From Alteromonadaceae bacterium (lineage in GTDB: Bacteria; Pseudomonadota; Gammaproteobacteria; Enterobacterales; Alteromonadaceae), in assembly GCA_027013165.1 (NCBI GenBank), contig JALUXV010000170.1, positions 1-64,000 of the forward strand: a DNA stretch of 64,000 nucleotides, given 5' to 3'. Every line of letters starts with the position of its first letter. Within the stretch, counting starts at the first letter, position 1. Positions 1 through 64,000 of this stretch are shown one piece after another. Below the pieces are notes generated by a model. The model did no database searches, was not told the DNA's origin, and was given only the letters and a program-made list of their open reading frames with translations. Position numbers and translations under genes: made by a program.

Positions 1-293
1 TGAGGCTTAATTCGTACAACGCTCAAAACGGGCACACCATCTTGAATTTGAATACTTAGAATGTCTCCGGGGTAAATTAGGTGAGGATCATTTAATTGAG
101 TGTTTCTGCGCCATAGTTCAGGCCATTGCCAAGGGTGGGCAAGAAATTGACTGGCAATATCCCACAAGGTATCACCCTTCTTAACGGTATAAGTACGTGG
201 CGCATCTTCGTTAATTTCTACACTAGCATTGACATAAAATGTTCCACTCAGCAGAACCACTGTGCAAAGCATTCGAAGAATGAATTTCGCCAT
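1..293 (-). CDS. LysM peptidoglycan-binding domain protein (partial, C-terminus beyond window edge)
   Basis: Reverse-strand reading gives MAKFILRMLCTVVLLSGTFYVNASVEINEDAPRTYTVKKGDTLWDIASQFLAHPWQWPELWRRN...; signal peptide plus LysM motif (YTVKKGDTLWDIA); divergent from def. Confidence 0.85.
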   Translation of the reverse strand, partial: MAKFILRMLCTVVLLSGTFYVNASVEINEDAPRTYTVKKGDTLWDIASQFLAHPWQWPELWRRNTQLNDPHLIYPGDILSIQIQDGVPVLSVVRIKP

Positions 294-508
294 AACACGC
301 CCTTATCGTTATTTGTAATGGTAGTTCAAAGACAGCTTCTTTCCATTTGTACAGTTAATTCAATTAAAGCAATCGAATAACACATTTTAAAAAACTGCAC
401 CTAACCCCTCTATATACGTTAGAATAGTAACCTAAGAGGCGCTGTAAATAGTGCTGACAATCAGATCGTATATCTTTTTATACTGAGAAAAAGTGAAGTA
501 AACGAAAC

Positions 509-1018
509 ATGGCCATTTTAGACGTACTAAGTTTTCCTGACGAACGCCTTCGAACGGTGGCGGAACCAGTAGAGTCAGTCAACGACGAAATAAAACAACT
601 TGTATCAGACATGTTCGAAACCATGAAAGATGAAAATGGTATCGGGCTGGCGGCTACACAAGTGAACCGACACGTTCAAGTAGTCGTTATGGATGTATCG
701 GAAGAGCAAAACGAACCTCGCGTGTTTATTAATCCAAAGATTACCGCCCGTGATGGTATGACGATCAGTGAAGAAGGCTGCTTATCGGTACCGGGTAACT
801 ACGCTAAAGTTGAACGTGCCGAAACAATTACCGTTGAAGCCCTAGATGAGAACGGCGAAAAATTCTCGTTGGACGCAGAAGGTCTTTTGGCAATTTGTAT
901 TCAGCATGAGTTGGACCACCTTAAAGGTAAGCTTTTTATTGATTACCTTTCGCCATTGAAACGCCAACGTATTCGTAAAAAGCTAGAAAAAGAAGCACGC
1001 CTCGCTGCGCGCGCGTAA
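509..1018 (+). CDS. def: Peptide deformylase
   Basis: Motifs [35 protein letters not shown]; followed by fmt. Confidence 0.97.
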
Positions 1019-1026
1019 GGAATTTC

Positions 1027-1983
1027 GTGTCTACGCCACTTCGTATTATTTTTGCCGGTACGCCGGACTTTGCAGCGCAGCATCTTGCTGCGCTTCTCGA
1101 TTCTGATCACGAGATCATTGCTGTTTACACTCAACCTGATCGCCCAGCAGGTCGCGGCAAAAAGCTCACGCCTAGTGCGGTAAAGGTGCTAGCGCTGGAA
1201 AACGATCTTCCCGTTTTTCAACCTCAATCGTTAAAAGATGAAGCCGCACAACAAACCCTTGCAGACCTTAATGCTGACGTCATGATTGTTGTTGCTTATG
1301 GGTTATTGCTTCCGCTTGCAGTGCTAAATGCGCCCCGTTTGGGTTGTATTAATGTACACGGGTCGATTTTGCCTAAATGGCGTGGTGCAGCACCCATTCA
1401 ACGCTCGCTTTGGGCGGGTGACACAGAAACCGGTGTTACCATCATGCAGATGGATGGAGGTCTTGATACGGGTGACATGCTGGCTATTGAAACCTTACCT
1501 ATTACCTCAGAAGACACCAGTGCAACACTGTATGAAAAGCTAGCGGCATTGGGGCCTAAATCACTGATTACTGCGCTAAGTAAATTGGAAAGTATTCAAC
1601 CTCAAAAACAAGACGATGCTTTGGCTACCTATGCTAAAAAGCTGTCAAAAGAGGAAGCCAAAGTCAACTGGAATAGTAGCGCTGAACAAATAGCGCGAAA
1701 CATTCGAGCGTTTAACCCTTGGCCTGTAGCATGGACGCAAGTAGAAGATCACAACATTAAGTTATGGTCTGCAACGGTAGTACCACTTAACCAAAAAGCA
1801 GTTCCGGGTACCATTGTTCAAGCAGACAAAAATGGCATAGTCGTAGCTACAGGTAACCAGGGCCTTTGCATCACTTCACTGCAAATTCCTGGTAAAAAAG
1901 CACTGTCGGCGGCTGATGTCATCAATGCACGTAAGTCGTGGTTTGAAGTTGGCAGTGTTATCGCGAGTGCGGCAGACTCGTGA
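1027..1983 (+). CDS. fmt: Methionyl-tRNA formyltransferase
   Basis: [14 protein letters not shown]..., [24 protein letters not shown]; def-fmt-rsmB order. Confidence 0.97.
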
Positions 1984-3299
1984 AGCCGCTTCCATTACCC
2001 AAACAAAAAAACCTTCGGGCAGATTGCGCGTGGGTAGTTTATCAGGTGTTAGAACAGGGTAAATCGGCTCGCGATTGTCTTGAAAAAGTACAACGTCGCC
2101 ATAACCAGCGAGACAACGCTTGGCTTCAAGAAATGTCTCTTGGGATAATGCGTAAACTGCCCATTTTGCAGCATTGGTTACGTGCATTGCTTGATCGCCC
2201 CCTTAAAGGCAATAAGAAGGTTATTGAACATCTAATTCTAGTGGGATTCTATCAGTTGGCATTTTCGCGAGTCAGTGCTCATGCAGCGGTAGGCGAAACA
2301 GTAAACGCAGCCCCTTATTTAGGCGGAGGTGGCCTTAAAGGTCTGGTCAACGCTCTGCTAAGAAACTTTCAACGTGAAGCACTGGCTGACAAACCCATAA
2401 ACAACCCTATTATCGAAAGTGGATTTCCTAAATGGTTATACAAAGCTATAGACAGTGCGTATCCCGATAATGGTCTGCAAGTAAGAGAAGCTTCAAATGG
2501 TATGGGCCCGTTATGGCTTCGAGTGAATCAACAACAAACTGACTTCACCACCTTTTGTAATGCTTTAGACAAGTTGGATATTCCCTACACCACCAGCGAA
2601 CAACATCCTAGCGCGATTATTTTGCAAAAGCGGGAAGACATTACGTCACTACCCGGCTTTGAAAAAGGATGGTTTGCGGTACAAGATGGCGCTGCACAAT
2701 TGGCCGCAGCTTACTTAGGTGCAAAAGCTGGTGAACGAGTGCTGGATTGTTGCTGTGCGCCCGGCGGTAAGACGGGCCATGTATTAGAGCTCACTCCAGA
2801 CCTTGAAACCTGTATTGCCCTCGACTTTGACGAAAAACGCTTACAACGGGTCAGTGAAAATATGACAAGGCTCAAGCATACTCCTGTGATTATTCACGGA
2901 GATGCCTCTCAACCTGCCGAATGGTGGGATGGGCAAGCCTTTGACCGTATTTTGTTAGACGCTCCCTGCTCTGCCACCGGCGTGATTCGTCGACACCCAG
3001 ACATTCGCTGGTTACGAAAATCTTCAGACATTGACGCACTAAAGCTGCTGCAAGCCAAAATATTAGAAGCCCTGTGGCCCACGCTAAAGCCTGGCGGTAC
3101 GTTGCTATACGCCACCTGCTCTATTTTACCCGCGGAAAACGTAGAACAAATACGTACGTTTTTGGCTAACCACAATGACGCCACTTTGTTACCGCTGAAC
3201 GAGAATGATTCCAATGATGTTCCAGGCAGACAGATTCTACCCGGGGAAGCACAAATGGATGGTTTCTATTATGCGAGACTGGTAAAGTCAGAATGCTAA
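1980..3299 (+). CDS. rsmB: 16S rRNA (cytosine967-C5)-methyltransferase
   Basis: [51 protein letters not shown]. Confidence 0.96.
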
Positions 3300-3326
3300 T
3301 AAGAGAGTAAGGTATTGTAAGTAACG

Positions 3327-4706
3327 ATGAAAATCATCATTTTGGGTGCGGGACAGGTTGGCGGAACACTGGCTGAAAACCTTGTCGGAGAAAAAAACGA
3401 AATCACCGTTATCGATTCAGACCCGGATATCCTTCGTTCATTGCAAGACAGGCTAGATTTACAAGTAGTTACCGGCCTTGGCTCTCATCCAGATGTACTT
3501 AGAAAAGCAGGCGCAGAAGACGCTGACATGTTGATTGCTGTGACCAACAGTGACGAATGTAACATGCTGGCCTGTCAGGTGGCTTACAGCTTATTCAAAA
3601 CGCCCACAAAAATTGCTCGTGTTCGTTCAGAGCAATACATTATTTACCAAGAACAACTCTACAAGCAGCAAGACATTCCTGTTGATCATATTATTGCCCC
3701 TGAGCAATTGGTAACCAAAGCCATAAAACGACTGATTGATTATCCTGGCGCACTACAAGTCGTTGAGTTTGCTGAAGGTAAGGCGAGCCTAGTGGCGGTT
3801 AAGGCCTATTATGGTGGTTTGCTGGTAGGTCATGCCTTGTCGGCGCTTAAAGATCATATGCCCAATGTGGAAACGCGTGTGGCAGCGATTTATCGCCGCG
3901 GTCGACCAATACGCCCACTGGGGACCACAGTTATCGAAGCCGATGACGAAGTCTTTTTCATCGCAGCCACCAAACATATTCGCGCAGTAATGAGCGAGCT
4001 TCAAAAGCTAGAGTCGAGTTACAAACGTATTATGATTGCTGGTGGCGGACTTATCGGTGCAGGCTTAGCTAAAAAGCTTGAACACAAACACAATGTTAAG
4101 CTGATCGAATTCAGCCATGAGCGAGCCCAGTATTTATCGGCTAATTTGGACAAAACTATTGTATTCAGTGGTGATGCATCTGATCCCGAGTTGCTCAGTG
4201 AAGAAAATGTTGAGCAAGTAGACGCTTTTATTGCCGTAACCAACGACGATGAAGCGAACATTATGTCTGCGATGCTCGCCAAACGCATGGGCGCACAAAA
4301 AGCTATGGTTCTGATTCAGCGCAGTGCTTATGTTGACCTTGTACAAGGCGGCGAAATAGATATTGCCTTTTCTCCACAACAGGCCACTATTTCCGCCTTG
4401 CTTACCCACGTACGCCGTGGCGATATTGTGAATGTATACTCATTGCGAAGAGGTGCAGCAGAAGCTATTGAGGCGATTGCACATGGTGACGAAAACACCT
4501 CTAAAGTGGTTGGTCGTCAGATTGGCGACATCAAATTACCGCCGGGAACCACCATTGGTGCCATTGTGCGTGAAGAACAAGTGATCATTGCCCATAGCGA
4601 TACCAAAATAGAAGCCAATGACCACGTTATTCTATTTTTGGTCGACAAAAAATATATCGGTGACGTGGAAAAACTCTTCCAGCCCAGTGCTTTCTTTTTT
4701 GGTTAG
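3327..4706 (+). CDS. trkA: Trk system potassium transporter TrkA
   Basis: Two Rossmann RCK_N repeats ([38 protein letters not shown]) and TrkA_C domains; follows rsmB. Confidence 0.96.
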
Positions 4707-4721
4707 CTAGCGGTTAATTCC

Positions 4722-6173
4722 TTAACTGCGCCAAAACGTGGGTGAAAACAACACCAGCAGTGAAAATACTTCTAAACGACCGAAAACCATTGCAATAACC
4801 AGTATCCACTTCCCACCATCGGTTACATCGGCGTAGTTCGCTGCTACGCTACCCAAACCTGGACCCAAGTTATTCAACATGGCAGCGGTTGCAGTAAAAG
4901 CACTCAAGTTGTCTAAACCTGTGCCTATCAAACCTATCATAATGATTACAAAGACTACCGCGTAGGCTGAAAAGAACCCCCACACAGCCTCAACGACTCT
5001 GTCGGGCATTGCTCGTTCACCAAACTTAACCGCATATACCGCTTTTGGGTGTATAAGGCGGTCGACTTCCCGCTTACCTTGTAAGAACAACAAACATACG
5101 CGAACAACTTTAAGGCCGCCCCCTGTAGAGCTTGCACACCCACCAATAAAGCTAGAGAAAATAAGCATAATAGGTAGAAATGTGGGCCAAACAGAAAAGT
5201 CAGTTGTTGCAAAGCCTGCGGTAGTACTTATGGATACCGCTTGCAGCATGGCTTGATCGAGAGCGGACTCTGCCGATGTGTAATACCCGCTGAGTGTAAG
5301 TACCAAAAAGCACACTAAAATCAGCGCTGCTTGAATCATGAAAAAGGCTTTGAATTCAGGGTCGCTAAAGTAACCCCTTACTGATCGCGAACTCACTGCG
5401 GCGTAATGGAGTGAGAAATTAAGTGCAGCGATCAAAAGAAATACAACACACACTAAGTTAACCATGGGGCTATTGTAATACCCCAAACTCGCATCGTGGT
5501 TAGAAAACCCACCTATAGCAACAGTAGAAAATGAATGACAAATTGCATCGAACCAGTTCATTCCCGCCAACCAATACGACACCATACAAGCAATAGTTAA
5601 GCTCAGATAGATGTACCATAGGTGCTTGGCCGTATCGGCAATACGAGGGGTCATCTTGTTATCTTTTACCGGCCCCGGCGTTTCAGCGCGATAAAGCTGC
5701 ATTCCCCCAACGCCAAGAATAGGAAGTATGGCCACGGCAAGTACAATTATACCCATACCACCAAGCCATTGAAGCTGCTGACGATAGAACTGCACGGAGT
5801 GAGGTAGAAACTCAATCCCCTCAATGACGGTAGCCCCCGTGGTGGTTAATCCTGAAAACGACTCAAAGAATGCGTCTGTTACTGTCATGCTTGGCTGTTC
5901 TAGAAGGATAAGAGGAATAGCACCAACGCTAGCGAGTACCGACCAAAACAGCGCAACAATTAGGAAGCCTTCACGAGCTCTGAGTTCGTGTTTCTGATCG
6001 CGATTCGGATACCACAACGCAATACCGCCAAGTACGCACAGAATAAAAGCAAGAACAAACGGCAAGCCACTACCGTCTTGATAAATCAACGATACTAATG
6101 CTGGAGGAATCATAGTTACGCTAAAAAGCGCTATAAGAAGCCCTAGAATACGGACAATCGCACGATAGTGCAT
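4722..6173 (-). CDS. trkH: Trk potassium transporter membrane subunit TrkH
   Basis: Selectivity-filter-like segments (GLTTTGATV, STTAGFATTDF, GGCASSTGGGLKVVR); convergent with trkA. Confidence 0.95.
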   Translation of the reverse strand: MHYRAIVRILGLLIALFSVTMIPPALVSLIYQDGSGLPFVLAFILCVLGGIALWYPNRDQKHELRAREGFLIVALFWSVLASVGAIPLILLEQPSMTVTDAFFESFSGLTTTGATVIEGIEFLPHSVQFYRQQLQWLGGMGIIVLAVAILPILGVGGMQLYRAETPGPVKDNKMTPRIADTAKHLWYIYLSLTIACMVSYWLAGMNWFDAICHSFSTVAIGGFSNHDASLGYYNSPMVNLVCVVFLLIAALNFSLHYAAVSSRSVRGYFSDPEFKAFFMIQAALILVCFLVLTLSGYYTSAESALDQAMLQAVSISTTAGFATTDFSVWPTFLPIMLIFSSFIGGCASSTGGGLKVVRVCLLFLQGKREVDRLIHPKAVYAVKFGERAMPDRVVEAVWGFFSAYAVVFVIIMIGLIGTGLDNLSAFTATAAMLNNLGPGLGSVAANYADVTDGGKWILVIAMVFGRLEVFSLLVLFSPTFWRS

Positions 6174-6318
6174 GTTAGCTATAGCCTTATTATTGTTTGC
6201 ATGAATATTCCATACACATGGCGTGAGCGTATTCCCATAGAGTATGTATTGATGCGGGGTTTTCTTGCTACCCGATTATAGGGTGATTATCTGTGCATAG
6301 AAAACCCCTGTATCGTCA

Positions 6319-6972
6319 CTATTTCATCGACAATACAGTTTGTACCATAGCAGAAATGCTTTTGTGGGCATCGACGATATTCTCGGCAAGCATATACGCT
6401 GGTGTTGTCACCAGTTTATTGCTTGCATCGATAACCACTTCATCCACAACACTATTAATGTGCTCTGCCCCCATTGAGGTTAGCGCTGCTGACGTATCAT
6501 TATCATTGCCAATAGTTAGCTTAACACCTTTGCCATATACAGAAGCAGCTAGAGCCGGTGAAATACACGCGTATCCAGCGGGCTTCTTAGCTTTTGCAAA
6601 CGCCTTACACACAAACATAACTTCTTCATTGACGATACTTTTGTCACCATCTAGTGCAAAGGTACACAAATTTTTTGCTACACCGAATCCACCCGGAATT
6701 ATTAGCGCGTCAAAGTCTTCCACATTACACTCCGAAACTGGCTGAATACTTCCTCGTGCAATACGTGCTGACTCGACTAAAACGTTTCGCTGCGCATTTT
6801 CTTCCACTTCTCCGGTAACGTGGTTCACCACATGAAGCTGCGCAGTATCTGGAGCAAAACACGTATATTGTGCACCTGCTTGCGCAATACTCAGTAATGC
6901 AAATACAGATTCATGAATTTCAGCGCCGTCGAAGACGCCACACCCACTCAAAATAACTGCAACCTTCTTCAT
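6319..6972 (-). CDS. elbB: Isoprenoid biosynthesis glyoxalase ElbB (DJ-1/PfpI superfamily)
   Basis: MKKVAVILSGCGVFDGAEIHESVFALLSIAQAGAQYTCFAPD; ALIIPGGFGVAKNLCTFA. Confidence 0.93.
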   Translation of the reverse strand: MKKVAVILSGCGVFDGAEIHESVFALLSIAQAGAQYTCFAPDTAQLHVVNHVTGEVEENAQRNVLVESARIARGSIQPVSECNVEDFDALIIPGGFGVAKNLCTFALDGDKSIVNEEVMFVCKAFAKAKKPAGYACISPALAASVYGKGVKLTIGNDNDTSAALTSMGAEHINSVVDEVVIDASNKLVTTPAYMLAENIVDAHKSISAMVQTVLSMK

Positions 6973-7128
6973 CTCGCCACACTCCCTACGGTTATTGGCT
7001 TATGCCATTATTGGCCAAAATTCAGCCAACAAATTTAAAAAAATTATTAACATTTCATATAAGAGCATAAATATCTTGTGCTACATTATCAATCCACTTG
7101 GAAGCACTATAGTTTGGTCTTCTTTCGG

Positions 7129-7283
7129 TTATCCACATACTCTTTGTATTTTTTAGATGTTTTTTGCAAACGTAAAAATCGTCTATAAACCCCTTATTTA
7201 TTGGTGTTCACAATAGATCGGCACTTTGCACAAAGATCACAATGATCATATTAGCCACAAAATAGATCACAAAGTTATCCACA
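7129..7283. promoter_or_regulatory. DnaA-box/GATC cluster upstream of polA
   Basis: Two perfect TTATCCACA boxes (7129-7137, 7275-7283) and GATC sites at 7216, 7235, 7244 and 7265 in the intergenic region. Confidence 0.6.
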
Positions 7284-7378
7284 AGCCATATTCAAAAATA
7301 TTCCTTAGGTATTCTATAGCGATCGTGCCCCTCATATGGCATCCTTGCGCCATAATCACTCCTTAATAGCTCTACGGC

Positions 7379-10162
7379 ATGACAGATCAAAAAACACCTC
7401 CTTTTATTCTTGTAGACGGTTCTTCCTACCTTTTCCGTGCATTTCACGGTTTGCCTCCATTAACCAACTCTAAGGGACAGGATACCGGTGCCATATACGG
7501 TGTTATTAACATGCTTAAAAGCTTGATCAAACAATATGGACCCACCCACATAGGTGTAGTGTTTGATGCCAAGGGTAAAACATTTAGAGACGACATCTAT
7601 AGCGAGTACAAAGCTAATCGTCCTCCTATGCCTGAAGAACTGAGAAGTCAGATCGCTCCATTACATGACATTATCCGAGCGATGGGATTACCGGTTATCG
7701 TTGAACCGGGAGTGGAAGCCGATGATGTTATTGGTACGCTAGCAAAACAAGCGTCTGATCAAGGCATCGATACTGTTATCAGTACCGGTGACAAAGATAT
7801 GGCTCAGCTGGTTAATCAGCATGTTACCTTGATCAATACTATGACCAATCAGCTCATGGATGTTGACGGTGTTAAAGATAAATTTGGTATTCCACCAGAG
7901 CTTATTATCGACTTTTTAGCCCTTAAAGGCGACAAAGTGGATAACATTCCTGGTGTACCTGGCGTGGGTGATAAAAGTGCACAGGCCCTACTCAATGGTA
8001 TTGGTGGTATTGATGCCATCTACCAGAATCTCGACGATATCGCTGGACTATCATTTCGCGGCAGTAAAACTATGGCAGCGAAAATGCAGCAGTATGAAGA
8101 GCAGGCGCGGTTGTCCTATACCCTAGCTACTATCGCAATTGATCTTGAACTAGATTATGCCATTTCAGATCTTACCCCTACCGCTCCTGACAACGAAGCC
8201 CTTGCCACGCTATTCGCAGAGTATGAATTCAAGCGCTGGCATGCTGAGGTATCTGGAGCGAGTGTATCAGAGTCAACCTCAACATCATCAAGTGTTGAAA
8301 CCTCGTCCACACAAGATGAGACGTCTGCCAATGAGTTTCCCGGTATAGATAAAAGCGATTATGAAATAGTGTATGACAAGGCTGGGTTTGATGCGTGGGT
8401 TTCAAAGTTAGAAAACGCTGAACTTTTTGCTTTTGATACTGAAACAACCAGTCTTAATTACATGAATGCTGAAATTGTGGGGGTATCTTTTTGTATTGAA
8501 CCCGGCCAAGCGGCTTACGTACCAGTTGCTCATGATTACCCTGATGCGCCAGAACAACTAGACAGAGATTACGTACTACAAGCGCTTACACCAATATTAG
8601 AGTCAAACGATATTAAGAAAGTTGGTCAGCATATTAAGTACGATAAAAACGTACTCGCTAACTACGATATTACTCTCAATGGCGTAGCGTTCGACACCAT
8701 GCTAGAAAGCTACGTTTTGAATAGCACCGCACAGCGTCACGATATGGACTCACTGGCATTAGCGTATTTGGGGCACAAAACCGTACATTTTGAAGAAATT
8801 GCAGGGAAAGGCGCTAAACAACTTACTTTCAATCAAATACCACTCGAGCAAGCAGGCCCATATGCGGCAGAAGATGCAGATATAACACTGCGTTTGCACA
8901 ATGCCATAATAGAAAAGCTAACTAATGTACCTGAGTTAGCGTCGCTACTAGTAGATGTAGAAGTGCCCGCCTCGCAAGTACTCGCTCGTATGGAGCAAGC
9001 CGGTGTGCTTATTGATAGTCAGCAACTAGCGCAGCAAAGCCAAGATTTAGCCAAGCGTATCTCTCAACTTGAAGCTGAGGTACATGAAGAAGCAGGCGAG
9101 CCTTTCAATTTAGGATCAACCAAACAGTTACAACATATTCTGTTTGAAAAAATGTCACTGCCAATCATCAAGAAAACGCCTAAAGGTGCGCCGTCTACTT
9201 CGGAAGACGTATTGCAAGAGCTTGCACTCACCTATCCTCTTCCAGAAAAAATCATGGCCTACCGAGGCCTAACAAAATTGAAGAACACGTATACCGACAA
9301 ATTGCCTAAAATGATAAATCACCGCACCGGTCGAGTGCATACGTCTTATCACCAAGCTGTCACTGCAACAGGCCGTTTGTCATCTACCGATCCAAACTTG
9401 CAGAATATTCCCATTAGAACGGAAGAAGGCCGTCGTGTGCGCCAAGCATTTATTCCGCGAGACGGCTATAAGATAGTTGCCGCCGATTACTCTCAGATTG
9501 AATTGAGAATAATGGCACATTTATCAAAAGATGAGGGACTACTTACCGCTTTTTCGCAAGGTAAGGACATTCACAAAGCCACCGCAGCTGAAGTATTTGG
9601 CGTGTCAGTTGATGAAGTAACCGTTGATCAACGACGTAGTGCAAAAGCCATCAATTTTGGTTTGATTTATGGCATGTCTGCATTCGGACTGGCTAAGCAG
9701 CTGAACATTCCTCGTCAAGAAGCGCAAAAGTACATGGATCTGTATTTTGAACGTTATCCTGGTGTACTTGAATACATGGAATCGACCCGAGAATTTGCCA
9801 AAGCCAATGGGTATGTAAAAACTGTGTTTGGACGCCGTTTATATTTACCAGACATTAAAGCGAGTAATGGCGCTCGTCGTAAAGGTGCAGAACGCGCCGC
9901 TATTAATGCTCCTATGCAAGGTACTGCTGCTGATATTATTAAGAAAGCAATGATAGAAGTAGACCGATGGATTCAAGATTCAGCATCAGACACCGTAACT
10001 ATGATGATGCAAGTGCACGATGAACTCGTGTTCGAAATTGCTTCAGATAAGGTTGAAGAGTACACCCAAACTATCACCACTATCATGCAAAATGCGGCAA
10101 CCTTATCTGTGCCTTTATTGGTTGAAGCCGGTGTGGGTGAAAACTGGGATGAAGCACATTAA
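7379..10162 (+). CDS. polA: DNA polymerase I
   Basis: 5'-nuclease domain ([19 protein letters not shown]), 3'-5' exonuclease ([11 protein letters not shown]), polymerase motifs ([44 protein letters not shown]). Confidence 0.99.
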
Positions 10163-10163
10163 C

Positions 10164-10178
10164 CGTAATTTGATTACA
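10164..10178. promoter_or_regulatory. HexR-like palindrome, distal (CGTAATTTGATTACA)
   Basis: 13/15 match to the TGTAATTWAATTACA-type HexR consensus as recalled; 2 bp after the polA stop. Confidence 0.5.
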
Positions 10179-10215
10179 ACTTTTTAGTCTACGGCTTGGC
10201 AAAACCGCCACTTTT

Positions 10216-10230
10216 GGTAATTTAATTACA
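10216..10230. promoter_or_regulatory. HexR-like palindrome, proximal (GGTAATTTAATTACA)
   Basis: 14/15 match to the same recalled consensus; perfect GTAATT-T-AATTAC dyad just upstream of the likely spf -35 element. Confidence 0.55.
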
Positions 10231-10273
10231 AATTAGCCTTGCCTTTTTCTTGTCTTATTGTAACCTTAGTCGC

Positions 10274-10347
10274 GTAGGGTACAGAGGTGAGAAAGCTGTT
10301 TTCAAACCTTTGCTTTAACCCCGGCCTTTGTTGCCGGGGTTTTTTTA
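10274..10347 (+). ncRNA. spf: Spot 42-like small RNA (short form)
   Basis: GTAGGGTACAGAGGTGAGA...TTTTCAAACCTTTGCTT followed by terminator CCCCGGCCTTTGTTGCCGGGGTTTTTTT; E. coli Spot 42 begins GTAGGGTACAGAGGTAAGA; located between polA and engB as in E. coli. Confidence 0.9.
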
Positions 10348-10491
10348 TGCCTGGAGAAAATATTATTTATAAAAAAGTGCTTTTTTTCAGAAAGTTACGA
10401 TATTTCTTTAAATATATTGTGAATTAAATTGAACTAAGTTGTTTATTCAGACTCTATTTAATCGGTTTTTATGTGTTTTCTCTCAGTCCTT

Positions 10492-10520
10492 AGCCCTACT
10501 TTTTAGTGGGGCTTTCTTTT
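10492..10520 (+). terminator. Rho-independent terminator
   Basis: AGCCCTACT-TTTT-AGTGGGGCT followed by TTCTTTT. Confidence 0.65.
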
Positions 10521-10522
10521 AT

Positions 10523-11137
10523 CTACTCATCACTTTCTTTCATCTCTAAACTCAACCAGTGATTTAATACACCTTCTAGTTCGGGTAAACCATGTCGGTT
10601 TAATGATGAGAAAGTATGCACTGTTACATCACCCATAAATGCTAACGCCGCTTCGCGAGCCATAAGTAATTGTGCTTTGCGTTTGCCAGACTTTAACTTG
10701 TCGGCCTTAGTTAGAAGTGCTAGTACGGGTATGCCTGCATCTACCGCCCAATGGATAAGATCTTGATCGAGGTCTTTGAACGGATGACGAATATCCATTA
10801 AAACTACCAAGCCTTTTAGCGATTTTCTTTTTTGCAGATATTCACCCAACGAAGCTTGCCACTTCTTTTTCATCGCAATGGGTACTTGCGCAAATCCATA
10901 TCCAGGTAGGTCGACTAATCGCTTGTCTTCTTCAAGCTCAAACACATTGATCAATTGGGTACGCCCAGGGGTTTTACTTGTGCGGGCTAGGTTCTTTTGT
11001 CGAGTTAACGTATTTAATGCACTGGATTTACCCGCATTAGAGCGGCCAGCAAAAGCCACTTCTATTCCTGAATCATTTTTGAGATGCCTGATATCAGGTG
11101 CACTAATAAGAAATTTTGCTTTAGTGTAATACGACAT
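10523..11137 (-). CDS. engB: Ribosome biogenesis GTP-binding protein YihA/EngB
   Basis: [16 protein letters not shown] (Walker A), [16 protein letters not shown]. Confidence 0.97.
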
Positions 11138-11311
11138 ATAGTCTTACTCCGTACGCATCACTAACCTAAAATAAATCCTTTTTAATGATCTAAACTAAGG
11201 TAAAACCATAGTTTTATTATGGAATAGGTTTTTCTGACGCGTTAAATGTGTAAAATACGCATGATATCACGTATATCGCGCGAGCCGTTGGATCCATTTA
11301 AGAGATTTATT

Positions 11312-11935
11312 ATGAAAAAACTGTGTTTGTTGTTTTGTATGTCTTTAGGTTTATCTGCCACAGCCATGGCAGAAGGTAATGCTGAAGCAGGTCAAGCTAA
11401 GTCAGCTGTTTGTGCCGCATGTCACGGTATGGACGGTAACAGCATGATTGATATTAACCCTAAGATTGCTGGCCAGCACGAGAACTATATCGTGAAGCAG
11501 TTGCAAGAGTTTAAGTTAGCTTCTCAAACAGGTGGAGAAGAAGGCCGCAATAACGCAGTAATGAACGGTATGGCTGCACCACTTTCTGAACAAGATATGC
11601 TCGACCTTGCTGCTTACTTCTCAAGCCAAACAGCAAAACCAGGTGAAACTCCAGAACAGTATGTAGATGCCGGTCGCGCACTTTATCAAGGCGGTGACGA
11701 AGCTCGTGGAGTCACAGCATGCATTGCATGTCATGGTCCACAAGGTAATGGAATGGGCTTGGCAGGCTTCCCAGACATTAGTGGTCAGCATGCAGCATAC
11801 ACCGCAGCACAACTCAAAGCCTTTAGAGAAGGCAGCCGTCATAACGATATGAACGGTATGATGCGTGATATCGCAATGAAATTAACCGACGAAGATATCG
11901 AAATTTTATCTAACTATATCGCGGGCTTACACTAA
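11312..11935 (+). CDS. Cytochrome c4 (diheme)
   Basis: Signal peptide MKKLCLLFCMSLGLSATAMA; two CXXCH motifs (CAACH, CIACH). Start placed at 11312, downstream of the ORF-track start 11246. Confidence 0.93.
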   Translation: MKKLCLLFCMSLGLSATAMAEGNAEAGQAKSAVCAACHGMDGNSMIDINPKIAGQHENYIVKQLQEFKLASQTGGEEGRNNAVMNGMAAPLSEQDMLDLAAYFSSQTAKPGETPEQYVDAGRALYQGGDEARGVTACIACHGPQGNGMGLAGFPDISGQHAAYTAAQLKAFREGSRHNDMNGMMRDIAMKLTDEDIEILSNYIAGLH

Positions 11936-12139
11936 AAAGCTTAATTATTAGTCGATTTTGTTAATACGGTGTAACAAAAAAGGTTGTATTCTTTATACTT
12001 TCGTGTAATCTATCGGCTTAGTTTGTAACCGTTTGCAAAACATTACAAACCTAGATAACGAATAATAATAAAAACAAACCGCATGGATGACGTTAAAAAT
12101 GATCAATGAAGATCAAAAACAACAATAAGCTCTGTGAAT

Positions 12140-12260
12140 AAAAATAAAAAGTAGGGCAATCCACGGAAGTCAGCTACACATTGACGTGTAAATAACGGGA
12201 GAGGTGTCAAACGACACTCATACAAAACGAGGTGATGGTTAATAGCCATCGCCTTTTTTC
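12140..12260 (+). ncRNA. Candidate unannotated structured sRNA (boundaries approximate)
   Basis: Consecutive hairpins TACAC-ATTGAC-GTGTA, GAGgTGTC-AAAC-GACACTC and terminator GGTGATGG-TTAATAG-CCATCGCC-TTTTTTCTTTT; no convincing ORF; AT-rich promoter-like sequence upstream. Confidence 0.4.
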
Positions 12261-12275
12261 TTTTCTAGTACGCTT

Positions 12276-12923
12276 ATGTATTCACTAACCTGCCCCTTAT
12301 GCCTTCTCAAGTTTGAAAGTGTTAATGTATTCTTTCAAGACAAGAAACGTAGTTATCATCAATGTCCTCAGTGTAGTCTTGTGTTTGTTCATCCAGATGA
12401 ACGGCTTACCCCAGAGCAAGAACTCAAAGAATATAGACTTCATGAGAATCATATAGATGACGAGGGTTATAGGAAGTTCTTAAACCGAGCGTTAACTCCA
12501 CTGCTATCTACGATTGACTCTTTCACCAACGCACTCGATTTTGGATGCGGTCCAGTGCCACTACTCGCTATGATGCTCAAAGAGCACGGTTTACAGACTA
12601 GTATTTACGACCCCTTTTTCTTTCCCTCTCGCGACGTGTTAGATAAAACCTATTCTTTAATCACCTGCACCGAGGCAATTGAACACTTCCACTACCCACA
12701 TAAAGAATGGTCACTGTGGCAATCTTTAATTGAGTCAGGTGGTGTTATTTTGGTAATGACTAAACGGGTGATAAACCAAGACCGATTCAAACAATGGCAT
12801 TATAAAAACGACCCCACCCATGTGTGTTTTTTTAGCGAAGACACTTTTCGATATTTAGGTCTAAAATATCAGTATGACGTTCAGTTCCCAACGAATGACG
12901 TTGTATTGATGAAGAAGCTTTAG
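12276..12923 (+). CDS. Class I SAM-dependent methyltransferase with N-terminal zinc-ribbon-like CPLC...CPQC motif
   Basis: LTCPLC...YHQCPQC; ALDFGCGPVPLLAMMLKEHG; EAIEHFHYPHKEW. Confidence 0.8.
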   Translation: MYSLTCPLCLLKFESVNVFFQDKKRSYHQCPQCSLVFVHPDERLTPEQELKEYRLHENHIDDEGYRKFLNRALTPLLSTIDSFTNALDFGCGPVPLLAMMLKEHGLQTSIYDPFFFPSRDVLDKTYSLITCTEAIEHFHYPHKEWSLWQSLIESGGVILVMTKRVINQDRFKQWHYKNDPTHVCFFSEDTFRYLGLKYQYDVQFPTNDVVLMKKL

Positions 12924-12975
12924 CAAATACAGGTTATAATATGGGACTGTTAAGTTAAGTAATGTGTCTCTTGTT

Positions 12976-13488
12976 ATGGCAACCAAAAGTAAAAAATCAC
13001 GAAAAATAGGCCTTATAGGCGTTCGTAAAGATCCCGATCGTAAACCAGGTTCACATCGCAATAATGATGCACGCCCCAAAAAACACAAGGGCAAACCAGC
13101 AGGCACGCGTAACAATGTTGAGCAGCCATCCAAATCGGTTGGTAGAAAACAAGAAAATAGAGATCCTCGATTAGGCAGTAAAAAGCCTATTGCTTTGGTT
13201 AAAGTAGAAACGCCAACAGCGTCTGCTCAACCACAAAAACGAAAGTATGCCACCCCAGCGCAAGAACTAGCGGCATTAGAAGCAGACCAGCGCCTTGCAT
13301 CACTGCTAGACAAACTCGACGACGACAAACCACTCACTAAAGAGCAACAAGCGTATGTTGACGAAAAGATGGCACGACACCGTATCCTGTGCGATTTGCT
13401 TGGAATTGTAGAGGTAGATGATGAGGAAGAAGAAAACGATCCATTCGACTCTCTCGACGCTATTGATATGGAAGACTTCAAAGATTAA
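12976..13488 (+). CDS. yihI: Der GTPase-activating protein YihI
   Basis: MATKSKKSRKIGLIGVRKDPDRKPGSHRNNDARPKKHKGKPAGTRNN... basic N-terminus and acidic C-terminus, typical of YihI. Start moved to the second Met of the ORF-track entry. Confidence 0.88.
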   Translation: MATKSKKSRKIGLIGVRKDPDRKPGSHRNNDARPKKHKGKPAGTRNNVEQPSKSVGRKQENRDPRLGSKKPIALVKVETPTASAQPQKRKYATPAQELAALEADQRLASLLDKLDDDKPLTKEQQAYVDEKMARHRILCDLLGIVEVDDEEEENDPFDSLDAIDMEDFKD

Positions 13489-13522
13489 CTCAGTCAACGG
13501 TTTAACTTTTTAGAGTACCCTT

Positions 13523-13984
13523 ATGCCTTGGATCTATCTTGCAGTGTGTTTTGCTGCACTTATTATTATTGGACTTAGTTTTTACGCTGGACGCTTGTTG
13601 TTTTTACTTAAGCAGCAAAAAGAGCGTCAAAACAACGTACGTAATACGCGTATTTACAACATTAGTGAAAGTGTTCACGTGATTGCCATGGCAATGGAGC
13701 AACAACAGTGTGAATTAAGCGAAGGGGTTATTCGTATCGTTAATTTGCTCAATGCACTACCCATCGATCCTCAGCCCGATTTCAAAAACACCTACCCGCA
13801 CACCCATGCTCTGTTTATTGCCATTAGTGGCTTCGCCACATTAGACGATAGAAAGAAGTTATCTAAGAAAGAGAAACGCAAACAAGATATGGCGCGGGAA
13901 CAGATAGAATCAGAGTTTGAGTCGAATGTTTTAAGCGAACTCCCCAGTATTAAAGCCTACAGTGCAGAATTGATGAAAGGGTAG
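13523..13984 (+). CDS. DUF2489 domain-containing protein
   Basis: Single N-terminal TM then SVHVIAMAMEQQQCELSEGVIRIVNLL; neighbour of yihI. Confidence 0.75.
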   Translation: MPWIYLAVCFAALIIIGLSFYAGRLLFLLKQQKERQNNVRNTRIYNISESVHVIAMAMEQQQCELSEGVIRIVNLLNALPIDPQPDFKNTYPHTHALFIAISGFATLDDRKKLSKKEKRKQDMAREQIESEFESNVLSELPSIKAYSAELMKG

Positions 13985-14002
13985 ACTCCTGTCTACTCTT
14001 TC

Positions 14003-14578
14003 CTATTTTCTAGCAAGCTTACCCACCTCATGATAACAAAAGCATGTCTTAGCATGGTCGTTCACCATACCTACGGCCTGCATGAAAGCATAGCAAATCG
14101 TCTCTCCAACAAAAGTAAAGCCCCGCTTTTTTAGGTCTTTCGACATCTTTTTTGCAACAGAGGCACACACCTCTTGGTTACCTTCGACCTCTCCCGGAAT
14201 GGTTTTTCCCTCAGTGAACGCCCAAATATAGTCACTAAAAGATTGCTTCTGTTCAATTGATAAGTACGCCTTCGCATTTTTAACGATTGCGTTTAGCTTG
14301 AGTCTATGCCGAATGAGTCCTGCATTTGTCATCAGTAGTTCCACATCGTCTTCGGTCATCTCAACAATTTTAGAAGGCAAAAAGTCAAAGAAGGCGGCTT
14401 CATAGTTTTTTTGTTTCTTGAGTACAGTTATCCAAGAAAGCCCTGCTTGCTGCCCCTCTAAACATAGTTTTGCGAAAAGCTGCTGGCTGTCTTCCACTGG
14501 TCGCCCCCACTCCTTGTCATGATATTTTTGATACAAAGGGTCTTCACTCACCCAGTTGCACCTGGTCACTTTATTCAT
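14003..14578 (-). CDS. tag: DNA-3-methyladenine glycosylase I
   Basis: RCNWVSEDPLYQKYHDKEWGRPVEDSQQLFAKLCLEGQQAGLSWITVL. Confidence 0.95.
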   Translation of the reverse strand: MNKVTRCNWVSEDPLYQKYHDKEWGRPVEDSQQLFAKLCLEGQQAGLSWITVLKKQKNYEAAFFDFLPSKIVEMTEDDVELLMTNAGLIRHRLKLNAIVKNAKAYLSIEQKQSFSDYIWAFTEGKTIPGEVEGNQEVCASVAKKMSKDLKKRGFTFVGETICYAFMQAVGMVNDHAKTCFCYHEVGKLARK

Positions 14579-14727
14579 GTGTTCTCACTTAGCGATTTTG
14601 CGCTTAAACCTTCTAGCATTATTCCTCAATAGATGCTGCATTTTCATGTATTACATCTACATACTACCCTTCACAAAATGTATACTATGCATCTTTTTTA
14701 TACCGTTAACCAATAAGCAGCGAATGT

Positions 14728-15636
14728 ATGCAGAAATACGATATTAAAACCTTTCAAGGGTTAATCCTCGCGCTACAGGATTATTGGGCTCGTCAGGGCT
14801 GTGTCATCATCCAACCTCTCGATATGGAAGTTGGTGCGGGCACATTTCACCCGATGACATTTCTTCGCTCTCTTGGCCCTGAGCCAATGAGCAGCGCTTA
14901 TGTACAACCATGCCGTCGCCCAACTGATGGACGTTATGGTGAAAACCCCAATCGTTTACAGCACTACTATCAGTTCCAAGTAATGCTCAAGCCCTCTCCA
15001 GATAATATTCAGGAGTTATATTTGGGCTCGCTTAAAGAGCTTGGCTTCGACCCTCTTACACACGATATACGTTTTGTAGAAGACAACTGGGAATCGCCAA
15101 CGTTAGGCGCATGGGGTCTAGGTTGGGAAGTTTGGCTTAACGGTATGGAAGTAACTCAGTTTACTTATTTCCAGCAAGTAGGTGGGCTAGAGTGTAAACC
15201 AGTTACCGGTGAAATCACCTACGGTCTAGAGCGTTTAGCAATGTACGTTCAAGGGGTAGATTCTATTTATGATCTTGTATGGACAGACGGCCCATTGGGC
15301 AAAGTCACCTACGGTGACGTATTCCATCAAAATGAAGTAGAACAATCAGCCTATAACTTTGAGCATGCGAACGTTGATGCACTTTTCAGAACCTTCGACG
15401 AGTGTGAGGCGGAAAGCCAAAAACTTATCGAACACAACTTGCCATTACCTGCCTACGAACAAGTAATGAAGGCGTCTCATGCATTTAATCTGCTTGATGC
15501 GCGACACGCTATTTCGGTAACAGAACGTCAAAGATACATTCTTCGCGTACGCACATTAGCAAAAGCATGTGCTGAAAGTTACTACAATGCCCGTGAAGCA
15601 CTTGGCTTCCCATTATGTAAGAAGGAGGCTAAATAG
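14728..15636 (+). CDS. glyQ: Glycine--tRNA ligase alpha subunit
   Basis: [46 protein letters not shown]. Confidence 0.98.
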
Positions 15637-17708
15637 TGCTTACTCAAAACTGTTTAGTAGAATTAGGAACTGAAGAACTTCCACCTAAGGCACTTAAAAA
15701 TCTAGGTGAGAGTTTTGCGGTACAGATTCAAGCAGCCCTTGAAACGGCAGATTTAAGCTTCGAATCGGTTGAGTGGTATGCAGCCCCTCGCCGTCTTGCA
15801 GTTCGGGTTAGTGCCCTTGCTGAAAAACAGGCAGATAAAGTCGTTGAGAAACGAGGCCCTGCGGTAGCTGCAGCATTTGATGCCGACGGTAACCCCACAA
15901 AAGCCGCATTAGGCTGGGCTCGTGGTAATGGCATAGAGGTTAGCCAGGCAGAACGCTTAGTAACAGATAAAGGCGAATGGTTGCTTCATAAAGCTGAGGT
16001 TGCAGGTAAGTCTGTATCAGCACTGCTCGGTGATATTATTAACCAAGCTATTAGCAAGCTACCTATTCCTAAGCCTATGCGCTGGGGTAGCAACAGTACT
16101 CAATTTATTCGCCCGGTGCATACCTTGACCGTACTTTACGGCAGTGACATTGTACCTGTAACCGCACTAGGCCTTTCTAGTGATAGAGTACTTCAAGGGC
16201 ATCGTTTTCACGGCGACGGTCGCGTTGAACTTGACCACGCTGATAGCTACCTTGATACCTTGCAGTCTCAATATGTGCTTGCAGATTTTGAAGCGCGTAA
16301 AGCAAAAGTCAGTGAAGGCTTGTTAAGCGCAGCGGCTAAACTATCGCTTACCGCCGACTTCGATGATGCCCTATTAGAAGAGATTGCTTCACTGGTAGAG
16401 TGGCCAGTTATACTTCAAGCTAGCTTCGATGAGTCGTTCCTTGAAGTTCCTAAAGAAGCACTGATCTACACCATGAAAGATGACCAAAAGTATGTTCCTC
16501 TACTGGACAGCAATGGAGCCCTTTCTAACACTTTCTTATTTGTAAGTAACATTGAGAGTCGCGACCCTATTCAGGTTATTTCAGGTAACGAAAAGGTTAT
16601 TCGCCCTCGCCTAGCTGATGCTGAGTTCTTCTTTAATAGCGACAAAAAAGCAACATTAGAAAGCCGTTTAGACAAACTTTCTACCGTACTTTTCCAAAAG
16701 CAATTAGGAACACTTAAAGAAAAATCAGAACGTATTTCTGCACTAGCCGCATTTATTGGCGAGCAGATTGGTGCTGATTCAGCGCTTGCAGCACGTGCAG
16801 GTTTACTTGCTAAAACAGACTTAATGACCAACATGGTCATGGAATTCCCTGACGTTCAGGGTGTCATGGGTAAGTACTACGCGCTAAATGATGGTGAGAA
16901 CCCTCAAGTGGCTAATGCGCTTTACGAGCAATACTTCCCCCGCTTTGCCGGCGATGCGGTTCCTTCCGATACAGTTGCTGCAAGTGTAGCACTTGCTGAT
17001 AAGCTCGACACACTAGTAGGTATTTTCGGTATTGGCCAATTACCCAAGGGTGACAAAGATCCATTCGCGCTTCGACGTGCGGCTATCGGTGCTATTAGAA
17101 TCATAACCGAGCAATCTTTAGCACTAGATTTAGAAGAACTAGTTACTAAAGCCATTGAGGTTTATGGTGACAAGCTAACTAATAGCGATACCCAAACTCA
17201 GGTTGTAGATTTTGTGTTGGGTAGGTTTGTAGCCTTCCTTCAAGACAAAGGCATAGGCACAGATGTTATTCAAGCAGTAGCGTCTCGCCGCCCTACTCAG
17301 CCTACCGATTATATGGCTCGTATTTCTGCGGTAGATAGCTTTAAGCTTGCCCCAGAAGCAGAAGCTTTAGCAGCAGCAAATAAACGCGTTGCTAATATAC
17401 TCGCTAAACAGAGCCTTGTTATCAGCAATAGTGTAGATGAAGCACTTCTTGTAGAAGACGCTGAAAAGGCATTATTTGAAGCACTATCTGCGGCTAATTC
17501 TGTAGTTACCGAAAGTCTTCAATCAACAGATTACTCACGCATACTTACTACATTGTCTACGTTGCGCGACGTTATCGATAACTTCTTTGACAATGTGATG
17601 GTAATGGCAGACGATGAAGCCATTAAAGCAAATCGTTTGGCATTGCTCCAATTGCTTCGAGGCTTATTCCTAACCACAGCTGACGTTTCATTGTTAGCTA
17701 AGAGTTAG
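15636..17708 (+). CDS. glyS: Glycine--tRNA ligase beta subunit
   Basis: [17 protein letters not shown]...; overlaps the end of glyQ. Confidence 0.98.
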
Positions 17709-17740
17709 AGTTAGCGTTAGTTGCAACTAAAGCAATTATT

Positions 17741-17768
17741 AAAGCCCAACGTTTGTTTGGGCTTTTTT
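17741..17768 (+). terminator. Rho-independent terminator of glyQS
   Basis: AAAGCCCAA-CGTTTG-TTTGGGCTTTTTT. Confidence 0.8.
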
Positions 17769-17794
17769 ATGTTTTTTAAAAAGGAATTCTCGTC

Positions 17795-18235
17795 GTGACC
17801 AAATATATTGTTGCTCTTGTACTTGGCGTGTTAATTACCGGATGCACGTCTAGCTCATCATTATCTGGTCGTACTAATGCTACGCCAGTCAACTTCACTA
17901 CCTTGTACCTTCGTGGTTCATTTAACTGGTGGGAGGCACTTCCTGCTTATAAATTTACGCCGTTAGACGACACTCAATGGACGGTTGATATTGAGTTAAT
18001 AGCAGACGGCCAACCATACGATTTTAGGCTTTCTGACGCTAATTGGACACCCACACAGAGCTGCGGTGCAATGATTAAGAGCCAGCCAGTAATGTTAGGC
18101 ACTCAATCTGTCCTCACCTGTAAGCAATCATCTCAGACCCTACAATTCACCCCTACTGTCACAGGCTTCTATCGCTTTCAAATCAGCCAGCCCAAGAATG
18201 GTGAAGTGCTTCTCACTGTGTCTCGTATTCGCTAG
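17795..18235 (+). CDS. Small lipoprotein with glycogen/starch-binding-like (pullulanase-type) fold
   Basis: Lipobox LITGC; LYLRGSFNWWEALPAYKFTPLDDTQWTVDIELIADGQPYDFRLSDANW resembles pullulanase-associated carbohydrate-binding segments. Confidence 0.6.
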   Translation: MTKYIVALVLGVLITGCTSSSSLSGRTNATPVNFTTLYLRGSFNWWEALPAYKFTPLDDTQWTVDIELIADGQPYDFRLSDANWTPTQSCGAMIKSQPVMLGTQSVLTCKQSSQTLQFTPTVTGFYRFQISQPKNGEVLLTVSRIR

Positions 18236-18253
18236 TCAAAATTTTCCTATAAA

Positions 18254-18283
18254 AAAACCGGTATCATTTCTGATACCGGTTTT
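18254..18283. terminator. Bidirectional terminator between convergent genes
   Basis: AAAACCGGTATCA-TTTC-TGATACCGGTTTT, perfect stem. Confidence 0.85.
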
Positions 18284-18306
18284 CTTCTTTCAGTTCTGTT
18301 TAAGCG

Positions 18307-21824
<3,518 letters not shown>

Positions 21825-21930
21825 TTGCTTATTACTAGCATTCTAAGCTACTTAAAGCGAAGTGGGTGCACACTTATTGTACACCCACCGAAAAATATAA
21901 TATTGTTAAGCACTGGATTATATCTGTACT

Positions 21931-23031
21931 CTACAAACGCATAGGCATAATGACGTATAGCGCAGCGTCATCTGAAGCATCTTCAATCAGCGCACTAGCA
22001 TTGGCATCTGACATGCTTAGCTTAACTTCGTCTGAGCCCAACGCATTGAGTACATCGATAAGGTAAGCAACGTTGAAACCAATCTCTAAGTCACTTCCCT
22101 CGTAATTAATATCAACGATCTCTTCCGCTTCTTCCTGCTCGGGGTTATTCGCCGTAATCTTAATTTCACCCGACGAAAGGTTTAAACGAACGCCTCGAAA
22201 CTTTTCATTGGAAAGAATGGCTGCACGAGAAAATGCGTCTTTCAGTACCGCTTTGCTTGCCAAAATCTCTTTGTCACCGTCTTTTGGTAGCACACGACGA
22301 TAATCAGGGAAACGGCCGTCAACAAGCTTACTAGTAAAAATAAAGTCATTCGAAAATAGGCGTAAGTGGTTAGCGCCAATTTGAATTTTAAGAGACTTAT
22401 CCTCTTCACCAATAAGACGAGAAATTTCCAACACACCCTTACGAGGAATAATTACCTGACGAGACGGCAACGCTGTGTCATAGGTTAAACGACACAGTGC
22501 AAGACGGTGTCCATCAGTAGCAACGGTGCGTATGGTGGTGTCTTCGGTTTCAAGAGACATACCATTCAAATAATAACGAACATCTTGTTGCGCCATTGAA
22601 AAACTGGTGGCATCAATCAGTCGTTTTAAGTTGCTACATGAAATTTCAAACTCTACCTCTCCTTCCCAATCTTCAAGATTTGGATAATCAGAAGCTGACA
22701 AGGTAGATAAGGTATAACGACCGCGCCCTGCTCGAATAAGCGCTTTATTACCGTCAACTGAAAAAACTATGTCTGTACCATCCGACAACCCCCGAATGAT
22801 ATCGAAGAGTTTTTTTGCGGGTACGGTGATTTCACCGTCTACAGACTCGCCTTCTAGCTTTACGCTTGAAATTAGCTCAACTTCTAAGTCGGTACCTGTA
22901 AGCCAAAGGGCACCTTCACTTACCTTGATAAGTATATTAGATAGAATTGGCAAGGTGTGACGACGCTCGATAGCGCCAGACACCAATTGAAGAGGTTGTA
23001 AAAACGTTTCGCGGCTTATGGTAAATTTCAT
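21931..23031 (-). CDS. dnaN: DNA polymerase III subunit beta
   Basis: MKFTISRETFLQPLQLVSGAIERRHTLPILSNILI; C-terminal YVIMPMRL. Confidence 0.99.
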   Translation of the reverse strand: MKFTISRETFLQPLQLVSGAIERRHTLPILSNILIKVSEGALWLTGTDLEVELISSVKLEGESVDGEITVPAKKLFDIIRGLSDGTDIVFSVDGNKALIRAGRGRYTLSTLSASDYPNLEDWEGEVEFEISCSNLKRLIDATSFSMAQQDVRYYLNGMSLETEDTTIRTVATDGHRLALCRLTYDTALPSRQVIIPRKGVLEISRLIGEEDKSLKIQIGANHLRLFSNDFIFTSKLVDGRFPDYRRVLPKDGDKEILASKAVLKDAFSRAAILSNEKFRGVRLNLSSGEIKITANNPEQEEAEEIVDINYEGSDLEIGFNVAYLIDVLNALGSDEVKLSMSDANASALIEDASDDAALYVIMPMRL

Positions 23032-23061
23032 CGCTTTGCTATCTCGCCTCTAAAAGTCATT

Positions 23062-24555
23062 TTATGAAGACAAAGTCCGTATGAGGTTTTTATAGTCTTC
23101 TTTTATATCATGACTTTCCTCTCTTAGCTGCTCTATTTTTCGGCAAGCATGCAAAACGGTGGTGTGATCACGACCTCCGAATGCATTACCCAATTCTGGT
23201 AAGCTATGATTAGTCAGTTCCTTAGCGAGTGCCATAGCCACTTGACGTGGTCGGGCAACGCTGCGGCTTCTGCGTTTTGAAAGAATATCAGCGACTTTTA
23301 TCTTGTAGTAATCTGCAACTGTCTTTTGAATATTGTCTACGGTAACCAACTTTTCTTGCAGTGCTAGCAAATCTCGCAAAGCTTCGCGTACAAAATCGAT
23401 AGTAATTGGACGACCCGTGAAATTCGCATTAGCAATAACACGGTTTAGCGCCCCTTCTAGCTCGCGAACATTAGAGCGAAGTCGCTTAGCAATGAAAAAG
23501 GCAACTTCATTAGGCAAATGAATTCTATTTTCAGCAGCTTTACGCATAAGAATAGCAACGCGCGTTTCTAGCTCTGGTGGCTCAATCGCAATAGTCAGCC
23601 CCCAACCAAAGCGAGATTTAAGTCTGTCTTCTACACCGTCAATTTCTTTTGGATAGCGGTCGGACGTAAGAATGATCTGCTGATTACCTTCAAGCAAGGC
23701 GTTAAACGTATGGAAAAATTCTTCTTGAGAACGTTCTTTATTAGCAAAGAATTGAATGTCGTCAATGAGCAAAGCATCTACTGAACGATAAAAACGTTTA
23801 AAATCTTCAATCGCATTGTTTTGAAGTGCCTTTACCATATCTTGTACAAAACGCTCTGAATGCATGTATACAATTTTTGCATCTTGTTTATTGGCAACTA
23901 TGCCATTTCCTACCGCGTGAAGCAGGTGAGTCTTGCCCAGACCTGTACCACCATAGATGAATAGCGGATTGTATGAACCACCAGGATTATTTGCTACCTG
24001 CGTTGCAGCGGCGCGAGCTAATTGGTTTGATTTACCTTCAACGAAATTATCAAATTGATAGGTACCGTTAATATTGCTTTTGTGTTTCATCGCTTCAGGG
24101 ATCGGAACTACAGACGGTGGCGTACTTACCGGCTTTGGAGAATCGGCTACAGAAGCATTGAATGACGAAAACGGCATTGGAGCCGATGGAGAAGGTATAG
24201 GTTCATTTGACGATGGAACTGAGATAGCGGGCTGCGAAACCTGATTACTACTAGTAGGCGCTACTAGATGAGATCCACCATTATTTATACTGGTTGGTCG
24301 TTGAACTTGCGCCAAATCACGCTTTAGCACATCTAATCTAAGTTGAGGTGCGTTTGCACCTGCAAATTCATGAAGCAGTGCGGTAATACTATTGAGGTAT
24401 TTATCGCGAACCCAATCAAGCACAAACCGATTTGGCGCATATAAGGCTACAAGACCTTCCTCTTCTTGTGAAACAAGTGGTCTTATCCACATGCTGAACT
24501 GCTGCGTAGGCAAATCTTGACGCAAACGCTCAAGGCATTGGTTCCATAACGACAT
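23062..24555 (-). CDS. dnaA: Chromosomal replication initiator protein DnaA
   Basis: [70 protein letters not shown]. Confidence 0.99.
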
Positions 24556-24693
24556 GGTACGTTTAGCTCCCGTAACTCACTACTATTACCAACAACACAC
24601 CGGGATAACAGGCACCATAGCGCATTAGAATGAACACTTGGCTAGAATAAATTTCTGTTGGGTATCAGCGAGGCAATTATTAATATTTTTCGC

Positions 24694-24933
24694 TGTGGAT
24701 TATCTAACGCTAAGCAAAAAAAGTAAACACTGATCAGGATCGATCCTTCGGATCAATTATTCAACCATATGAATTAAAAGAAAATTATTAATATAACATT
24801 TGATCACTACTAAATTCATATTTGTTATTTAAACAGTGGAAAACTAAACTTGATCACACGAAATTTGGGACTAGTCTGAATTTAAATGCAGTAATCTGTG
24901 GATAAGTTGTAGTCAAAAAACCCGTTATTCACA
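24694..24933. promoter_or_regulatory. DnaA-box/GATC cluster in dnaA-rpmH intergenic region
   Basis: TGTGGATTA (24694-24702, one mismatch), TGTGGATAA (24897-24905), TTATTCACA (24925-24933); GATC at 24732, 24738, 24742, 24751, 24802 and 24852. Confidence 0.7.
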
Positions 24934-25159
24934 ATATTTGCTTCCAGCTAAGGTGAACGAACTCGAAAATCTGCGTAAAAATGCCTACTTTTTACACTTC
25001 GAATGGCCAATAAACATTGACAGATGGCCACGAGATCTCTAGAATTCAGCGTCCTTTTGGGATGGGCCCAAAAACAATGAGCAAAGTTAACTTTAGTGTT
25101 GAAGATATCTTTGTCTGTTGAAACGCCTATTATTAACTTAATAAAGTGAGACTTTGGTC

Positions 25160-25294
25160 ATGAAAAGAACATTTCAACCGAGCAATCTTAAGCGTAAGCG
25201 TTCTCACGGTTTCCGTGCTCGTATGGCGACTAAAAATGGTCGTAAAGTACTAGCAGCTCGCCGTGCAAAAGGCCGCGCTCGTCTTTCTGCTTAA
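25160..25294 (+). CDS. rpmH: 50S ribosomal protein L34
   Basis: [44 protein letters not shown]; too short for the ORF track but unmistakable. Confidence 0.99.
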
Positions 25295-25309
25295 TGGAAA
25301 GACGCCGAA

Positions 25310-25669
25310 GTGGGCAAGAATCAGTTTTCTAGGGAGTTACGTCTGTTAACTCCCTCCCACTTTACCCATGTGTTTAACGACGCTACCCCTGCTGTATCTC
25401 CTTCATTTACTGTATTAGCACGTCCTAGTGGTCAACCCACTCCCCGACTTGGTATTACTCTCGCTAAAAAACGTATTCGCAAAGCCCATGACAGAAACCG
25501 ACTAAAACGTCTGGTACGAGAAAGCTTTCGCCACAAACAGCACAATCTTCCCAATGTCGATATTATCGTTATAGGAAAAAGTGGAGCAGACACCTTGTCG
25601 AATCAAGAAGTGTTCACCACATTAGATAAATTATGGAAAAAATTAGCAAAGCGTTGCAAAGCATCTTAA
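25310..25669 (+). CDS. rnpA: Ribonuclease P protein component
   Basis: GTG start; [29 protein letters not shown]. Confidence 0.97.
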
Positions 25670-25902
25670 TTGCGCTTCCAATTTTACTCATAAAGCTGTA
25701 TCAATGGCTTGTTTCCCCTATGCTGGGACAACGATGTCGCTTTCACCCTTCATGCTCGCATTACGCTATTGAAGCATTAAAAGTGCACGGAATTGCAAAA
25801 GGCAGTTGGTTATCGATTAAACGCATATTAAAATGCCACCCTTTGCATGCCGGCGGATACGATCCAGTGCCGGAAAAACAACAAAATAAACAATCAGACT
25901 AA
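25633..25902 (+). CDS. yidD: Membrane protein insertion efficiency factor YidD
   Basis: [35 protein letters not shown]; overlaps rnpA. Confidence 0.96.
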
Positions 25903-25912
25903 AGAGACCAGT

Positions 25913-27577
25913 ATGGAATCGCAACGTAGTTTTCTCATCATTGGCCTAGCGCTAGTGAGTTTCTTGCTTTGGCAACAATGGCAAAAGGATTATGGCCCTC
26001 AACCGGTACAACAAGTTGAGATGGAACAGCAAGCAGCCAATGTGCCTCAAGGTGTACCTTCATTTGAAGCAACAGCAACAAATGATGATGTCCCAGTAAG
26101 CGATGACGTACCGGGTGTTACAGTACCTAGCGAACCTGTAGCCACTAGCAGAATAATTGAAGTTATAACAGATACTTTTGATATCCGTATCGATTTACTC
26201 GGCGGTGACGTTGTTAGTACTGACCTATTAAAATACCCAGTAGAGCAAGGATCAGACGTTCCATTCAGTCTACTGCGCTCTGGTAGATCTTCATATATTG
26301 CGCAAAGTGGCCTTACTGGCGCTCAAGGGCCAGATGCGAGCCCAGAAGGTCGTCCTGTCTACCGCGCTGAAAAAACCTTCTATGAACTAACAGAGGACAC
26401 TTTAGTCGTTCCACTCGTTTGGATGAACGACCAAGGTCTCAAGGTGGTAAAAACCTTCACTTTCACTCGAGATGCCTACGATGTAAAAGTTGACTATAAA
26501 GTCACCAATAACACTAGTGCATCGGTTACCGTGCAACCATACGCACAATTGAAACAATCATTAAACGTTGAAGATGACAGCAACATGTTTATGCCGACCT
26601 ATCGCGGTGCGGCGTACTCTACTGCTGACGATCGTTATGTGAAATACACTTTTGACGATATCATTGATGAAAATCTAAAAGAAACGACGCCTGCCGGTTG
26701 GGCAGCGATGCTAGAACACTACTTTGTCGCTGCATGGATCCCACCGCAAGATGCGACAAACGTTATCTACTCAAGTAATAGCAACGGTCAATATGCATCT
26801 ATCGGTATTATTGCTCCATCAGCAACTATCGCAACAGGAGAAAGTGAATCACTCACCACTACGTTATATATGGGGCCTAAGAAGCAAGATAAGCTTGCTG
26901 AATTGGCAAGAGGACTTGACCTCACCGTGGATTATGGCTTCCTGTGGTGGATCTCTAAATATTTATTCGCGCTGCTTATGTTCTTACACAGCCTAGTAAA
27001 CAACTGGGGTGTGGCTATTATTCTTATCACTATTATTGTGAAAGGAGCCATGTACTGGCTAACCAAAAAGCAGTATGAGTCAATGGCTAAAATGCGTAAC
27101 TTAGCGCCTAAAATGCAACAGCTTAAAGACCGTTTTGGTGACGATAGACAAAAAATGTCTCAAGCCATGATGGAACTGTACAAGAAAGAAAAAGTTAACC
27201 CTATGGGCGGTTGCTTACCCTTGTTGCTTCAAATGCCTATTTTCCTAGCGCTTTACTGGGTTCTGATGGAAAGTGTAGAGCTTCGCCACGCCGACTTTGC
27301 GCTATGGATCACTGACCTCTCAGTTAAAGATCCATTCTTCGTACTTCCAGTATTAACTGGTGCAAGTATGTATCTGCTACAGAAGCTACAACCCACCACA
27401 GTGACAGACCCAATGCAGCAAAAAATCATGCAGTGGATGCCTGTAGCAATGAGTGTATTCTTCTTATGGTTCCCAGCGGGTCTGGTACTTTACTGGCTAG
27501 TGAGTAACGTGATTACCTTGGTACAAGCCAAAATGATATATGCTTCTATGGAGAAGCGGGGAATAAACACTAAATAA
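25913..27577 (+). CDS. yidC: Membrane protein insertase YidC
   Basis: MESQRSFLIIGLALVSFLLWQQWQKDYGP; GCLPLLLQMPIFLALYWVL. Start set to the Met after the ribosome-binding-site-like sequence. Confidence 0.98.
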   Translation: MESQRSFLIIGLALVSFLLWQQWQKDYGPQPVQQVEMEQQAANVPQGVPSFEATATNDDVPVSDDVPGVTVPSEPVATSRIIEVITDTFDIRIDLLGGDVVSTDLLKYPVEQGSDVPFSLLRSGRSSYIAQSGLTGAQGPDASPEGRPVYRAEKTFYELTEDTLVVPLVWMNDQGLKVVKTFTFTRDAYDVKVDYKVTNNTSASVTVQPYAQLKQSLNVEDDSNMFMPTYRGAAYSTADDRYVKYTFDDIIDENLKETTPAGWAAMLEHYFVAAWIPPQDATNVIYSSNSNGQYASIGIIAPSATIATGESESLTTTLYMGPKKQDKLAELARGLDLTVDYGFLWWISKYLFALLMFLHSLVNNWGVAIILITIIVKGAMYWLTKKQYESMAKMRNLAPKMQQLKDRFGDDRQKMSQAMMELYKKEKVNPMGGCLPLLLQMPIFLALYWVLMESVELRHADFALWITDLSVKDPFFVLPVLTGASMYLLQKLQPTTVTDPMQQKIMQWMPVAMSVFFLWFPAGLVLYWLVSNVITLVQAKMIYASMEKRGINTK

Positions 27578-27629
27578 GTTAATTAGCAGCCCGCCATTGC
27601 GGGCTGTGTTGTTTAAGAGGACAGAATAA

Positions 27630-28112
27630 ATGCCTTCATTTGATATCGTATCTGAAATTAATATGGAAGAAGTGCGTAACGCCACTGAAAACGCAAGCCG
27701 TGAGCTATCAACCCGTTTTGATTTTCGCGGAATAGAAGCGTCATTTGAATACAAAGACAAAACCGTACTAATGACTGCCGAAGCAGAGTTCCAACTACAG
27801 CAAATGGAAAGCATGTTTCGTGGTGCCTGTGCAAAACGGGGCGTTGACACTTCTTCGATGGACGTTAAACCCTATGACGCCCATGGAAGAACCTATCGCC
27901 AGAGCATAGGGTTCAAAGAAGGTATTGAGCAAGCTGTCGCCAAAAAAATCGTCAAGCTGATCAAAGACAACAAGATGAAGGTGCAAGCCTCAATTCAAGG
28001 TGACGAGCTTCGTGTCACAGGTAAAAAGCGCGATGACCTTCAACAAGTTATCGCCCTCGTTAAAGGTGCCGATTTAGGCCAGCCTTTCCAGTATAAGAAC
28101 TTCCGCGACTAA
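27630..28112 (+). CDS. yajQ: YajQ family cyclic-di-GMP/nucleotide-binding protein
   Basis: [40 protein letters not shown]. Confidence 0.95.
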
Positions 28113-28120
28113 GACTTCTT

Positions 28121-29503
28121 ATGACCTTGTCTGCTACTGAAACTATTATCGCACAAGCCACGGCACCAGGCCGTGGCGGTGTTGGTATCATTCGTGTGTC
28201 TGGCCCCAACGTAAGCGAAATAGCAAAGTTACTTGTGCCAGTGCCCTTGTCCCCCCGCCTAGCCACTTATACCTCATTCGTAAATGGTGACAATGACACC
28301 ATAGACCAAGGTATAGCATTGTATTTCAAAGCGCCTCACTCGTTCACGGGAGAAGACGTATTAGAGCTACAAGGTCACGGAGGTCAAGTGGTCATGGACA
28401 TGCTTGTTGATGCGGTATTAGCAACGGGCAAGGCACGCATGGCTGCACCAGGCGAATTCAGTGAACAAGCGTTTTTGAATGACAAACTAGACCTTGCACA
28501 GGCCGAGGCAATTGCTGATTTGATAGACGCAAGCTCTAAGCAAGCCGCTAAAAGTGCATTGCGATCACTACAAGGTGAGTTCTCTACACAAATCCAAATG
28601 CTTTCTGAACAAATCATTCATTTGCGAATGTATGTAGAAGCTGCAATTGATTTTCCAGACGAAGAGATCGACTTTTTGTCTGATGGAAAAGTTGCCGGAG
28701 ATCTGGACGCCATCCTCGCCAAACTCGACGATGTAAAAGCACAAGCAAAGCAAGGATCTTTACTGCGCGAAGGCATGCAAGTGGTCATTGCAGGGAAGCC
28801 GAATGCTGGAAAATCGAGTTTACTCAATGCCCTAGCGGGTAAAGAGAGTGCCATAGTTACCGATATTGCGGGAACAACACGAGATGTACTGAAAGAGCAT
28901 ATTCACATTGATGGAATGCCCCTTCACATTATTGATACAGCGGGACTTCGAGACAGCCCAGATAAAGTAGAGCAAATTGGTATTGCCAGAGCCTGGCAAG
29001 CTATCAATGAAGCTGATCACGTTCTGTTTGTTACCGATTCCACCACAACACAAACCTCGGACCCTTATCATATTTGGCCTGAATTTATGGGACGCCTACC
29101 TGCGGGAATTCCAGTGTCGGTAGTCAAGAACAAGGCCGATCTGTCAGACATTACCGTGGGTCAACAAACCGTATCAACAGAGCACGGTGACGTGGTTGTT
29201 ATCAATTTATCTGCCAAAGAAAACCGTGGTGTGGATACGCTAAAATCTCATTTAGCCAATACCATGGGCTTCGACGCGACTACAGAAGGTCAGTTTACTG
29301 CACGACGTAGGCACCTAGACGCGCTAGACCAAGCACATCAACTAGTGATCACAGGTAAACAACAGCTAGACGATGCAATTGCAGGAGAGTTACTCGCTGA
29401 AGATTTGCGCTTGGCACACCAAGCCCTTTGCGAGATTACAGGGGAATTCACCTCAGACGATCTCCTTGGTAAGATATTCTCATCATTCTGTATTGGGAAA
29501 TAG
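28121..29503 (+). CDS. mnmE: tRNA uridine-5-carboxymethylaminomethyl(34) synthesis GTPase MnmE
   Basis: [37 protein letters not shown]-terminal IFSSFCIGK. Confidence 0.98.
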
Positions 29504-29507
29504 CCAT

Positions 29508-29942
29508 ATGTCACATCACTATTCAATTATTGTCGGATCCATGCTTGGAGCATCTGAATATGTCGCAGAAGCCTTAGAGGCAGAGATCACCGCCAAAGGC
29601 GATACCTGTGAGTTACATTTCGATCCTAAATTGTCAGATATTAATAAAACATCAACATGGATAGTGTGCACGTCAACTCATGGCGCAGGCGAACTTCCTG
29701 ACAATATACAACCCTTTGCAAACGACTTGAAAAATACCGATCTCAGTGAAACTAAGAGCTATGTCATAGGGTTAGGTGACACTAGCTACGACACTTTCTG
29801 TCATGGTGCTCTGTCAATTGCATCTATACTCAAGGCGCAAGGGGCTACGCTGTTATCTGAACCACACTTAATAGATGTACTCACTCACCCTATTCCTGAA
29901 GAAAACGCTGTGGAGTGGTTTAACGAAACCATTGTTGCGTAA
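29508..29942 (+). CDS. mioC: Flavodoxin-like protein MioC
   Basis: SIIVGSMLGASEYVAEAL; VCTSTHGAGELPDNIQPF; position between mnmE and oriC. Confidence 0.93.
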   Translation: MSHHYSIIVGSMLGASEYVAEALEAEITAKGDTCELHFDPKLSDINKTSTWIVCTSTHGAGELPDNIQPFANDLKNTDLSETKSYVIGLGDTSYDTFCHGALSIASILKAQGATLLSEPHLIDVLTHPIPEENAVEWFNETIVA

Positions 29943-29947
29943 CAACA

Positions 29948-30616
29948 ATGTCCTCCGCCTATACCGATGCCGAACTCGCTGCACTTGCTTCACCGATTAG
30001 CAATTCCGCAAGAGTGCTTTACATGCTTGGTCTACGACCAACAGCAAATCGGGATACCGGCGCTACGGAACCGGTGCAGTACAAACCTCTGTTGGAACTT
30101 CTCAATGGCGATGGTAAATCAGAAACATTTTTGCGAGGAAGACAAATAAACAGCTTGATTAGGCATTTGGAAGACGCTGGCCTTATTAATGTTCCATCCA
30201 CCGTTGATTTATCTCATTCAATTAATGGAATGTCTTTAGTACTTCCCCTACTTCACGCGTCCTCAGACAATTTTTCATCTCTACACACGTCTCCCACCGC
30301 AATGCACACCCAATGGAAACCCAATGATCAATTGTTTACAGATCTAGCTGTGCTGGTGGGAATAATAGACAAAACCTACGACGAACACGATGTTGGAGAA
30401 TTTATTGCCTATTGGTTGGGGAAACCTCATCAACAATTCACCCAATATCAATGGACACAAAAGTTCGTTAATAACCTTAAACAAAAGCGTATAAACAGCG
30501 GTTACACTGCGACTACTCAAATTGGTACGCAAACCGTAAAAGTTGAAGCCGGATTAGAAGCGGACGATAATGCCAAAGCCCTTGTAGAAAAATACGCCAC
30601 GTTAAAGAAGACTTAG
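29948..30616 (+). CDS. DnaT-like replication/primosome protein
   Basis: C-terminal segment DVGEFIAYWLGKPHQQFTQYQWTQKFVNNLKQKR resembles the E. coli DnaT C-terminal FISYWQAEGK..HHVQWQQKLARSLQ pattern; adjacent to a DnaC-like gene. Confidence 0.7.
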   Translation: MSSAYTDAELAALASPISNSARVLYMLGLRPTANRDTGATEPVQYKPLLELLNGDGKSETFLRGRQINSLIRHLEDAGLINVPSTVDLSHSINGMSLVLPLLHASSDNFSSLHTSPTAMHTQWKPNDQLFTDLAVLVGIIDKTYDEHDVGEFIAYWLGKPHQQFTQYQWTQKFVNNLKQKRINSGYTATTQIGTQTVKVEAGLEADDNAKALVEKYATLKKT

Positions 30617-30620
30617 TACT

Positions 30621-31445
30621 ATGGATCGCATAACCGATAAAATTGCCAACTTGGCAAAAGCGCTGAATAAACCTTTAGTCACCGGTAATAACTACACCGA
30701 TTACAAAACACTCAGAGCCACCTACGAGGCGCAGGCAAACCAAGAGGTACAAGCACTACAACAACGTACTAAAAAAGCGCGTGTAGAGGCTATACACGGC
30801 CGTTCAGACCTAAACCCTAAATGGACGTTCGCAAATCTTATCGAAGACAGCGAAGACGTGATCGAAGCGGTATCAATCGCCCAATCTTTTATTGCCGCTC
30901 ATGACGATCCTGCATGGCGAGCAAGCGGCTCTCACATGATGATTTTTTATGGTGACTACGGTCGTGGTAAGTCTCACATTGCCGGCGCAATTGCACACCA
31001 ACTTATTGATCAATATGAAATATCAGTACTTTACCGCCAACTTTCTACGCTTCAAGAAATGCGTTACTTCTCATACGACTTTAATGCGCAAGACAACATA
31101 GGTCAGAAATTCCGAGAAGCAACGGAAGAATTACTCGATGTTGACCTTTTGATTCTAGATGAAGTCTGCGTTAACGAGACAGTCTTGAAAAAAAATGCGC
31201 AAAGTTGGTTAGGCAATGTGCTTCGCCAACGATTGGTAAACAAGAAAAACTGTATATTGATTACAAACCACAACTTAGTAGAACTAGAACGAGCCCTTGG
31301 ACGCTACTGTTTTGAATCAATCAAAGAATACGATACATACAAAGTAAAGTTCTCTGGACCGAGTCGCAGATCCAACTTATATCAAGATGAAAGCGATCAC
31401 ACAGCTTCACAACCGACTACTTATCAACCTAATCAAGTAAAATAA
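30621..31445 (+). CDS. DnaC-like AAA+ ATPase, putative replicative helicase loader
   Basis: Walker A GDYGRGKSHIAGAIAHQLI; Walker B DVDLLILDEVCVNE; FKFSGPSRRSNLYQ-type C-terminus (KVKFSGPSRRSNLYQ); DnaC/IstB-like layout. Confidence 0.85.
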   Translation: MDRITDKIANLAKALNKPLVTGNNYTDYKTLRATYEAQANQEVQALQQRTKKARVEAIHGRSDLNPKWTFANLIEDSEDVIEAVSIAQSFIAAHDDPAWRASGSHMMIFYGDYGRGKSHIAGAIAHQLIDQYEISVLYRQLSTLQEMRYFSYDFNAQDNIGQKFREATEELLDVDLLILDEVCVNETVLKKNAQSWLGNVLRQRLVNKKNCILITNHNLVELERALGRYCFESIKEYDTYKVKFSGPSRRSNLYQDESDHTASQPTTYQPNQVK

Positions 31446-31465
31446 TACAAATAAAATCGATTAAA

Positions 31466-31489
31466 GGCGCTGAACTGAGCGCCTTTTTT
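31466..31489 (+). terminator. Rho-independent terminator of dnaT/dnaC-like operon
   Basis: GGCGCT-GAACTG-AGCGCC-TTTTTT immediately before the GATC-dense origin. Confidence 0.85.
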
Positions 31490-31940
31490 GATCAAAACCA
31501 TTACAACAAATAGAGAACGTTAACCTAGATCGTTAGATCTATTTCGTCCGCTGTGGAAAGATCTCTTCCACAAAGAGATCCGTCTACAGTACAGGATTTT
31601 AAAGGAAAGTATAAAAATACAAATGATCTAACCTACACTTTATCCCCAACACGATCACAAGTTGATCAGTCCTGTGGATAGGATCATACAACCCTTTGTG
31701 TATAAGCTTTGGTTGTAAATTGAATAGAATTTTTAAATTTACCGCTTGTGGATAAATACCCTGCTTATACACAAGAAGATCTAGTGGTTATAGATCTGTG
31801 TTTCCCAATGTTATTGATCGCGTAAGATTATGATCTCAATTAGCTTTATTGAGTTACTAACAGATCATGGTGATCTTAATAAATATAAAAATAAACAGAT
31901 CTAAAGAAGATCTTAAGATCATTAAAACCCATCAACCACA
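31490..31940. other. oriC: Chromosomal replication origin oriC
   Basis: 18 GATC sites counted in about 430 bp; perfect DnaA boxes TGTGTATAA (31697-31705), TGTGGATAA (31747-31755), TTATACACA (31765-31773) plus near matches TTATCCCCA (31640-31648) and TGTGGATAG (from 31673); AT-rich GATCT-containing segment (about 31860-31925) next to mnmG, like the E. coli 13-mers. Confidence 0.92.
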
Positions 31941-32050
31941 CAATTGAAGAAAATTTAACCATTTTATTTAGCCTATAAGTCAGCTAAAATACGCGCCCTT
32001 TTTTCAGACACACTGAAAACATCCAACGTGAGTAAAGAGTGAGGTTAACC

Positions 32051-33952
32051 ATGTATTATCACCAAGCATTTGACGTCATCGTAGTAGGCGGTGGACATGC
32101 TGGTACTGAAGCGGCATTAGCAGCCGCTCGAATGGGTGCTAACACGTTACTATTAACACACAATATAGAAACCATTGGACAAATGTCTTGTAATCCTGCG
32201 ATAGGTGGGATCGGTAAAGGCCACTTGGTTAAAGAGATCGATGCGTTGGGTGGAGCAATGGCACTTGCCATAGATCAGGGTGGTATTCAGTTTAGAACTT
32301 TAAATTCAAGTAAAGGGCCAGCGGTCAGAGCGACTCGAGCGCAAGCAGACAGAACACTATACAGGCAGGCTATAAGAACAATAGTCGAACAACAAGAAAA
32401 CCTAACCTTGTTTCAACAAAGCGTAGATGATCTTATAGTTGAAAATAACCGTGCAGTTGGCGTTGTTACTCAGATGGGTCTGAAATTCAAAGCCAAAACT
32501 GTAGTATTAACCGTAGGTACTTTTCTAGGTGGAACTATCCATATCGGGCTTGAAAACTATCGCGGTGGCAGAGCGGGTGATCCCCCGTCTATTGCTTTGG
32601 CAGAGCGTCTACGTGCGTTACCATTCAGAGTAGACAGATTAAAAACCGGAACCCCTGCACGTTTAGATGCACGCACTTTAGATTTTAGTGTGATGCAGCC
32701 TCAGCCCGGAGATGATCCGGTTCCCGTATTTTCATTTATGGGTGATCGCACAATGCACCCAAAACAAATACCGTGTTACATCACGCATACCAATGAAAAT
32801 ACGCACGATATTATTCGTGGAGGGCTAGACAGATCGCCCATGTTTACCGGCGTAATTGAAGGTGTCGGGCCAAGATACTGTCCAAGTATTGAAGATAAAA
32901 TTACCCGTTTTGCAGATAAAAATTCTCATCAGATTTTTGTTGAACCTGAAGGGTTAAACAGCATTGAAGTGTATCCAAATGGTATTTCTACAAGTTTGCC
33001 GTTCGATGTGCAAATGGCATTCATTCGCTCTATCAAAGGTTTTGAAAATGCCCATGTGGTGCGCCCAGGCTACGCGATCGAATATGACTTTTTTGATCCA
33101 AGGGATCTAAAACAAACCCTTGAAACCAAATATATCGACGGCCTTTTCTTTGCAGGTCAAATCAACGGTACTACGGGTTACGAAGAAGCGGGAGCGCAAG
33201 GTCTAATCGCTGGTGCTAATGCAGCATTACAAGTGAAGGAGCAAGACCCTTTAACTTTACGTCGAGATCAGGCATACATGGGTGTACTTATCGATGACCT
33301 TGCAACCATGGGAACGAAAGAGCCCTACCGCATGTTTACCAGTCGTGCTGAATACCGATTATTATTGCGCGAAGACAATGCTGATAGTCGTTTAACCGGT
33401 ATTGGCCGCGAAATAGGATTAGTAGACGATGCCCGATGGCAAGCCTATAACACTAAGATGGAAGCGGTCGAGCAAGAGTTACAAAGGGTACGTGGTCAAT
33501 GGATCCACCCTGATCACGCAGCCACGCCCAAACTCAATACGTTTTTAAAAAATCCAGTGAGCCGCGAACACTCGCTAGAAGAGCTGATAAGACGCCCGGA
33601 AGTCTCTTACGATCAACTTATGCAAGTTGAATCATTAGGCCCAGGGTTGGAAGATCCTATTGCTGCTGAGCAAGTTGAAATTCAAATTAAGTACGCTGGA
33701 TATATTGCGCGTCAAATGGACGAAATTGCTAAAACCCAGCGTCATGAAAATACGCTATTACCTGTTGACCTAGATTTTAGTAAAATATCCGGTCTTTCTA
33801 ACGAAGTGGTCGCAAAGCTTACCGATGCTCGCCCTGAAACCATAGGCAAAGCTTCGCGTATCTCAGGGATAACCCCCGCAGCTATTTCGTTGTTACTGGT
33901 CTATTTGAAAAAACACGGCATGTTGAGAAAACAGGAACCATTGAGCGCGTGA
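32051..33952 (+). CDS. mnmG: tRNA uridine-5-carboxymethylaminomethyl(34) synthesis enzyme MnmG (GidA)
   Basis: [46 protein letters not shown]. Confidence 0.99.
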
Positions 33953-34593
33953 GCAACGAAAATTTAGTGCAAGAATTATCAGTAATTCTTACCAAAGGTA
34001 TTGATGCACTTGGAGTGTCACTTAATGACACTCAGCAGGAGCAGTTGGTTGGATATGTGCTACTTATGCACAAATGGAACAAGGCGTATAATTTAACGTC
34101 TGTTCGCGATCCCAAAGAAATGATGGTGAAACACATTCTTGATTCGCTGGCCATCATTCCCCATGTAACGGGAACGAGAATTATCGATGTGGGAACTGGA
34201 CCTGGGTTACCGGGCATACCCTTGGCCATTGCTTTTCCTGAGAAAAATTTTACGCTTTTAGACAGCTTGGGTAAACGGGTTCGCTTTATGAAGCAATGTG
34301 CTCATGAACTAAAGCTGCCCAACGTAACTCCTATTCAAAGCCGCGTTGAAGCACATATCCCTGACCCTGTTTATGACATTGTATTAAGCAGAGCGTTTGC
34401 ATCTTTAAAAGATATGTTGCACTGGTGCCAGCATCTGGTAGATTCAGAAGGGCAGTTTCTGGCGCTGAAAGGGCAATACCCTGAAGATGAAATTGAAGAA
34501 GTAAGTAGTCACTACCATGTTAGTAGAACAGAAAACCTAACAGTGCCTAATCTTGTTGGCGAACGTCATCTGGTCTGGATTAAAAAACTATAA
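33949..34593 (+). CDS. rsmG: 16S rRNA (guanine527-N7)-methyltransferase
   Basis: [30 protein letters not shown]. Confidence 0.97.
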
Positions 34594-34604
34594 CAGGATT
34601 CAAT

Positions 34605-35399
34605 GTGGCTAAGGTAATCGCAATAGCGAATCAAAAAGGCGGGGTTGGTAAAACAACCACGGCTGTTAATGTCGCGGCTTCTATGGCGGCAACGAAACGA
34701 AAAGTACTACTCATCGATCTCGATCCGCAAGGCAACGCCACCATGGGTAGCGGTGTCGATAAATACGAAGTCGATGCAACGGCATTTGAGCTTTTGATTG
34801 AAGAGAAGCCAATTGACGATGTTATCGTTAAAGATACTTCTGGAAAGTACGACCTCATCGCTGCAAATGGCGACGTTACCGCAGCGGAAATCAAGCTCAT
34901 GGAAATGTTTGCTCGTGAAGTAAGACTTCGCAATGCCCTTGCGCCTATTAAACACAAATACGATTTTATTTTTATCGACTGCCCGCCATCGCTGAACCAG
35001 TTAACAGTTAATGCCCTTGCTGCTGCCGATTCAGTAATGGTACCTATGCAATGTGAATATTATGCCCTTGAAGGACTAACTGCTTTAATGGACACCATCC
35101 AAAAACTGGCGTCTGTAGTTAATCCTGAATTGAAGATAGAAGGCGTATTGCGTACCATGTACGATCCTCGGAACAGACTTGCAAATGATGTTTCAGAGCA
35201 GCTTAAGCGACATTTCGGTGAGCAGGTATACCGCACGGTTATTCCTCGCAATGTAAGGTTGGCAGAAGCCCCGAGTTTTGGTGCACCGGCTATGTATTAC
35301 GACAAGTCCTCTACCGGCGCTAAAGCATATTTGGCCTTAGCTGGAGAAATACTGCGTCGCAGAGACAAAGCGGCCCCAGCCCCAGCAAAAGCCAGTTAA
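34605..35399 (+). CDS. parA: Chromosome partitioning ATPase ParA/Soj
   Basis: IAIANQKGGVGKTTTAVNVAASMA; IDLDPQGNATMGSG. Confidence 0.97.
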   Translation: MAKVIAIANQKGGVGKTTTAVNVAASMAATKRKVLLIDLDPQGNATMGSGVDKYEVDATAFELLIEEKPIDDVIVKDTSGKYDLIAANGDVTAAEIKLMEMFAREVRLRNALAPIKHKYDFIFIDCPPSLNQLTVNALAAADSVMVPMQCEYYALEGLTALMDTIQKLASVVNPELKIEGVLRTMYDPRNRLANDVSEQLKRHFGEQVYRTVIPRNVRLAEAPSFGAPAMYYDKSSTGAKAYLALAGEILRRRDKAAPAPAKAS

Positions 35400-35453
35400 T
35401 AGTAAAAAATAACGAACAATAGACACCTTTCGGTTAATGTCATCGAGGAAACT

Positions 35454-36332
35454 ATGTCACCAAAAAAAAGAGGGCTAGGTCGCGGATTAGATGCGCTACT
35501 TGCGACCAGTCAATCTTCCTCTCAACGAGAACGAGATGCCGTTGCTGATGAGATCACTAACAGTGAACTAAGCAAGCTACCCATCGAGCATTTAACGCCC
35601 GGTAAATATCAGCCAAGAAAAGACATGTCACCAGAGGCATTAGAAGAACTTGCGTCTTCTATTCGCGCACAAGGGGTTATCCAGCCTATTGTTGTGCGTG
35701 AAATTGAGCCTAACCGCTATGAAATTATTGCTGGTGAAAGACGTTGGCGCGCAGCACAGCTAGCACAGCTTGATGAAGTGCCTTGTCTAGTTAAAAACGT
35801 ACCCGATGAAGCTGCTGTTGCCATTGCATTAATTGAAAATATTCAGCGTGAAGACCTCAATGCTATGGAAGAAGCACAGGCGCTTGATAGATTAATGAAT
35901 GAGTTTGCTTTAACTCACGCGCAAGTTGCTGAGGCTGTGGGTAAATCCAGAACGACGGTCACTAATCTACTTCGCTTAAACAATCTGAACGAGGATGTAA
36001 AAATTCTTGTTGAGCACGGTGATATTGAAATGGGGCACGCACGTGCTTTGCTTGCGCTCGAAGGTATGGAGCAATCAACCGCAGCGCAAACTGTGTCTGG
36101 AAAAGGCCTCACCGTTAGAGATACCGAAAAGCTTGTTAAGAAGCTACTTGAACCAGAAAAGCCAAAAGCTGAGAAAAAAGTTGATCCCGATGTTGAAAGT
36201 TTAATGACACGACTTTCTGAAAATTTGGGGGCTCAAGTGGCAATAAATCACAATAATAAGGGCAAAGGAAAGTTGGTAATTAGCTTCAATGACCTTGAGC
36301 AACTCGACGGTATTATTAATAAAATACAATAG
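35454..36332 (+). CDS. parB: Chromosome partitioning protein ParB
   Basis: RGLGRGLDALL; QPIVVREIEPNRYEIIAGERRWRAAQLA; GKSRTTVTNLLRL helix-turn-helix. Confidence 0.97.
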   Translation: MSPKKRGLGRGLDALLATSQSSSQRERDAVADEITNSELSKLPIEHLTPGKYQPRKDMSPEALEELASSIRAQGVIQPIVVREIEPNRYEIIAGERRWRAAQLAQLDEVPCLVKNVPDEAAVAIALIENIQREDLNAMEEAQALDRLMNEFALTHAQVAEAVGKSRTTVTNLLRLNNLNEDVKILVEHGDIEMGHARALLALEGMEQSTAAQTVSGKGLTVRDTEKLVKKLLEPEKPKAEKKVDPDVESLMTRLSENLGAQVAINHNNKGKGKLVISFNDLEQLDGIINKIQ

Positions 36333-36509
36333 TTTATATAGATTTATTTAACTACTTACCACCGCCTCGTTCATATGCTTGTCGTTCAGTAGGCTGTCGA
36401 GGCGGATAGACAAGTTTCCAGTTATACACTTAGTAAATTTTCAAAATAACTTTCAAGATGCGTTGAATGGTTGAAAAATCTCGGTAAAACAGTATACTTC
36501 TGACGCTTT

Positions 36510-36920
36510 TTGTTAGACGTGAACAAGCTACGGGATAAAGTGACAAACAGGCTGACTGAACAAGGATTAAACTTAGCGAAAAAAGGGATCTTGGTTCAAG
36601 TCGTAATAGCGCTTTTTCTTTCTCTTTTTTTAGGTGTTTTGTTGAGCGGCCATGCAGCGATTTCAGCACTAGCTGGTGCAATGGCGAGTATTCTCCCTAC
36701 CTGTATTTTCACGCTGTTTGCGTTCCGTTATGGCGGTGCTACGCAAAGCAATCTAGTGGCGAAGAGCTTCAGCCAAGGCTCAAAAGTTAAATTGGCACTG
36801 ACGACAATATTATTTGTTATCGCTTTTGCAGGATTAAACGCATTGCCGATTATTGTGTTTATTTCGTATGCGGTAACCACGGCCAGTCACAGTTTGGCCA
36901 TGCTGTGTTTTGATAAGTAA
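36510..36920 (+). CDS. atpI: ATP synthase subunit I
   Basis: Small multi-TM protein upstream of atpB (GHAAISALAGAMASILPTCIFTLFAFRYGGA). Confidence 0.85.
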   Translation: MLDVNKLRDKVTNRLTEQGLNLAKKGILVQVVIALFLSLFLGVLLSGHAAISALAGAMASILPTCIFTLFAFRYGGATQSNLVAKSFSQGSKVKLALTTILFVIAFAGLNALPIIVFISYAVTTASHSLAMLCFDK

Positions 36921-37003
36921 TAAAAATAAACAAACAACACTATCAAAACAAGAACAGCACGATAGAACAGTTAACGATTTCTACACTTTACAATTTGGGT
37001 TAA

Positions 37004-37840
<837 letters not shown>

Positions 37841-37893
37841 AAAAAGTATTGAACCGTGTTGATTCGCCTGGAAACCATCAGCACGGTTTATAA

Positions 37894-38178
<285 letters not shown>

Positions 38179-38215
38179 TCAATACTCTAGCGAACTTTTA
38201 TGAGGAGAGGCGATA

Positions 38216-38686
38216 GTGAATATTAACGCCACTTTTATTGGTCAATTAATCGCCTTCGCTGTGTTCGTGGTGTTCTGCATGAAATATGTATGGCCGCCGC
38301 TAATTGCAGCGATTGAAGAACGTCAGAAGAAAATCGCCGATGGGCTTGAAGCTTCTGAACGTGCAGAGAAAGACCTAGAGCTTGCTCAAGCGAAAGCTAC
38401 AGAGCAGCTTAAAGATGCGAAAGCGCAAGCAGCTGAAATTATCGAGCAGGCTAAAAAGCGTGCCAACCAATTGGTTGACGACGAAACGCAAAAAGGCCAT
38501 GCGGAACGCGAGAAAATCATCGCTTCTGGTTATGCCGAAATTGAAGCTGAACGTAATCGTGCCAAAGAAGATCTACGCAAACAGGTTGCTGCTTTAGCAA
38601 TCGCGGGTGCACAACAGATCATTCAACGTGAAATCGATGCTGCAGCGCAAAACGACATTGTTGAAAAACTTGTCGCTGAGCTTTAA
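38216..38686 (+). CDS. atpF: F0F1 ATP synthase subunit B
   Basis: [44 protein letters not shown]. Confidence 0.97.
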
Positions 38687-38700
38687 GAGGGAGATGAGCC

Positions 38701-39234
38701 ATGTCTGAATTGACAACCGTTGCTCGTCCTTACGCTAAAGCAGCTTTCGATTTCGCTGTCGAGAAAGGTGTTATTGCCCAATGGCAAGACATGCTGGCTT
38801 TTGCCGGTGCGGTAGCAAGCAACGAAGAAATGCACTCGTTATTAACGGGTTCAGTTGCTGCTGAAACACTGGCCGATGTTTTTATTAACATCTGTGGCGA
38901 GCAGCTCGACGAACACGGCCAAAACCTAATTAAGGTGTTGGCAGAGAATAAACGTATATCTGCGTTGCCTGAAATTTCAACCTTGTTCGATGCGCTTAAA
39001 GCAGACTACGAGAAAGAAATTGAAGTAGACGTAACGTCAGCGTCAGAGTTGACCGATGCACAGCAAACTGAGCTTAGTGCGTCTTTAGAAAAACGTTTGG
39101 CACGTAAAGTGAAGCTTAATTGTAACGTGGACCCTGCCCTGATTGCCGGATTTGTAGTAAAAGCCGGTGATACAGTTATTGATGGTTCCGTAAAATCGAA
39201 ATTGAACCGTCTCGCAGACGCGTTGCAAGCATAA
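38701..39234 (+). CDS. atpH: F0F1 ATP synthase subunit delta
   Basis: [44 protein letters not shown]. Confidence 0.97.
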
Positions 39235-39241
39235 CGGGGAT

Positions 39242-40789
39242 ATGAGCATGCAACTTAATTCCACTGAAATTGCTGAACTGATCAAGAAAAGAATTGAACA
39301 GTTCAATGTAACCAGTGAAGCACGCAATGAAGGTACTATTGTTGGTGTAACCGACGGTATTATCCGCATTCATGGCCTTGCAGATGTAATGCAAGGTGAA
39401 ATGATCGAGCTTCCTGGAAGCCGCTACGCAATTGCACTAAACCTTGAGCGAGACTCAGTTGGTGCGGTTGTTATGGGTCCTTATGCCGACCTACAAGAAG
39501 GCGTAAAAGTACAATCTACTGGTCGTATCCTAGAAGTACCTGTTGGTAATGCGCTACTAGGCCGTGTTGTAAACACGCTTGGTGAGCCAATCGACGGTAA
39601 AGGTGCGATCGAAGCTGACGGCTTTGAGCCGGTTGAAAAAATTGCACCTGGTGTAATCGAACGTCAATCGGTAGACCAGCCAATTCAAACTGGTTATAAG
39701 TCAGTTGATGCTATGATTCCAGTTGGCCGTGGCCAGCGTGAGCTTATCATCGGTGACCGTCAGTGTGGTAAAACAGCAATGGCTATCGACGCTATTATCA
39801 ACCAAAAAGGTACAGGCATTAAGTGTGTGTACGTAGCGGTTGGTCAAAAAGCGTCTACTATCGCTAACGTAGTACGTAAACTAGAAGAGCACGGTGCACT
39901 AGACCACACTATCGTGGTTGCAGCTTCTGCTTCTGAGTCTGCTGCGCTTCAATACCTAGCGCCTTACTCTGGTTGTACTATGGGTGAATACTTCCGTGAC
40001 CGCGGTGAAGACGCGCTTATCGTATATGATGATTTGTCAAAGCAAGCTGTTGCTTACCGTCAAATCTCATTGCTACTTAAGCGTCCTCCTGGTCGTGAAG
40101 CATATCCTGGTGACGTATTCTATCTTCACTCGCGCCTACTAGAGCGTGCTGCACGTGTAAACGAGCAATACGTAGAGCGCTACACTAACGGTGAAGTTAA
40201 AGGTCAAACTGGTTCACTTACTGCGCTTCCAATTATCGAAACGCAAGCAGGTGACGTATCAGCATTCGTACCTACTAACGTAATCTCAATTACTGACGGT
40301 CAGATCTTCCTAGAAACTGACTTGTTCAACGCAGGTATCCGTCCAGCGGTTAACGCTGGTATCTCGGTATCTCGTGTTGGTGGTGCTGCACAAACAAAAA
40401 TCATCAAGAAACTAGGTGGTGGTATCCGTCTAGCACTTGCTCAGTATCGTGAACTTGCGGCGTTCTCGCAGTTTGCTTCTGACCTTGATGATGCTACTCG
40501 TGAACAGCTAGAACACGGTGAGCGCGTAACTGAGCTTATGAAGCAGAAGCAGTACGCTCCACTTTCTATTGCTGACATGGGTGTTTCACTGTTCGCAGTA
40601 GAGAAAGGGTTCCTTAAGGGCATCGAGCTTAACAAAATCCTAGATTTTGAAGCTGCTCTTCACTCGTTCATGAACAGCGAACATGCTGAGCTGATGAAGA
40701 CTATCAACGAAACAGGTAACTACAACGACGAGATTGCCGGCAAGTTGAACGACGCTTTAACTAACTTTAAAGCGACACAAACTTGGTAA
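39242..40789 (+). CDS. atpA: F0F1 ATP synthase subunit alpha
   Basis: [34 protein letters not shown]. Confidence 0.99.
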
Positions 40790-40846
40790 TCAATGGTGCT
40801 GGTGTTTAACCACCAGCGCATTCGTTGAGTAATCGGAGAGATAGTC

Positions 40847-41707
40847 ATGGCCAGCGGTAAAGAAATAAAAGGTAAGATTGGGAGTATTAAAAATACTCAA
40901 AAAATTACCAGTGCGATGGAAATGGTTGCCGCGTCTAAAATGAAAAAGGCGCAGGAACGCATGGCCTCTGGTCGTCCATACGCACAAAATATGCTTAAAG
41001 TGATTGGTCACATTGCCAATGGTAGCTTGGAGTATCGCCACCCTTATTTGGAAGAGCGAGAAGTCAAGCGTGTTGGTTACATCGTGATTTCTACTGACCG
41101 AGGCTTATGTGGTGGCTTGAACACCAACGAATTTAAGCTCGTTGCCAAAGACGTCCAGAAATGGAAAGAACAAGGCGTAGAAGTAGATTTCGCTGCATTG
41201 GGTTCGAAGGCGTGTTCTTTCTTCAACCGTTTCGGTGGTACGTTGTTAGCCGCTGAATCAGGTTTAGGTGACAAGCCATCGGTAAGCGATGTAGTGGGTG
41301 TTGTACGCGTTATGCTTAACGCTTACGACGAAGGTAAATTGGACCGAGTGTTCTTGGTATTCAATGACTTCGTAAACACGATGACACAGGCACCTGTGAT
41401 CAATCAGTTATTGCCTTTGCCAAAGTCGGAAGACGAAGAATATCAGCATCGTTGGGACTACATTTACGAGCCAGATCCAAAGGAAATTTTGGAAGCATTG
41501 ATGGTTCGTTACATTGAGTCTCAGGTGTATCAGGGTGTTGTAGAAAACGCAGCTTCTGAACAAGCAGCGCGTATGGTTGCCATGAAGGCAGCAACCGACA
41601 ACGCAGGCAACCTTATTGATGAGTTGCAACTGGTGTACAACAAAGCGCGTCAAGCCGCAATCACACAAGAAATTAGTGAGATTGTTGGTGGTGCCGCAGC
41701 GGTGTAG
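40847..41707 (+). CDS. atpG: F0F1 ATP synthase subunit gamma
   Basis: [29 protein letters not shown]. Confidence 0.99.
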
Positions 41708-41728
41708 GCAAAGGTTTAGATAAGATAA

Positions 41729-43126
<1,398 letters not shown>

Positions 43127-43185
43127 TGATGCGGCTGGCTTAGCCAGCCCATAGTTTTGCGAATGTACCTAATCAGGAGGTTCAC

Positions 43186-43599
43186 ATGGCAATGACAGTA
43201 CATTTGGACGTAGTAAGCGCAGAGAAGCAAATCTTCTCTGGTCTTGTTGAAACGATTCAAGTGACAGGTAGCGAAGGTGAATTGGGTATCCACCCAGGTC
43301 ACGCGCCGCTTATCAGTGCTATTAAACCTGGTATGGTGCGTTTGGTTAAACAGCACGGTGAAGAAGAAATGATTTACGTTGCTGGTGGTGTACTAGAAGT
43401 ACAACCGGGCAATGTCACCGTTCTTGCTGATACTGCTGTTCGAGCTGAAGATCTTGATGAGCAGGCGGCACAAGAAGCCAAACGACGTGCTGAAGAGCAT
43501 ATCGCCAACCCAGGCGCAGACTTTAATTACGCAGAAGCGGCTCATGAATTGGCAGAAGCCATTGCACAGCTTCGCTTAATACAAAAATTGCGTAAATAA
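43186..43599 (+). CDS. atpC: F0F1 ATP synthase subunit epsilon
   Basis: [26 protein letters not shown]. Confidence 0.98.
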
Positions 43600-43616
43600 A
43601 CGAGCATTTTGTTTAA

Positions 43617-43642
43617 AAACCCGCCTAATGGCGGGTTTTTTG
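43617..43642 (+). terminator. Rho-independent terminator of the atp operon
   Basis: AAACCCGCC-TAAT-GGCGGGTTTTTTG. Confidence 0.9.
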
Positions 43643-43770
43643 TTTGCAGCCACACCTTACATAGCTTAATGTATGTCACTGGTATAACCACGCCTAAGTG
43701 TTACACACGTTCAGTACTGACCAGTGCTTTTTGTAGGCCAATGTAAACGTGTAATTAGCACGCTGTAGTC

Positions 43771-44757
43771 ATGAAGTTTAATCTTTACTCCCATTCGCAA
43801 AACTCGATGTCTATCGGGTTTTATCCACTCATAACAACAATATTATTGCTTGTTGTTCATTACTTTACCGGTGCACTAGATTGGCCGGCCGACGGTGATG
43901 TGCAAGCGCAACGAGACTTTAATTCTGCCATTGGTATGTCAGCACTTACAGGGTACTTTTGGTTTGCAATAAGATTGCTTCATCAAAACGTAGCTAGTTC
44001 CCTAATTTCATTGTTAGTAAAGTCTAACCAATTGAGTCAGTTTTCTCGGCATCGCTCTTTACTCACCTTGGAGTTTAAGCATCACATATTCAATACTGCG
44101 GTAGTGTCCATTCTTATTACAGTATCTTACGTGGTGGTAGAAGGCTTACTTTCAACTAAACAAGAACTGCGGGTTCTTGTTCTTACGGCTACCGCCGTAC
44201 CGTTTTGGTTTCTAATGTGGCTTTATCTTATTCAGTTAACGTCGAATATTCGTTATCTGTCAAATCATATACTGACCAAGGTAGCGAAAGGTAACGATTA
44301 CTTAACATCACTTGTAGTCTTAGTTAGATTGGGAGTGGCGAATGCCTTTATTTCTTTAGGGGCGATAATTATCGTGCCTATATTTTGGTTTAAGAAAAGC
44401 ATTCCGTCCTTAGATTTGTTTATCCTCACCTTATTTACGGGGATACTACTAGGTTATCTTTGCTTACCCGTATATCGCTTCAAAAAACGTCTGAGAGAAG
44501 AACAACAAGTGCTTTTGCTTGATATAGAGAACAAAATCAAGCGCGAAATTAAAACATATAAAGAATCGCAGCAAGGCGATATCAGTCGTAAGGTTGAATT
44601 ACTTGAAAGCGAAAAAGAAGTCGTGAGTACAGTGTCATCAGGCGTACTTCTGTTTAGAGATCACGCGCGCATGACAACAATGGCACTTCTTGTACCCCTC
44701 TCGTGGGGAATAATTAAGATGATAGAGTGGCTTGTAGCAAATTCGATTACGCAGTAG
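43771..44757 (+). CDS. Hypothetical multi-pass membrane protein
   Basis: Several hydrophobic segments, charged C-terminal coiled region (EEQQVLLLDIENKIKREIKTYKESQQGDISRKVELLESEKEVV); no family recognised. Confidence 0.6.
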   Translation: MKFNLYSHSQNSMSIGFYPLITTILLLVVHYFTGALDWPADGDVQAQRDFNSAIGMSALTGYFWFAIRLLHQNVASSLISLLVKSNQLSQFSRHRSLLTLEFKHHIFNTAVVSILITVSYVVVEGLLSTKQELRVLVLTATAVPFWFLMWLYLIQLTSNIRYLSNHILTKVAKGNDYLTSLVVLVRLGVANAFISLGAIIIVPIFWFKKSIPSLDLFILTLFTGILLGYLCLPVYRFKKRLREEQQVLLLDIENKIKREIKTYKESQQGDISRKVELLESEKEVVSTVSSGVLLFRDHARMTTMALLVPLSWGIIKMIEWLVANSITQ

Positions 44758-44790
44758 TCTGGTCTATTGACGAATTTTGGAGGGAAGCCT

Positions 44791-45390
44791 ATGCGTATAT
44801 ACGGCGACAAGCGTTCAGGGAATTGTTACAAGCTTCAACTATTACTTGCCCTACAGGGTAAAACTTGTGAATGGATTGACGTAGATATTCTCAAAGGTGA
44901 GACCCGAACTAACGGGTTTTTAGAAAAATCGGCGAATGGCAAAATTCCGATTTTAGAATTTGATGATGGAAGGGTGATATCTGAATCTAACGCTATTATG
45001 CATTATCTTGCGTCAGGCTCGCCTTTAATACCAAGCTCAACTTATGACTTTGCCAAGTTACTACAATGGCAATTTTTTGAGCAATATAGCCATGAACCTT
45101 ACATCGCGGTAGCTCGATATATCAATATCTACCTCGGCATGCCGCAAGAACGCAAAGCTGACTTTGAAGCGAAGCAAGCTGGTGGCTACAGTGCCTTGGA
45201 AGTGATGGAACGACAACTCAACCAAACTCCTTTCTTGGTGGGAGACAGCTTAACACTGGCAGATATTTCTTTGTTCGCTTATACCCATGTGGCTCATGAA
45301 GGAGGCTTTGATTTAACGCCATTTCCCGCAGTGAGAAACTGGATAACTCTCATTAAAGATCAAAAAGGGTTTATTCCCTTACAAAGCTAA
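44791..45390 (+). CDS. Glutathione S-transferase family protein
   Basis: MRIYGDKRSGNCYKLQLLLALQGKTCEWIDVD; NGKIPILEFDDGRVISESNAIMHYLA. Confidence 0.92.
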   Translation: MRIYGDKRSGNCYKLQLLLALQGKTCEWIDVDILKGETRTNGFLEKSANGKIPILEFDDGRVISESNAIMHYLASGSPLIPSSTYDFAKLLQWQFFEQYSHEPYIAVARYINIYLGMPQERKADFEAKQAGGYSALEVMERQLNQTPFLVGDSLTLADISLFAYTHVAHEGGFDLTPFPAVRNWITLIKDQKGFIPLQS

Positions 45391-45977
45391 TCTTTTGCTA
45401 GGCTTCGCCTGTGGTGAATAGGCCCGCGCCAGTGGCTTTGCATAGCACTTTGGAGTTTATACAAGGGTGAAGAATCTATTCCGTATATACATTCAAGCGC
45501 ATAAGCTGTGGCTTCTAACGTAGACAACCCTGCTTCCATCTTAGTATGGCGTATCGCATACTTTGATTTAGGGGCGTGGTTAAAATGAAAGCTTGGAAGA
45601 GTGTTCAACCAGGTGTGTTGTTGCATTATCCCAAATGCTTGTCGCCAACTTCCATCAATAACAACAAGGTTTTTGAGGCGCGTAGAAAGTGTGTGTTGGT
45701 GGTCTTCCAGGGCTTCACTGTTATCGCTGGGATACAATATGGCTGAGTTGGTTGGCAGTAGTCTTTGCATAAGCGCATTTATGCTGTGTAAGTCGTCATT
45801 CGCTATAATTTTCGTGCGCTGGTTGGTTAGTGCGATAAGTTTAGCTGTATTTTTGGCGTGAGAGGCTTCTTTTGAATGCTGCAAAATATAGAGATTTAAT
45901 GGAATGGATAAAGGTTCCAGAGCACTGCATACACATGTGAATAACGGATAATTACAATGGTCACAATATGCTCTCAT
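45387..45977 (-). CDS. DTW domain protein (tRNA-uridine aminocarboxypropyltransferase family)
   Basis: CDHCNYPLFTCVC; LVVIDGSWRQAFGI. Confidence 0.85.
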   Translation of the reverse strand: MRAYCDHCNYPLFTCVCSALEPLSIPLNLYILQHSKEASHAKNTAKLIALTNQRTKIIANDDLHSINALMQRLLPTNSAILYPSDNSEALEDHQHTLSTRLKNLVVIDGSWRQAFGIMQQHTWLNTLPSFHFNHAPKSKYAIRHTKMEAGLSTLEATAYALECIYGIDSSPLYKLQSAMQSHWRGPIHHRRSLAKD

Positions 45978-46065
45978 TTTTATTCTAAACTCACAAACGG
46001 CAAAAATATTGGCTACAATTGTAATGCATTACAGCCATTTTTTATAAATTGGGTCTTTCTCTGAT

Positions 46066-46404
46066 ATGCTCCAACCATCAATGTCAGAGAAAATCTTAAC
46101 AACCTTGGCATTGGTTCCGCCGGGTGTGGTTGTGAGTTACGGTCAACTTGCCGACCTTGCTGGATTGCCCGGAAGAGCGAGGTATGCTGGTCATTGCCTT
46201 AAAAAGACGAGTGAAGTTGTAAACTGGCATCGGGTATTGCGTTCAAATGGACAAATAGCATTTCCAGAAAATACCTTAAATTACAATTTGCAGTGCGAGA
46301 AATTGAAATCTGAAGGTGTTGAAGTTAAAAATGGTAGAGTCAATATGAAACGTTTTGGTTGGATACCAGATACTTATACATTGCTCTCGGTCCTCAAATA
46401 TTAA
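46066..46404 (+). CDS. MGMT family / alkyltransferase-like (ATL) protein
   Basis: VPPGVVVSYGQLADLAGLPGRARYAG; NWHRVLRSNGQIAFP with Trp where MGMT has catalytic Cys. Internal Met at MSEKILTT may be the true start. Confidence 0.88.
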   Translation: MLQPSMSEKILTTLALVPPGVVVSYGQLADLAGLPGRARYAGHCLKKTSEVVNWHRVLRSNGQIAFPENTLNYNLQCEKLKSEGVEVKNGRVNMKRFGWIPDTYTLLSVLKY

Positions 46405-46456
46405 TAAGAAAGGCCATAGCCTCTACTCGCAAAATTCGATAGATGAAATTTATAAA

Positions 46457-47665
46457 ATGACACCGTCACCACTGAAAAAAATTACCATCAATGAGTTAAA
46501 ACCCGGAATGTATGTACATCATATAGATGAACAAAAAGGGCGATTGTCGGTAAAAAATCAAGGGAGAATATCGTCACAAGCCTCTGTTGAATTGCTTAAA
46601 AAGCGAGGCGTTAAATCACTGACTATTGATACGTCGAAAACCCTAGCAGTTGATGATGTAAATAGCGACGATGAGTCTGACAACACGAGCAAATGTTTAG
46701 AGCAGCAGTCAAATGGCCCAAAAGTGTCATTAGAAGACGAACTAACTCGCGCTACAAAACTCCATCATCAGGGTAAGCAAATACAGAAGTTGTTGTTGTC
46801 GAGTGTGAAAAAAGGACTTCCGTTTGACGATAAAATACCCCGTGCATTTTCTAAGAATCTCGTTTCTTCAGTAGACAGAAATCCAGATGCACTGTTGTGT
46901 TTAACTAAGATCCGTGAAAAAGATGATTACTTATTTGAGCACTCGCTCAATGTTGCGATACTCCTAGCTCATTTTGCTCGCTACTTAGGAATGTCTGACA
47001 GTGAAGTGCAAGATCTTTCCTATGCTGGCTTTCTTCACGATTTAGGGAAAATCCAAGTCCCTGATGAAATATTGCACAAGCCCGGCCGTCTAACAGATGA
47101 AGAAATGCTAGTGATGAAAGGCCATGTCACATTTGGTGTGGATTATTTAAAGCAAACTGATATTGCTCCACCCCTTATACGCGCCATTAGTGAGCATCAT
47201 GAGAGACTCGATGGACTTGGCTATCCCGCAGGTGTTTCGGGTGATGATATTAGTCGAGCAGGACGAATGCTTGCGATAGCAGATATGTACGATGCCTTGG
47301 TGGCCGACCGAGTATATAAAAAGGGAATGCCAAGTCAGAAAGCCTTTGCCATTCTTATTAATGATGCACCAGAGCGTTTAGATGAAGTGCTAGTGAGACA
47401 ATTCATTAAGTGTATGGGCTTATATCCAGTGGGAAGTGTAGTACTTTTGTCAAATGAGCGGTTAGCTATGGTTACTGCGCAGACTGATAACCCTCTTACA
47501 CCGAATGTTAAGGTGTTTTATTCGGCGCGAAACAATCACTTTTTAGAAGCGAAAGATATTTCGCTAAGTAGCGAACCCCGAATAACCATTGTTAAAGCAG
47601 TCAAGGCGGGGGACTATAACATCGACATAAATGCATTTTTCGAACGCTCCGTATCAGTCGGTTAA
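46457..47665 (+). CDS. HD-GYP domain phosphodiesterase with N-terminal DUF3391-like region
   Basis: ITINELKPGMYVHHID; FLHDLGKIQVPDEILHKPGRL; SEHHERLDGLGYPAGVSGDDI. Start set to MTPSPLKK. Confidence 0.9.
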   Translation: MTPSPLKKITINELKPGMYVHHIDEQKGRLSVKNQGRISSQASVELLKKRGVKSLTIDTSKTLAVDDVNSDDESDNTSKCLEQQSNGPKVSLEDELTRATKLHHQGKQIQKLLLSSVKKGLPFDDKIPRAFSKNLVSSVDRNPDALLCLTKIREKDDYLFEHSLNVAILLAHFARYLGMSDSEVQDLSYAGFLHDLGKIQVPDEILHKPGRLTDEEMLVMKGHVTFGVDYLKQTDIAPPLIRAISEHHERLDGLGYPAGVSGDDISRAGRMLAIADMYDALVADRVYKKGMPSQKAFAILINDAPERLDEVLVRQFIKCMGLYPVGSVVLLSNERLAMVTAQTDNPLTPNVKVFYSARNNHFLEAKDISLSSEPRITIVKAVKAGDYNIDINAFFERSVSVG

Positions 47666-47789
47666 TAGTTTCTGTTTAGCTGCCATTCATCTTTAGCGAC
47701 GTATACTTTGGCTGTATTTAAGAAGGGCAACAAACGCACTTCATTATCCAACGTGTGGTTCAACACAATTTTTATTTTTTGGAGTCATC

Positions 47790-48419
47790 ATGAAACACTA
47801 TATTTTCACGGGAATTGTTGTTTCCACTTTGTTCATCGGTGGATGTATGAGTACCACTAACAATGCGCAGCGAGGCGCAATGATTGGCGCGGTTTTAGGG
47901 GCTGTTCTAGGTAAAGCCACAGGAGATCATGATAAAAGCCGTTATGCGTGGGGAGCTGCCGTCGGAGCAATCGCAGGTGGCGCTATTGGCAGCTATATGG
48001 ATAAACAAGAAGAGGCACTCAGGGAGCAATTGTCTGACACTGGGGTACAGGTGGTCAGAGAAGGCGACAACTTACGCCTAATCATGCCTGGTGAAATTAC
48101 TTTTGCGACCAATAGCTCAACCATTAGCACGAGTTTTCACCCCGTGTTACAAGATGTAGCCACAGTCATTAATCAATACGAGAAAACCATATTGATGATA
48201 AAGGGCCACACTGACGACGTAGGCTCAGAGGAATATAACCAAGGGCTTTCAGAGCGAAGAGCCGGTGAAGTATCTAGTATACTTACTCAATTTAATGTGA
48301 ACCCAACCCGTATTACTTTGGTGGGCATGGGAGAGTACGAACCGAAAGTGCCCAATACCACAGAGGCAAATAGACAAATCAACCGCCGTGTAGAACTAGA
48401 GATCCACCCGCTGACCTAA
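47790..48419 (+). CDS. OmpA-family outer membrane lipoprotein with glycine-zipper
   Basis: Lipobox FIGGC; GAVLGAVLGKATG; IKGHTDDVGSEEYNQGLSERRAGEVSSIL. Confidence 0.9.
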   Translation: MKHYIFTGIVVSTLFIGGCMSTTNNAQRGAMIGAVLGAVLGKATGDHDKSRYAWGAAVGAIAGGAIGSYMDKQEEALREQLSDTGVQVVREGDNLRLIMPGEITFATNSSTISTSFHPVLQDVATVINQYEKTILMIKGHTDDVGSEEYNQGLSERRAGEVSSILTQFNVNPTRITLVGMGEYEPKVPNTTEANRQINRRVELEIHPLT

Positions 48420-48426
48420 TCAAGTT

Positions 48427-48891
48427 TTAAGGGGTGTATGCCTTAATTTGGTCGGCGATATCGTCGGCCAAAGCGTTGGGTACGGGAATGACTAAGTGAT
48501 ACTGGGCAAACTTCCACTGTCCATTTAATTTCTCTAACACTCCTGTACCACGTGTTACGCCTAAGCTCTCGTTACAAAGTAACTCGTCAAACCACGCTAC
48601 GTTACCCGTGGTAGAAAAGTAGATATTTCGCTCTGTTACCCTATACGTCCATCCCTTTCCCTTGTCGAAATAAGGCGTGGCGTAAGCTTTAAATTCTTCT
48701 ACGGTCCAAGTCTCACTGGCATCAGTACCAATAAAAATAGCCTCGTCGTCAAACAGCGCAAAGTAAGCTTGCCCATTGGCTTCTGATGCAAACGTGTGCA
48801 ACGCATCAATGGTGTTTGCAACGTCATCATGGTCGTGTGACAGTGCATAGGCTGATGTAAAAAGGCAAAAAAAGATGGTTAATGCGCGCAT
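48427..48891 (-). CDS. Periplasmic SnoaL/NTF2-like protein
   Basis: Signal peptide; IDALHTFASEANGQAYFALFDDEAIFIGTDASETWTVEEFKAYATPYF; NVAWFDELL. Confidence 0.75.
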   Translation of the reverse strand: MRALTIFFCLFTSAYALSHDHDDVANTIDALHTFASEANGQAYFALFDDEAIFIGTDASETWTVEEFKAYATPYFDKGKGWTYRVTERNIYFSTTGNVAWFDELLCNESLGVTRGTGVLEKLNGQWKFAQYHLVIPVPNALADDIADQIKAYTP

Positions 48892-49004
48892 AAGTTTCCC
48901 AAGGTATTTACTTTACTCATGCTAAATAATGCGGCAAAACAAGGGAAATGTCACAAAGATAAAAACAGTGTCGTACAAACTCATGTACGACACTGGACTA
49001 GACT

Positions 49005-50297
49005 TTATGGTTGTGAGCTTTTTACCCCGTCGCCTTGCTTGTTGAAAGACGGGAGGTCATTTAACACATCTACCGAAAACTCCACATTGTTAAACAGCAA
49101 TGGATAATAAAACTGTCTAAGGTCAGCGTGGTATTGCCTGATACTGGCCTCGTACGCCATCATTGCGTGGGTATTGGTATCTGCAATCGCCGTCATTACT
49201 CGTTGCGTAAGCATGGGCGGAGACACCCAGGCGATGTAACTGGCTAGCTTATCGCGACGCTGAATAGCCTCTCTGTACGATGAAGACAAGGGGGCTGCGG
49301 TTTGATCGCCAACTTGCTGAAACGCGTAGTACCATTTCCACTCAAACAGAGAGTTCATGTCTGTCTTGTCAGCCCATTGTGGGTGAGTTGCTAGAAATTC
49401 GTCCCACGTGGCTGAAAAGGGTAAATCCCAGGCTCCGTTAACGGCTTCTCGTTGGGTTAATACAATTTGACCGCCGCTAGGGCTTTGCACTGCTGACTTA
49501 ATAATAGTGTCACCCGCGACAGGGATCATCACGGTAATAAGCAGCCATATTCCAAGTAGCGATGAGGCAACGCGAGCCGAGTTCATCGACGCAAAGCGTT
49601 TGATACCTCCAATAGCAAAGGCAATAGTAGTCCACACTGCAAGATGAATTATGGTAATAGCAACCACGAGTGCTACGTTCAGTGCACTAGCTCCAGTGAC
49701 TATCGCACCAACCACAAAGGGGAGCATTATTGCAACTCCTAGCGCAGCGCTTTGTACGGCAGCACGTGTAAGCCATAAGGCTCTTTGATTGCTGGTGGTA
49801 ACCGTCAGTAAATCAAATCGTCCTGCTTCTTTTTCGCCTGAGCGTAAATCATGAAGTAGCAATATGACAAACAAAGGCATGAGCACACTGATCAAAAATG
49901 CGTAATCAAAACGTCCTACTAGCGATAACTCTGGGTTATCGGCATCGGTCTCATAGATTTGACCTTCAAGGGCAAGCATGCGAATTCTATGCTTCCATGG
50001 AAACACGTCTCGTTGACCCATGGCCGCAAATGCCATAGGCGATGGTTCGGCGTAGGTAAGGTGAAAGGTATAGTATGCCGCGCTACCAAAATCACTTTGA
50101 TGAGACTGCACATTAACTCTGTCTGTGTGGTCTTTTTCGAGTAATCTAGCAATGGTTGCATGTTGGGTTTGTGTTTCAGTAATACCACTCCACACCGCAA
50201 AAACAGACAACACAAATGCCGCTAAAACAAACGCTACGCGATATTTTTGCTTGGCAATGAATGTTGCTTCCCGTTTTATATCATTGAAATAACTCAT
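49005..50297 (-). CDS. ABC transporter permease (DUF3526-like), subunit 2
   Basis: N-terminal TM then extracytoplasmic region, DLRSGEKEAGRFDLLTV permease motif; paired with the next gene and an ATPase. Confidence 0.78.
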   Translation of the reverse strand: MSYFNDIKREATFIAKQKYRVAFVLAAFVLSVFAVWSGITETQTQHATIARLLEKDHTDRVNVQSHQSDFGSAAYYTFHLTYAEPSPMAFAAMGQRDVFPWKHRIRMLALEGQIYETDADNPELSLVGRFDYAFLISVLMPLFVILLLHDLRSGEKEAGRFDLLTVTTSNQRALWLTRAAVQSAALGVAIMLPFVVGAIVTGASALNVALVVAITIIHLAVWTTIAFAIGGIKRFASMNSARVASSLLGIWLLITVMIPVAGDTIIKSAVQSPSGGQIVLTQREAVNGAWDLPFSATWDEFLATHPQWADKTDMNSLFEWKWYYAFQQVGDQTAAPLSSSYREAIQRRDKLASYIAWVSPPMLTQRVMTAIADTNTHAMMAYEASIRQYHADLRQFYYPLLFNNVEFSVDVLNDLPSFNKQGDGVKSSQP

Positions 50298-51730
50298 GGT
50301 TTAACTCTCCTAATAGCAACGACAAGGAAGCCGACAGTAAGAAGAACCCAAAACAAAAGCTGTGTGGCAGCGCTTAAACTTTGCTGTATTCGATCCATTG
50401 TAGGGGCGGGAGCAAAAGAAAACGAAGACAGAACCTGCCAATGGCTAGCATCAACTTTCGCTGCTGTTGCTGTATCTTCATTTTTGTATCGATTCACATC
50501 GTGGTTGTAATCTAAATGGTCGGCGTGAACTTTATTCAAAGACTGAACAAAGTCGAATCGCAAAATTTCAGCTTCCCGTAAAAAGCGATGATGGGTTTCG
50601 ATATTGGTGCCTGCCATTGCCATAGAAAAGGTGCGTATGGCCACGGTGGGCGACAACCAACCAAACCATCGCGAAACCTGTGTTTGAGCAAGCTCGGTAT
50701 CCATTCTGGCTTCTGCAAAGCGGTTCAGCACGTCAGTGAGCTTTTGCTCTGAATACTGTGCTACTACGCCGCGAAAGTTAACGGGAAGTTCACTTACATC
50801 ATCGGCATCGTATTGTGCGAGTAAATTCGCTTTTAATGCGGCAAAGGCAGGGTCTTGTGCATTGTGTCCGTCACCTAGTTTTCTCAACGCCTCGAGCACT
50901 GCAAAGTCCGCTTCTAACTTACCTTGCGAAGGTTCAATTGCAGCGGCGGTTGAACTACCAATGCGAGGTACCAGTATACAAAGTAGTACCCACATGCTGA
51001 TTGAAGAAGCGAAGCTCGCACTACTCTTGTTGAAAAGCGACGATATGCCAATAACAACACCGCACCACACTGCCATATAAAAGCAATATCCAACGAAAAA
51101 ACCTAAGGTGATTACAGTGGCCTCGCCGTTCAGTGTGGCGAAAATACTGGCAATACCCACGGGTAAAATAAACAACAAAGATCCGCAAAATAGCGCTAGG
51201 TATTTACCCACAAAAAGCTGTGACAGTGATAACCCCTGTGTGATCATAATGTTTAGCGTGCCCGCTTCTTTTTCACGAGTGACAGACGCAAAACCTACAA
51301 TGATCACAAAAAGAGGTGCCAATATTTGCAGTAAGAAGCTTGGTGATAAGCTGCTAAATCGTGTCATACCACTAGATTGTCTTTGGTCGGCGAAGATCGC
51401 TGAGTTTTGACGGTGACCTTCCAAAAAGATCGACGTGCCAGTATAGGCGTCAACACCAGGTTCTACTGTGCTGAGTTGAGACGGTGTGCGGAACACATAG
51501 TGTCCGTAATGCACCATGCGATGGGGATGTCTGTCTGGCTGATCGACAAACCGTGCCTCGGCTGTTTCTTGCAACTGTTTTCTCTCAAAAGCTGCCTGTT
51601 GAATATTCATGGTATTTACCACAACGGCGGCGAGTGTAAGTACTAGACCTATCAATAAAACGGTTATGCCAAGTTTGGTTCGCTGCCAATAGCGCCATTC
51701 GTCTGTGAAAATATGTTTTATCGTTTCCAT
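50294..51730 (-). CDS. ABC transporter permease (DUF3526-like), subunit 1
   Basis: FASVTREKEAGTLNIMITQGLSLSQLFVGKYLAL; overlaps neighbours. Confidence 0.8.
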   Translation of the reverse strand: METIKHIFTDEWRYWQRTKLGITVLLIGLVLTLAAVVVNTMNIQQAAFERKQLQETAEARFVDQPDRHPHRMVHYGHYVFRTPSQLSTVEPGVDAYTGTSIFLEGHRQNSAIFADQRQSSGMTRFSSLSPSFLLQILAPLFVIIVGFASVTREKEAGTLNIMITQGLSLSQLFVGKYLALFCGSLLFILPVGIASIFATLNGEATVITLGFFVGYCFYMAVWCGVVIGISSLFNKSSASFASSISMWVLLCILVPRIGSSTAAAIEPSQGKLEADFAVLEALRKLGDGHNAQDPAFAALKANLLAQYDADDVSELPVNFRGVVAQYSEQKLTDVLNRFAEARMDTELAQTQVSRWFGWLSPTVAIRTFSMAMAGTNIETHHRFLREAEILRFDFVQSLNKVHADHLDYNHDVNRYKNEDTATAAKVDASHWQVLSSFSFAPAPTMDRIQQSLSAATQLLFWVLLTVGFLVVAIRRVKP

Positions 51731-52449
51731 CAGAGATCTCGCTTAGAAAACGCAGAGTGCACAGCTTCGGTGTCTATCGCGTCTTGGTTACCGCGCTCGA
51801 ACATTCCTACAATGTTACCGTTGTGAAGTAGCCCGATGCGGTGAGCAATTTGACAGGCGCCATAAACGTCATGTGTGACCATAAATACAGTGGTTCCTTG
51901 GGACGATAACCTTGCTATAAGTTGGTTGAATTCATCTATCGCACTGGGATCTAAACCCGATGTTGGTTCGTCGAGAAACAATACCGGGGCCTCGCGAAGT
52001 AGCGCTAACGCAATAGCCGTCTTTTGACGCATGCCTTTTGAATAGTTAGACAGAGATCTATGTCTCGCATCAGATTGCAAAGCAACACGGTTAAGCGCTT
52101 GTTCAATTTCATTTTCAGTTCGCGATATGCCTCCGAGCGAAAGGAAGTACTGAATGTTTTCAACGCCCGACAAATGACCATACAAGGTGACTGACTCTGG
52201 AAGATAGGCAATGTTTTTACGAATGGTATTAATGTCTTTCTTGACTGACATATCTAATACAAATGCATCGCCAGAGGTGGGTGATACCGTGCCTAAAAAG
52301 GTTTTTAGTGCCGTAGACTTTCCGGCTCCATTGCCTCCAAGTAAAGCGAATACCTCTCCCTGCTTTACTGCAAAATCTACTTGGTTTAGCACTGTATGAT
52401 CTGAAAAACTAACAGTTAATGATGATGCTTTGAGTATGTCTTTTGGCAT
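51730..52449 (-). CDS. ABC transporter ATP-binding protein
   Basis: Walker A LLGGNGAGKSTALKTFLG; signature LSNYSKGMRQK; Walker B LFLDEPTSGLDP. Confidence 0.96.
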   Translation of the reverse strand: MPKDILKASSLTVSFSDHTVLNQVDFAVKQGEVFALLGGNGAGKSTALKTFLGTVSPTSGDAFVLDMSVKKDINTIRKNIAYLPESVTLYGHLSGVENIQYFLSLGGISRTENEIEQALNRVALQSDARHRSLSNYSKGMRQKTAIALALLREAPVLFLDEPTSGLDPSAIDEFNQLIARLSSQGTTVFMVTHDVYGACQIAHRIGLLHNGNIVGMFERGNQDAIDTEAVHSAFSKRDL

Positions 52450-52776
52450 TATTGGCTCAGTGATTTTGAGTTATGTTATATTGTAACAGTTGGGGTGTTT
52501 GTTTTACCCAAGTCAAACTCACTAGTCAAGCAATGGCTGTTTTTTTAAATGCGATAACACGTACTAGTTTCGTCAAAAATCAACGCCATTTGGTGTTTGT
52601 ATCACACTGTTATTTAAAGTTTTTGTTAACCTTGTTGCGAAAATGTGTCTATTTTATAAACATTGTGGTGTTAGCCCATTTGTTAGTTGTTATCTCATAG
52701 TTAGCGTGTAACTTAGTACAAAATATAGGTTCTTTTTGTCGATTTTTTGGGTTGCTACCCAATGTAGGGGCAAGGT

Positions 52777-54741
52777 GTGAGACAACTATTTTCTAAGTAC
52801 ATCAACTACGTAATTTTGCTTCCGGCGTCTATTTTACTGATCATGCTGTTATTTGATTCAGTTAATGCGGCCAAACGTATTCAAAGTTCCAATGCATTAT
52901 CAGCGCATGTTTCTCTGGCCATAGTTACAAATCAATTGGTGCACGAACTTCAGAAAGAACGAGGGATGTCCGCCGGCTACATTGGATCAGGCGGCAGAAA
53001 GTTTGCCGATTTGCTGCCCAATCAGCGCCAACTCACTGACAGTGCATTACAAAAACTGACTGAAGCTTTTTCTGAACAAACCTACAGCGAAGAAGTGACT
53101 GTAGAGCTTAACGCCGTTTTTAATGCTTTGGAGGCCCGCACAAGAATTAGGCGCGACGTTGATAATTTGTCAATTAGCCTTGGTGAAGCGCTAAGTTATT
53201 ACACATCAAACAATACTCGGATTCTTGAGCTCAACGGTTTGCTTGCAGATTATGCGCAAGACCCGGAAGTTAAACAGGCATTGATAACCGTGTTTAACTT
53301 TGCCTTTGGTAAAGAACAAGCGGGAATCGAGCGAGCCGTGCTAAGTAATGGATTTGGAGCAGATAACTTTAGCGACAATTTATATACTCGTTTTATACAG
53401 CTAACTACTAAACAAAGCTCTTATCTTGACGAAGCGAATTTGTTTAGTAAGGGAGAGGCCAAGCGTGCCATTGATGGCTTCTTTTCTTCCAGTGAACACA
53501 AAGCAGTGTTGGAATACAGAGCCTTGTTGGACAGCAAGCGTTCTGGTTTTGGAGTGAACCCCGAAGCGTGGTTTGAGGCCAGTACTAAGCGCATCAACTT
53601 GTTGAAAAAAACCCAAGACGATTTACTAGAGTTTGTTATTTATCAGTCTGAACAGGCAGTAACGGAAAGCTACTCTATGCTGGTTATGTATGCCGTAATC
53701 TTGTCGGTATCAATTGGGTTAAGCTATGTACTGTTTTCTACACTCAACTTAACCAAATTGCAGTCAGAGGAAATAGCGCGAGTAACCGACGATATTGTGA
53801 ATAAAAAAGACGTATCTGCTCGTGTTACGCGAATAAGTAATGATGCATTGGGTGAGGCGACACAAAGAATTAACTATATTTTGAGTGTGTTTCAAACTGA
53901 CCTTAAAAAGTTTCAAGAATATAGTCACGAAATCGCTTCTGCGACTCATGAGACATCTGCGTCTGTTGATCAGAGTGAACAGAATCTTAGAGTTCAGCAG
54001 CGCGATGTTTTAGATATTGTTAAAGCGGCGGAAGAAATGAGCGCCAGCGCTAAGCACATTATCGACTTGATGCAGCTTAACTCTGAAAGCGTGAATGTTG
54101 CTAAACATGAAACCCAAGCGGGTAATGCATCGGTGGAACAGTCAGTGGGTGGCATAGATGCATTGTCGAACGAAGTCGAGGCACTATCAGGAACTATTGA
54201 GAACTTACGCACAAAAACCGACAGCATTTCTTCCATGGTTGATGTGATTCAATCGGTGGCAGAGCAAACCAATTTGTTGGCGCTAAATGCTGCAATAGAA
54301 GCGGCACGAGCCGGCGAGCAAGGGCGAGGGTTTGCTGTAGTGGCAGACGAAGTGAGAGCATTAGCCGCAAGAACTAGCCAATCAACAGAAGAAATTTCTA
54401 CTATTGTTGATGAACTGCAAGAAGGCTCTCGCAAAGCTGATGAAGCCATTGGCCGAAGTAAGCAAAAGGCAGAGATGGCGGTTACCGATTCTTCTAATAT
54501 TCTAACGTCACTAAAAAATATTGTTGAGAAAATGGAAGATGTGGATGGAGCCACGGCTAAAGTGTTTAAATCGGCGTTAGACCAAACTGCTGTCGTTAGA
54601 AATATCTCCGATAAAATTCACAGCATAGACAATCAGGCGGAAGAAAACGTAGCTGGAGCCACGCAAATTGGCCATGCTGCACATCAGTTGGCTACTATTT
54701 CAGAAGATATGCAACGCATGGTCGAAGAATATAAAACCTAG
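52777..54741 (+). CDS. Methyl-accepting chemotaxis protein with NIT (nitrate/nitrite-sensing-type) domain
   Basis: [24 protein letters not shown] (NIT); [45 protein letters not shown]. Confidence 0.93.
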
Positions 54742-54748
54742 CGAGAAA

Positions 54749-55750
54749 CTAACCGTCGAACCTCATGGTAGATTCACGCAAAATTAACTGTGGCTCAAAT
54801 ACTGGGCGTAAGTTTAAGGAATGGTTGTATACCTTGTTAAGAATAAAACGAGACGCCATTTCTCCCATTTGGTAAATGGGGTTACTCACAGTAGTTAACC
54901 TAGGGAAAATATGGTGAGCAAATACCGCATCGTCAAACCCTACCACGGACAAGTCTTGTGGCAAGCTCATTCCTAGGTCTCGTGCGCAGCTCATTGCTCC
55001 CGAGGCCATCCAGTCATTCGCACAAACCAAGGCCGAGAAAGGAATATCCTGAGATAGGAGTTCGAGTAACCCTAGTTTTCCATCATCTTCGTTATAGTGC
55101 CCTTCATAAATTAGCGTTGGATTAACCGCTATTCCCGCCTCTTCTAACGCTCGTCGATGACCGGCTAAGCGCTGATTGGCATCGCGCTTGTTAGAGGGCC
55201 CAGAAATATAGGCAATTTCTTTATGACCCAAGCTAATAAGGTGCTGAGTGGCGAGGTAACCCCCCATTTCATTGTCTAAACTAATACAGCGATCTTCTAA
55301 ACCTTCCACCTGGCGGTTAACTACAGAAATTGGAATGCGGGTGTCGTTAACCTCTTTTAGGTAAGCATCGGGCATGGCTTCTACGTGCATGATAAGCGCA
55401 TCGCAGTTTCTGCTGATGAGAAACTCCACGGCATCTTTTTCCGTTTCTAGGTTATTGTGACCCACGGTAATAATTACGTGCTTGTCGGAGTTGCGAAGCG
55501 TTGACTCAATGGCTTGCATTAAATCACCAAAGAAGGGGGTATTTAGTTCTGATACGAGAACACCAATACTGTCTGAACGGTTGGTCGCTAAGCTGCGAGC
55601 TACCGAATTGGGTCTGTAGTTTAGCTCGCGCATGGCTTGTTCTACTTTGGCTTTTAACGCTTTATTGACCGTTTTTTTGCCATTGAGAACACGAGATACA
55701 GTAGATAGTGAAACCCCTGCCCGTTCAGCCACTTGATAGATTGTTGCCAC
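54749..55750 (-). CDS. LacI family transcriptional regulator
   Basis: MATIYQVAERAGVSLSTVSRVLNGKKTVNKALKAKVEQAMRELNYRPNSVARSLA. Confidence 0.97.
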   Translation of the reverse strand: MATIYQVAERAGVSLSTVSRVLNGKKTVNKALKAKVEQAMRELNYRPNSVARSLATNRSDSIGVLVSELNTPFFGDLMQAIESTLRNSDKHVIITVGHNNLETEKDAVEFLISRNCDALIMHVEAMPDAYLKEVNDTRIPISVVNRQVEGLEDRCISLDNEMGGYLATQHLISLGHKEIAYISGPSNKRDANQRLAGHRRALEEAGIAVNPTLIYEGHYNEDDGKLGLLELLSQDIPFSALVCANDWMASGAMSCARDLGMSLPQDLSVVGFDDAVFAHHIFPRLTTVSNPIYQMGEMASRFILNKVYNHSLNLRPVFEPQLILRESTMRFDG

Positions 55751-55787
55751 GCGTTTTTTCCCTCACTACATTGCTAGGTTCATACAT

Positions 55788-55811
55788 GTGCTCAGAATTA
55801 ACACTGAGCAC
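55788..55811 (-). terminator. Intercistronic hairpin between MFS gene and lacI gene
   Basis: GTGCTCAG-AATTAACA-CTGAGCAC perfect 8-bp stem; no clear T-run, so the terminator role is uncertain. Confidence 0.4.
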
Positions 55812-55822
55812 AAAGAGAACTA

Positions 55823-57367
55823 TTATGCCGTGATTACTTGAGCTTCGCTACGGCGCTTGTGAAGCGTATCAGTGACTTCTTGCTGTTTGGCGTCGCTCAA
55901 TGGGTAAAACCATATCAAAACCGCCCCTGCTATACCGAAGCACGCAGGTATCCAACTCATTAGCGCTTTCATACCTTCAAGTGATTGAGATATCGTTTCG
56001 GGTTCCATACCGTTGTAGCCGTAGCTACCGAGCACAAGTAATACCAACGCGCCTGCGAAGCCACCACCGGTCTTTTGTACAAATGAACCTGCCGAATAGG
56101 TAAGTCCTGTGGCTCTGCGCCCGGTTCGCCATTCGTTATAATCTGCTGAGTCACCAAGCATAGAGAAAAACAGCGTAGGCAGAATCGCGGCAAAAAATTC
56201 CGCACCGCATCCTAGTGCAAAAATTCCCATTACAGCATTCTGTGGAACAAAGTAAATTGCACCGGTTAACCCACTACTGATCAGCAATGAAAGTATGAAA
56301 AGTGGCTTTCTACCTAGTGTTTTTGCAAGTATTGGTGTGGCAAATGCACCTACTATAGATACTACCAGTAGTGCGATAAAGAAGTATCCCGTTAACAATT
56401 CATCGCCCATGTAGTACTTAAAGTAGTAGGCAATAACCCCATACTTGATACCGTTGAACATCATGGTGAGAAAGCCCATTCCCAACAAAATTAGCCAAGG
56501 CTTATTGGTGAGCAAATCAATAATGTCTTGTTGTGAGCGGCTGTTTTGTGACTCTGGGCGTTTTACAAGTTTACGAACGGCAAAGGTCATTGCTAGCATA
56601 ACAACAATGAAAGATACGCCTGTTTCTATGTTTCGGTAATAGAAAAACAGTGTTATCGCACCCAGCGGGAGCAAAATAAATGGAAGTTGGAAAGTGAGAT
56701 CTTTCAACTCTTTAGATAGGGTTGTCGTTGTGTCTTGCGGCACTATTATCCGTTCTTTCGTCGTAGCCACTGTGGTGAGCATTAGCGCGATAAGCAGGGC
56801 AGCAAAAACATACATGGTATATTGGTAACCCTGTGCTGAATTCCCCTCACCGAAAAACTCCACCAGCATGGGGAGGCAGCCCATGACAAGTAAGCCCCCT
56901 GCGAATGCCCCTGCAAATCTGAAGCCTGATAACGAGGTTCGCTCTTTATCATCTGTGGTCATAACGCCCATCAGTGCTGAATAGGGCACATTATTTACCG
57001 TATAAGCCAGTGTTAAACCTATGTAGGTTAAATAGGCATACACAAGTTTACCCGTGTCTGAAAATGATGGTGTAGTAAAGCAAAGCACCATAAATAGCCC
57101 AAGAACTGGCGTAGACGCTAAAATCCATGGCCTAAATTTACCCAACTTTGTGTTGGTTCGGTCCGCAATCATTCCCATGATAATGTCAGTAATACCATCT
57201 GATAGCCTAACAACAAGGAAAAGCATAGCGGCAGCTGCCGCTGTTAACCCAAAGGTGTCTGTATAGAAAACCGCAAGATAAGCAAGCGCTCCACGCCAAA
57301 CCAAATTAGCAGCAGCATCACCAAGGCCGTATCCTATTTTTTCTTTCAGTGACAAGGATGTTTGCAT
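55823..57367 (-). CDS. MFS/GPH-family glycoside transporter
   Basis: LKEKIGYGLGDAAANLVWRGALAYLAVFYTDTFGLTAAAAAMLFLVVRLSDGITDIIMGMIADRTNTKLGKFRPWIL. Confidence 0.93.
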   Translation of the reverse strand: MQTSLSLKEKIGYGLGDAAANLVWRGALAYLAVFYTDTFGLTAAAAAMLFLVVRLSDGITDIIMGMIADRTNTKLGKFRPWILASTPVLGLFMVLCFTTPSFSDTGKLVYAYLTYIGLTLAYTVNNVPYSALMGVMTTDDKERTSLSGFRFAGAFAGGLLVMGCLPMLVEFFGEGNSAQGYQYTMYVFAALLIALMLTTVATTKERIIVPQDTTTTLSKELKDLTFQLPFILLPLGAITLFFYYRNIETGVSFIVVMLAMTFAVRKLVKRPESQNSRSQQDIIDLLTNKPWLILLGMGFLTMMFNGIKYGVIAYYFKYYMGDELLTGYFFIALLVVSIVGAFATPILAKTLGRKPLFILSLLISSGLTGAIYFVPQNAVMGIFALGCGAEFFAAILPTLFFSMLGDSADYNEWRTGRRATGLTYSAGSFVQKTGGGFAGALVLLVLGSYGYNGMEPETISQSLEGMKALMSWIPACFGIAGAVLIWFYPLSDAKQQEVTDTLHKRRSEAQVITA

Positions 57368-57412
57368 TATCCTCTCCTTAGAAATATTGTAATTGTCTAT
57401 CTATACAGTTGG

Positions 57413-58750
57413 TTAGTATCTGCTCACTAATAAGTTCTTAAAGGCCTTCGCACTGGCCTTTAATGTACGCTTTTGGGTAGTAAAATCTACGTGAACTATA
57501 CCAAATCGCTTTAAATACCCTTCAGCCCATTCAAAGTTATCCATTAGGCTCCATGCGAAGTAACCACTTACTTTTACGCCGTAGTCAATGGCTTTAGACA
57601 CCGCGGTCATATGTCCTGAAAAGTAATCAATACGGTCGGTATCATTAACCTCTCCGTTAATCATTTCATCGGCCATTGCAGCACCGTTTTCCGTGATATA
57701 AATGGGAGGAAGCTGATAGCGATTGTGCAAAGACGTTAACAGATCATAAAGTGCTTGAGGATAAATTTCCCAACCAATATCGGTTTGCGGCTGGTTATGC
57801 TCATGCTCAAAATACAGATCACCTTGCTGTTTTGCTGCTGAGTAATGTAGTCGCGTATAAAAGTTAATGCCAAGAAAATCCAAAGGCTGGCAAATTTCAT
57901 CCATATCTCCAGTCATAATTGGAGGCTTGTCGTTTTCGTCAAGCTGATCAATTACATCAGGGTATGCCCCTTCCATTACCGGCTGCATGTACCACTGATT
58001 AATGTAGTCATCAGCATTTTTGGTTGCAGCTAAATCTTCTGTAGCGTCTGAGTATGGGTAACATGGCGTAAAGTTAAGGACTATACCGCTCAACGCATTA
58101 GGTGCATTTTTTCTTAATACTTTCATGCCTTTACCATGAGCTAGCAGTATGTGGTGAGCCGCAGCGCGTCCTAGCTTACGGCCTACTTTACCGGGAGCAT
58201 GAACACCGATTTCATAGCCTAAAAATGCAGAACAAAAGGGTTCGTTGAACGTGGCATAAGAATACACTCTATCGCCAAACGCCTTGGTAACAAGGTCAAC
58301 ATAGTGCTCAAAGGCGAATACTGTGTCTCGATTTACCCACCCACCTTGGTCTTCTAAGTATTGGGGGAGATCCCAGTGGTACAGGGTGACAAAAGGCTTG
58401 ATTCCTAATTCGTTGAGTGCATCAAGTAATTGAATATAAAAAGAAAGTCCTTCCTCTCTTATATCACCCGTTGAACTTACTATACGTGGCCAAGATATAG
58501 AGAATCGGTACGCGTCAACACTCAAGTCTTGAAGTAGCGCCACGTCATCTTTCCATCGAGCGACATGTTCACATGCATTCACACCGTCTGATTTATCAGC
58601 GATGGCGCCATCCTTTTCACAAAAGGTATCCCAGATACAGGGCTCTCTTCCCTCTATATCTCCTTCTATTTGAAACGACGATGTAGCGGTGCCGAATAGA
58701 AATGACTTTTTATGCATTTCGCTGTTAGAAGGTATATCGATACTTTTCAT
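57413..58750 (-). CDS. GH1 beta-glucosidase
   Basis: FLFGTATSSFQIEG; TFNEPFC (acid/base) and YITENGAA (nucleophile); SLMDNFEWAEGY. Confidence 0.96.
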   Translation of the reverse strand: MKSIDIPSNSEMHKKSFLFGTATSSFQIEGDIEGREPCIWDTFCEKDGAIADKSDGVNACEHVARWKDDVALLQDLSVDAYRFSISWPRIVSSTGDIREEGLSFYIQLLDALNELGIKPFVTLYHWDLPQYLEDQGGWVNRDTVFAFEHYVDLVTKAFGDRVYSYATFNEPFCSAFLGYEIGVHAPGKVGRKLGRAAAHHILLAHGKGMKVLRKNAPNALSGIVLNFTPCYPYSDATEDLAATKNADDYINQWYMQPVMEGAYPDVIDQLDENDKPPIMTGDMDEICQPLDFLGINFYTRLHYSAAKQQGDLYFEHEHNQPQTDIGWEIYPQALYDLLTSLHNRYQLPPIYITENGAAMADEMINGEVNDTDRIDYFSGHMTAVSKAIDYGVKVSGYFAWSLMDNFEWAEGYLKRFGIVHVDFTTQKRTLKASAKAFKNLLVSRY

Positions 58751-58816
58751 AATTTTGTTGAACCTTTTGACTCGTGCTGGCGTTGGGAGTTGTTTATAGC
58801 ATGAACAATACTGAAT

Positions 58817-58832
58817 GAGAAAGCGCTTTCTA
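58817..58832. promoter_or_regulatory. LacI-type operator O1
   Basis: GAGAAAGCGCTTTCTA; perfect core palindrome AGAAAGCGCTTTCT. Confidence 0.8.
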
Positions 58833-59043
58833 CCAATTTGTTAAATAATTTCTGTTATCTGATGCTTTTCGCATGATTGTTATTACTGATGTCCTAAATA
58901 AATCAAATTAATTTTGCGTTTTGTAAATTGCTGTTTTTAATGGTTATTGTTATGTTTCTGTAAATTTCGCATTGTACTAAAGTTTATTTCAGTGAAAGAT
59001 TTGTAAAAAATATGTTGATCTTTGTTTGGTAATCACTTAGCTT

Positions 59044-59059
59044 GAGAAAGCGCTTTCTC
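59044..59059. promoter_or_regulatory. LacI-type operator O2
   Basis: GAGAAAGCGCTTTCTC, perfect 16-bp palindrome. Confidence 0.82.
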
Positions 59060-59084
59060 CTCTGGGGTTTTTATTTCATTGGTT

Positions 59085-59100
59085 GAGAAAGCCCTTTCTT
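59085..59100. promoter_or_regulatory. LacI-type operator O3
   Basis: GAGAAAGCCCTTTCTT, same motif with one central change. Confidence 0.65.
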
Positions 59101-59146
59101 GGGAGCGCGAGAACTCAACACAGCAACACAACAAGAGAGAAAGACC

Positions 59147-62100
59147 GTGACACAGAAGAAATTACATAAATCAAAATTAGCGACGAGTCTGTCTTTAATA
59201 TTAGGGACTAGTCTGCTTGCACCCGTGTATGCACAAGACACACAAGACGATGATGTAGAGGTTATCCAAGTAACCGGTATTCGTGGAAGTGTTCAAGAAT
59301 CGATGGGCATTAAGCGAGACTCTGCCGGGGTTGTCGACGCGATTTCTGCGGAAGATATTGGTAAATTCCCAGACACTAACCTAGCTGAATCACTTCAGCG
59401 TATTACCGGTATTTCTATTAGCCGAAATAACGGTGAAGGTGACCAAATCACTGCTCGTGGTTTTGGCCCAGATTACAATATGGTAACGCTGAATGGTCGA
59501 ACTATGCCAGGTTCAGCATTACCCGGTGGCGGCGGTACGCCAAACTCTCGCGCTTTCTCTTTCTCAGATTTAGCTTCAGAAAGTGTTCGTTCGGTAAGTG
59601 TTTATAAAACCGGTCGAGCAAGTATTGCCAGTGGTGGTATAGGTGCGGTTGTTGATATTAGAACGGCACGTCCATTTTCAGCCTCTGAATCTGGCTTTAC
59701 TGCAAGTGTAGGCGCAAAAGCGCTAGCAGATACTACTAACCGCGTTGGTGACGATGTTACACCAGAAGTGTCAGGCTTCATTAACTATGTAAATGACGAC
59801 AATACTTTTGGTGTAACCTTTACCGGTTCATTCCAAGACCGTGATAGCGCAGCTCAAGGTGCGTTTGTAAATCAGTGGCGTGTTAACCCATACAGTGGCG
59901 ACAATATTCCTCACCTACCATCAGCAGACAACCCAGATAGTGGAGCGCCAGTAGTATTAAATAATGCTCCTGCAATGGGTCAATTATTTGGTATTCCGTC
60001 TGATTTGCGTTACTACATGGCAGACCGCGAGCGTGATCGTACCAATGCTCAACTGACAGTTCAGTTCGCTCCAAGTGATAAGATGACGGCAACGTTAGAC
60101 TACACTTATTCGCGTCAGGACCTATTTGAAGCGCGTGCAGAGCAATCTATCTGGATGGATGACCGCTATTTCGCAGAACTGACGTTCGACGATGAAACAG
60201 TGAAAACACCAGTAATAATCAGTCAAGAGCGTCGCGATTTACTTCCTCGTGACTTAGGTTTAGCAATCCAAGAGTTAAATCAGGTTAACGAAAACAAATC
60301 GATTGGTTTTAACCTTGAATACTTTGTTAACGACGACCTTACCCTTGAGTTCGACGTTCACAATTCAACAGCGGAAGGCCGTCCAGATGCACCTTATGGT
60401 ACATGGACAAACCTTGGTCTTGGTGCAAACGTAGTTCGCGGTCAAGGGGCTGATTTCCGTGGTGACTTCCCAATCATGCTTGTGGACTTTGACGATGTAT
60501 CACGTACCAACCTAAATGGTAACGGTGTGCTTGATGAGTCTGACGTAGGTACGTCAATCTTGGATATGAACTTTAGTAATCAAGATACTGAAATTACCCA
60601 AGCGCGCATCGACGGTAGTTACACTCTTGATACGGGTAGCATTAACTTTGGTATTGAATCTCGTTCAATGGAAAGTACTTCGCTACAATCACTAACCCGT
60701 CATACCATGGGTAACTGGGGTATCGAAAACCCAGGTGAACTACCTACCGGTTCACTTACACCTCTTGATCTTGCGAGTGAGTTTAGTGACTTCAATACTA
60801 ACGGTATTTTCTCTCAAGGCTTCACAGGAAGTGTATCTGAAATAGGTGCGTTTGCTGCACAAGCCTACGGTTTCAATCTTGTAGCAGACAATCCGTATGC
60901 AACTAACCGTACTATCGAAGAAGATATTACCGCGGTGTACTTCGAGTTTGACCTTGAAGGTGAACTCAGTGGCATGCCATATAACATCCTTACGGGTGTG
61001 CGTTATGAGAATACCGACGTAACATCAATCGCTAACATAAGCTTACCTAGCGGTGTTGCATGGGAAGGTAACAACGACTTTAACGTGCGCTTCGGCAGCG
61101 ATATGGAAGATGTTTCAGTAGATTCAAGTTATGACCACATTCTGCCAGCATTCGATTTCGATATTGAATTGAAAGAAAACGTGGTTGCTCGATTCTCTTA
61201 CAGCAAAACTATCGCAAGACCTACTTATAATAACTTGAGTGCGGCAGCGACGGTATCTTCGCCAAGTGGCCCAACTTTAATCACTGGAGAGGCAACGGCG
61301 ACTGCAAGTTCGGGTAACCCTTCACTGGTTCCTCTTGAGTCAGACAACCTAGACTTGTCGATTGAGTACTACTTCGACGAGACCAGCTACGTGTCTTTAG
61401 GTTTCTTTGATAAGCGTGTTAAGAACTTCATTGGTAATGAACAGGTTGAAGAGAGCATCTTCGGCTTAACCGATGCCACTGCCGGCCCAAGAGCAATTGC
61501 TGCTCAAGCCGAATTGGAGCGATTAGGCATTCCATTAAGTGATACCACCTTGTTTAACATGGTGGCTGCGATGGAAAACAACGTCGACTACTTCTCATTA
61601 ACCGATGAACAGTTTGAAGCGGCGTATGACGTACTTCCAAACAGCAGTGATCCAGAATTAATATTTATTAATTCTAAGCCTGTAAACAACAAGAGTGCCA
61701 ACATCTACGGATTCGAAATTGCCGGTCAACACTTCTTTGGTGATTCTGGTTTTGGTGTGATGGCTAACTACACCTCTGTTACTGGTGATGTAGGATTTGA
61801 CAACAACGCTGATCCTTCAATTACTCAGTTTGCTTTGGTGGGATTAAGTGATACCGCGAATATCATCGTGATGTATGAAATGGATGAGATTCAAGCACGT
61901 ATTGCTTATAACTGGCGTGATAAGTTCCTAGATACAACGTCTCAATATGTGAACGAACCAGGCTATACAGAAGCTTATTCTCAAATTGATTTCAGCGTTT
62001 CTTACGAAGTAATGGAAGACCTAACAGTGTCCTTTGAAGGTATAAACATTACTGAAGAGAATCGTCGTCGTCACGGTAGAACAAGCGCTATGGTGTGGAA

Positions 62101-62152
62101 TATTGACGAACTTGGTGCTCGATATGCACTAGGTGTTCGCTACAAGTTCTAA
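59147..62152 (+). CDS. TonB-dependent receptor
   Basis: VTQKKLHKSKLATSLSLILGTSLLAPVYAQ signal peptide; VIQVTGIRGSVQESMGIKRDSAGVVDAISAEDIGKFPDTNLAESLQRITGISISR plug; C-terminal LGVRYKF. GTG start chosen because the ORF-track start (59099) overlaps operator O3. Confidence 0.93.
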   Translation: MTQKKLHKSKLATSLSLILGTSLLAPVYAQDTQDDDVEVIQVTGIRGSVQESMGIKRDSAGVVDAISAEDIGKFPDTNLAESLQRITGISISRNNGEGDQITARGFGPDYNMVTLNGRTMPGSALPGGGGTPNSRAFSFSDLASESVRSVSVYKTGRASIASGGIGAVVDIRTARPFSASESGFTASVGAKALADTTNRVGDDVTPEVSGFINYVNDDNTFGVTFTGSFQDRDSAAQGAFVNQWRVNPYSGDNIPHLPSADNPDSGAPVVLNNAPAMGQLFGIPSDLRYYMADRERDRTNAQLTVQFAPSDKMTATLDYTYSRQDLFEARAEQSIWMDDRYFAELTFDDETVKTPVIISQERRDLLPRDLGLAIQELNQVNENKSIGFNLEYFVNDDLTLEFDVHNSTAEGRPDAPYGTWTNLGLGANVVRGQGADFRGDFPIMLVDFDDVSRTNLNGNGVLDESDVGTSILDMNFSNQDTEITQARIDGSYTLDTGSINFGIESRSMESTSLQSLTRHTMGNWGIENPGELPTGSLTPLDLASEFSDFNTNGIFSQGFTGSVSEIGAFAAQAYGFNLVADNPYATNRTIEEDITAVYFEFDLEGELSGMPYNILTGVRYENTDVTSIANISLPSGVAWEGNNDFNVRFGSDMEDVSVDSSYDHILPAFDFDIELKENVVARFSYSKTIARPTYNNLSAAATVSSPSGPTLITGEATATASSGNPSLVPLESDNLDLSIEYYFDETSYVSLGFFDKRVKNFIGNEQVEESIFGLTDATAGPRAIAAQAELERLGIPLSDTTLFNMVAAMENNVDYFSLTDEQFEAAYDVLPNSSDPELIFINSKPVNNKSANIYGFEIAGQHFFGDSGFGVMANYTSVTGDVGFDNNADPSITQFALVGLSDTANIIVMYEMDEIQARIAYNWRDKFLDTTSQYVNEPGYTEAYSQIDFSVSYEVMEDLTVSFEGINITEENRRRHGRTSAMVWNIDELGARYALGVRYKF

Positions 62153-62169
62153 AAAGTGTGGTGTGCCTT

Positions 62170-62208
62170 GCCCGCCAAAAAGCAAGAGTAGGTTGCTTTT
62201 TGGCGGGC
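62170..62208 (+). promoter_or_regulatory. Long intercistronic hairpin
   Basis: GCCCGCCAAAAAGCAA-GAGTAGG-TTGCTTTTTGGCGGGC: perfect 16-bp stem, 7-nt loop. Confidence 0.85.
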
Positions 62209-62251
62209 ACTTTTGTCATATTGATGTTAAATACAACAAAAGTGAAAGCAT

Positions 62252-63814
62252 GTGAGTCAACAATCTATTAAAAATGTAGTGATTGTCGGTGGTGGAACGG
62301 CTGGCTGGTTAAGTGCCGGAATACTGGCTGCGAAACTCGGGAAGCAATCACTACAAAAATCATCTGCAATTAACGTTACCTTGGTGGAATCTCCAGAAAT
62401 ATCCACTATTGGTGTAGGTGAAGGCTCTTGGCCCTCGCTAAGAGACACTTTGCTTGATATTGGCATCAAAGAGTCTAAATTTATCACCCAATGTCACGCT
62501 TCCTATAAACAAGGCTCAACATTTAGTCGCTGGAAATACGACGACAAACCTCATCAATATCAGCATCCATTTACTACCCCTTCCGGTTACGTTGAAATAG
62601 ACATTCACGCTCAGTGGCAAAACTTATGCGCTGAAGAAACCTTCGAGCAAAGCTTTTGTATTCAACCTGAAATGTGCAATGCAGGAAAGGCGCCTAAACA
62701 GGTAAAAACCCCTGACTATGCCTATGTACTTAATTATGGCTACCATTTTGATGCTACTGCGCTTGCCCAATTACTCACAAGCCATTGCGTGGCCAACTTA
62801 GGTGTTAACCATATAAAAGCACATATCAGCTCGGTTAATAGTGCGGCGAATGGAAATATTGCTTCGCTGACGACCAATGAAGGCGACGTAATTAAGGGCG
62901 ATCTATTCATTGACTGTAGTGGTGGTAAAGCCTTACTTATTGGCGAGCATTTCGATATTAAATGGCGTTCCATGTCGGGCGTGTTAATGAACAATAGGGC
63001 AATGGCAGTACAAGTGCCATACGATGCCACTGACAACGACATATCATCCACAACCATTGCTACCGGAAAACCTTTTGGTTGGACCTGGGACATTGGTTTA
63101 CAACATCGTCGCGGTGTAGGCATGGTGTATAACGACCAATTTGCCTCTAGTGACCAAGTAGAAAGTACCCTACTTGCCCATGTAGGTGAGCGAGCATCAA
63201 AAGCTACTATTGACCAATGTAAGGTTAGGTCAATTGCATTTGAACCGGGCTACAGAGAACAATTTTGGGTGAAGAACTGTTTAAGCTTGGGTATGTCATC
63301 TGGCTTTATTGAACCGCTGGAAGCGTCTGCAATCGCAATGATTGAATTGGGGTTGCGCATGCTATACGAACAATTTCCGAAAGATATGTTTCACATGGAA
63401 CGTTTATCAAAACGGTACAACGATCGCTTTACCTATCGCTGGGAGCGAGTCATCGACTTCCTTAAACTGCACTATATTTTGAGTGAGAGAAGCGACCCTT
63501 ATTGGTTAGCACAGCGCGACCCTATGAGTATCCCCGATTCACTCAAAGAAATGTTGGAAATATGGAAATACCAACCTCCTAGTCGTTTCGACTTTATTCA
63601 AAACGAAGAGATCTTTCCGTCGGCGAGTTACCAATACGTGCTCTACGGCATGGGGTATCACACTCAGGTAAACCATTTGCTCAGCACAACGCCAGAAGCC
63701 AAAAAAGCCATGGCTATTCGAAAGCAACTAGAGCAACAACGGCCTCAGTTTATGGCTGGACTTCCGACCAACAGGCAACTTCTCGATCAACTAGTTGCAA
63801 TGCACAACAAGTAA
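62252..63814 (+). CDS. Flavin-dependent tryptophan halogenase family protein
   Basis: [79 protein letters not shown]. Confidence 0.9.
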
Positions 63815-63830
63815 CGCGGTAAAACATACT

Positions 63831-64000
63831 ATGGTTAATGAGTCAGTAAGAAACAACGACAATACTAATGCGGTTAAAAAAGTAGTCATCGCTGGTGGAG
63901 GAACTGCTGGCTGGATGGCGGCAACAGCTCTGTCGAGGCTTATTGGAAAATCGGTAAGCGTTACCTTAGTAGAATCGAAAGACATTGGTATTGTAGGTGT
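63831..64000 (+). CDS. Second flavin-dependent halogenase family protein (partial, truncated by window end)
   Basis: [57 protein letters not shown]. Confidence 0.88.

Follow-up and report, generated by a model that had tools for sequence, protein, structure and literature searches.

A DnaT-domain protein and a DnaC-type loader beside oriC as the probable replicative-helicase loading system of the Alteromonas-Glaciecola clade

Introduction

How a bacterial lineage exchanges the machinery that loads its replicative helicase is the question raised by two adjacent genes, here called T and C, which lie beside oriC in the genome of an Alteromonadaceae bacterium (the source genome). Helicase loading is essential, yet the loader has been swapped several times in bacteria, and why DciA and DnaC never occur together is a standing question. 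Brezellec 2016 (PMC5109545), whose data set includes Alteromonas macleodii and Aeromonas hydrophila, described dnaC as domesticated in a limited group of Alteromonadales that has lost dciA, and reported that depletion of DciA in Pseudomonas aeruginosa blocks initiation after origin melting. The domestication itself is thus already known. What appears to be new, as far as we could find, is the insertion on the origin side with its empty-site comparison, the constant winged-helix/DnaT partner, the co-loss of PriB and the common branch with Aeromonadales. We consider it probable that the Alteromonas-Glaciecola clade relies on T-C as its resident system for loading the replicative helicase, T-C being a phage-type cassette that entered once and took over from DciA.

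Results

Gene order and replication origin

The window, that is, the whole 64-kb stretch of DNA that was analysed, carries on its plus strand yidC, a yajQ-like gene, mnmE, mioC, T, C, oriC, mnmG, rsmG, parA and parB, in this order. All gene, domain and motif coordinates given below refer to the plus strand. A tight array begins with mnmE (trmE; 28121..29503), assigned from its ORF and synteny, and continues with mioC (29508..29942), encoding an FMN-binding flavodoxin-like protein (NCBIfam MioC, E=1.9e-45), T (29948..30616; 222 aa) and C (30621..31445; 274 aa). The gaps are 4 nt between mnmE and mioC, 5 nt between mioC and T, and 4 nt between T and C. A palindromic stem followed by a T run, likely an intrinsic terminator, lies between the array and oriC (31463..31491, plus strand). 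Given the tight gaps and this element, the four genes appear to be co-transcribed toward oriC, but not through it.

The origin (31492..32050) is recognizable by its GATC density, its DnaA boxes and the mioC-oriC-mnmG layout known from E. coli, and it is placed on the same side of mnmG and mioC as in that bacterium. Between C and mnmG there are 18 GATC sites in 605 bp, versus 1.8 expected from the window average, the first of them overlapping the terminator tail. Five DnaA boxes, each with no more than one mismatch, lie at 31640, 31673, 31697, 31747 and 31765, and mnmG (32051..33952) marks the far side of the origin. A search of T and oriC for iterons that would mark a captured phage origin returned short two-copy repeats only. 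Compared with dciA-bearing relatives, carriers of T-C have a longer oriC (median 744 versus 398 bp) with more GATC sites (median 20 versus 10).

C is a DnaC-type AAA+ protein

Sequence profiles and the predicted fold identify C as a DnaC-type AAA+ replicative helicase loader. Its AAA+ domain, named IstB_IS21 in Pfam, belongs to the DnaC/DnaI/IstB branch and contains Walker A (GDYGRGKS, 30951..30974), which is invariant among 41 relatives, and Walker B (LLILDE, 31146..31163), as well as a sensor-like ITNH. A GPSRR motif (31356..31370) stands at the position of the C-terminal arginine motif SYRSR of DnaC, and the Walker and arginine motifs are nearly invariant across relatives. Oddly, the positions of E. 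coli DnaC R220 and R222 are occupied by S233 and K235; in E. coli DnaC, R220 is the arginine finger and R237 belongs to the C-terminal arginine motif. The serine in place of R220 counts against a loader role of C. DnaC-type models rank first in the NCBIfam search, and C also matches PHROG 50 (DnaC-like helicase loader) with E=2e-29 and PDB 6qel with 3e-9 from the single sequence. The best solved relative by sequence is E. coli DnaC, with a profile match of 2e-11 that covers DnaC residues 1-242. A Foldseek comparison of the predicted structure (mean pLDDT 78.7) ranks E. coli DnaC, as seen in the DnaB-DnaC complex, first (E=9e-13), with IstB further away. An N-terminal helical region, as expected of a DnaC-type loader, is predicted by the model (helices at residues 4-14 and 28-59; 30621..30797), and the profile aligns from DnaC residue 1; the predicted helices lie at the place of the helicase-binding domain of E. 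coli DnaC. At the other end of the protein, a disordered tail (residues 247-274; window 31360-31442) finishes with a near-invariant Y-x-P-N-Q in Alteromonadaceae, which is absent in Aeromonadaceae and is possibly a docking peptide.

T combines a DnaT domain with a distinct N-terminus

The partner of C consists of a predicted winged-helix-like N-terminal domain (residues 1-105; 29948..30262) and a DnaT ssDNA-binding domain (residues 117-184; 30296..30499). The latter matches Pfam PF17948 with E=1.7e-19 (69.7 bits versus a cut-off of 25), and its model superimposes on crystal structures of DnaT 84-153 with TM-scores of 0.80-0.85, normalised to the crystal structures. All 41 T members match PHROG 1408 at their C-termini. 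The N-terminal 105 residues are modelled by AlphaFold2 with pLDDT mostly >90. Their similarity to winged helices in the PDB is weak (best probability 0.72, E=0.6), as is the profile match of the N-terminus to phage initiators (E=0.0075, probability 5%). In a viral fold library, the best matches of T are phage helix-turn-helix/replisome-organizer proteins and DnaT-domain proteins. The N-terminal half of T has no detectable relation to that of E. coli DnaT, and T therefore scores far below the cut-off of the curated full-length DnaT model NF002770 (NCBIfam; 30.7 versus 201 bits), aligning over residues 117-189 only. A Pfam search of T gave no match to DnaD-type domains. The C-terminal half of T also occurs on its own, with a similar conserved tail and surrounded by phage structural genes, in one IMG/VR contig (L238) and in two genomes of carriers (G331:C27:3959-4345, locus L181; G290:C17:42704-43048, locus L182), where the surroundings look like Mu-like prophages by their genes.

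A sequence-only reading of this DNA had described two tightly packed ORFs between mioC and oriC, and both are present. It had seen the two Walker motifs in the second ORF and placed it near DnaC, which NCBIfam, PHROG 50 and the fold bear out, C being nearer to DnaC than to IstB. The first ORF had been called DnaT-like; T does match DnaT rather than an unrelated fold, and the description holds for the C-terminal half, by Pfam and by structure, whereas it does not extend to the N-terminal half.

T-C and DciA exclude each other

In the survey of 150 Alteromonadaceae genomes, in which C was detected with scores >400 bits, T and C occur in the same 53 genomes, representing 19 genera. DciA is encoded by 91 genomes, and not one of the 150 has both systems. 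The remaining observation concerns six genomes with neither, pointing to a diverged DciA or a third solution; detection is thus imperfect. Named carriers include Alteromonas, Salinimonas, Aestuariibacter, Marisediminitalea, Neptunicella, Bowmanella, Lacimicrobium, Aliiglaciecola, Paraglaciecola and Glaciecola. The search of the source genome revealed no DciA, no second DnaT over the threshold and no second strong C homologue; its assembly comprises 586 contigs with an estimated contamination of 6.5%, and complete relatives agree with it.

The order mioC-T-C is kept in 80/80 named loci, and in all 77 that have mnmG in reach the pair is followed by oriC and mnmG. The distance from the T stop to the C start is mostly 2-70 nt, or the genes overlap shortly. 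Even the most diverged genus (g92) has mioC-T-C in five loci, two of which contain other genes between C and mnmG. That this position is conserved in 19 genera reflects constraint or an absence of rearrangement and does not prove a function. In the MnmG tree the carriers form one clade (support 99/99) inside the dciA-bearing family, suggesting one acquisition; the exclusion of DciA accordingly counts as one evolutionary event in Alteromonadaceae, to which published parallel cases can be added. In 19 of 20 dciA-bearing relatives, mioC is directly followed by oriC, in a gap of ~400 bp, and then by mnmG, so that the site of the pair is empty. The usual place of dciA in these relatives is between lpxC and the M23/secA genes. 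There, dciA is absent in 10/10 carriers examined, and the gap from lpxC to M23/secA is 192 bp in the source genome. Taken together, the empty site and the dciA-free lpxC-secA interval point to an insertion of the pair between mioC and oriC and to a removal of dciA at a separate place, with C as the resident gene in place of dciA, as expected of a DnaC-type loader.

PriB is absent from carriers

PriB was detected in 20/20 dciA-bearing relatives tested (E <1e-28) and in 0/22 carriers, which represent all 19 genera; it is absent from the source genome too. The carriers being one clade, this amounts to one co-loss in Alteromonadaceae. No PriB was found in four Aeromonadaceae and three genomes of another family, f3; Aeromonadales, being likewise PriB-less, add a second, parallel case. 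Six weak PriB matches in carriers and Aeromonadales proved on inspection to be SSB. The absence of PriB from carriers appears to be new, no report of it having been found in the open-access literature. In E. coli, PriB recruits DnaT to PriA (PMC13220808); a T that works independently of PriB would, hypothetically, explain the loss.

Origin of the pair

In the tree of C, the proteins of Alteromonadaceae, Aeromonadaceae and family f3 are split from E. coli DnaC and from all sampled phage loaders with support of 100/97. The homology of T extends over the entire protein, N-terminal part included, in Aeromonadaceae and in two f3 genomes. This shared branch and the full-length homology of T raise the possibility that the two domestications counted in the 2016 study (PMC5109545) share one source: the pair may have passed from one lineage to the other, or both may have captured it from a single phage lineage. 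AU tests of the branching gave p=0.116 and 0.375. The first value concerns placement of the Alteromonas loader outside rather than inside Aeromonadales; the outside placement is not rejected, and nesting inside Aeromonadales is thus not secured. The genomic context differs: in Aeromonadaceae, neither mioC nor mnmG is found within ~1.5 kb of the pair. INPHARED contained no close phage relative of T and two weak matches for C. Among IMG/VR viral contigs, no C relative was confirmed by tblastn, and the matches to T comprised essentially just the DnaT-domain half.

In family f3 (L031-L033, L184-L198) the loaders are of the DnaC type and DciA is absent, with a full-length T beside only two of the loaders; from the others T may have been lost, or it may have been replaced. 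In two Aeromonadaceae, dciA-like matches were discarded as chance hits that contain stops and fall in unrelated genes. A 4.94-Mb Aeromonas caviae record with a resident T-C (NZ_AP026896.1) is labelled a plasmid and is probably the chromosome.

The sequence-only reading had pointed to dciA, to dnaT and dnaC copies elsewhere and to synteny as informative. In the source genome no dciA and no further DnaT or strong C homologue were found, and the place beside mioC in all 80 named loci, within one clade, bears out a conserved position; a single prophage-like context, which it had named as a possible refutation, is at odds with 19 genera and no adjoining phage genes. Its proposal of a relocated pair does not agree with the empty site in relatives and the lack of a copy elsewhere in the source genome. 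The independent domestication that it had suggested is not supported as worded, since C groups with the loader of Aeromonadales, apart from E. coli DnaC and the sampled phages.

Discussion

Against the background of what was observed directly, namely sequence, fold, gene order, the exclusion with DciA and PriB and a single carrier clade, we infer how DnaB might be bound and loaded and how the labour might be divided between T and C. The pair, laid out as a phage initiator-loader cassette, would have inserted a single time, where mioC meets oriC, in the clade's ancestor and taken over from DciA, with dciA being deleted from between lpxC and secA. C would bind DnaB via its N-terminal helices, crack and hold the ring, and use ATP to have it released on ssDNA. 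The DnaT domain of T would bind ssDNA and its winged helix probably duplex DNA, such that T could bring C-DnaB to the melted origin and probably also to PriA-bound forks. The role of C as the DnaB loader for initiation is well supported by its fold and the exclusion with DciA, whereas that of T as a recruiter is plausible from its domain and its constant pairing with C. The architecture suggests a phage-type initiator-loader cassette, the N-terminal sequence match to phage initiators being weak. More tentatively, T-C may have replaced two host systems at once, DciA in initiation and PriB in restart, with T as a DnaD-like coupler that delivers C-DnaB both to oriC and, at broken forks, straight to PriA; this extension is possible rather than probable.

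Could C instead be a transposition helper of the IstB type, or a prophage loader that is here by chance? The Pfam name of its AAA+ domain and its kinship with phage loaders would fit, but neither transposase nor phage genes adjoin C, it occupies the same place in 19 genera, its fold and N-terminus agree better with DnaC than with IstB, and the carriers form one clade in the loader tree as in the MnmG tree, consistent with vertical inheritance. We regard this explanation as highly improbable. It is also unlikely that T-C serves replication restart only, as a PriA-T-C primosome, while another, unrecognised loader acts in initiation at oriC. Such a restriction would suit the DnaT domain of T, E. 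coli DnaT acting in restart with PriA and PriB (PMC13220808), and the lack of PriB in carriers. However, E. coli DnaC does both jobs, DciA, the gammaproteobacterial initiation loader, is missing exactly where C is present, and T-C sits at oriC.

A more serious alternative, to which we give slightly less than an even chance, accepts T-C as a loader and has a phage cassette domesticated independently in Alteromonadaceae, unrelated to the event in Aeromonadales. Two separate gammaproteobacterial events are published (PMC5109545), the genomic sites differ between the two groups, and the AU test (p=0.116) does not reject an Alteromonas clade outside Aeromonadales. Conversely, the C proteins of Alteromonadaceae, Aeromonadaceae and f3 lie on one side of the 100/97 branch, the homology of T spans the whole protein and takes in its N-terminus, and neither INPHARED nor IMG/VR yielded a closer phage relative. 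An Aeromonadales-like lineage may have passed the pair on, or both groups may have drawn on one unsampled phage lineage; we consider this about as likely as independent domestication. Replacement of DciA by a resident T-C, which we favour, is unusually legible here, with one clade, an empty site in sister genera and dciA cleanly gone from its usual place. The second loss, that of PriB, hints at the role of the incoming pair. Alteromonas is cultivable, and the swap of a core loading machinery is therefore directly testable.

Comparison with known systems

The resident DnaC of Brezellec 2016 (PMC5109545) represents the same phenomenon, a domesticated dnaC-type gene with loss of dciA; the main text of that paper contains no mention of DnaT, PriB, a T partner, the place beside oriC or a shared ancestry of the loaders. 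T-C resembles dnaT-dnaC of E. coli in gene order, with a DnaT-domain protein preceding the loader (2 nt apart in E. coli), and in the DnaC fold. However, the E. coli genes are far from oriC and T-C is beside it, the N-terminus of E. coli DnaT is unrelated to that of T, E. coli DnaT acts together with PriB, a protein kept in E. coli and lacking in carriers, and E. coli DnaC is on the other side of the loader tree from C.

Phage cassettes (PHROG 1408, 1032 and 50) consist of an O-like initiator followed by a DnaC-like or lambda-P-like loader. There, a DNA-binding N-terminus and a DnaT domain, the plan predicted for T, precede the loader gene, which overlaps; in phage locus L126, for instance, a DnaT-domain initiator is overlapped by a DnaC-like gene. 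Many phages in IMG/VR have DnaT-domain initiators, with lambda-P-like loaders encoded downstream in 4/4 tested. T-C differs from these cassettes in being resident in the chromosome, vertically inherited and next to oriC, and in its shorter T. Lambda O binds iterons within its own gene, whereas no iteron array was found inside T. DopC/DopE, reportedly described by Brezellec et al. 2017 as helicase matchmakers derived from lambda O/P, share with T-C the idea of a phage initiator-loader pair replacing DciA, but their loader is lambda-P-like without an AAA+ domain, unlike the DnaC-type AAA+ C.

DnaD of Bacillus subtilis combines a winged helix with ssDNA binding, the coupler plan proposed for T, although T lacks a Pfam DnaD-type match. 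To our knowledge, carriers have no second coupler equivalent to B. subtilis DnaB. In the PriA-DnaD-DnaB-DnaI system of B. subtilis, the coupler DnaD serves both oriC and restart without PriB (PMC13220808).
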